Positions 1 through 36,999 of a DNA stretch of 36,999 nt are shown here, piece by piece. The number at the start of each line of letters is the position of its first letter. Position 1 is the first letter of the stretch. The notes below the pieces were generated by a model. That model was given only the letters and a program-made list of their open reading frames with translations, ran no database searches and was not told where the DNA came from. Source of the DNA: Oscillospiraceae bacterium (GTDB lineage Bacteria; Bacillota; Clostridia; Oscillospirales; Oscillospiraceae); assembly GCA_017416325.1 (NCBI GenBank), contig JAFQCV010000050.1, positions 1-36,999 on the forward strand. The letters are read 5' to 3'. Position numbers and translations under genes: made by a program.

Positions 1-147
1 ATCCTGGACGGACTGAAAAACCGCCCGATGGAATACGATGAGCAGATCGTAAGACAACTGCTCGAATGCATAACGGTAGATTCCAAAGAACAGATCACGG
101 TGATTTTTGTAGGCGGTCTCAAGGTGGTACAGCCACTGATCGACTGA
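1..147 (+). CDS. Serine site-specific recombinase, C-terminal end (partial)
   Basis: The window opens inside a reading frame that runs in frame 1 to a TGA at 145-147; 48 residues are visible. The segment RPMEYDEQIVRQLLECI followed by a short beta-rich tail (ITVIFVGGLKVVQ) matches the usual last 50 residues of large serine recombinases of Firmicutes mobile elements, where a long helix precedes a terminal strand pair. The catalytic serine domain, zinc ribbon and coiled coil would lie upstream, outside the window. Such enzymes excise and integrate mobile elements, so this may mark the edge of an integrated element whose other end is not visible. The identification rests on a short C-terminal piece, so it is moderately confident. 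Confidence 0.55.
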   Translation: MLDGLKNRPMEYDEQIVRQLLECITVDSKEQITVIFVGGLKVVQPLID

Positions 148-254
148 CGGTGGCTCACCACCACACACTAAATTAGAAAGCTCAAGATATTTTGTGAGAG
201 TTCGAAGTCATACGCAAAACGGCCGAAAATATCTTTTTTATAGTCCTTACACAT

Positions 255-289
255 AAAAATCCCGACCACATTCGTGGTTGGGATTTTTA
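255..289 (+). terminator. Rho-independent terminator hairpin
   Basis: A perfect stem AAAAATCCCgACCAC / GTGGTtGGGATTTTT with a short ATTC loop, followed by T-rich sequence. It lies 107 bases after the recombinase stop and directly before the tRNA-tail element at 299-425. The same order (terminator, then element) is seen at the tRNA-Arg and tRNA-Gly loci in this window. Confidence 0.6.
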
Positions 290-298
290 TTTTGCTGA

Positions 299-425
299 TG
301 TGAGGGATTCGAACCAATTTAAATGCGGCGCGGATGAGCGCCGCGCGCGACGGCTTGACGGAGCGCAACCTTAATCGGCATCCATTCCCGGATGCCGATG
401 CAAATCGAATCCCTCATCCTCTGCA
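299..425 (+). repeat. tRNA-3'-end-mimicking hairpin element, copy C
   Basis: A perfect 12-bp inverted repeat, TGAGGGATTCGA (301-312) and TCGAATCCCTCA (405-416), encloses stem-loops at 325-344 (GCGGCGC/GCGCCGC) and 374-399 (ATCGGCATCC/GGATGCCGAT), with a weaker one between at 345-366. After the last stem comes GCAAA and then TCGAATCCCTCATCCTCTG, which reads as T-loop, T-stem and acceptor 3' strand of a tRNA with discriminator G, so Ser-like. The order (terminator, IR arm, three hairpins, GCAAA, tRNA 3' end) matches the copies at 8935-9108 and 17484-17661, and ACCTTAAT before the last hairpin is shared with the tRNA-Arg copy. No tRNA gene lies upstream here; the recombinase end occupies that place. 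Confidence 0.6.
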
Positions 426-460
426 AAAGCCCATCATCCTCTGCAAAAGCCCATCATCCT
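421..460 (+). repeat. Two exact tandem copies of a 20-bp unit
   Basis: CTGCAAAAGCCCATCATCCT occurs at 421-440 and again at 441-460 without change. The unit overlaps the tRNA-like tail (ATCCTCTGCA) of the preceding element on its left and the last codons and stop of the minus-strand Cys-rich gene on its right. Confidence 0.85.
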
Positions 461-714
461 ATGTCCTCGATCTCCGGCAACAACTCCAGGGTGAGTACAT
501 AGTTGAGAAGCTCTTTGCTCAGATATTCCCTGGATACAAATGCATCTTCCTGTAGAGGACCGGAGAGATAGTTGTTACATGCAGGTGTGTCCGGTTTTTT
601 GCGTCGAGGTCGGTCAAAAGTACAGTGTCCGCAATATACGCGGAAAATTTTTCGTTGATCTAAGCTATAATGCTGTCTGAAATATTGGCAGGTTTTACAA
701 ATGTTTTGTTCCAT
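454..714 (-). CDS. Small Cys-rich (zinc-ribbon-like) protein of unknown function
   Basis: An 86-residue protein. The start is the ATG at 714-712 because it is preceded by AGAGGTGAT at good spacing; a longer reading to 762 would run through the promoter. Cysteines at residues 6, 9, 28, 31 and 46 form a CxxC-x18-CxxC pattern with a fifth Cys, which suggests a bound zinc; the Arg/Lys-rich stretch RPRRKK follows. The C-terminal half is helical and acidic. I do not recognise a named function. It is divergent from an XRE repressor and has a near-ideal promoter that overlaps one of two repressor-type palindromes, so it is probably controlled by that neighbour. The stop codon lies within a 20-bp tandem repeat, so the last residues (EDIG) may be a recent change of the C-terminus. 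Confidence 0.7.
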   Translation of the reverse strand: MEQNICKTCQYFRQHYSLDQRKIFRVYCGHCTFDRPRRKKPDTPACNNYLSGPLQEDAFVSREYLSKELLNYVLTLELLPEIEDIG

Positions 715-733
715 AGTTATCACCTCTGCGGAT

Positions 734-762
734 ATTATAGAGTTTATAACTCTAAAAGTCAA
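734..762 (-). promoter_or_regulatory. Sigma-70-type promoter of the Cys-rich gene
   Basis: On the minus strand TTGACT (762-757), a 17-base spacer and TATAAT (739-734) lie about 20 bases before the ATG at 714. The spacer and -10 overlap the palindrome at 738-754. Confidence 0.7.
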
Positions 763-779
763 TAGAGCAATAAACTCTA
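738..779. promoter_or_regulatory. Two operators of the form TAGAG-N7-CTCTA
   Basis: TAGAGTTTATAACTCTA (738-754) and TAGAGCAATAAACTCTA (763-779) are two 17-bp palindromes with identical outer arms, 25 bp centre to centre, in the divergent intergenic region. The first covers the -10/spacer of the minus-strand promoter; the second lies just upstream of a possible plus-strand -10 (TATGAT, 783-788). This is the expected layout for a small XRE repressor that controls itself and its neighbour. Binding by the product of 806-1033 is inferred. Confidence 0.65.
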
Positions 780-805
780 TGTTATGATATTTTCGAGGTG
801 AGTGT

Positions 806-1033
806 ATGAGCTATGCAGAACGAATCCGTGCGTTGCGGGAAGATTACGATAAAACACAAGCAGAAATTGCAGAAATGCTAAATGTTGGTCAAAGAACATA
901 TTGTGATTACGAATTAGGTAAGACAAGGATTCCAGTGGATAGTTTGATCCTCCTTGCGAAATTCTATAATGTCAGTATGGACTATATTTGTGGAATCAGT
1001 GATAACCGTACAGAAGACGGCGATAATGCATAA
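806..1033 (+). CDS. XRE-family helix-turn-helix transcriptional regulator
   Basis: A 75-residue protein that is almost entirely one Cro/CI-type HTH domain: a first helix (residues 4-12), the recognition region KTQAEIAEMLNVGQRTYCDYELGKTRIPVDSL (about 16-48) and the typical closing LAKFYNVSMDYICG (51-64). There is no sensor or dimerisation domain beyond this, as in small phage-like or toxin-antitoxin-type repressors. ATG 806 is preceded by GAGGTGA. Two TAGAG-N7-CTCTA palindromes lie directly upstream between it and the divergent Cys-rich gene, so autoregulation and control of that gene are likely. A strong terminator follows at 1041. The nearby recombinase end makes an origin from a mobile element possible. 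Confidence 0.9.
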   Translation: MSYAERIRALREDYDKTQAEIAEMLNVGQRTYCDYELGKTRIPVDSLILLAKFYNVSMDYICGISDNRTEDGDNA

Positions 1034-1040
1034 GAACATA

Positions 1041-1073
1041 AAAGGACACCACCCGAAAGGTGGTGTCCTTTTT
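1041..1073. terminator. Bidirectional terminator
   Basis: A 13-bp perfect stem AAAGGACACCACC / GGTGGTGTCCTTT with CGAAA loop and T-run. It ends the XRE gene on the plus strand and may also stop transcripts of the sdpI-like gene (stop at 1119) from the other side. Confidence 0.8.
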
Positions 1074-1118
1074 GTGTCGGCTGAAGAGATTATATCAAAC
1101 CGCCGTGGCGGTGCTGCC

Positions 1119-1751
1119 CTATACACCCTTGCGGTGGAGCAAATAGGAATACAGAAACGGCGCGATGACCATGGCAAGTACAATGCCAAAGAAGATCCAG
1201 AAGCCGCCGAAAAATCCGGTGAGCATGATGACGATGCCGCAGACTACCCAAAGCCGACCGGCAAAGCGGTGTGTCCTGTTCCAGTTTTCCTCGCTGTTGA
1301 GGGTCCAGGGGATCTTGATACCGATGGTATAGTTCTGCTTGCACTTGGGCATGTAATTGCCGATGATCGCAAACAGCAGACCCATAAACACAGGCATGAT
1401 CACTTCTATCCGGACTTCCTTGCCCAGAGCCACCGCATAGGTAATGGCGTAGAGCAAATTGGAGATCACAGGGATGATCCACAGAACCAAATGCAAAATC
1501 TTTTGTGGATGATTGTCTTTCTTGGGATCGGCACGGGTGCCTAGGGTGCAGAGCCACTGAGCAGCCAGCAAAATGCCGGAAAGACCGAATATTGCGAAAG
1601 CCTTGCTGCTCCAGCGGTCTACTTCGCCGGAAGGATTCCAATGGGTGGGGATCTGTTCCGGAAGCTGATCCCATAGGACAATACCTGCCAGTGCGGGAAG
1701 CAGGATCAACAGAGAGGTAATCAGTAAAGTTTTCCAATTCTTTTTAATCAT
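1119..1751 (-). CDS. SdpI family membrane protein
   Basis: A 210-residue integral membrane protein. The start is ATG 1751, inside the last codons of the upstream repressor gene (ATGA overlap), so the two are translationally coupled. An N-terminal membrane helix (KTLLITSLLILLPALAGIVLW) is followed by LPEQIPTHWNPSGEVDRW, the short extracytoplasmic DUF1648 motif (P-x-H-(W/F)-N-x-x-G) of SdpI relatives, then further helices and the SdpI segment NYMPKCKQNYTIGIKIPWTLNSEENWNRTHRFAGRLWV. In Bacillus subtilis SdpI is both the immunity protein for the SDP toxin and a signal partner that ties up the SdpR repressor. No sdpABC toxin genes are visible here, so the ligand is unknown; many Firmicutes carry such orphan pairs. 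Confidence 0.88.
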   Translation of the reverse strand: MIKKNWKTLLITSLLILLPALAGIVLWDQLPEQIPTHWNPSGEVDRWSSKAFAIFGLSGILLAAQWLCTLGTRADPKKDNHPQKILHLVLWIIPVISNLLYAITYAVALGKEVRIEVIMPVFMGLLFAIIGNYMPKCKQNYTIGIKIPWTLNSEENWNRTHRFAGRLWVVCGIVIMLTGFFGGFWIFFGIVLAMVIAPFLYSYLLHRKGV

Positions 1752-2017
1752 TTTTCTTCTCCTTTCAAACCTTTGAGCCACAGCATGATCTCCTCTAAAA
1801 CGGAGGTGTTCAGCTCGTAGAAGATAAACTTGCCCTGCCGGGCATCCCGGATCAGATCCGCATCCTTCAGCACGGAAAGGTGTTTGGATACAGCCGCGCC
1901 GCTGACAGGGAAGTGTTCCCCAATCTCTCCGGCAGAAAGCCTGCCGGCTTTCAGCAGCTCCAAGATCTCCCGGCGAATGGGATCGGACAGGGCCTTTATG
2001 GTGTTTTGGATACCCAC
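1748..2017 (-). CDS. ArsR-family repressor, SdpR-like
   Basis: An 89-residue winged-helix protein. I choose GTG 2017 as start because AGGAGG lies 7 bases before it; an upstream in-frame ATG at 2035 lacks a ribosome site and lies inside an operator. Helix-turn-helix: SAGEIGEHFPVSGAAVSKHLSVLKDADLI; wing: DARQGKFIFYEL. No metal-binding Cys or His cluster is present, as expected for the SdpR branch rather than metal sensors. It overlaps the SdpI-like gene by 4 bp. Two ATTTAAC-palindromes flank its promoter, so autorepression relieved by the membrane partner, as known for SdpR/SdpI, is the likely mode of control. Confidence 0.87.
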   Translation of the reverse strand: MGIQNTIKALSDPIRREILELLKAGRLSAGEIGEHFPVSGAAVSKHLSVLKDADLIRDARQGKFIFYELNTSVLEEIMLWLKGLKGEEK

Positions 2018-2033
2018 GATGTCGCCTCCTTTC

Positions 2034-2109
2034 ATTTAACCATTTGGTTAAATATAAAATAACACAGACTGCGCGCGTTGTCAATAGATATTTAACGATT
2101 TGGTTAAAT
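2034..2109. promoter_or_regulatory. Promoter of sdpR-like operon with two flanking operators
   Basis: Palindromes ATTTAACCATTTGGTTAAAT (2034-2053) and ATTTAACGATTTGGTTAAAT (2090-2109) differ by one base and are 56 bp apart centre to centre. Between them, on the minus strand, are TTGACA (2084-2079), a 17-base spacer and TATTTT (2061-2056). One operator covers the transcription start, the other lies upstream of the -35, so both occlusion and looping are possible. The upstream operator ends 22 bp before the -35 of the divergent ABC transporter promoter, so that gene may be under the same control. Confidence 0.75.
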
Positions 2110-2131
2110 GTTCCTATCTTCTTGTATTGGC

Positions 2132-2160
2132 TTGACACAATTTTCCCACTATGTTACAAT
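2132..2160 (+). promoter_or_regulatory. Promoter of the ABC transporter
   Basis: TTGACA (2132-2137), 17-base spacer, TACAAT (2155-2160). The transcript would have a leader of about 110 bases, which contains a TCGGGC/GCCCGA stem-loop (2196-2215). Confidence 0.65.
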
Positions 2161-2277
2161 GCGACACGAAGCGTATAAGTTTCTGAACAAGGACCTCGGG
2201 CGGTGGGATGCCCGAAGCAGCGATTTTTACAGGGAAAAGATGCATGGACTGTGTTGTCTGAAAGGGAGGTACTTATT

Positions 2278-4140
2278 ATGCCGAATAAGGGAAACAAAAA
2301 GTGCAAGCCACGATTACACCTACATAAACCTGCGCCTGGAAATGAATATTTCTCCGACGAAGAGATCATGAAGCTGGAGGATGAGTTTGTTGAGGTTTAC
2401 CTCAAGAATCAATCTCATCCTTACCGTACGCTCTTTCGACTGTATATGCGGTATTGGAAAGAGCTGTTGCTTTCCATGGTCTTTTATTTTCTTAAGACAT
2501 CCCCGGTGTTGGCGCTGCCAATCATTACCGCCAATATTATCAACATTGTCACCGCCCCACCGAAAAATGCTGTGATGCAGATCGCCATCAATATTGTAGT
2601 GATGGTGATTTTGCTCCTGTTGAATATCCCTACTCAAATTCTGGATACCAAATTCCATAGCTTGGCTCTGCGTGGTGTGGAGGCAGGACTGCGAGGTGCT
2701 ATGGTGCGAAAGCTGCAACAGCTTTCCATTACCTTCCACAAGGAAATGCAGTCCGGTCGGATTCAATCCAAGCTTATGCGGGATGTGGAGACCATTCACA
2801 CCCTTTCCTCCCAGATCTTCCGAACCATCCCGGGGCTGTTGATCAATATGATTACAGCACTGATAGTGGTGATTACCAGAAATCTGACGGTGTTTATGTT
2901 CTTTCTGCTGACCATTCCCTCAGCGGTGCTGGTGGTACGTTTTTTTCGGAAGAATATCGGCAAATACAATGCTTTGTTCCGCAAAGATATGGAGAACACC
3001 TCTGCAGATATCATGGATATGATCGAAATGAATCAGATCACTCGGGCGCATGCCTTGGAAAATGTCCAGGTAAAAAAGCTGACAGGACGGCTTAATGCGG
3101 TGGCGAATACCGGTTTTAAGTTGGACATTACCCATGCCAAATTCGGCTCGGTTTCCTGGGTGATGCTGAGTTTGTTTCAGCTGCTTTGCCTTGTGTTCTC
3201 AGCCTACCTTGCCTTGAACAGGAGAATCGAGATTGGTGATATCTCCCTCTACCAGTCCTATTTCAACACACTGACAGGCCAGGTGTCCACTCTGATTGGC
3301 ATGATTCCTGTGATCTCCAAAGGTTTGGACTCTGTCAGCTCTATCGGTGAGATTTTGGGCGCCCGGGATGTGGAGGACAACAAGGGTAAGAAAAAACTTA
3401 CCACCCTTCACGGTGAGTATGATTTCCGGGGTGTGGACTTTTTCTATACTCCCGAGCAACTGGTGCTGCAGGATCTGGACCTGAAGGTTCGTGCCGGAGA
3501 GACAATTGCCATTGTGGGGGAATCCGGCTCCGGTAAGTCTACGATTTTGAACCTGGTGCTGGGCTTCAACAAGCCCAGAAAGGGTAAGATCTTTATAGAC
3601 GGCAAGGATATGGACGAGATTGATCTGCAAAGCTACCGCAAGCATATCGCTATTGTGCCTCAAAACAGCGTGCTGTTTACCGGAACCATCCGGGAGAATA
3701 TCACCTACGGCTTTAACCACATTTCCCAAAATCGGATCGATGAAGCGGTAAGGGCTGCCAATCTGGCAGACTTGATAGCATCATTGCCGGATGGATTGGA
3801 CACCATGCTGGATGAACATGGAGCGAATCTTTCCGGTGGACAGCGGCAGCGGATCGCCATAGCCAGAGCTGTTATTCGCAACCCTAAGGTGATCATTTTT
3901 GACGAGGCTACCAGCGCCCTGGATACGGTTTCCGAAAAGGAAATCCAGACAGCGCTGAACAATCTGACGGCAGGCCGTACGACCTTTATTGTCGCCCATA
4001 GGCTTTCTACCATCCGGGACGCGGATCGGATTGCGGTCATCAAACAAGGTAGGTGCGTGGAGATTGGCACCTATGATGAACTGATGGAGAAAAAAGGCGA
4101 GTATTACAAAATGCAGACATTGCAAGATGGTGTCCGATAA
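2278..4140 (+). CDS. ABC transporter, fused permease and ATPase (exporter type)
   Basis: A 620-residue half-transporter. ATG 2278 is chosen because GGGAGG precedes it by 8 bases; an earlier in-frame ATG at 2203 has no such site. Residues 1-60 form a charged cytoplasmic extension, about 65-340 the six-helix exporter domain (first helix LLLSMVFYFLKTSPVLALPIITANII), and about 375-615 the nucleotide-binding domain: Walker A GESGSGKST, Q-loop VPQNSVLF, signature LSGGQRQR, Walker B VIIFDEATSALD and H-loop IVAHRLST, all intact. Such proteins work as dimers and export lipids, drugs or peptides; the substrate is not evident. It stands divergent from the SdpR/SdpI-like pair across a shared operator region, and ends at a strong terminator, so it is a single-gene unit. 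Confidence 0.92.
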   Translation: MPNKGNKKCKPRLHLHKPAPGNEYFSDEEIMKLEDEFVEVYLKNQSHPYRTLFRLYMRYWKELLLSMVFYFLKTSPVLALPIITANIINIVTAPPKNAVMQIAINIVVMVILLLLNIPTQILDTKFHSLALRGVEAGLRGAMVRKLQQLSITFHKEMQSGRIQSKLMRDVETIHTLSSQIFRTIPGLLINMITALIVVITRNLTVFMFFLLTIPSAVLVVRFFRKNIGKYNALFRKDMENTSADIMDMIEMNQITRAHALENVQVKKLTGRLNAVANTGFKLDITHAKFGSVSWVMLSLFQLLCLVFSAYLALNRRIEIGDISLYQSYFNTLTGQVSTLIGMIPVISKGLDSVSSIGEILGARDVEDNKGKKKLTTLHGEYDFRGVDFFYTPEQLVLQDLDLKVRAGETIAIVGESGSGKSTILNLVLGFNKPRKGKIFIDGKDMDEIDLQSYRKHIAIVPQNSVLFTGTIRENITYGFNHISQNRIDEAVRAANLADLIASLPDGLDTMLDEHGANLSGGQRQRIAIARAVIRNPKVIIFDEATSALDTVSEKEIQTALNNLTAGRTTFIVAHRLSTIRDADRIAVIKQGRCVEIGTYDELMEKKGEYYKMQTLQDGVR

Positions 4141-4149
4141 TTATAAGCA

Positions 4150-4178
4150 ACCGCGGCAGCGAATTTCGCTGCCGCGGT
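4150..4178. terminator. Bidirectional terminator between convergent genes
   Basis: A 13-bp perfect GC-rich stem ACCGCGGCAGCGA / TCGCTGCCGCGGT with loop ATT lies between the ABC transporter stop (4140) and the adhE stop (4188). Confidence 0.75.
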
Positions 4179-4187
4179 AAGATTTTG

Positions 4188-6782
4188 TTACTCGCCGTAA
4201 TAGGCGTTCAGGAACATCTGCTTGATCTCACGCATAAGAGGATACCGGGGATTTGCGCCGGTGCATTGATCGTCAAAGGCCTGCTCCACCATTTCATCCA
4301 GCCGCGCCAGGAAGTCCGTCTCGTCGATGCCGTAGTCCCGGATGGTGGCTTTGATGCCAACTCTGGCCTTCAGCTCGTTGATGGCGGTAATGAGGCTTTC
4401 CAGCTTTTCTTCATCGGTTTCGCCGGGCAGACGCAGATAGTCTGCGATCTCGGCATACCGTGCCAGGGTGTGGGGATGGTCATACTGGGAGAAAGTACCC
4501 ATCTTTACCGGCACTTCCGCCGCGTTGAACCGCAGCACCTGCTCGATCATCAGGGCGTTGGCAACGCCGTGGGGCAGGTGGTGGAACGCGCCCAGCTTGT
4601 GGGCCATGGAGTGGCAGACACCTAAGAAAGCATTGGCAAATGCCATACCGGCCATGGTAGCGGCGTTTGCCATGTTTTCTCTTGCCCGGGGAGCGGCTGC
4701 GCCGTTATCGTAGGCTTCGGGCAGGTTCTGGAAGATGAGCTTCAGCGCCCGGAGCGCCAGGCCGTCGGTGTAGTCGGTGGCCAGCATGGAGGCGTAGGCT
4801 TCCAATGCGTGGGTCACAGCATCAATGCCGGAGGCAGCAGTGAGGCCCTTGGGGGCGTCCATCATCATGTCCGCATCCACAATGGCCATCTTGGGCATCA
4901 GCTCATAGTCAGCCAAGGGATACTTAACACCGGTCTTCTCGTCGGTGATGACCGCAAAGGGCGTTACCTCGGAGCCGGTACCGGCAGAGGTGGGGATAGC
5001 CACAAAGTAGGCCTTCTCACCCATTTTGGGGAAATCATAGACCCGCTTGCGGATGTCTACGAAACGCATGGCCATGTCCTGGAAGTCGGCGTCGGGATGC
5101 TCGTAAAGCACCCACATGATTTTGCCGGCGTCCATGGCAGAGCCGCCGCCCACGGCGATAATCAGATCCGGCTGGAAGGCGCGCATAGCCTCCGCGCCCT
5201 CCCGGGCGCATGCCAGGGTGGGGTCAGGCGCCACGTTGTAGAAGGTGGTGGTCGTCAGACCCATGGACTCCAGCTTTTCCTCTACCGGCTTGGTGTAGCC
5301 GTTCTGGTACAGGAAGGTGTCGGTGACGATGAAGGCTTTCTTCTTGCCTGCCAGCTCATCCAAGGCCACCGGCAGACAGCCTTTTTTGAAATAGACCTTT
5401 TCAGGCGCGCGGAACCACAGCATATTCTCCCTCCGTCTTGCGACCGTCTTTACATTTAGCAGGTGACGGACACCCACATTTTCCGATACGGAATTGCCGC
5501 CCCAGCTGCCGCACCCAAGGGTCAGAGAGGGGGTCAGCCGGAAATTATACAGGTCACCGATGCCGCCCTGGGCAGAGGGGGTGTTCACTAAGATGCGGCA
5601 GGCCTTCATGCTTCTGGAGAAGATATCCAGCTTGTCGGTAGCGGTGCGGGTGCTCAGGTATACCGCGGCGGTGTGACCGTAGCCGCCGTCCTCTAATAGC
5701 CGCTGTGCCTTGGTGACAGCCTCCTGGAAGGTCTTTGCCCGGTACATGGCAAGAACAGGGGAGAGCTTCTCATGAGCGAAAGGCTCGGAAATGTCTACGG
5801 ACTCTACCTCGCCAATAAGGATCTTGGTGGTTTCCGGAACGGTAATTCCGGCGATCTGGGCAATTTTTACGGCGCTTTGACCCACGATCTTGGCGTTTAG
5901 CGCGCCGCCCACGAGGATCACAGCCCGGAGCTTATCCAGCTCTTCGGGATTTAGGAAATAGCAGCCCCGGGCGGCAAATTCCGAACGAACCGCGTCATAA
6001 ACAGCGTCCAGAACGATCACAGACTGCTCCGACGCGCAGATCATGCCGTTGTCGAAGGTCTTGGAGTGGATGATAGAGGAGACAGCCATGAGGATATCCG
6101 CGGTGTCATCGATGATGGCAGGAACATTGCCTGCGCCCACGCCCAGAGCAGGCTTACCGGAGGAGTAGGCGGAACGAACCATACCGGGACCGCCGGTGGC
6201 AAGAGTCAGGTCTGCCTGATGCATGATCTGATTGCTCAGCTCCAGGGAGGACTGGTCGATCCAGCCGATGATGCCTTCCGGCGCGCCGGCTTCCACAGCG
6301 GCTTCCAGAACCACCCGGGCGGCGGCAATGGTACATTCCTTTGCCCGGGGATGGGGGCTGATGATGATGCCGTTGCGGGTCTTCAGACAGATCAGGGTCT
6401 TGAAGATAGCGGTGGAAGTGGGGTTGGTGGTGGGGATCACAGCGGCTACCACACCGATGGGCTCGGCGATCTTCTGGATGCCGAAGGAGGGGTCTTCCTC
6501 CAGAACGCCGCAGGTTTTTTCGTGTTTATAGGCATGATAGATATACTCAGCTGCATAGTGATTCTTAATGACCTTGTCTTCCACAACGCCCATGCCGGTT
6601 TCGGAAACCGCCAGACGGGCCAAGGGGATTCGAGCCTTGTTGGCTGCGGTTGCGGCAGCCAGGAAGATCTTATCCACCTGCTCCTGGGTAAAGGTTGCAT
6701 ACTGCGCCTGGGCTTTGCGGCAGCGATCTATGGTAACATTCAGCTCCTCGGGGGTGGTAGTCAGCGGGTAGGTTTTTTTCAT
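4188..6782 (-). CDS. adhE: Bifunctional aldehyde-alcohol dehydrogenase
   Basis: An 864-residue fusion, the normal AdhE length. It reduces acetyl-CoA to acetaldehyde and then to ethanol with two NADH, the main NAD-regenerating step of many anaerobic fermenters. The N-terminal half is an aldehyde dehydrogenase domain ([29 protein letters not shown]; catalytic Cys in [10 protein letters not shown]). The C-terminal half is an iron-dependent alcohol dehydrogenase ([12 protein letters not shown] nucleotide loop; metal-ligand region [21 protein letters not shown]). The start ATG 6782 follows AGGTGATCC; the frame is open further upstream but lacks a ribosome site and crosses the promoter. It has its own promoter with repeated TTATCGA motifs near the transcription start and shares a terminator with the convergent ABC gene. 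AdhE usually forms helical filaments; nothing in the sequence argues against it. Confidence 0.97.
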
Positions 6783-6799
6783 AAGGATCACCTGTCTTT

Positions 6800-6847
6800 T
6801 CGATAAAATATATTCGATAAAACTATATCGGTTTATCTTTATCGATA
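6800..6847 (-). promoter_or_regulatory. Three TTATCGA motifs in the adhE leader (candidate operators)
   Basis: On the minus strand TTTATCGA occurs at 6807-6800 and 6821-6814, and its complement context TTTATCGATA at 6838-6847 forms a local palindrome abutting the -10. They lie between the promoter and the ribosome site in AT-rich DNA. They do not fit the usual Rex half-sites (TTGTTAA/TTGTGAA), so the regulator is unknown. Confidence 0.4.
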
Positions 6848-6875
6848 TAATAGCACCGAAAAGGCGAAATGTCAA
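6847..6875 (-). promoter_or_regulatory. Promoter of adhE
   Basis: On the minus strand TTGACA (6875-6870), a 17-base spacer and TATTAT (6852-6847). The leader to the ATG at 6782 is about 58 bases. Confidence 0.7.
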
Positions 6876-6908
6876 CGGAACTCCGGCGATTCGTACAGAT
6901 AAACGAAA

Positions 6909-6934
6909 GGATGCGCCCGGCTGAGGGCGCATCC
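6909..6934. terminator. Isolated hairpin upstream of adhE
   Basis: Perfect 10-bp stem GGATGCGCCC / GGGCGCATCC with a GGCTGA loop. It is GC-rich, with no clear T-run directly after the stem on either strand, so it may be a terminator remnant or simply a structured repeat. Confidence 0.35.
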
Positions 6935-7016
6935 GTAGAATATGAACAAAAAGGGCTTGTTGCGAAATTCAGAAAGCGATAGAATGTTTTGCTGGAGGAA
7001 CTTGTGAAAATACTTG

Positions 7017-7330
7017 CCAATTCCCGTTTATCGGGCAGGCGGTGCCTGCTGACAATTTCGGGACTGACTGTCGGGTGATACTTGTTACGCATCTCATTTC
7101 GCCCGATTCGTTACTTGGTTTGCCAATTCCCGTTTATCGGGCTGTTGCATACGTCATTGTAGGGGCGGCCATTGGCCGTCCGCCAACAAATTGCGTTGCA
7201 ATTTGTTGAATTTCCGAAGGAAATTAACGATTATCGCCTTACGGCGATGTGATTTTGTTTCACAAAATCACGCGGGCGATCAATGATCGCCCCTACAATC
7301 TCTAACGAAACTGCCCGAGAAATGGCAATT
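7017..7330. repeat. MITE-like repeat region with AATT-CC-TTTATCG ends
   Basis: The block CCAATTCCCGTTTATCGGGC occurs twice in direct orientation (7017-7036 and 7123-7142 with flanks), and a related inverted end GCCCGAGAAATGGCAATT lies at 7313-7330. Inside the second unit are GTAGGGGCGGCCATTGGCCG (7159-7178) and the inverted GGGCGATCAATGATCGCCCC (7274-7293), plus small stems such as ATCGCCttacGGCGAT. No coding frame with a ribosome site is present. The same end sequence recurs at 23380-23694, 35812-36030 and 36859-36999. Confidence 0.65.
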
Positions 7331-7380
7331 TGTTGGGCAGTTGTATCGGTCGATATCCGGGAAATATCGGCAGGGCATAA

Positions 7381-7421
7381 TTTTCGGGACTGTTGCTTTG
7401 TTTTGCAACAGTCCCGGAAAA
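7381..7421 (-). terminator. Terminator of the SIS-domain gene
   Basis: Directly after the stop codon: stem TTTTCCGGGACTGTTGC / GCAACAGTCCCGAAAA read on the minus strand, with an A/C loop and one bulge. Confidence 0.75.
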
Positions 7422-8495
7422 TTAGTTGGCCAGGGAGTTAAGCAGAAGTCCGACGGCAAGGTGCTGGAAGATCTCCATATGGGTCTGAGGCAGGTCACAG
7501 CCATCCAACAGGGAATCTACCATTAGGGCATCCTGCTCGATCAGGGATTCTTTGCCGATGGGGATCTGTGTCAGTCCCTTAGAGGTGAGGTCGGGCAGTT
7601 CGTTGATCTGCTTGTCGGTCAGACCCAGAGACTGATAGAAGTCTCCGGTAAACTCTATGCAGCGGGGCTTACGCAGGAAGCAGCGCTCCCAAGCTTCCTC
7701 CGTTTCGTAGTTGGGATTCTTCACCTGGAACTGGGGATGCTCCGCGGCGAAGCACAGGGCATCCATCAGATATTCGTCAGCGCACAAAGTTCTGCCGTTG
7801 TAAGTAAGAGGAGCAACCTGCATTTCTGCCAGCTTCTCTGCGATCTGGGCGTAGCCGGGGAACTCATTGGGGATGCCGTTCGCTTCCAGAATGTCCCACA
7901 GGGCAGCTTCCAGGGCAACGGCGCAGACCAGCTCCTGAGCCAGAGCGTCAGCCACGGTCAGCACTCGGCAGTGGGGATGGGTGTAGACTTCCTTGGTAGA
8001 TCTGTTTTTCTCCACATCCGGCTTGACGCAGGTGAGCATATACATATTTACAAGGTGGATCTGGGCATAGTGGGCAGAGCCCAGGGTGGAGGGCGTGTCA
8101 CCGGTGGGGTCGATGCCCACAAACAGATCCTTCCGATAGAAGCCCAAGCCGTTGGCGCGCATCATACCCCGGCCAAAAGCGTTGTTCTGGCTAAGGCAAG
8201 CAGGGGATGCGATGACGGAATATTCGCCTGCCATATCCACATTGCGGACAGCGACTACCTTTTCCTCCAAAGCCGGGGCGGCCTGGGGATATTTTTCCAT
8301 AAAGCTGCCGATGGCCTTGCGCCAGGCTCGCTCCAGCCGAATTCCAAGGCGGCCGGAGGTATTGCAGCCGGAAAGGTAAACATAGCCCTTTTGGGCAAAG
8401 GTAGCGCGGACGGCATCGGCAAATGCTGCGAATTCCTCAGTCTTGAGAATTTCAGCGGCTTGCGCCAGAGAAGTGCTGTTAAATTTTGTATTCAT
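7422..8495 (-). CDS. SIS-domain protein related to MurQ / glucokinase-regulator family
   Basis: A 357-residue protein. ATG 8495 is chosen because GGAGGAGCTTCC precedes it. The segment GYVYLSGCNTSGRLGIRLERAWR (about residues 36-58) resembles the phosphosugar-binding GAGTSGRLG motif of N-acetylmuramic acid 6-phosphate etherases and glucokinase-regulatory proteins. The rest is less similar: VGIDPTGDTPSTLG and the C-terminal third give no clear match to the MurQ catalytic region, and the protein is longer than MurQ. A role in binding or converting a phosphorylated sugar is therefore likely, but the reaction is not assigned. It is a single-gene unit with its own promoter and terminator; no PTS or murein-recycling gene is adjacent. 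Confidence 0.65.
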   Translation of the reverse strand: MNTKFNSTSLAQAAEILKTEEFAAFADAVRATFAQKGYVYLSGCNTSGRLGIRLERAWRKAIGSFMEKYPQAAPALEEKVVAVRNVDMAGEYSVIASPACLSQNNAFGRGMMRANGLGFYRKDLFVGIDPTGDTPSTLGSAHYAQIHLVNMYMLTCVKPDVEKNRSTKEVYTHPHCRVLTVADALAQELVCAVALEAALWDILEANGIPNEFPGYAQIAEKLAEMQVAPLTYNGRTLCADEYLMDALCFAAEHPQFQVKNPNYETEEAWERCFLRKPRCIEFTGDFYQSLGLTDKQINELPDLTSKGLTQIPIGKESLIEQDALMVDSLLDGCDLPQTHMEIFQHLAVGLLLNSLAN

Positions 8496-8533
8496 GGAAG
8501 CTCCTCCAATCAAATTTCCCAATATTTAATTTA

Positions 8534-8562
8534 ATTTTACCATAGCAAAAGTGGTTGTGCAA
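8534..8562 (-). promoter_or_regulatory. Promoter of the SIS-domain gene
   Basis: On the minus strand TTGCAC (8562-8557), 17-base spacer, TAAAAT (8539-8534). Confidence 0.5.
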
Positions 8563-8683
8563 TAGGAAAATGAAAAAGTTGACTTATTTGAGAAAAAACA
8601 CAAAAATACAGGAAGACCCAAGGGATATCTACTGAAAAAATGGGGAAAGAGATTTGCGTCTGTCTTGCTTTGCGGAAGTCCAG

Positions 8684-8741
8684 CTTCCCCTCCTTCTCTT
8701 TCTCTTTCTCTATCTCTATCTCTTTCTTTATCTCAATCTCC
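8684..8741 (+). repeat. Pyrimidine-rich low-complexity tract
   Basis: About 58 bases of almost pure C/T on the plus strand, made of TCTTTC and TATCTC hexamers. It is likely to slip in replication. Its complement makes a Lys/Glu/Ile repeat frame that I do not regard as a gene. Confidence 0.8.
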
Positions 8742-8760
8742 AACAGAGGGGAAAATGAAA

Positions 8761-8792
8761 AATTCCAGACACCCAAGTGGGTATCTGGAATT
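8761..8792. terminator. Hairpin (possible terminator)
   Basis: AATTCCAGA-c-ACCC / GGGT-a-TCTGGAATT, a 13-bp stem with one mismatch. No gene clearly ends here, so function is uncertain. Confidence 0.35.
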
Positions 8793-8860
8793 CATGGTAC
8801 GATTGTTCTTATAGGACTTGCCGGGAAAGTGAGTAATATCAAGGACTTTTTGTACCACAC

Positions 8861-8917
8861 AAAGGCTCCCTTGTGTAAAGGGAGCTGTCACACGAACAGC
8901 GTGACTGAGGGATTGTT
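8861..8917. repeat. Intergenic palindromic repeat with CTCCCTT/AAGGGAG stem
   Basis: Two adjacent stems: GCTCCCTT-gtgt-AAAGGGAGC and GTCAC-acgaacagc-GTGAC, followed by TGAGGGATTG. From memory, this type of repeat recurs in intergenic DNA of gut Firmicutes; only one copy is in this window. Next to it (8918-8934) is another stem, GCCGCCC-gta-GGGCGGC. Confidence 0.5.
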
Positions 8918-8934
8918 GCCGCCCGTAGGGCGGC

Positions 8935-9108
8935 GTACGGCGGAAGGGACTCGTTTGCATTTTCTCCCACAACTGTGGGAGAAAATTAAGGTGGCCACCA
9001 GTGTTTGCACTGGTGGCAGCAATATGCCACCGGCATATTGCGATTTGTATTTTTCGAGTCCCTCGGCGACAAAAAATATGGGATAGGCAAAAGCCTATCC
9101 CATATTTT
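8935..9108 (-). repeat. tRNA-3'-end-mimicking hairpin element, copy A (tRNA-Arg)
   Basis: Read on the minus strand, downstream of tRNA-Arg: terminator (9109-9072), an arm GTCGCCGAGGGACTCG (9070-9055), stem 1 GCAATATGCC/GGCATATTGC (9041-9019), stem 2 GCCACCAGTG/CACTGGTGGC (9017-8994), stem 3 ATTTTCTCCCAC/GTGGGAGAAAAT (8986-8959), GCAAA, then CGAGTCCCTTCCGCCGTAC (8953-8935). That last block is 18/19 identical to the 3' end of the tRNA-Arg gene itself (9129-9111), 176 bp away in direct orientation. The first arm is a decayed inverted copy of the same sequence. Stems 1-3 correspond one to one with those of the tRNA-Gly copy. Confidence 0.75.
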
Positions 9109-9109
9109 T
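9072..9109 (-). terminator. Terminator of tRNA-Arg
   Basis: A perfect 17-bp stem AAAAATATGGGATAGGC / GCCTATCCCATATTTTT with a four-base loop begins right at the tRNA 3' end. Confidence 0.85.
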
Positions 9110-9185
9110 GGTACGCCGGAAGGGACTCGAACCCCCGACCTACTGATTCGTAGTCAGTCACTCTATCCAACTGAGCTACCGGCGC
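9109..9185 (-). tRNA. tRNA-Arg (anticodon ACG)
   Basis: The minus strand gives a full cloverleaf: acceptor GCGCCGG / CCGGCGT (one G-U pair), D-arm AGCTCAGTTGGATAGAGT, anticodon stem ACTGA / TCAGT around loop CTACGAA (anticodon ACG, read as ICG), T-arm GGGGG-TTCGAGT-CCCTT (one G-U pair), discriminator A and an encoded CCA. Confidence 0.97.
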
Positions 9186-9208
9186 ATGTGCACCCAAAGT
9201 GCCTATGT

Positions 9209-9237
9209 ATATTAGCACACGGCGTAGGAAAATGCAA
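9209..9237 (-). promoter_or_regulatory. Promoter of tRNA-Arg
   Basis: On the minus strand TTGCAT (9237-9232), 17-base spacer, TAATAT (9214-9209), about 24 bases before the mature 5' end. Confidence 0.55.
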
Positions 9238-9312
9238 GCCTTTTTTTCAAAAATACCAAAAATTTTTCTTCTTTTTGGAAATGGAAGAAATTGAGGGTGA
9301 GAATGAATTGGG

Positions 9313-9341
9313 TTGAAACATACGCTTTTTCGTAGTATACT
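9313..9341 (+). promoter_or_regulatory. Promoter of mutY
   Basis: TTGAAA (9313-9318), 17-base spacer, TATACT (9336-9341). The leader to the ATG at 9363 is only about 15 bases and contains the ribosome site. Confidence 0.65.
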
Positions 9342-9362
9342 CATACCATGGAGGTGGGAGCA

Positions 9363-10400
9363 ATGGCTTGGTCTGAATTTAGCAAATTGCCTGGGGCATT
9401 GCTGCCCTGGTATGACGCGAACAGGCGGGATCTGCCTTGGCGGAAGACCAAGGAGCCTTACCCGGTATGGCTTTCTGAAATTATGCTCCAGCAGACCCGT
9501 GTAGAGGCGGTAAAGGGATATTTTTGCCGGTTTTTGGCGGAGATCCCGGACATTCCAACCCTTGCGGTCTGCGATGATGAGATTTTGCACAAGCTTTGGG
9601 AGGGACTTGGCTACTACAGCCGGGTCAGGAATCTCAAAAAGGCGGCGCAGGTGATTATGGCGCGGCATGGGGGAGTGTTTCCCAGAGAATACAGCGCCGT
9701 TCGGGCGTTGCCGGGTATTGGGGACTACACTGCCGGGGCGATCTGCTCCATCTGCTACGATTTTCCTACCCCGGCGGTGGACGGAAATGTGCTGCGGGTG
9801 ATCTCCCGGCTGACAGAAGATGCCACGCCCATAGATCAGCCTGCCTTTAAGAATCGGGTGCGGGAGAAATTGGTGGAGATTTATCCTTCCCGTGCCGGGG
9901 ATTTTACCCAGGCGCTGATGGAGCTTGGCGCAAGCCTTTGCGGCCCCAACCGGAAGCCGGACTGCGAAAGCTGCCCCTGCCGGGATTTTTGCGGCGGCTG
10001 TCTTCACGGTACGGCGGAAAGCTTCCCGGTAAGGCCGGAGAAGAAACAGAGAAAGACCGAAGATATGACAGTGTTTATTCTCTCCTGTGACGGAAGCTAT
10101 GCCCTGCGCAAGCGTCAGGAGACGGGACTGCTGGCAGATCTTTGGGAGTTTCCCCATGTGCCGGGAAAACTGGAAACCGGGGATGCTTTGGTGGCTTTGG
10201 AGGCCATGGGCCTGAAGATTAAGCAGATTCATCGTCAGGTGGACAAGAAGCATATCTTTACTCACATCCAATGGAATATGCGAGGATATTACCTGGAGGT
10301 GTCAGAGCTGGGTGGCGATTTTGTGTGGTTCACAGCAGAAGAGATCCGGGAGAACGCCGCGCTGCCTACGGCTTTTCGGCAATTCTGGGAGGAAATATAA
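9363..10400 (+). CDS. mutY: A/G-specific adenine glycosylase MutY
   Basis: A 345-residue base-excision repair enzyme that removes adenine mispaired with 8-oxoguanine. ATG 9363 is preferred over ATG 9348 because GGAGG falls 8 bases before it. Residues about 25-215 form the helix-hairpin-helix glycosylase domain: SEIMLQQTRVEAV (catalytic Glu in this helix), LWEGLGYYSRVRNL, and ALPGIGDYTAGAI with VDGNVLRVISR (catalytic Asp of VDGN). The iron-sulfur cluster motif follows with cysteines spaced C-x7-C-x2-C-x5-C in LCGPNRKPDCESCPCRDFC; the first gap is one residue longer than in Escherichia coli. The C-terminal part is the MutT-like domain that recognises 8-oxoG. It has its own promoter and terminator. 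Confidence 0.96.
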   Translation: MAWSEFSKLPGALLPWYDANRRDLPWRKTKEPYPVWLSEIMLQQTRVEAVKGYFCRFLAEIPDIPTLAVCDDEILHKLWEGLGYYSRVRNLKKAAQVIMARHGGVFPREYSAVRALPGIGDYTAGAICSICYDFPTPAVDGNVLRVISRLTEDATPIDQPAFKNRVREKLVEIYPSRAGDFTQALMELGASLCGPNRKPDCESCPCRDFCGGCLHGTAESFPVRPEKKQRKTEDMTVFILSCDGSYALRKRQETGLLADLWEFPHVPGKLETGDALVALEAMGLKIKQIHRQVDKKHIFTHIQWNMRGYYLEVSELGGDFVWFTAEEIRENAALPTAFRQFWEEI

Positions 10401-10403
10401 GAT

Positions 10404-10437
10404 AACACCACTATCCACAACGGATAGTGGTGTTTTT
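10404..10437 (+). terminator. Terminator of mutY
   Basis: Perfect 13-bp stem AACACCACTATCC / GGATAGTGGTGTT followed by a T-run. Confidence 0.88.
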
Positions 10438-10468
10438 TGCGGAAAAACGCCACATCTTGTTTGTATAG

Positions 10469-10497
10469 TTGACTTTACGGGAGAAATTGGGTATAAT
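10469..10497 (+). promoter_or_regulatory. Promoter of the topoisomerase operon
   Basis: TTGACT (10469-10474), 17-base spacer, TATAAT (10492-10497), 38 bases before the ATG at 10536. Confidence 0.7.
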
Positions 10498-10535
10498 AGG
10501 ATAGTTAAAATGGATAAGTATGGCAGGTAAGAAAT

Positions 10536-12521
10536 ATGGCTACGAAAAAAACAGAACAATACGGAAACTCCAGTATTTCCATGCTCAAGGGGGAGGACCG
10601 GGTTCGGAAACGCCCGGCAGTCATCTTTGGCTCTGACGACTTGGAAGGCTGCAAGCATGCGGTATTTGAGATCCTCTCTAACGCCATTGACGAGGCAAGA
10701 GAAGGTCACGGCGATACCATTCTGGTCACTCGCTACGAAGACCTGAGCGTCGAGGTGGAGGATTTTGGCCGTGGCTGCCCGGTGGACTACAACGAAAAGG
10801 AAAAGCGCTACAACTGGGAGCTGGTATTCTGCGAAATGTATGCCGGCGGCAAATATGGGGAGAATGGTGAGAACTACGAGTATTCTCTGGGCCTTAACGG
10901 CCTGGGCTCCTGCGCCACCCAGTACGCCTCGGAATTTTTTGATGCTACCGTTTGGCGGGACGGCTTCCGCTATGACCTGCATTTCGAAAAGGGCCGCAAC
11001 AAAGGCGGTCTGAAAAAAGAGCCTACGGATCGGGGCAGAAAGACCGGCTCCCGGTTCCATTGGAAGCCGGACAAGCAGGTGTTCACCGATATTAACATCC
11101 CTGTGGATTATTACCGGGATGTGTTGCGCCGCCAGGCGGTGGTGAATAAGGGCATTACCTTCAAATTCCGCTATCAGGTGGGCAAGAAGTTTGAAGAAGA
11201 AGAGTTCTGCTATGCTGACGGTATCAAGCAGTATATCGAGGAGATGGTAGGGGACAATGCCTTCACCATGCCCGTTTTCTGGGAAGCGGAGCGCCGGGGC
11301 CGGGATGCGGAAAACCGGCCGGAGATGAAGCTGAAGATCACCTGTTCCTTCTGTTTTTCCAAGCAGGTCAGCCACACGGAGTATTATCACAACTCCTCCT
11401 GGCTGGAGTATGGCGGCAGCCCCGACCGGGCGGTGCGTCTTGGCTTTACCGCGGCTTTTGACAAGTACCTCCGGGACAACAACAAGTATACCAAGAACGA
11501 AAACAAGATCCTTTACCAGGATATCCAGGACAGCCTGGTGCTGGTAACCAACTGTTTCTCTACTATCGGTTGTTTTGAAAACCAGACAAAGAAGTCGGTC
11601 AATTCTAAGTTTACCCAGGAGGCTATGACTGCCTTTTTCAAAGAGCAGCTGCAGGTCTGGTTTATTGAGAACAAGCAGGAGGCTGACCGTGCGGCGGAGC
11701 AGATCCTGGTAAACAAGCGCTCCAGAGAGTCTGCGGAAAAGACCCGCACCAGCATGAAAAAGCAGCTGTCTGCCAAGGTGGACATTGCCAACCGGGTGCA
11801 GAAATTTGTGGATTGCCGCAGCAAGGATGTGGAAAAACGGGAACTGTATATCGTGGAGGGTGACTCCGCGTTGGGCAGCGTCAAGCTTTCCCGGGATGCG
11901 GAGTTCCAGGGCATCATGCCTGTCCGTGGTAAGATCCTCAACTGTCTGAAGGCAGACTATACCAAGATTTTTGCCAGCCCTATCATCACGGATCTCATTA
12001 AGGTCTTAGGCTGCGGCGTGGAAGTCCAGGGCAAGAAAGCCAAGGAACTTTCTAATTTTGACATCGACAATCTGCGGTGGAACAAGGTGGTCATCTGTAC
12101 CGATGCCGACGTGGACGGCTTCCAGATCCGCACTTTGATCCTCACCATGCTCTACCGGCTGTGCCCCACACTGATCCGGGACGGCTATGTGTATATTGCG
12201 GAATCACCTCTGTTTGAGATCACCTGTAAGGACAAGACCTGGTTTGCTTACAACGAGCAGGAAAAGGTTCAGATCCTTAAGGAGCTGGAAGGGAAGAAGG
12301 TCGCCTTGCAACGGTCCAAGGGTTTGGGTGAGAATGACCCGGAAATGATGTGGATGACCACCATGAACCCCGAGACCCGGCGGCTGATCAAGGTCATGCC
12401 TGAGGATGCTGAGCGCACCAGCTATTATTTTGATGTACTGCTGGGCGACGCCCTCAACGACCGGAAGAACTTTATTGCCGAAAACGGCGCGAAATATCTG
12501 GAACTGGCGGATATTTCCTAA
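10536..12521 (+). CDS. Divergent type IIA topoisomerase, subunit B (GyrB/ParE-like)
   Basis: A 661-residue ATPase and Toprim subunit. Residues about 1-220 form the GHKL ATPase: N-box EILSNAIDEA, VEVEDFGRGCPVD, YAGGKYG and GLNGLGS, where ordinary GyrB/ParE have GLHGVG. The transducer carries QTKKSVNSK with the QTK lysine. The Toprim domain has VEGDSALGS (usual EGDSAGG), MPVRGKILN, CTDADVDGFQI and QRSKGLGEND (usual QRYKGLGE). All residues needed for ATP use and metal binding are kept, so it should be active, yet several near-invariant signatures are altered. It is followed 8 bases later by its subunit A partner. This fits a clostridial lineage of topoisomerases distinct from housekeeping gyrase; whether it decatenates like Topo IV is inferred. 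The ribosome site before ATG 10536 (AGGTAAG) is modest. Confidence 0.9.
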   Translation: MATKKTEQYGNSSISMLKGEDRVRKRPAVIFGSDDLEGCKHAVFEILSNAIDEAREGHGDTILVTRYEDLSVEVEDFGRGCPVDYNEKEKRYNWELVFCEMYAGGKYGENGENYEYSLGLNGLGSCATQYASEFFDATVWRDGFRYDLHFEKGRNKGGLKKEPTDRGRKTGSRFHWKPDKQVFTDINIPVDYYRDVLRRQAVVNKGITFKFRYQVGKKFEEEEFCYADGIKQYIEEMVGDNAFTMPVFWEAERRGRDAENRPEMKLKITCSFCFSKQVSHTEYYHNSSWLEYGGSPDRAVRLGFTAAFDKYLRDNNKYTKNENKILYQDIQDSLVLVTNCFSTIGCFENQTKKSVNSKFTQEAMTAFFKEQLQVWFIENKQEADRAAEQILVNKRSRESAEKTRTSMKKQLSAKVDIANRVQKFVDCRSKDVEKRELYIVEGDSALGSVKLSRDAEFQGIMPVRGKILNCLKADYTKIFASPIITDLIKVLGCGVEVQGKKAKELSNFDIDNLRWNKVVICTDADVDGFQIRTLILTMLYRLCPTLIRDGYVYIAESPLFEITCKDKTWFAYNEQEKVQILKELEGKKVALQRSKGLGENDPEMMWMTTMNPETRRLIKVMPEDAERTSYYFDVLLGDALNDRKNFIAENGAKYLELADIS

Positions 12522-12529
12522 GGAGAATT

Positions 12530-14776
12530 ATGGCACGAAAGAAGAAAGAACCGGAACAGAAAAAGAAGATCGATACCAGTGGTGTTGTGGGACTGGTAGG
12601 CTCTACCACTGAGCAGCCGGTTACCGAGACCCTGGAAGTCAACTATATGCCCTACGCTATGTCCGTCATTGTATCCCGGGCCATCCCCGAGATCGACGGC
12701 TTTAAGCCTTCCCACCGGAAGCTGCTGTATACCATGTATAAAATGGGCCTGCTCAGCGGCGGACGGACCAAATCTGCCAATATCGTAGGTCAGACCATGC
12801 GCCTCAATCCCCACGGTGATGCTGCCATTTATGAGACCATGGTGCGTTTGGCCCGGGGCAACGAGAGCTTATTGCACCCCTTTGTGGATTCCAAGGGTAA
12901 CTTTGGCAAGGTCTACTCCCGGGATATGGCTTACGCCGCTTCCCGGTATACCGAGGCGAAGCTGGATAGTATCAGCGCCGAGCTTTTCCGGGATATTGAT
13001 CTGGATACGGTAGATATGGTGGATAACTATGATGCCACCATGAAAGAGCCCAGCCTGCTTCCCACTACCTTTCCCAATGTGCTGGTATCTGCCAACCAGG
13101 GTATTGCGGTAGGTATGGCATCCAATATCTGCTCTTTCAATTTGAAAGAGATCTGCGATACTGCCATTGCCCTGATGAAAAACCCGGAGCATGACATTTT
13201 GGAGACCTTGCCCGGCCCGGATTTCTCCACCGGCGGACAGCTTCTGTTTGACGAAGCCACCGCCCGGGAGATCTATCAGACCGGCCGTGGCAGCTTCAAG
13301 CTTCGGGCAAAATGGCGCTATGTGAAGGATGGCAACCTCATTGAGATCACGGAGATCCCCTACACCACTACCACGGAAGCCATTATGGACAAGGTGGCGG
13401 ATCTCATAAAGGCGGGCAAAATCAAAGAGATCGCCGATATGCGTGATGAAACAGACCTGAGTGGTCTGAAGCTGGCCATCGACCTGCGCCGTGGCGTAGA
13501 GCCGGAAAAACTGATGCAGAAGCTGATGAGGCTGACCCCTCTGCAGGACAGTTTTTCCTGTAATTTCAACATCCTTATTGCCGGCATGCCCAAGGTTCTG
13601 GGTGTGGGTGAGATTTTGGAGGAGTGGACCGCCTGGCGTACCGACTGCGTCAAGCGCCGGATCTTTTTCCAGATCCAGAAGAAGGAAGAGCGGCTTCACC
13701 TGCTGAAGGGTCTGGAGCGGATTCTGTTGGACATTGACAAAGCCATCCGGATCATCCGGGAGACGGAGCTGGAAAGCGAGGTCATCCCCAATTTGATGAT
13801 CGGCTTCGGCATTGATGAAGTGCAGGCCAATTATGTGGCGGAGATCAAGCTTCGCAATATCAACAAAGAATACATTCTAAAGCAGACCAAGGCTATCTCC
13901 CAGCTGGAAAAGGAGATCGCCGATCTGAATTCCACCTTGAAGAGCGCCGTGAAACTGCAAAATGTGATTATTGGCGAGCTGGAAGAGGTGAGCAAGAAGT
14001 TTGGCAAGGAGCGCAAGACCGAGATCCTCTACGACGCCCAGGAGATGGAGCCGGAGGACGAAGGGGAGGATATCCCTGAATATCCTGTGACGCTGTTCGT
14101 TTCCAAGGAAGGGTATCTCAAGAAGATCACTGCCCAGAGCCTCAGGATGTCCGGCGAGCAGAAGTTTAAAGAAGGCGACAGTCTGGACTTCTCTGTGGAA
14201 ACCACCAACCGGGCGGAGATCTTGGTATTTACCAACCAGTATCAGTGCTATAAATCCCGGCTGTCAGACTTTGAGGACAGCAAGGCATCCCTGCTGGGTG
14301 ATTATCTGCCCCAGAAGCTGGGAATGGAGCCGGGTGAAGCTGTGGTGCAGGTGCTGCTCCCCGGGGACTATAAGGGTCATGTGCTGTTCTTCTTTGAAAA
14401 CGGCAAGGCGGCGAAGGTGCCCCTCAGCGCCTACGAAACCAAGACCAACCGGAAAAAGCTCACCGGCGCCTACTGCGACAAGAGCCCCTTAAAAACGGCT
14501 ATGGTCCTGGCTGCGGACGAGCCGGTGGCGGTCTATACCACCGACGGACGGGCGGCGGTGTTCTCCACAGCCCAGCTGCTGCCTAAGACCACCCGGAATA
14601 CCCAGGGCGTGAGTGTGGTATCCTTAAAGAAAAAAGCGGTTGTCAGCTTTGCGGTAACTGCCGCAAAGAGCGGCATCGTGAACCTGAGCCGCTACCGTAC
14701 CAGAACCCTGCCCACAGCGGGCGCGCTTTTGAAGGAAGAAGACTCTCCCGACAAGCAGATCAGTTTTGAAGTGTAA
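12530..14776 (+). CDS. Divergent type IIA topoisomerase, subunit A (GyrA/ParC-like)
   Basis: A 748-residue DNA breakage-reunion subunit preceded by AAGGAG. Residues 1-15 are a Lys/Glu-rich tail. The winged-helix core has MPYAMSVIVSRAIPEIDGFKPSHRKLLYTM and the active-site Tyr140 in AASRYTEAK, with Arg139 before it. The segment between reads SKGNFGKVYSRD where gyrase and Topo IV have GQGNFGSxDGD. In the quinolone pocket, NPHGDAAIYE has Ala98 at the position of Ser83 of Escherichia coli GyrA, with Glu102 at the Asp87 position. A long coiled coil follows (about 400-500), then a beta-pinwheel C-terminal domain without a QRRGGKG gyrase box, arguing against negative supercoiling. The holoenzyme partner is the gene just upstream. 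Confidence 0.9.
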   Translation: MARKKKEPEQKKKIDTSGVVGLVGSTTEQPVTETLEVNYMPYAMSVIVSRAIPEIDGFKPSHRKLLYTMYKMGLLSGGRTKSANIVGQTMRLNPHGDAAIYETMVRLARGNESLLHPFVDSKGNFGKVYSRDMAYAASRYTEAKLDSISAELFRDIDLDTVDMVDNYDATMKEPSLLPTTFPNVLVSANQGIAVGMASNICSFNLKEICDTAIALMKNPEHDILETLPGPDFSTGGQLLFDEATAREIYQTGRGSFKLRAKWRYVKDGNLIEITEIPYTTTTEAIMDKVADLIKAGKIKEIADMRDETDLSGLKLAIDLRRGVEPEKLMQKLMRLTPLQDSFSCNFNILIAGMPKVLGVGEILEEWTAWRTDCVKRRIFFQIQKKEERLHLLKGLERILLDIDKAIRIIRETELESEVIPNLMIGFGIDEVQANYVAEIKLRNINKEYILKQTKAISQLEKEIADLNSTLKSAVKLQNVIIGELEEVSKKFGKERKTEILYDAQEMEPEDEGEDIPEYPVTLFVSKEGYLKKITAQSLRMSGEQKFKEGDSLDFSVETTNRAEILVFTNQYQCYKSRLSDFEDSKASLLGDYLPQKLGMEPGEAVVQVLLPGDYKGHVLFFFENGKAAKVPLSAYETKTNRKKLTGAYCDKSPLKTAMVLAADEPVAVYTTDGRAAVFSTAQLLPKTTRNTQGVSVVSLKKKAVVSFAVTAAKSGIVNLSRYRTRTLPTAGALLKEEDSPDKQISFEV

Positions 14777-14785
14777 GGTGAACCT

Positions 14786-15649
14786 ATGAAAAAATCCGTG
14801 GCCTTTCTCTGGTGGAGCTTAAAAATTATCTTTGGCTGCAGCCTGTTTGGCGTGGGATTTTCCCTGTTTTTAGATCCCAGCGGCTGCAATGCAGGCGGTA
14901 TTTCCGGCCTGGCGATGATACTGGTCCATTGGACCGGCTTTAGCTCCGTAGGTGTTTTGACAGCGTTAGTCAATCTGCCGCTGCTGATCATCGGCGGACT
15001 GCGGATCAACCGAAAGTTCATGGTTGGTTCCGTGGTGGGCACGGCGGCGGTCTCTATGGCTATCGACCTGTTTGCTATGCTCCCACCCATCCAGGTAGAT
15101 CCGCTGATAGCGGCGCTCTACGGCGGGATCCTCGGCGGTGTTGGCCTGGGTATCGTGTTTTCGGCGGGCGGCTCCACCGGCGGCTCGGATATCGTAGTGC
15201 GGCTTTTGAAGTCCAAGTATCAACATGTGCCCATCGGCATCATCAGCATGTGCTTCGACATGGCGGTGGTGGTGCTGACAGGTATTGTTTTCCGGGACAT
15301 TACCAAGACTCTCTACAGCGGTGTGGCGGTGTTTGTCTGCGGCCGTGTGGTGGACGCGGTGGTCTACCGATTTGACTATTCCAAGGTTGCGCTGATCATT
15401 TCTCCCCGGTATGAGCAGATCATCCAGGCGGTGAGTGAGCAGCTGGATCGAGGTACGACCCTTTTGTACGGCGAGGGCGGCTATAGCCGGCGTGAGACAA
15501 AGGTGGTGCTGACCACCGTAAAACGGCAGCAGCTGGCGGAGCTGAAAGCCCTGGTGGTGGGGATCGACCCGGATGCCTTTATCATCGTCCAGGAGGCGCA
15601 CCAGGTGCTTGGCGAGGGCTTTGCCCGGTATTCCAAAGATTCTCTGTAA
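14786..15649 (+). CDS. YitT family membrane protein
   Basis: A 287-residue protein with about five membrane helices in residues 1-190 and a soluble C-terminal DUF2179 domain (about 200-280). Family marks: LDPSGCNAGGISGLAMIL near the first helices, and FSAGGSTGGSDIVVRLL in the middle. The DUF2179 part contains GRGTTLLYGEGGYSRRETKVV-like sequence (here DRGTTLLYGEGGYSRRE), typical of YitT. The function of the family is not firmly known; a transport role is often assumed. It starts 9 bases after the topoisomerase A stop with ribosome site GGTGA, so it belongs to the same transcript. Confidence 0.92.
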   Translation: MKKSVAFLWWSLKIIFGCSLFGVGFSLFLDPSGCNAGGISGLAMILVHWTGFSSVGVLTALVNLPLLIIGGLRINRKFMVGSVVGTAAVSMAIDLFAMLPPIQVDPLIAALYGGILGGVGLGIVFSAGGSTGGSDIVVRLLKSKYQHVPIGIISMCFDMAVVVLTGIVFRDITKTLYSGVAVFVCGRVVDAVVYRFDYSKVALIISPRYEQIIQAVSEQLDRGTTLLYGEGGYSRRETKVVLTTVKRQQLAELKALVVGIDPDAFIIVQEAHQVLGEGFARYSKDSL

Positions 15650-15667
15650 CAGAAAGGAGGAGCCGCA

Positions 15668-16753
15668 ATGAAACGCTGGCTTCTGATGATGTTAACGATC
15701 AGCCTGCTGCTCAGCGGCTGCTCCGGGATCCGTTACGGACACTTCCACATGGTAGAACCCTATGGCGCGCAGTCCGATCAGACCGGCACCCAAAACATCA
15801 GCATAACCAATTATGATGAGCTGTGCCTTGCTTTGGCAGATCTGACGAAGCAAGGAATCAAAAGTCAGGTGCTCTCCTTTGCCCAGTATGACCAGTCTAA
15901 ACTGGATCAGGACATGCGAAGAGCTATCTGGCAGCTTCAGACTTACGATCCCATCACCGCGTATGCCGTGGAGAAAATCATCTATGAGAAGGGTACCAGC
16001 ACCGGTCAGAGCGCCGTGGCGGTAAACATTTCTTATATCCATGACCGGGCTGAAATTCAAAAAATTCAAAACGCCCAGGACATGAAGCAGGCACAGCAGA
16101 TCATTTACGTAGCGCTCAATAACTGCGAAGCTGGCGTGGTGCTGCATCTGGAGAACTATGATGCTACGGACTTTGTGCAGCTGGTGGAAGACTATGCCTT
16201 TCAGTATCCCCAAATGGTGATGGAGACGCCTAAGGTTTCGGCAACGGTCTACCCGAAAAGCGGACAGCAGCGGGTGGTGGAGCTGAAATTTACCTACAAT
16301 AACAGCCGCGATACGCTGCGCAATATGCAAAGCCAAGTCAGTTCCGTGTTTTCTGCCGCGGAATTGTATGCCATCAGCAAGGGGCCGACTTTGAAGAAGG
16401 CGGAGCTGTTCTATTCTTTCCTGATGGAACGGTATGACTATCAGCTGGCAACCTCCATGACACCCGCATACAGCCTGCTGTGTCATGGCGTAGGAGATGA
16501 CAGAGCCTTTGCTGCGATTTATGCCGCTATGTGCGAGCAGACGGGTCTGAAGTGCCAGGTGATCACCGGTACCCGTTGGGGAGCGCCCTGGTCCTGGAAT
16601 CTGGTGTGTGTGGACGGCGTGTACTACCATATTGACCTTTTGCGCTGCAGCGAGGATGGGGACTTTAAGCCCCGGATGGATGCGGATATGGAAGGTTATG
16701 TTTGGGACTTCTCTGCCTATCCTGAGAGTGTGCTGCCGGAGCCGGAAACCTAA
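15668..16753 (+). CDS. Lipoprotein with a degenerate transglutaminase-like domain
   Basis: A 361-residue protein with a lipoprotein signal (MKRWLLMMLTISLLLSGCS, Cys18), so it is anchored outside the membrane. AAAGGAGG precedes the ATG. Residues about 45-225 are a mixed alpha/beta region that I do not recognise. Residues about 240-340 match the transglutaminase/protease-like fold: LKKAELFYSFLMERYDYQ, YSLLCHGVGDDRAFAAIYAAMCEQTGLKCQVITG and WNLVCVDGVYYHID. Aligning the family pattern VCxGYAxAF...G-hAWN...YxID, the nucleophilic Cys position is Asp (DDRAFA) and the catalytic His position is Trp (WSWN), while the Asp of HID is kept. It is therefore probably non-catalytic, perhaps a surface binding protein. 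It is the last gene of the topoisomerase-YitT transcript, 18 bases after yitT. Confidence 0.78.
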   Translation: MKRWLLMMLTISLLLSGCSGIRYGHFHMVEPYGAQSDQTGTQNISITNYDELCLALADLTKQGIKSQVLSFAQYDQSKLDQDMRRAIWQLQTYDPITAYAVEKIIYEKGTSTGQSAVAVNISYIHDRAEIQKIQNAQDMKQAQQIIYVALNNCEAGVVLHLENYDATDFVQLVEDYAFQYPQMVMETPKVSATVYPKSGQQRVVELKFTYNNSRDTLRNMQSQVSSVFSAAELYAISKGPTLKKAELFYSFLMERYDYQLATSMTPAYSLLCHGVGDDRAFAAIYAAMCEQTGLKCQVITGTRWGAPWSWNLVCVDGVYYHIDLLRCSEDGDFKPRMDADMEGYVWDFSAYPESVLPEPET

Positions 16754-16814
16754 CCTTCCACCGAGCCTACATAGGAATAGGTTGAGAATATAGCAGTTAT
16801 CGTTAATATCATAA

Positions 16815-16844
16815 AAAAGAAGTCACCGAAAGGTGACTTCTTTT
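16815..16844. terminator. Bidirectional terminator
   Basis: Perfect 13-bp stem AAAAGAAGTCACC / GGTGACTTCTTTT with a GAAA loop between the lipoprotein gene and the convergent four-helix-bundle gene. Nearly the same stem (GAAGTCACC / GGTGGCTTC) serves as terminator after tRNA-Gly. Confidence 0.85.
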
Positions 16845-16853
16845 CTGCGAAAG

Positions 16854-17213
16854 CTAATAATCTTTTTGTTTTGTGTTTTCCTTTGCGGTGTTGATGGAGG
16901 CAATTAAAATACGGCGAATTGTACCACATTGCGTGTATAAATCAACGGCGATTTCTCTATTCAGAATATCGGATTTCACAAACAGTTCCAACCAATATTC
17001 TGTTTCATAACACTCTTTCAGAGCAATTTGCAACTTAGCGATGAAATCCGGTTTGCCGTGAGCATAGTTTGCTTCGTGAATGTTGGCTCCAATTGAGGTG
17101 GCGGAGCGTTCCAGCTGATTCACAAGGGAGTAGTGTCCCTTAATCGTATCGCAGAGCTTTATAATTTTCACTGCAAAATCATTTGAAAGTTCCCGAAGTT
17201 TTGATTCAGCCAT
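16854..17213 (-). CDS. Four-helix-bundle protein (S23 / 23S rRNA intervening-sequence family)
   Basis: A 119-residue all-helical protein. The family pattern is clear: LSNDFAVKIIKLCDTIKGHYSLVNQLERSATSIGANIHEANYAHGKPDFIAKLQIALKECYETEYWLEL. The SIGANIHEA motif between helices 2 and 3 and the ECYETEYWLEL helix are typical of the family named after proteins encoded in 23S rRNA intervening sequences. The same fold includes the Avd accessory protein of diversity-generating retroelements. Biochemical role unknown; nucleic-acid binding is inferred from relatives. ATG 17213 is preceded by GGCGGTG. No reverse transcriptase or rRNA is in the window. A striking array of small hairpins begins 53 bases upstream of its start. 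Confidence 0.88.
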   Translation of the reverse strand: MAESKLRELSNDFAVKIIKLCDTIKGHYSLVNQLERSATSIGANIHEANYAHGKPDFIAKLQIALKECYETEYWLELFVKSDILNREIAVDLYTQCGTIRRILIASINTAKENTKQKDY

Positions 17214-17237
17214 ATATACACCGCCTTTCTCGCTGCT

Positions 17238-17266
17238 ATTATATCATATTTGTGTAGATGATTAAA
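17238..17266 (-). promoter_or_regulatory. Possible promoter of the four-helix-bundle gene
   Basis: On the minus strand TTTAAT (17266-17261), 17-base spacer, TATAAT (17243-17238). The -35 is poor; the -10 is exact. It abuts the hairpin array. Confidence 0.45.
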
Positions 17267-17433
17267 GTGAAATATCCTTCGGATGTGAAATAATGACCTG
17301 CGGTCATTGTGAAATTTGATGCTTTCGCATCAAGTGAAATGAAATAAATCCACCCACGCCCGCAGGCATTTCACATTGCGAAGCAATATTTCACGCACGA
17401 AGTGCATTTCACAAATCCGCAAGGATTTATTTC
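17267..17433. repeat. Array of mini-hairpins separated by GTGAAAT / ATTTCAC
   Basis: GTGAAAT occurs at 17267, 17285, 17309 and 17334, and the inverted form ATTTCAC at 17368, 17388 and 17406. Each interval holds its own palindrome: ATCCttcGGAT, AATGACCtgcGGTCATT, TTGATGCtttcGCATCAA, then ATTGCgaaGCAAT, GCACgaaGTGC and AAATCCgcaaGGATTT. An outer inverted repeat GAAATAAATCC (17341-17351) / GGATTTATTTC (17423-17433) frames the right half. The spacers differ in sequence but all fold, with 3-4 base loops. It is not CRISPR: repeats are 7 bp and change orientation midway. Confidence 0.75.
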
Positions 17434-17436
17434 GTT

Positions 17437-17483
17437 GAAAAGAAAACACCTTTTGTCATGTAGACAAAAGGTGTTTTCTTTTC
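17437..17483. terminator. Terminator hairpin next to element B
   Basis: A perfect 21-bp stem (17437-17457 with 17463-17483), rich in A on one side and T on the other, loop ATGTA. On the minus strand it directly follows the second copy of the tRNA-Gly 3' end, where the tRNA's original terminator would be expected. Confidence 0.8.
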
Positions 17484-17661
17484 TGGAGCGGGTGACGAGG
17501 CTCGTTTGCATTTTCATTTCAGCGGAAATGAAAATAATAGTAGCCACCAGTGTTTGCACTGGTGGCAGCAACATGCCACCGGCATGTTGCATTTAAGATC
17601 TTCGAGCCTCTACCGCTATTTCCATAAAAAAAGAAGCCACCTTTTGGTGACTTCTTTTTTA
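17484..17661 (-). repeat. tRNA-3'-end-mimicking hairpin element, copy B (tRNA-Gly)
   Basis: Bases 17484-17504 are identical over 21 bp, including the CCA, to the 3' end of the tRNA-Gly gene (17662-17682), 178 bp apart in direct orientation. Read on the minus strand from the tRNA: terminator (17660-17627, one U-G pair), a decayed inverted copy of the tRNA end (17623-17603, with GAGGCTCG kept), stem 1 GCAACATGCC/GGCATGTTGC (17590-17568), stem 2 GCCACCAGTG/CACTGGTGGC (17566-17543), stem 3 ATTTTCATTTC/GAAATGAAAAT (17535-17510), GCAAA, then the tRNA 3' end copy. Stem 1 differs from copy A by a T-A to C-G pair swap, and stem 3 differs in sequence but still pairs fully. Confidence 0.8.
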
Positions 17662-17737
17662 TGGAGCGGGTGACGAGGCTCGAACTCGCTACCTCCACCT
17701 TGGCAAGGTGGCGCTCTACCAGATGAGCTACACCCGC
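17662..17737 (-). tRNA. tRNA-Gly (anticodon GCC)
   Basis: The minus strand gives a full cloverleaf: acceptor GCGGGTG / CACCCGC, D-arm AGCTCATCTGGTAGAGC, anticodon stem CCACC / GGTGG around loop TTGCCAA (anticodon GCC), T-arm with TTCGAGC, discriminator T, and an encoded CCA. Confidence 0.97.
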
Positions 17738-17747
17738 GAACAAAGGC

Positions 17748-17775
17748 ATTATAGCACATTCTGGGGATTTGTCAA
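17748..17775 (-). promoter_or_regulatory. Promoter of tRNA-Gly
   Basis: On the minus strand TTGACA (17775-17770), 16-base spacer, TATAAT (17753-17748), ending about 10 bases before the mature 5' end. Confidence 0.75.
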
Positions 17776-17836
17776 CCACTTTTTTGAAATTCTGCTTTCT
17801 GAAAGGCAAATCTGCGAAAAGTGTAAAATATATCTT

Positions 17837-18283
17837 TCACCCTGGTTGGAATTGTGATACAATATTCAAGGATGTTGCGGTAGCGTCATCCTCCAGATAT
17901 CCCAGCAGAAGGCTTAGCTCCACCGCCTTTTGGGAGGGGATACAAAGCCAGGGCTCTTCTCCGGATTTCAGATATCTGTCGGCTTTTTGCTGATAGGTGG
18001 TTACACCTCCGTCTGCATGCGTTAAAGTGATTTGAAACAGTGTGCCGTCAGTGGTTTCCGGGTCTTCCGGTGGCTGTCCGTAGGGATTCAAAAGCCGCAA
18101 ATATGTGAGGATCAGCTGCATTTTATCATCCTCACTGTAGTGAAGCTGACCGTGAATCGGCCCGTTTTCATAGTGGACGGTGATCTCGGTCACCAACGGA
18201 AACGATGTCTGACTTTCTTTCCGGCTGCAGCCGGAAAGCAGTAAAAAAACGCTAAGTATCAAAATCCCGATTTTTGTTTTCAT
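17837..18283 (-). CDS. Small lipoprotein of unknown function
   Basis: A 148-residue protein with a lipoprotein signal (MKTKIGILILSVFLLLSGCS, Cys19). ATG 18283 is chosen because GGAGGG precedes it; the open frame extends to 18307 without a ribosome site. The mature part has alternating strands (VTEITVHYENGPIHGQLHYSEDDKMQLILTYLRLL; TLFQITLTHADGGVTTYQQKADRYLK) and an ending SQKAVELSLLLGYLED. This pattern recalls small exported proteins with a single alpha/beta domain, but I do not recognise a named family. It is divergent from the polyphosphate-polymerase operon with a 167-base intergenic region and ends close to tRNA-Gly. Confidence 0.72.
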   Translation of the reverse strand: MKTKIGILILSVFLLLSGCSRKESQTSFPLVTEITVHYENGPIHGQLHYSEDDKMQLILTYLRLLNPYGQPPEDPETTDGTLFQITLTHADGGVTTYQQKADRYLKSGEEPWLCIPSQKAVELSLLLGYLEDDATATSLNIVSQFQPG

Positions 18284-18450
18284 AGTGAATCCCTCCGTTG
18301 TTAGCATACGCGAGGGAATTGGGATTATTGATGAAAAAATACGGCAAACCAGAGGAATTTGACCAAGGAAAATTTATGTTTTTTTCATTTTTCCTTCATT
18401 TTCTTTTCAATTTTTACCAGCAAAATGGGATTTAGAAAGGGGGCGGGGAA

Positions 18451-19182
18451 ATGGGATACCAGTCAGTGTTTCAGCGGTATGAGCTGAAATATTTACTGAC
18501 CCGTCAGCAGCAGGAAACGGTGCTTCGGGAAATGCAGCCCCATATGGCGCTGGATCAGTACGGAAAGACCGTGATCCGGAATGTCTACTACGATACGGAT
18601 AACTACCTGTTGATCCGCCGCTCCATTGAAAAGCCGGCTTATAAAGAAAAGCTGCGGCTTAGAAGCTACAGTCAGGCAGATTCGGACACGCCTGTTTTTG
18701 TGGAACTGAAGAAAAAATATGATTCTGTGGTCTACAAGCGCCGGCTTTCTATGGCGGAGGGGCAGGCTATGAATTGGCTTCGGGGAGAGGAGATCTTTTC
18801 CTCCACCAGCCAGATATCCCGGGAGATCGACTATTTCCGGGATTTTTACGGAAGCTTGCGCCCGACGGTGTTCCTTTCCTATGAGCGTTACGCTTATTAC
18901 GCCAAGGACGGCTCGGATTTTCGGGTTACCTTTGATGACCGGATCCTGTGCCGGGAAACGGAGCTGTCTCTCACAGCGCCCATCTACGGCGCGTCCCTGC
19001 TGCCGGAGGATATGGTGCTGATGGAGATCAAATGCTCCGGGGGGATTCCTCTGTGGATGACTCAGCTCCTATCCCGGGAGCGGATCTATAAGACCTCGTT
19101 TTCCAAATACGGTACGGCGTACCGAACCCTGATTTATCCAAAACTGAAGGAGAAAGCTTATTATGCTGGAAAAACTGTTTAA
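18451..19182 (+). CDS. VTC-type polyphosphate polymerase domain protein
   Basis: A 243-residue protein consisting of one VTC domain, the tunnel-shaped triphosphate-tunnel fold known from the yeast vacuolar Vtc4 polyphosphate polymerase. Visible marks: FQRYELKYLLT at the start, YYDTDNYLLIRRS, KEKLRLRSYS, VFVELKKKYDSVVYKRR (basic tunnel strands), FLSYERYAYY, and LMEIKC with the metal-binding Glu. No SPX domain or membrane segment is present, so membrane attachment is probably through the next gene product. GGGGCGGGGA before the ATG serves as ribosome site. It overlaps the DUF4956 gene by 20 bases. Enzyme activity in the bacterial homologues is inferred from the fold, not shown here. Confidence 0.88.
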   Translation: MGYQSVFQRYELKYLLTRQQQETVLREMQPHMALDQYGKTVIRNVYYDTDNYLLIRRSIEKPAYKEKLRLRSYSQADSDTPVFVELKKKYDSVVYKRRLSMAEGQAMNWLRGEEIFSSTSQISREIDYFRDFYGSLRPTVFLSYERYAYYAKDGSDFRVTFDDRILCRETELSLTAPIYGASLLPEDMVLMEIKCSGGIPLWMTQLLSRERIYKTSFSKYGTAYRTLIYPKLKEKAYYAGKTV

Positions 19183-19858
19183 AGGTTTGTTTGATAACGA
19201 TTTGACGGTGGTGATCTCCGCCGGAGATTTTTTGAAGTGTTTAGGAACTGCGCTGGTTTTAGGGCTGGTTCTGACCCTGTGTTATATGATCCGCAACCGT
19301 TACACCAAAAGCTTTGCGGTGACTTTGGCGCTGCTGCCGGCGGTTGTCTGCGTGGTAATTATGATGGTCAACGGCAATGTGGGTGCCGGTGTGGCAGTGG
19401 CAGGCGCGTTCAGCTTGGTGCGCTTCCGCAGCGTACCCGGTACGGCGAAAGAGATCTGCGCATTGTTTCTGGCTATGGGCATCGGTCTGATCGCCGGTAT
19501 GGGCTATCTGGGCTTTGCTGCTTTATTCGCCCTGATAATGTGCCTTGCCTTCGTGCTCTACAACAGCCTGAGCTTTGGGACGGAGAAAAATGCCCTTTTG
19601 TATAAGACTTTAAATGTGACGATTCCTGAAGATCTGGACTATTCCGGGATCTTCGACGATATATTTGCCGAATATACCGAAAACCATACCTTGATTCGGG
19701 TCAAGACTACCAATATGGGCAGTATGTTCCGGCTGACCTATCAGATCACCCTCAAAAAGCCGACCCGGGAAAAGGAAATGATCGACAAGATCCGTTGCCG
19801 CAACGGTAATCTGGAGGTTTCTCTTTCCAACCAGGAGATGGGAACGGTGGAGCTGTGA
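19163..19858 (+). CDS. DUF4956 membrane protein
   Basis: A 231-residue protein: four or so membrane helices between about residues 24 and 135 (CLGTALVLGLVLTLCYMI; FAVTLALLPAVVCVVIMMV; ALFLAMGIGLIAGMGYLGFAALFALIMCLAFVLY), with the family motif GAFSLVRFRSVPGTAKEICALF between them, and a soluble alpha/beta C-terminal domain (about 150-231). DUF4956 proteins commonly sit beside VTC-domain genes; together they may form a membrane-bound polyphosphate-synthesising or transport unit, by analogy with eukaryotic VTC complexes. That role is inference. Its start lies inside the VTC gene (20-base overlap) and its stop overlaps the next start by one base, so the three genes are tightly coupled. Confidence 0.88.
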   Translation: MLEKLFKGLFDNDLTVVISAGDFLKCLGTALVLGLVLTLCYMIRNRYTKSFAVTLALLPAVVCVVIMMVNGNVGAGVAVAGAFSLVRFRSVPGTAKEICALFLAMGIGLIAGMGYLGFAALFALIMCLAFVLYNSLSFGTEKNALLYKTLNVTIPEDLDYSGIFDDIFAEYTENHTLIRVKTTNMGSMFRLTYQITLKKPTREKEMIDKIRCRNGNLEVSLSNQEMGTVEL

Positions 19859-21696
19859 TGGCGAGAAAGCACATCGGAATGATGGCTCTAATGTTGGCGG
19901 TGACGGTTTTGCTTGCCGGCTGCACAGCCCCTACAGATATGGGAGCTTCCACCGAAAATGTCGCCGGTGGAGACAACGTAAACCCCGTTCCCAGCGGCAC
20001 GCCGGGAACACCTGTGCATTTGGATTTTGAAAAAACCGATACCGAGATGTTCTCGGCAGAGGCATATATCCTTGCGCCGGGCACGCCGAAGTTTTCTGTG
20101 GTGTGCAGCGGCAGCACCGTTACCGCAGATACCGATACGGTGCGCTGCCAAAATGGGATCGTTACGGTGACCGGGTCAGCGGTGTATGAATTCTCCGGGG
20201 ATCTCACGGGGATGCTGGTGGTGGATGCCGGAAAGGAGGATACCGTTCATCTGATTTTTAACGGTCTTCAAATCCACAGTCAGACCAGTGCTGCGCTGTA
20301 TGTCCGCAAGGCAGGCAGAGTGCTCGTGACCTTAGCGGAAGGGACGGAAAACATCCTTTCCAACGGCGGCAGCTTCCAGGCAGTGGATGAAAGCGCCATT
20401 GACGGCGCAGTATTTTCTAAGAAGGATCTGGCGTTTATCGGCAACGGTTCTCTTCAGATCCAGTCACCTGCCGGGCATGGTATTGTCTGCAAGGATAATT
20501 TGTTAATGAATGAAGGCTGCTACACCATTACCAGCGCCGGTCACGGACTGGATGCCAATGACAGCATCCGCATTGGAAAAGCCAATCTCACCATCGACGC
20601 AGGACAGGACGGTATCCATGCCGAAACCACGGACGATACCACCTTGGGCTTTGTGTATCTGTCCGGCGGTACGCTCAAGGTGGAAGCAGAGGGGGACGGC
20701 ATCAGTGCCGGCGCCTGGCTGCAGCTTCAGAATGGCGAATATAATCTGCTTTGCGGTGGGGGCTACGAAAATGGCACTAAGGCAAACTCCGGCGGCTACG
20801 GCGGCTTTATGGGTGGCGGCCCCGGCGGTATGGGTGGTAGACCTGGCGGACAAAGGCCCTCAGCGTCTGCCCAATCTGATACGGATACAGAAAGCGCCAG
20901 CATGAAGGGTCTCAAGGCTATGACAGGCCTGGCGGTAAACGGCGGCAAGGTGACCATCGATGCGGCGGACGATGCCCTCCACAGCGATTTTTCCCTGGTG
21001 ATCAACGGCGGCAGCCTTACCGTTGCCAGCGGTGACGATGCCGTTCATGCCGAGGAGGTGCTGACCGTCACCGACTGCGATCTGAATATTTCCACCTGTT
21101 ATGAAGGCTTGGAGGCCCATGAGATCTATATCACCGGCGGCAGCGTCAGCCTGGTGTCCTCCGATGACGGCATCAATGCTGCCGGTGGCAACGATGCCAG
21201 CGGCACCGGCGGACGGGATCAGATGTTTGGCCCCGGCGGTCCCGGAGGCCACAGTGGCAATTCTACCGGCGTGGTGGCGATTTCCGGCGGCACTCTGTAT
21301 TTGCGTGCATCCGGTGACGGCATCGATTCTAACGGCTCTTTGACCATCACCGGCGGCTATACGGTGGTCTGCGGTCCTACCAACGGAGATACCGCTGTTC
21401 TGGACTACGATAACACAGCCACTATCCGCGGCGGCACTTTTATTGGAACGGGCGCGGTGATGATGGCGCAGACCCTGCAGTCCGATTCCGGGCAAGGTGT
21501 AGTGGCGGTCTACAGCCAGGGCGGCTTTTCTGCCGGAACGCAGATCACGCTGACGGACAGCAATGGGAAGCAGATCGTTACCTATACACCGGAGCTGAAC
21601 TTCCAACTGGTGATCCTCACCACGCCGGAAATGAAAGCCGGAACGGAATACACCCTCACGGTTGGAGAAACTTCTGCCCCTGTTACTGCAAACTAA
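19858..21696 (+). CDS. Large lipoprotein with carbohydrate-binding-type (DUF4353) domain
   Basis: A 612-residue surface protein with lipoprotein signal (LMLAVTVLLAGC). ATG 19858 overlaps the preceding stop (TGATG); a GTG one codon earlier is possible. The mature chain is built from short repeated beta-strand units of the form ITGGTVTVDAGDDGIHA (for example VNGGKVTIDAADDALHS, INGGSLTVASGDDAVHA, ITGGSVSLVSSDDGINA, ISGGTLYLRASGDGIDS), as in a right-handed beta-helix or stacked solenoid. Two Gly/Pro-rich loops (GGYGGFMGGGPGGMGG and GPGGPGGHSG) break the solenoid. This matches the family annotated as carbohydrate-binding domain-containing protein, often found with CotH kinases, VTC and DUF4956. 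No CotH is present here. The repeated DD motifs suggest calcium binding; ligand unknown. Confidence 0.82.
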   Translation: MARKHIGMMALMLAVTVLLAGCTAPTDMGASTENVAGGDNVNPVPSGTPGTPVHLDFEKTDTEMFSAEAYILAPGTPKFSVVCSGSTVTADTDTVRCQNGIVTVTGSAVYEFSGDLTGMLVVDAGKEDTVHLIFNGLQIHSQTSAALYVRKAGRVLVTLAEGTENILSNGGSFQAVDESAIDGAVFSKKDLAFIGNGSLQIQSPAGHGIVCKDNLLMNEGCYTITSAGHGLDANDSIRIGKANLTIDAGQDGIHAETTDDTTLGFVYLSGGTLKVEAEGDGISAGAWLQLQNGEYNLLCGGGYENGTKANSGGYGGFMGGGPGGMGGRPGGQRPSASAQSDTDTESASMKGLKAMTGLAVNGGKVTIDAADDALHSDFSLVINGGSLTVASGDDAVHAEEVLTVTDCDLNISTCYEGLEAHEIYITGGSVSLVSSDDGINAAGGNDASGTGGRDQMFGPGGPGGHSGNSTGVVAISGGTLYLRASGDGIDSNGSLTITGGYTVVCGPTNGDTAVLDYDNTATIRGGTFIGTGAVMMAQTLQSDSGQGVVAVYSQGGFSAGTQITLTDSNGKQIVTYTPELNFQLVILTTPEMKAGTEYTLTVGETSAPVTAN

Positions 21697-21701
21697 AAGA
21701 C

Positions 21702-21865
21702 ATGGGGCTGTGAAAAAACGCATATTGATTCCGTTTGATTTATAAAACTGGCATACGGCGGGAGTAAACCCCCGCCCTACAGCATCTTTGGAGATGTGTC
21801 CGTAGGGCGGGGGCTTGCTCCCGCCGATATTGTGAATATATATCTGAGTTGTTTTACAGCCCCAT
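21702..21865. repeat. MITE-like palindromic element with ATGGGGCTGT ends
   Basis: Outer inverted ends ATGGGGCTGTGAAAA (21702-21716) and TTTTACAGCCCCAT (21852-21865). Inside, two 25-bp arms (21756-21780 and 21802-21826) are inverted copies with two mismatches, and each contains GGCGGGAG...CCCCCGCC. It fills the space between the lipoprotein gene and the convergent asnS and is likely to act as transcription terminator for both. Confidence 0.7.
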
Positions 21866-21872
21866 ATATTTT

Positions 21873-23264
21873 TTACAGTTCGCAGTTGCTGACGGTTCTG
21901 GGGAAGGGGATGGAATCGCGGATGTTGCCGATGCCGGTCATATACATCACGATCCGGTCGAAGCCGAGACCGAAGCCTGCGTGGCGGGCAGAGCCATACT
22001 TCCGCAGATCCATATAGAAGTCGTAGTCAGCAGGGTTCATGCCCAGCTCTTCAATGCGGTTTTTCAGAATCTCATAGTTATCCTCACGCTGGCTGCCGCC
22101 GGTGATCTCACCAACGCCGGGAACCAGACAGTCTACAGCGGCAACGGTCTTGCCGTCGGGGTTCAGCTTCATGTAGAAGGCCTTGATATCCTTGGGATAG
22201 TCGGTGACGAAGACAGGCTTCTTGAAGACCTGCTCGGTAAGGAAGCGCTCATGCTCGGTCTGCAGGTCGCAGCCCCAGGAAACGGGGTAGTCGAACTGAT
22301 CGTTGTGCTTCTGAAGCAGCTCCACGGCCTCGGTGTAGGTGATACGGCCGAAGTCGTTGCTCAACACATTGTTCAGCCGGTCCAGCAGGCCCTTGTCCAT
22401 AAACTGGTTGAAAAATTCCATTTCCTCAGGCGCGTGCTCCAGAACATAGGAGATGATATACTTGATCATATCCTCTTCCAGACGCATCAAATCCTGCAGA
22501 TCCGCGAATGCGATCTCCGGCTCGATCATCCAGACCTCCGCCGCGTGACGGGTGGTGTTGGAGTTTTCTGCCCGGAAGGTAGGACCGAAAGTGTAGATGT
22601 TGCGGAAAGCCATAGCGAAGGTCTCGCCGTTGAGCTGACCGGAAACCGTCAGGTTGGTGGGCTTGCCGAAGAAGTCCTGGCTAAAGTCGATCTTGCCGTC
22701 TTCGGTCTTGGGAACGTTGTTCAGATCCAGGGTAGTCACCTGGAACATTTCACCTGCGCCCTCGCAGTCAGAGCCGGTGATCAGGGGTGTGTGGACATAC
22801 ACGAAATCCCGGTCCTGGAAGAATTTGTGGATCGCCATAGCCGCTAAGCTGCGAACACGGAACACAGCCTGGAAGGTGTTGGTCCGGGGGCGCAGGTGGG
22901 TGATGGTCCGCAAAAACTCCATGGTGTGGCGCTTGGGCTGCAGGGGATAGTCGCCGGTGGAAGCACCTTCCACGGTGACAGTTTCTGCCTGGATCTCAAA
23001 AGGCTGCTTGGAGTCCGGAGTGAGGACGACCTTGCCTTTCACGATCAGGGCAGCGCCAATATTGATCTTGGAGATCTCCTGAAAATTTTCAATGGTATCA
23101 TTATAAACCACCTGAACGGGGGTAAAATAAGTACCGTCGTTCAGGACGATAAAGCCAAACTGCTTGCTGGGCCGGCGGTTTCGCACCCAGCCGCCGATCT
23201 CAATGGTCCGGTCGGCATATTTGGCGGTGTTTTTAAACAGCTCTCTGACAGAAATCAGTTCCAT
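21873..23264 (-). CDS. asnS: Asparaginyl-tRNA synthetase
   Basis: A 463-residue class IIb synthetase of normal length that charges tRNA-Asn. N-terminal OB-fold anticodon-binding domain (about 1-110: [25 protein letters not shown]); then the catalytic domain with [21 protein letters not shown], motif 2 [21 protein letters not shown] and motif 3 [27 protein letters not shown]. The [12 protein letters not shown] segment and the Asn-type active-site pattern favour AsnRS over AspRS or LysRS. ATG 23264 is preceded by GAGGTAAGCG. No T-box leader is visible upstream. It is a single-gene unit. Confidence 0.97.
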
Positions 23265-23299
23265 ATCGCTTACCTCTTTTCAGATTGGGATAATATTCA

Positions 23300-23328
23300 A
23301 GTATACGCCAATTTGGCGGATTTTACAA
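23300..23328 (-). promoter_or_regulatory. Possible promoter of asnS
   Basis: On the minus strand TTGTAA (23328-23323), 17-base spacer, TATACT (23305-23300), 35 bases before the ATG. The spacer contains the palindrome CCAAATTGG. Confidence 0.5.
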
Positions 23329-23379
23329 GAGGGAAGTTGCATTTTTGTGGAGAAATATCAAAAATCTGCCACAGAAAAG

Positions 23380-23694
23380 CAAATTGCCATTTATCAAGCA
23401 GATAGGAGCGCGAAGCGCGAGCCTTCCCCTCGAGGGTGGTGCTCCGCGCAGCGAATCCAAATAAAACGATTGCCGGTGGCAATCGCACCACTACTAATAG
23501 GTGTCAAAAATCTTCGATTTTTGACGGATGAGGTGGTCTGCGAAGCAGAATTTTGACTTTTTAACGGCTGCTGCGCAGCCTACACCTCATCAGGCATTTG
23601 CTCGTTCCTCGCAAATGCCAGCTTCTCCTCAAGGCGAAGCCTTAGCGGCTTCGCCGCTGGTGCTATCCAACTGCCAGACAAACGGGAATTGGTG
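23380..23694. repeat. MITE-like element with AATT-CC-TTTATC ends, multi-hairpin interior
   Basis: Ends CAAATTGCCATTTATCAAGC (from 23380) and the inverted CTGCCAGACAAACGGGAATT (23671-23690). The 315-bp interior is a chain of small stems: GCGCGaaGCGCG-like, CGATTGCCggtGGCAATCG (23468-23486), CAAAAATCttcGATTTTTG, GGCTGCtGCGCAGCC, GCATTTGC...GCAAATGC and CGGCTTCGCCG. No gene is supported. The interior segment around the GATTGCC stem is shared with the truncated copy at the window end (36859-36999). Confidence 0.65.
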
Positions 23695-23718
23695 TTATCG
23701 GAGCAGATTTTACAGAAG

Positions 23719-23746
23719 CGCCCTCCGGAATTACTCCCGGAGGGCG
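23719..23746 (-). terminator. Hairpin after atpC
   Basis: Perfect 10-bp stem CGCCCTCCGG / CCGGAGGGCG just after the last ATP synthase gene. The following minus-strand sequence is not T-rich, so it may be a weak terminator or a 3' stabilising stem. Confidence 0.55.
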
Positions 23747-23752
23747 TAGTGC

Positions 23753-25662
<1,910 letters not shown>

Positions 25663-25666
25663 AACA

Positions 25667-26506
25667 TTAAGAGCCGGCCACGATCTCGGTGATCTCCTGG
25701 GTGATGGCCGCCTGACGGGCCTGATTGAATTTCAGGCTCAGATCTGCGATCATATCTTCCGCGTTCTGGGTGGCGGATTCCATGGCGGTTCGCCTTGCCG
25801 CCTGCTCTGCTGCCCGGCTTTCGCACAGGGCGCCGTAGAGGATACCGCCCAGATATTCCGGCACGATGGCAGCAAAGACCTCTGTGCTGTCCGGCTCATA
25901 CAAAATCTCTGTTTGCGCCGGTTTTTCTGTGGGCCGGTGAAGCAACGGCAGCATCTGCAGGGTTGCCGGGGTTTGGGATAGAACGGATACAAAATTGGTG
26001 TAGCCGATATGGATCTCGTCAAATTCATCCTTGAGGTATGCCTTGGAAATGAGCTTCGCAATGGAGAAACAGTCGCCGATGGAAACATCCGCGGCATCGC
26101 TGTAGCTTTCCGTCAGGGCGGGAATCCCCTTGCTCCGGAAAAAATCCACAGCCTTTCTGCCGATGGGCAGTACGGTCGCTTCCGCACCCTCTATCTGGGC
26201 ATAGACCAGCTTCAGAATGTTACTGTTGTAGCCGCCTGCCAGCCCTCTGTCACCGGCGATCACCACAAAGAGCTTTTTATTGCCGGTGCGCTGAGTGAGG
26301 TAAGGGGAGGAGAAGTCGGAATTGGAATTGACGATATCGGTAATGGTGGTATACAGGGTCTCAAAATAAGGTCGGGAGTTTATGACCCGGGCCTGGGCGT
26401 GGCGCAGCTTGGAAGCGGCGACCATTTCCATGGCTTTGGTGATCTGCTTGGTAGATTCCATACTGCGGATCCGGGTCTTGATCTCCTTTGTGGAAACGCC
26501 GGCCAT
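25667..26506 (-). CDS. atpG: F-type ATP synthase gamma subunit
   Basis: A 279-residue rotor shaft. Both coiled-coil ends are typical: TKEIKTRIRSMESTKQITKAMEMVAASKLRHAQ at the start and NAEDMIADLSLKFNQARQAAITQEITEIVAG at the end, with the central Rossmann-like part (VIAGDRGLAGGYNSNIL). AAGGAGG precedes the start, 18 bases after atpA. Slightly shorter than many family members but complete. Confidence 0.97.
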   Translation of the reverse strand: MAGVSTKEIKTRIRSMESTKQITKAMEMVAASKLRHAQARVINSRPYFETLYTTITDIVNSNSDFSSPYLTQRTGNKKLFVVIAGDRGLAGGYNSNILKLVYAQIEGAEATVLPIGRKAVDFFRSKGIPALTESYSDAADVSIGDCFSIAKLISKAYLKDEFDEIHIGYTNFVSVLSQTPATLQMLPLLHRPTEKPAQTEILYEPDSTEVFAAIVPEYLGGILYGALCESRAAEQAARRTAMESATQNAEDMIADLSLKFNQARQAAITQEITEIVAGS

Positions 26507-26524
26507 GACAGGCCTCCTTCCTTG

Positions 26525-28039
26525 TTATACGCTGGGTGCGAATTCCGCCAGAAGCTCCTGAAGAGCAGCCTGCAAAGCCTGCTCGGTTTCTGCTTCCAGC
26601 TTGCCGGTGGTACGGATAGTTTCCAAAATGTCGCTGTGACGGTTATCCATAAACTCGTAAAGCCGGGTCTCAAAGGCAGGAATCTGCGCCACGGGAATAT
26701 TCTTCAAATAATCATGGGTGACCGCGTAGAAGATGCAAACCTGATGGGCAACCTCTACCGGGTCGTTGTTTTTCTGCTTCAGCACCGCCACGATCCGCTC
26801 GCCCAGGGCAAGCCGTGCCTTGGTATCCGCATCCAGGTCAGAGCCAAACTGGGCGAAGCTTTGCAGCTCCCGGTACTGAGAGTACAGAAGCTTTAGTGAG
26901 CCTGCCACCTTTTTCATGGCCTTGATCTGGGCATCGCCGCCAACACGGGACACGGAGATGCCGGGGTTCACCGCAGGCATAATGCCGGCGTTGAACAGCT
27001 CCGTCTCCAGGAAGATCTGGCCGTCGGTGATGGAGATGACGTTAGTGGGAATATAGGCGGAGACGTCGCCTGCCTGGGTCTCGATGATAGGCAGCGCCGT
27101 TAAGCTGCCGCCACCCTTGGCATCAGACATTTGAGCAGCCCGCTCCAAAAGCCGGGAATGGAGATAGAAAACGTCACCGGGGTAGGCTTCCCGTCCGGGA
27201 GGACGGCGAATCAGCAGGGAAATGGCACGGTAGGCCACGGCGTGCTTACTCAGATCGTCATAGATGATCAGCACATCCTTACCCTGATGCATGAAATGTT
27301 CACCCATGCTGCAGCCGCTGTAGGGGGCAATGTACTGCATGGGAGCCAGCTCCGAGGCAGTGGCGGAGACCACGATGGTGTAGTCCATAGCCCCGGCAAG
27401 CGTGAGGTTTTCCACCATCTGGGCAACGGTAGACCGCTTCTGACCGATGGCAACATAGATACAGACGGTGTTTTTACCCTTCTGGTTAATAATGGTGTCG
27501 GTGGCGATGGTGGTCTTACCGGTCTGCCGGTCGCCGATGATCAGCTCACGCTGACCACGGCCAATGGGGATCATGGCGTCAATGGCTTTGATACCCGTCT
27601 GCAGAGGACGGGAAACGTGCTTACGGTCAATGATGCCCGGGGCAGGCATTTCTATGGGACGCCAGGCTTCTGCTTCGATAGCGCCCTTGCCGTCAATAGG
27701 TTCACCCAGAGCATTGACCACACGGCCGATGAGACCTGCGCCTACCGGCACAGAAACCACCTTGCCGGTGCGCTTGACCGTGTCGCCTTCCTGGATGCCC
27801 CGGTCACTGCCCAAAACGGTGATGGACACAGTATCTTCTTCCAGATTCTGCGCCATGCCCAAAGAGCCGTTGGGGAACTCCAGCAGTTCGCCTGCCATAC
27901 AGTTATCAAGGCCGGAGGCCTTGGCAATGCCGTCGCCCACCAAAATCACGGTGCCGGTCTCGCTGGCTTCCAGCTTGTGCTCGTAATTTTTGATTTGGGC
28001 GCGGATAATTTTTGTGATTTCTTCAGGTTTCAGTTCCAT
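26525..28039 (-). CDS. atpA: F-type ATP synthase alpha subunit
   Basis: A 504-residue non-catalytic nucleotide-binding subunit. Walker [12 protein letters not shown], Walker [18 protein letters not shown], and the family signature [26 protein letters not shown] are intact. N-terminal [16 protein letters not shown] contacts the delta subunit in relatives. It starts 16 bases after atpH with AAGGAT as ribosome site. Confidence 0.98.
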
Positions 28040-28055
28040 ACTTGCAATCCTTCCA

Positions 28056-28595
28056 TCAAAGTACGGTATCTTTCAGCTTGGTGCGGATGTCACTGAGCCG
28101 GTGGGCAAGGGTGTCATCCAGCCGGGTGCCGCTGTAGTCCAGGCGGATGCCGCCTAAAACCGCCTCGTCCACCCGGTTGTGTAGCTGGATCGTTTTGCCG
28201 GTCACAGCGGCAAGTTTTTCCATAAGCGCTGTCTTCTGGCTTTCAGTAAGCGTAATGGCAGTCACTGCCGTCACCGGCAGGATACCGTTGTCCTCGTTAT
28301 AGCGGCTGCGAAAAGCCTTGCAGCAGTCTCCAAAATGCCGGGCGTAGCTTTTTTCGGCCAAAAGCTTCAAAAAGTTCAGCACATAGCCATGGAGCTTTCC
28401 CCGGAAGCTGTCGTCCAGTATCCGGCAGCGCGCTTCCTTGGTAAGATTGGGGGCGTCCAGCAGCCGCAGAAACTCCGGCGCTTGGGTAAAGCTTTCCTCC
28501 AGGGCTGTCAGCTCCTGCAAGAAAGTCTGAGACAGACCTTCTTCACAGGCGAGGCTATAGAGGGCTTCGCCGTATACATTGCCGATACTTGTCAT
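28056..28595 (-). CDS. atpH: F-type ATP synthase delta subunit
   Basis: A 179-residue peripheral-stalk subunit. The N-terminal helical domain begins [16 protein letters not shown], and the C-terminal part has the conserved [41 protein letters not shown]. Start overlaps the atpF stop by 4 bases (ATGA). Confidence 0.95.
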
Positions 28596-29095
28596 GCCTG
28601 TTCACCCAATTCCTTGATGAACGCATCCACAAGACCCGCTTGGTCAGCAACTGTCAGTTCCCGTCCTACCACCTTTTCCGCAATGGCAAGGGCCATCTCA
28701 GAGATCTCGTCCTTGGCATCGTTGACAGCCTTTTTCTTTTCCATGGCAATGTCTGTGGCAGCCTTGTCGAGAATGGCAGCAGCCTGGGCGTTGGCCTGGC
28801 GGATAATTTCTTCCTCCCGGTCCTGACCACGCTTGAGCGCGTCCTTTACCATGCGCTCCCCGGTCTCAGCGGCGACAGAAAGCTTCTGCTGATATGCCTG
28901 CTCCAGGGCTTTGGCATTTTTCTCCGCAGCGCCGGCGGCATCATACATATCGTCAATTTCTTTCTGACGGTCGGTGATCATCTGCATTACCGGCTTGAAG
29001 AGAAATTTCTTCAGCACCAGAAACAGCGCAACGGTGTTGACCAGGGTAAACAGCGAGGTAAAGAAGTTAATGTTTAAAAATTCTCCCGGTCCCAC
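28592..29095 (-). CDS. atpF: F-type ATP synthase b subunit
   Basis: A 167-residue subunit: one N-terminal membrane helix (FFTSLFTLVNTVALFLVLKKFLFKPV), then a long charged coiled coil (RQKEIDDMYDAAGAAEKNAKALEQAYQQK and onward) that links F0 to delta. I take GTG 29095 as start because GGAG stands 8 bases before it; the nearby ATG at 29102 is out of frame. Confidence 0.93.
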   Translation of the reverse strand: MGPGEFLNINFFTSLFTLVNTVALFLVLKKFLFKPVMQMITDRQKEIDDMYDAAGAAEKNAKALEQAYQQKLSVAAETGERMVKDALKRGQDREEEIIRQANAQAAAILDKAATDIAMEKKKAVNDAKDEISEMALAIAEKVVGRELTVADQAGLVDAFIKELGEQA

Positions 29096-29134
29096 GATTC
29101 ATGCTCCTTTCCTTTGGTTTCGGGAAGGGGCTGA

Positions 29135-30307
<1,173 letters not shown>

Positions 30308-30308
<1 letters not shown>

Positions 30309-30700
30309 CAGTCACCCTTCTTTCTGAAAAACTCCGCCAACATCAAAACAGGGCGGGTGAAAACCAGTGGCAGCAACAGGGCGATCACATTGGCACCCAG
30401 GATGATCCCCAATGCCATCAGACCCCCAATTGCCAGCAGTCGCAGGGATGAAGAGGTCTGCACCATTTTCTTGGCCTGCTCCACATCTCCCTGCTCCGCC
30501 CGGTCGGCAGCTAAGCTTACGGTGACTGCCATAAAAAAGTGGTTGCCGATGGTTACAAGGCAGCCGCCCAAGGCGCTAAGCAATACCGTAACATTCAATT
30601 TGCCCAATGCGGCGAAAATGCCAACCATGATGGCAGAAAGCGCCAACTCGCCAATGGCGATGATGGCGGTTTCCCGCAGGACGATCTTTTTGGAATCCAT
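30308..30700 (-). CDS. atpI: ATP synthase accessory protein AtpI
   Basis: A 130-residue protein with four membrane helices (IIAIGELALSAIMVGIFAAL; VTVLLSALGGCLVTIGNHFFMAV; LRLLAIGGLMALGIILGANVIALLLPLVF). In other bacteria AtpI aids assembly of the c ring or magnesium supply. I choose ATG 30700 because GAGG stands 8 bases before it; ATG 30718, overlapping atpZ, is also possible. Its place just before atpB is the usual one. Confidence 0.82.
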
Positions 30701-30710
30701 AACAATATCC

Positions 30711-30962
30711 TCAATCATGTTCGTTAAAGGCCACCGGCGGATCTTTTTTCTCCTGGTCGGTAAGCCGTTTTAAAGTTTTTAAGCAGTTTAAAAAGCCGGT
30801 TATGGCGACATACAGACCCAGCCCAATGCCAAGCCATATCACCCAGGTTCCCCAGTGGAAGCGGTCCCGCAGCCAAACAGCCAGCAAAATAAAACCGGCA
30901 AGAGGCGTGGCGGTGGAAAGACCCAGCTGGGTGATCCAGACCAATAGATGCAGCTGCTTCAT
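30711..30962 (-). CDS. AtpZ/AtpQ-like small membrane protein
   Basis: An 83-residue protein with two membrane helices (LVWITQLGLSTATPLAGFILLAVWL and WVIWLGIGLGLYVAITGFLNCLKTL) and a charged tail. This length, topology and place at the head of an ATP synthase operon fit the AtpZ family of F0 accessory proteins. GGGAGG precedes ATG 30962. First gene of the operon. Confidence 0.8.
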   Translation of the reverse strand: MKQLHLLVWITQLGLSTATPLAGFILLAVWLRDRFHWGTWVIWLGIGLGLYVAITGFLNCLKTLKRLTDQEKKDPPVAFNEHD

Positions 30963-31005
30963 AAGACCTCCCGGACGCTAAGTTTGCGTAAACCATATCA
31001 TTTTC

Positions 31006-31034
31006 AGTATACCCGAAAATCAGAATGCTTTCAA
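31006..31034 (-). promoter_or_regulatory. Promoter of the ATP synthase operon
   Basis: On the minus strand TTGAAA (31034-31029), 17-base spacer, TATACT (31011-31006), 44 bases before atpZ. Confidence 0.7.
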
Positions 31035-31212
31035 GACTTTTTTGTAAACGATTTGGAAGATTTGGAATATTCAGCCAGGAATTGACGGCATTGGGGATGT
31101 AACCCGGCAAAAAAATCCCTGATGGGTCTTTTCAATCGGCTGAAAATATAGTAAACTATATAAAAGAACCAAATGCGGTATCCCGGCATATCCTGTTATA
31201 GAGGTGAAGGAT

Positions 31213-31575
31213 ATGCAGATCCTGATAGGTGTATTGGCTGCCTTTGGACTGGTGTGCGCCCTGTGGTGCTTGTTCGGACTGTGGCTTTCCGGCGGCCGGG
31301 GGTGGGTGGCGGTTTGCTGCGCGGGCAAGACCCAGACGGCAGCGCTGCGCCGCTGCCGGTGGCTTCGAAGCTGGGGGCTGTACCGGGGGCCGATTTTGCT
31401 GGTATATGGGGGTCGACTCCGGCAGCTGCCGGACGCACTGGCCCGGGAAACTGAGAATGTAGAAATTTGTACGCTGGAGGCTTTGCCTGCCAGACTGGAA
31501 TTGGAGCTGGAGAATTTTGCAGGATACGCAGATACTACAGGGCACCGTGGCGGTGGTGGTATATCAGAATTATGA
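31213..31575 (+). CDS. Small membrane-anchored protein of unknown function
   Basis: A 120-residue protein with one N-terminal membrane helix (ILIGVLAAFGLVCALWCLFGLWL) followed by a basic cytoplasmic-looking part (GKTQTAALRRCRWLRSWGLYRGPILLVYGGRLRQLPDALARETENVEICTLEALPARLELELENF). ATG 31213 follows GAGGTGAAGG. Its last 59 bases overlap recD2 in another frame; the C-terminal GYADTTGHRGGGG is thus encoded by DNA also read as recD2 and may be under little constraint of its own. I do not recognise a family. Coupling to recD2 suggests co-expression. Confidence 0.65.
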   Translation: MQILIGVLAAFGLVCALWCLFGLWLSGGRGWVAVCCAGKTQTAALRRCRWLRSWGLYRGPILLVYGGRLRQLPDALARETENVEICTLEALPARLELELENFAGYADTTGHRGGGGISEL

Positions 31576-33724
31576 TAACGGCTATGCGGTGCTGCGTCTG
31601 GGTGTGGGTGGCGGAGAGACGGTAACGGTGGTAGGCACCATCCCACTTCCCAGCGTGGGAGAGCGGCTGATGGTCACCGGCCATTGGAGTACCCATCAAA
31701 GCTACGGACGGCAGTTTGAAGCGGAATTTTTGGAGCGGCTGATGCCCCAGACCGCCATGGAGATCCTGCGGTACTTATCCGGGCGGGTGATCAAGGGCAT
31801 CGGTCCAAAGACTGCCGCCCGGATCGTAGACCGTTTTGGGGATGAAACCTTGCTGGTGATGGAGCGCCAGCCCCAGAGGCTGGCGGAAGTCCCCGGCATT
31901 TCCCGGGAAAAGGCAAAAGCCATTGGCGAAGAGTTCCGTCTCCGGGTGGGGATGCGGCAGCTGATGGAGTTTTTTACCTTGCACCAGCTGCCTGCGGAGC
32001 TGGCGGTGCGTACATATAAGCTGTATGGGGAAAGCACCGTGGAGCTGCTTTATGACGACCCGTACCTGCTGATGGATGAAGGCTTGGAAGCGCCTTTCGG
32101 TTCGGTGGACCGGTTTGCCATCGAGCTGGGGGTTTCCGCGGAAGATCCCCGGCGGATTCGCGCCGGTATCTTCTTTGAACTGAACTATAACCTCACCGCC
32201 GGGCATAGCTTTTTGCCGGAGGACAAGCTCATTGGCGCTACGGCGATGCTGCTGAGTGTCTATGAGGAATCGGTGAAGAAAACGCTGCAAGAGCTTCTGG
32301 AAAACGGACAGCTGATCCGTCAGACTTTGGCGGGGATCAGCCTTGTGTATCTGCCCCGGCTATATGAGGCGGAGCGCTATATTACCCACCGGCTTTTGCT
32401 GGCAGCCCATGGAGCGTTTCCCAAACCTGCCAATTTGAAATCTTTGTTAAAGGCGTCAGAGCGGGACAGCGGACTGACCTATTCTTCCCAGCAGGCAGAA
32501 GCCATCCGTCAGGCGGCATCTGCCGGAGTTCTGCTGGTCACCGGCGGGCCCGGTACCGGTAAGACGACGATTTTGAAGGGCATTTTGTCCCTTTTTGGAA
32601 GGATGCAGCTAAGCTGCGTTCTGGCAGCTCCCACAGGCCGGGCAGCCAAACGGCTGACGGAAGTGACCGGGGAGGAAGCCAGCACCATCCACAGGCTTTT
32701 GGAGGCGGGGGTCGATCCTGCCACCGGCAACATGGTTTTTGCCCGGGATGAAAGCAATCCCTTAAAAGCGGATGTGGTGATCGTGGATGAGATGTCCATG
32801 GTGGACGTGCTGCTGCTTAGCGACCTTCTCCGGGCAATACCCCAGGGGAAACGGCTGATTTTTGTGGGTGACCCGGATCAGCTGCCGCCGGTAGGCCCGG
32901 GGTGTCCCTTCTCCGATTGTCTTCGAAGCGGTATGCTGCCTGCGGTACGGCTGACGGATATTTTCCGCCAGGCTCAGGAGAGTCTCATCGTTATGAATGC
33001 CCACCGGGTTAACCGGGGCGAGCTTCCGGAGCTTCGGGATGTGAAGCATGATTTCTTCTTCCTTCCGGGAAGATCCGAAGAGCATATGCGCCAACTTATT
33101 GCCCAGCTGTGCGCGGTGCGGCTGCCGGAGAATATGGGCATCCCCGCGGACCAGATCCAGGTGCTGACTCCCACCCGCAAGGGCGGCGTAGGCACAGCGG
33201 CGCTGAACCAGTGCTTGCAGGCGGTGCTGAATCCCGCTGTCCCGGGGAAACGGGAACGACAGTTTGGAGATTTCTGCTTCCGGGAGGGCGACCGGGTCAT
33301 GCAGATCCGCAACAACTATGATATCCTGTGGAAAAAGCTGGACGGTTCTATGGTAGGCACCGGCATCTTTAACGGAGATGTGGGTACGGTCACCGCCATC
33401 GACCCGACCATGGAAACTATGACGGTCGTGTATGATGACCGGGAGGCGGATTACGATTTTACCCAACTGGGGGAATTGGAGCCAGCCTACGCGGTGACTG
33501 TCCATAAAAGCCAGGGCAGTGAGTATCGGGCGGTGATCCTGGCTGCCTGGAACGGATCGCCCTATTTACTCACCCGCAGCGTACTGTATACTGCCATCAC
33601 CCGGGCAAGAGAACTGCTGATCATCGTGGGCCGGGAGGAGACGGTGGCAGCCATGACGGAAAATGCCAAAAAGGGCCGGCGGTATTCGGGCCTAAAACTG
33701 CGGCTTCAGGGGAAAAACCAATGA
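31517..33724 (+). CDS. recD2: ATP-dependent DNA helicase RecD2 (SF1B)
   Basis: A 735-residue 5'-3' helicase, the usual length of RecD2, which works without RecBC in Firmicutes repair and replication. TTG 31517 is taken as start with GGAG before it, inside the preceding gene. N-terminal OB-like domain (about 1-75), a helix-hairpin-helix (VIKGIGPKTAARIVDRFG and LAEVPGISREKAKAI), then helicase core: Walker A VTGGPGTGKTTI, motif with APTGRAAKRL, Walker B VVIVDEMSMVD, GDPDQLPPVGPG, and the C-terminal AVTVHKSQGSEYRAVIL. All motifs are intact. It overlaps comF by 4 bases. Confidence 0.96.
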   Translation: MQDTQILQGTVAVVVYQNYDNGYAVLRLGVGGGETVTVVGTIPLPSVGERLMVTGHWSTHQSYGRQFEAEFLERLMPQTAMEILRYLSGRVIKGIGPKTAARIVDRFGDETLLVMERQPQRLAEVPGISREKAKAIGEEFRLRVGMRQLMEFFTLHQLPAELAVRTYKLYGESTVELLYDDPYLLMDEGLEAPFGSVDRFAIELGVSAEDPRRIRAGIFFELNYNLTAGHSFLPEDKLIGATAMLLSVYEESVKKTLQELLENGQLIRQTLAGISLVYLPRLYEAERYITHRLLLAAHGAFPKPANLKSLLKASERDSGLTYSSQQAEAIRQAASAGVLLVTGGPGTGKTTILKGILSLFGRMQLSCVLAAPTGRAAKRLTEVTGEEASTIHRLLEAGVDPATGNMVFARDESNPLKADVVIVDEMSMVDVLLLSDLLRAIPQGKRLIFVGDPDQLPPVGPGCPFSDCLRSGMLPAVRLTDIFRQAQESLIVMNAHRVNRGELPELRDVKHDFFFLPGRSEEHMRQLIAQLCAVRLPENMGIPADQIQVLTPTRKGGVGTAALNQCLQAVLNPAVPGKRERQFGDFCFREGDRVMQIRNNYDILWKKLDGSMVGTGIFNGDVGTVTAIDPTMETMTVVYDDREADYDFTQLGELEPAYAVTVHKSQGSEYRAVILAAWNGSPYLLTRSVLYTAITRARELLIIVGREETVAAMTENAKKGRRYSGLKLRLQGKNQ

Positions 33725-34377
33725 TCGTATTCAAATGGCTGGCGCGCCTGCTGTTTCCGCCCCGTTGTGTTTTGTGCGACAGGGTACTGGAAGATCAGAC
33801 GGATCTGTGCAAGACTTGCAGGCTTCATGCTCCGGAATGTCCCATTTCCGCAGCTAAGCGGAATTTTCTGGACAGTTGGCTGGCATTGTGGTATTATGAA
33901 GATGAGGTGCGGAAAAGTCTGGTTCTTTATAAGTTTTGCCATCGGCGGAGCAAGGTGCAAAGCTACGGAAAACTTTTGGCGATGAAAATTCAGGAGCAGC
34001 ATCCCGAGGGACTGGATCTGCTGACCTGGGTGCCGGTAAGCGCCATTCGGAAACTGTTCCGGGGTTATGACCAGGTGGAGCTTTTGGCTAACGTGGTTGG
34101 CCGGGAATTGGGAATGGAGCCCCGGCGGCTTTTGAAAAAGATCCGGCATAATCCGCCCCAATCCGGCATCGTGGAAGAGGCGGTGCGCAGAGCCAATGTT
34201 CTGGGCGTATACCGGGTAACAGAACCCCAGCAGCTTCCGGGTAAGCGTGTTCTTTTGCTGGACGATGTGATTACTACCGGCGCGACCGCGGCGGAAGCAG
34301 CCCGGATGCTGCTGACTGCCGGCGCAAAACAAGTACATTTTGCCGCTGTGGCAGCTGCCCGGCGGATGGGAAAATAA
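33721..34377 (+). CDS. comF: ComF family protein (phosphoribosyltransferase-like)
   Basis: A 218-residue protein. An N-terminal four-Cys zinc finger (PPRCVLCDRVLEDQTDLCKTCR) precedes a type I phosphoribosyltransferase domain, with FRGYDQVELLA and the PRPP loop RVLLLDDVITTGATAAEAARML. In competent bacteria ComF helps move single-stranded DNA inward and interacts with helicases and PriA; many non-competent Firmicutes keep it. The ATGA overlap with recD2 supports a shared role in DNA handling. Confidence 0.93.
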   Translation: MIVFKWLARLLFPPRCVLCDRVLEDQTDLCKTCRLHAPECPISAAKRNFLDSWLALWYYEDEVRKSLVLYKFCHRRSKVQSYGKLLAMKIQEQHPEGLDLLTWVPVSAIRKLFRGYDQVELLANVVGRELGMEPRRLLKKIRHNPPQSGIVEEAVRRANVLGVYRVTEPQQLPGKRVLLLDDVITTGATAAEAARMLLTAGAKQVHFAAVAAARRMGK

Positions 34378-34390
34378 GCAGGTGAAGATT

Positions 34391-35434
34391 ATGGAATTTC
34401 GTTTATTCTCACATGATCTGGGCGTGGATCTGGGCACAGCCAATGTGCTGATCTCCGTGGGCAACAAGGGCGTGGAGGTTCGGGAGCCTTCCGTAGTGGC
34501 GGTGGATAAGAACACCGGCAAGATCCTCCAGGTAGGTGCCGAAGCCAGGAATATGCTGGGGCGTACTCCCGGCAATGTGGTTGCCATGCGTCCATTGAAG
34601 GACGGTGTCATCTCTGACCATGAAATGACCGTGCGGATGCTCCAGGCACTGTTCAAACAGGCTTCGGAAAGCTCCCTGTTCTCCCCCAAGCCCCGTGTGG
34701 TCATCTGCGTACCCAGCGGTGTTACGGAGGTTGAGGAGCGTACGGTCATCAATGCCGCCATGGACGCAGGCGCCCGGCGTGTCTATCTGATCGAAGAACC
34801 TCTGGCAGCCGCCTTAGGCGCAAATCTGGATATCAGCGGCCCCAAGGGTCAGATGGTGGTGGATATCGGCAGCGGTACTACGGATATCGCGGTGTTGAGC
34901 CTGAACGGTGTAGCGGCTTCTTCTTCCATCAAGGTGGCGGGAGACGCGTTTGACGAAGCCATCGGCCGTTATGTCCGCCGCCGGCACGGCGTGGTCATCG
35001 GTCAGGTGACCGCCGAGGATATCAAGATCCAAATCGGCAGTGTCTATCCCCGCCCGGAGAACATTACCATGAACATCAAGGGCCGTGACGCCAAGACCGG
35101 CATGCCCAAGGAGCTGACCCTGCTGTCAACGGATATTTATGAGGTACTGCGCCGTCCCGCCAGACAGATCGCCGATGAGGTGCTTTCCGTGCTGGAAGAG
35201 ACTTCGCCGGAGCTTGTCAGCGATATATCAGAAAACGGCATCACCCTTACCGGCGGCGGCAGCCAGCTGTGGGGCTTGACCTACCTGTTGAAAGAACGCA
35301 CCGGCATCGACTGCCGTGTGGCGGACAATCCGGAGTACTGCGTGGCCTTTGGCTGCGGCAAGAGTCTGGAGTGGATCAACCACATGCAGGAAGGTCCCAT
35401 CAACCTGGCCAGACGGCGGATCATGCGTGGCTAA
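34391..35434 (+). CDS. mreB: Rod-shape-determining actin homologue MreB/Mbl
   Basis: A 347-residue cytoplasmic filament protein that guides lateral cell-wall synthesis. ATG 34391 follows AGGTGA; the open frame extends to 34340 inside comF and is not used. Phosphate-1 loop GVDLGTANVLI, phosphate-2 MVVDIGSGTTDIAVLSLNG, and the adenosine motif GITLTGGGSQLWGL are intact. An N-terminal MEFRLFSHD could be a membrane-binding segment. mreC and mreD are not next to it, so this may be one of several MreB paralogues (Mbl or MreBH type) in the genome. It lies 13 bases after comF. Confidence 0.95.
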   Translation: MEFRLFSHDLGVDLGTANVLISVGNKGVEVREPSVVAVDKNTGKILQVGAEARNMLGRTPGNVVAMRPLKDGVISDHEMTVRMLQALFKQASESSLFSPKPRVVICVPSGVTEVEERTVINAAMDAGARRVYLIEEPLAAALGANLDISGPKGQMVVDIGSGTTDIAVLSLNGVAASSSIKVAGDAFDEAIGRYVRRRHGVVIGQVTAEDIKIQIGSVYPRPENITMNIKGRDAKTGMPKELTLLSTDIYEVLRRPARQIADEVLSVLEETSPELVSDISENGITLTGGGSQLWGLTYLLKERTGIDCRVADNPEYCVAFGCGKSLEWINHMQEGPINLARRRIMRG

Positions 35435-35470
35435 GATGAAAGACCACCGGCAGAAGAAGGAGAGATCACT

Positions 35471-35764
35471 ATGCAGGAAATTCCGGACAAGCAGACCCTG
35501 GATAGAATCGCGGAACTGTTTAAGGGCTTCTGCGATCCCACACGGGTGCATATTTTGTCCCTGTTGCAGCAGCGGGAGCGATGCGTCAGCCAGATCGCTG
35601 AGGCGGTGGCGCTTTCCCAAAGCGCTATCTCCCATCAGCTTCGCCTGCTGAAGCAAATGCAGCTGATCAAGTTCCGCCGGGAAGGGAAGAATATCCTTTA
35701 CTCCTTGGCGGATGACCATGTCAGGACCATTCTGGAAATGGGCCTGGAGCACATCATGGAATAA
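35471..35764 (+). CDS. ArsR/SmtB-family regulator with SmtB-like zinc site
   Basis: A 97-residue winged-helix repressor. The HTH is CVSQIAEAVALSQSAISHQLRLLKQMQLI, the wing FRREGKNILYSL. The last helix, ADDHVRTILEMGLEHIME, carries D-x-H-x10-H-x2-E, exactly the alpha-5 zinc site of SmtB, and a Cys (RERCVSQ) stands at the alpha-3 position. Zinc or a similar metal is therefore the likely signal. AAGGAG precedes the ATG. It lies 36 bases after mreB, with a terminator behind it and no metal transporter or metallothionein adjacent, so its target is elsewhere or is its own transcript. Confidence 0.9.
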   Translation: MQEIPDKQTLDRIAELFKGFCDPTRVHILSLLQQRERCVSQIAEAVALSQSAISHQLRLLKQMQLIKFRREGKNILYSLADDHVRTILEMGLEHIME

Positions 35765-35771
35765 CCAAACG

Positions 35772-35801
35772 GCCTGTTGCAATTATGCAACAGGCTTTTT
35801 T
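35772..35801 (+). terminator. Terminator of the recD2-comF-mreB-arsR transcript
   Basis: Stem GCCTGTTGC / GCAACAGGC with loop AATTAT, then six T. Confidence 0.9.
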
Positions 35802-35811
35802 GTATAAAAGT

Positions 35812-36030
35812 TTGCCAATTCCCGTTTGCCGCTCTGTCTCGTTAGAATTCGTAGGGCGGACTCATGAGTCCGCCGATCACCTTCCGGATTTTTAAAGAGT
35901 TTGTATTTTGCAAAAATCTACCGAAATAATGGACGAAACTGCTCAAAACAATGCAATCTGGTCGGCGGGCTCATGAGCCCGCCCTACGAATACGTATTTT
36001 TTTCAACTGCCCGGGAAATCGCAATTTGTC
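35812..36030. repeat. MITE-like element with nested palindromic arms
   Basis: Outer ends GCCAATTCCCGTTTGCC (35814 on) and the inverted CTGCCCGGGAAATCGCAATT (36008-36027). Inner arms CGTAGGGCGGACTCATGAGT (start 35850) and their inverted copy (35962-35988) match at 25 of 27 positions; the two changes fall so that each arm keeps its own internal palindrome, GGACTCATGAGTCC against GGGCTCATGAGCCC. Confidence 0.7.
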
Positions 36031-36061
36031 AGGCATCTTTTTTACTGGGGACGGGTTTCCC

Positions 36062-36091
36062 TTGAATCAGCCATGAACCTTCCTTTATAAT
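36062..36091 (+). promoter_or_regulatory. Promoter of the membrane-anchored protein gene
   Basis: TTGAAT (36062-36067), 18-base spacer, TATAAT (36086-36091), about 48 bases before the chosen ATG. Confidence 0.5.
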
Positions 36092-36139
36092 TCCCATCAC
36101 ACCCCAATCGGGGAGAAACCAAGGAGGACGGTGGCGTTT

Positions 36140-36853
36140 ATGGCCGGTTTGGAGCGGATCATTCTGTGGATTTTAGCGCTGATTCTCAGCGCTTTGGGGA
36201 TGGCGCGGTTTTTTATGCCGGATGAGGAGGTAGGGCCGGCGTTTTTGCCTGCCCAAACAGAGACAATTGCCCCGCAGCAGACCGGAGCGCTGCCGGAGCG
36301 AGTGCCGGGGACGTCTTTGCAGATCCAGGCGCTGATGCAGTATGAAGGGCCTTATTGGGAGGACGGCACCGGGGAGCATGTATCCAATGTTGCGGCGCTG
36401 ATGCTCTATAATCCCTCGGGAAACGGGATCTCCTACGGTCAGGTATTTCTGACCCTGAGAGGACAGGAGTATGTATTTGAATTTACATACCTGCCTGCCG
36501 GCGGGCGGCTTTTGGTGCCGGAGAAAAACCGGCTGCCCTACGTTCGGGGGAAGGTTACAGATTGCCGCTGCGGTCAGCTGGTGACCGGGGAGTTTGGTGT
36601 GGAAAATGCCGGGTTCAATTTGACGAAAAACGGCATGTCCGGGATCGTTTTGGAGAACCAAACAGACCGGGATTTAGAGAATGTGCAGTTGTATTATAAG
36701 CTTTATTTAGGCGATGAGGGCGTATATGTAGGGGGTACGACCTACCAGATGTCCGTTGGCAGCCTGCCAGCCGGGGGCAAGCAGGAGATCACGCCGTCCC
36801 ATTTCGTTTGGGACTACAGCGCGGTGGTGGATATCCAAACCGGGGAGCAATAG
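36140..36853 (+). CDS. Membrane-anchored extracytoplasmic protein of unknown function
   Basis: A 237-residue protein: one N-terminal membrane helix (IILWILALILSALGMARFF), a Pro/Gln-rich linker (AFLPAQTETIAPQQTGALPERVPG), then a beta-rich domain of about 170 residues (VSNVAALMLYNPSGNGISYGQVFLTLRGQEYVFEFTYLPAGGRLLVPEKN; GVENAGFNLTKNGMSGIVLENQTDRDLENVQLYYKLYL). The pattern of paired strands resembles an immunoglobulin-like or FxLYD-type domain, but I cannot name a family. Start choice is uncertain: a GTG at 36131 is only 3 bases from AAGGAGG, while ATG 36140 is 12 bases from it but 5 from GGTGG. Confidence 0.68.
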   Translation: MAGLERIILWILALILSALGMARFFMPDEEVGPAFLPAQTETIAPQQTGALPERVPGTSLQIQALMQYEGPYWEDGTGEHVSNVAALMLYNPSGNGISYGQVFLTLRGQEYVFEFTYLPAGGRLLVPEKNRLPYVRGKVTDCRCGQLVTGEFGVENAGFNLTKNGMSGIVLENQTDRDLENVQLYYKLYLGDEGVYVGGTTYQMSVGSLPAGGKQEITPSHFVWDYSAVVDIQTGEQ

Positions 36854-36858
36854 CCGGA

Positions 36859-36999
36859 AAATTGCCATTTATCGAGCGGTCGCGATAACGCATATGCCCT
36901 CCCCTTTGGGGTAGCGAAGCGAATAAAAATCTCTATGATTGCCGGGGGCAATCATACTTTGATTCACGGGGGACCGCTTGCGGTGGGAGAGGTTATAAC
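36859..36999. repeat. MITE-like element, truncated by the window end
   Basis: Begins AAATTGCCATTTATCGAGC, one of the end forms seen at 23380. The interior stem ATGATTGCCggggGCAATCAT corresponds to CGATTGCCggtGGCAATCG of the 23380-23694 copy, with paired changes at the stem base, and GCGAAGCGAAT before it matches GCGCAGCGAAT there. Confidence 0.55.

Follow-up and report, generated by a model that had tools for sequence, protein, structure and literature searches.

The best-known routes by which bacteria gather genes at fixed sites are integrons and tRNA-borne islands. The attC sites of integrons carry the core words RYYYAAC ... GTTRRRY, tycheposons are integrative elements that target tRNA genes, some casposons insert at tRNA gene ends, with duplication of a repeat-like target known, and phages of the CTX type integrate at dif by Xer-mediated recombination via a folded single-stranded attP with inverted half sites. 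For attC, imperfect inverted ends have been described that pair in the folded single strand and enclose a variable structure (PMC2727003). The window analysed here, the whole stretch of 36,999 nucleotides of contig JAFQCV010000050.1 from an Oscillospiraceae bacterium, contains an element of about 120 nt that starts about 45 bp behind both tRNA-Arg(acg) and tRNA-Gly(gcc) and has the look of a so far undescribed route for inserting or swapping DNA at tRNA genes; a literature search of limited depth, with preprints and most subscription papers outside it, turned up no account of it.

On the minus strand, the Arg locus opens with tRNA-Arg(acg) (9185–9109; ARAGORN and Rfam tRNA model), the copied part of which comprises the last 21–22 nt from the T loop to CCA. 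The tRNA is followed by an inverted repeat (9072–9109) that its position in the tRNA/element interval, its hairpin and its T run mark as a probable terminator, and then by a head (9053–9067), which is the reverse complement of the tRNA-Arg T arm and had been overlooked in the sequence-only reading; its assignment is supported by the sequence and by the genome-wide head test described below. Three hairpins with compensatory changes succeed the head: hairpin 1 (9019–9041; alignment covariation and single-strand folding), hairpin 2 (8994–9017; sequence comparison and covariation) and hairpin 3 (8959–8986; inverted repeat and covariation). The word GCAAA comes just before the tail (8953–8935; repeat match and genome-wide tail test), so that head, hairpins and GCAAA all lie between terminator and tail. 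The direct repeat claimed from the letters alone is real: positions 8935–8953 match 9111–9129, the minus-strand 3′ end of tRNA-Arg(acg), in 18 of 19 bases at a distance of 176 bp. Equally sound were the claims of near-equal spacing and homologous cores at tRNA-Gly(gcc) (17662–17737, minus strand; ARAGORN), where an exact tail (17484–17504, 21/21; tail test and sequence) repeats the last 21 nt of the tRNA 178 bp away, hairpin 2 is identical to its Arg counterpart over 24 nt and hairpin 1 differs by one compensatory pair. As judged from the sequence, the Gly element likewise has a terminator hairpin in the tRNA/element interval (17626–17660) and a head (17601–17617), and its core (17510–17590), supported by sequence and covariation, comprises hairpins at 17568–17590, 17543–17566 and 17510–17535, all on the minus strand. 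Reading by eye places a second terminator behind the Gly tail on the same strand (17437–17483), as would follow from displacement of the native tRNA end downstream together with its terminator.

A third element, also overlooked before, lies on the plus strand at about 301–424 without an adjoining tRNA. It is of the tRNA-Gln(ctg) type: The tail (405–424) is the 3′ end of that tRNA, the head spans about 301–312, the covariance model matches 302–415, and the stretch folds. The DNA in front of it (window 1–300) is almost identical to that at a locus of a relative (L145, genome G011), where, as here, an ORF end closing at about 147 and then GTGAGAGTTCGAAGTC...TTTTTTATAGTCCTTACACA precede the element terminator; the element tail is of the Gln type in the window and of the Ser(gct) type in G011. 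This shared stretch, whose ORF end has no Pfam match, probably belongs to a mobile element that went in after CCA and ahead of the terminator, and forms its right end. A Gut-1 RNA (Rfam RF01706, 80.6 bits) occupies 17363–17437, directly beyond the Gly element and its second terminator; similar GTGAAAT repeats were seen by eye behind tRNA-Arg(tct).

Ten of the 13 elements of the source genome were aligned by structure, with the Ala, the second Leu and the near-duplicate Lys copy omitted. The alignment contains four covarying helices with 88.3% of cells paired and changes on both sides in 16 of 36 pairs. Four of five covariation measures were equalled in 0 of 500 shuffles, the fifth (further pair types) was reached by seven of 500, and slid structures scored far lower than the true helix register. 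Folded as single-stranded DNA, three elements, of which one was folded in both strands, gave z values of −8.7 to −9.5; three further elements gave −5.0, −11.9 and −5.1, and in one of these three the tail no longer pairs well with the head. Rfam returned no family above the gathering score at the Arg element, and Gut-1 adjoins the Gly element without overlapping it.

The fit of the ends to the local tRNA can be assessed without any element model. In the source genome, a 2.0-Mb draft that is 86% complete, 35 tRNAs were found, 26 of which are followed by at least 150 bp of tRNA-free DNA and are therefore testable. Their own-tail scores sum to 260 as against 161.5 ± 8.0 after permutation, their own-head scores to 240 as against 169.4 ± 7.6, and in neither case was the sum reached in 10000 permutations; the tail match thus exceeds chance, as the argument for a mechanism in place of coincidence had supposed. 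A strong own tail (score 15 or more) occurs at eight tRNAs, namely Ala, Leu(taa), Arg(acg), Gly(gcc), Pro(ggg), Pro(cgg), Ser(gct) and Ser(gga). A second core type was noticed by eye at Glu(ttc), Pro(cgg) and Leu(gag).

We then considered 99 elements found by cmsearch in 60 neighbourhoods of 13 relatives, chosen among the matches listed. A same-strand tRNA ends at most 70 bp upstream of 56 of them (median 47 bp; 25 anticodon types), and no convergent tRNA lies within 70 bp of any of the 99. Mean scores reach 17.25 for the tail and 13.21 for the head, compared with 6.32 and 7.54 after permutation (0/10000 each), and the own tRNA is the best or tied match for 43 of 56 heads and 51 of 56 tails. 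The sequence-only reading would have been refuted by a majority of tails unlike their neighbouring tRNA, and this last count in relatives goes against such a majority; in the source genome, 18 of the 26 testable tRNAs have no strong tail. The junction is fixed: In 46 of 49 clear tails the copy starts 21 or 22 nt from the tRNA 3′ end, corresponding to T-loop positions 56 or 55 in standard numbering, and by eye the aligned elements read GCAAA|(T)CGA at this point, not the attC core words. The outer limit varies, with 23 of the 49 clear tails extending to the end of CCA and nine of 53 heads being complementary as far as CCA. Among the 43 elements without a tRNA within 70 bp, 23 have an upstream tail copy, 18 have none and two lie at contig ends; three of those 23, in three genomes, show that tmRNA genes are used too. 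Elements also occur as tandem units of 139–202 bp, each composed of a tRNA end or tail, terminator, head and core.

While the ends follow the tRNA, the cores follow the genome more closely. Among 63 labelled elements, the mean distance between cores of one genome at different tRNAs is 0.395, that between cores of different genomes at one tRNA 0.476, and that between all others 0.507, values as low being obtained in 0 of 500 permutations of genome labels and in four of 500 of tRNA labels. Cores are hence more alike within one genome than at the same tRNA across genomes. They are mosaic as well as genome-specific: The nearest core belongs to the same genome for 27 elements, to the same tRNA for 13 and to neither for 23. 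Of the cross-amino-acid core pairs with at least 0.80 identity, 15 of 26 fall within one genome, compared with 85 of 1114 among all pairs, and in these core-sharing pairs identity drops 7–8 bases outside the junctions, mostly to 0.15–0.5. In one relative (G022), the His, Asp and Gly(ccc) cores are 87–95% identical and the flanks outside the T arm unrelated. Together with the tails at 25 anticodon types, such cores support the earlier claim of a shared core with a target-specific end, and the head is a second target-specific end. The same T loop with its own flanks at every site would make the core exchangeable between tRNA loci, head and tail staying local.

Turnover was followed at orthologous tRNAs. 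Thirty of 90 mutY-linked matches were retrieved, and 17 of these loci show tRNA-Arg(acg) with readable downstream DNA; by eye, eight are filled and nine empty. Four of the eight filled loci are without hairpin 3, one (L241) is without a tail, and one locus counted as empty (L263) keeps a tail-like remnant. The MutY tree requires five changes between presence and absence, at least three of them forced by well-supported branches, a number not lower than shuffled labels commonly need. Between the source genome and its closest relative by MutY (G086, 84%), the Arg locus aligns at 83.6% over 585 bp as far as the first base after CCA and is not alignable beyond. At tRNA-Lys of the same two genomes, identity is 0.96 over 200 positions in the tRNA region, 0.96 over 53 in terminator and head and 0.85 over 33 in the tail, whereas the cores belong to different subtypes (0.62; shuffled 0.48) and the flanks beyond the tail are at chance level (0.51). 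The Lys core of the source genome is 0.77–0.82 identical to its own Arg, Gly, Leu and Pro(ggg) cores. No other locus shows a core change between two T loops as clearly as this orthologous one, where terminator and head are conserved and the tail is related; the same result could come from gene conversion. Proximal and distal terminators differ at 30 of 34 loci, which fits displacement and is no proof of it; they are alike (above the 99th percentile of mismatched pairs) at four, two of which are tandem arrays, and duplicated terminators were discarded as a general sign on this count. At one G086 locus, tRNA end and terminator are apparently duplicated, as judged by eye.

The distribution was mapped with a covariance model of the element (R1). 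Since R1 includes nine head–tail pairs, it favours mutually pairing ends, but not a fit to the neighbouring tRNA. It matches in 29 of 37 genomes of the genus, source genome included, and in 0 of 23 genomes of other families; laxer filters recovered nothing in the eight element-free genomes (0/8). G086 has ten matches, nine with E below 1e-4. An order-wide search under stricter filters found matches in five of 394 genomes, all of one family and three genera, a count to be taken as a minimum. In a named genome collection, 48 stretches contain the pattern ATTTTC..GAAAATGCAAACGANTC; they are titled Oscillospiraceae, Clostridia or Clostridiales MAGs, and wherever the title names a host it is a herbivore. 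The Arg element has no match among phage and plasmid DNA records. The cultured isolate Vescimonas fastidiosa MM35 (NZ_AP023416.1) carries one such locus at tRNA-Gly(gcc), with a 21/21 tail starting from the same base, a core that by eye resembles the second core type, and an R1 match limited to a fragment (14.7 bits). In the 400 kb of this genome that were covered, one of nine testable tRNAs has a tail and permutation was not significant (883 of 10000 for the tail, 147 for the head), which counts against generality.

Some successive elements of the same tRNA type enclose genes read away from the tRNA. One interval (L165) contains a cytosine methylase, a second methylase-like ORF, a HaeIII endonuclease and a Shedu protein, another (L135) a ParE toxin together with an antitoxin that scores slightly below its cut-off; an AMP-binding enzyme (L154) and a methyltransferase (L114) each adjoin a weak second element, and unknown proteins are also among the genes between successive elements. 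Arrays of the form gene-then-site recur at several loci, many units contain no gene at all, and some gene-bearing copies sit kilobases from a tRNA. The ORFs of nine intervals between elements include no integrase gene. In the source genome, about 22 kb of ORFs, metabolic by eye, lie between two elements of the tRNA-Pro(ggg) type; in G086, the corresponding Pro(ggg) fragment and element were found by eye at most 150 bp from the tRNA.

Further mobile DNA was encountered at the same tRNA ends. A viral contig (L184) shows the order recombinase ORF, displaced tRNA 3′ fragment, terminator, element; this looks like the attachment end of a prophage adjoining an element, with the integrase beyond the displaced tRNA fragment. 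On three contigs of the source genome (C11, C37 and C61; loci L008/L017, L019 and L054), one sequence begins exactly behind the CCA of tRNA-Trp, tRNA-Gln(ctg) and tRNA-Leu(tag) and is 100% identical for 113, 69 and 484 bp, to the contig ends. It has no match among phage and plasmid records and marks the left end of a mobile element of which copies stand behind three tRNAs of different kinds. Moreover, some Pro, Leu and Arg tRNAs and some element tails are followed, 4 nt after their CCA, by a module of about 100 bp that consists of a terminator and a promoter-like part (L296, L297, L298, L299, L310, L315, L319, L034 and L213), with different genes behind each copy; related sequence is present in 19 of 136 genomes of the genus. 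We rejected this left module as proof of element mobility: In the stretch retrieved for 15 longer loci, the tRNA end recurs exactly downstream of only two of 16 modules, at L334 along with an element and at L321 as a second whole tRNA, so that the module cassettes need not belong to the element. In the cassettes at L034, L319 and L315, left and trailing modules contain the words TCGACAAACTTGAATTTG and TCGACAAATTCCAATTTG, which by eye are alike and may form a second recombination site. As other mobile DNA also ends exactly at CCA, CCA junctions are not to be credited to the element described here.

In the source genome, 86% complete and with nine tyrosine recombinases, the best score for an integron integrase was 127, with a cut-off of 265, and comparison of tyrosine recombinases between carriers and element-free genomes revealed no dedicated recombinase. 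Among 65 matches listed, with part of the loci retrieved, a XerC/D-like pair is the only set of tyrosine recombinases common to the seven carriers examined; it is also found in two of three element-free genomes (G006 and G021) and is absent from the third (G035). The latter, a genome of the same genus that is 98% complete, has a single tyrosine recombinase match. Three tandem tyrosine recombinase genes lie in the source genome at C22:15615–18914 (L176), 8 kb from a tRNA-Leu(taa) locus; this trio was dismissed as the enzyme, the middle protein occurring in only two of 61 genomes of the genus, source genome included.

The reading that we rank first, and to which we give close to an even chance, holds that the element is a folded, non-coding, attC-like DNA recombination site tied to tRNA and tmRNA genes, with crossing over in the T loop. 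The head would pair with the tail, and the three hairpins would draw both ends of the core together; the crossover point would be the T loop (position 55/56), which is common to all tRNAs. A unit entering there would bring a tRNA 3′ end, a terminator and the folded site, and the native tRNA 3′ end, pushed downstream by the entering unit, would become the tail. Genes could travel between two such sites, the tRNA acting as attI and the element as the attC of an integron. Single-stranded DNA would be the substrate, and an enzyme would act in trans. The evidence is one of anatomy and evolution, and the reaction is a candidate. It is favoured by ends that follow their own tRNA, the fixed junction, the same-strand position, the use of tmRNA, the fold and the tandem units, as well as by within-genome cores, the Lys core change, enclosed genes and patchy presence at one orthologous tRNA. 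Because a unit with the end of one tRNA would break another tRNA on entry, movement between tRNAs would need core exchange as an extra step. Against T-loop crossing over stand the missing dedicated recombinase, the 23 of 63 nearest cores from neither the same genome nor the same tRNA, the chance-level flank beyond the Lys tail and the one poorly pairing tail among three further folds.

Several of these observations can be accommodated differently. Ranked second, and in our estimate rather unlikely, is a fixed tRNA-flanking element with a structural role, the core of which is homogenised by ordinary gene conversion and the ends of which are matched by selection, with no dedicated recombinase involved: Genome-specific mosaic cores, a Lys core replaced with its flanks kept and the failure to find an enzyme all speak for it, but gain and loss at one orthologous tRNA, tandem arrays and gene-bearing intervals exceed what a fixed element would produce, and 80–95 bp of diverged sequence is little for homologous recombination. 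We place third, as a less probable option, a target-copying insertion in which an integrase (Cas1/casposase-like) or tRNA-primed reverse transcription duplicates a target of about 21–60 bp and fold-back copying makes the head. Since duplication of a target behind a tRNA end lets any tRNA yield its own tail, this would account at once for a tail that always fits, tmRNA included, and for core sharing between tRNAs; heads complementary to the tRNA 3′ end, to CCA in nine of 53, resemble primer-binding sites, and the seemingly duplicated G086 locus agrees with it as well, whereas likeness of proximal and distal terminators at only four of 34 loci, two of them tandem arrays, does not. The direct repeats might also be ordinary attachment-site scars left by phages or conjugative elements without any system of their own, tRNA 3′ ends being classical attachment sites; the prophage-like contig and the 22-kb island of the source genome both end at displaced tRNA fragments, and other mobile DNA ends exactly at CCA. 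Yet a covarying core of three hairpins, an inverted copy of the T arm and one fixed junction at 25 tRNA types are not what scars would have in common, and the core itself already makes this explanation unlikely; we accord it a very small probability. Slightly smaller still is the probability of a structured RNA transcribed by read-through of the tRNA terminator and acting on, or mimicking, tRNA: The secondary structure is conserved and the element, where a tRNA is near, is always downstream and on its strand, but a terminator separates the two, tandem units of 139–202 bp leave little room for a promoter, no Rfam family matches, and gene-bearing copies lie kilobases from a tRNA.

An element that uses many tRNA genes with ends fitted to each would be a further way of collecting genes and could explain gene turnover behind tRNA genes that have no linked integrase. 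It also makes one question testable: what fits the element ends to the local tRNA. The boldest reading, to which we give somewhat less than an even chance, is a new cassette system of a single family of gut Clostridia: Any tRNA or tmRNA gene would be a docking site, the local tRNA would supply the docking end on either flank of the folded core, and the T loop would be where tRNA genes exchange cores and genes.

Each known system resembles it in part. MITEs, REPINs and other short palindromic repeats are likewise short, non-coding and multi-copy with genome-specific subfamilies, but their ends are constant, whereas both ends of this element follow the locus; in relatives, they are not the constant, target-independent terminal inverted repeats typical of MITEs. 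Casposons and CRISPR adaptation offer a parallel in the insertion at tRNA gene ends and the duplication of a repeat-like target known for some casposons. Like phages, ICEs and tycheposons that target tRNA genes, the element is associated with a tRNA 3′ end that is restored and repeated at the far side; in contrast to these islands, its units are as short as 139 bp, contain no integrase, share one core over 25 anticodon types and include an inverted T-arm copy. In CTX-type phages, too, two inverted target copies flank a hairpin region, and host Xer enzymes are used in trans; the target there is dif, however, and the present element is without phage genes. With the integron attC site the element has in common imperfect inverted ends that pair once a single strand folds, a varying structure between these ends, and tandem copies of the same orientation, some with genes between them. 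It differs from attC in that no integron integrase exceeds the cut-off in the source genome, the crossover word would be the tRNA T loop in place of GTT, three conserved hairpins take the place of a variable terminal structure, and the partner site would be any tRNA or tmRNA gene.
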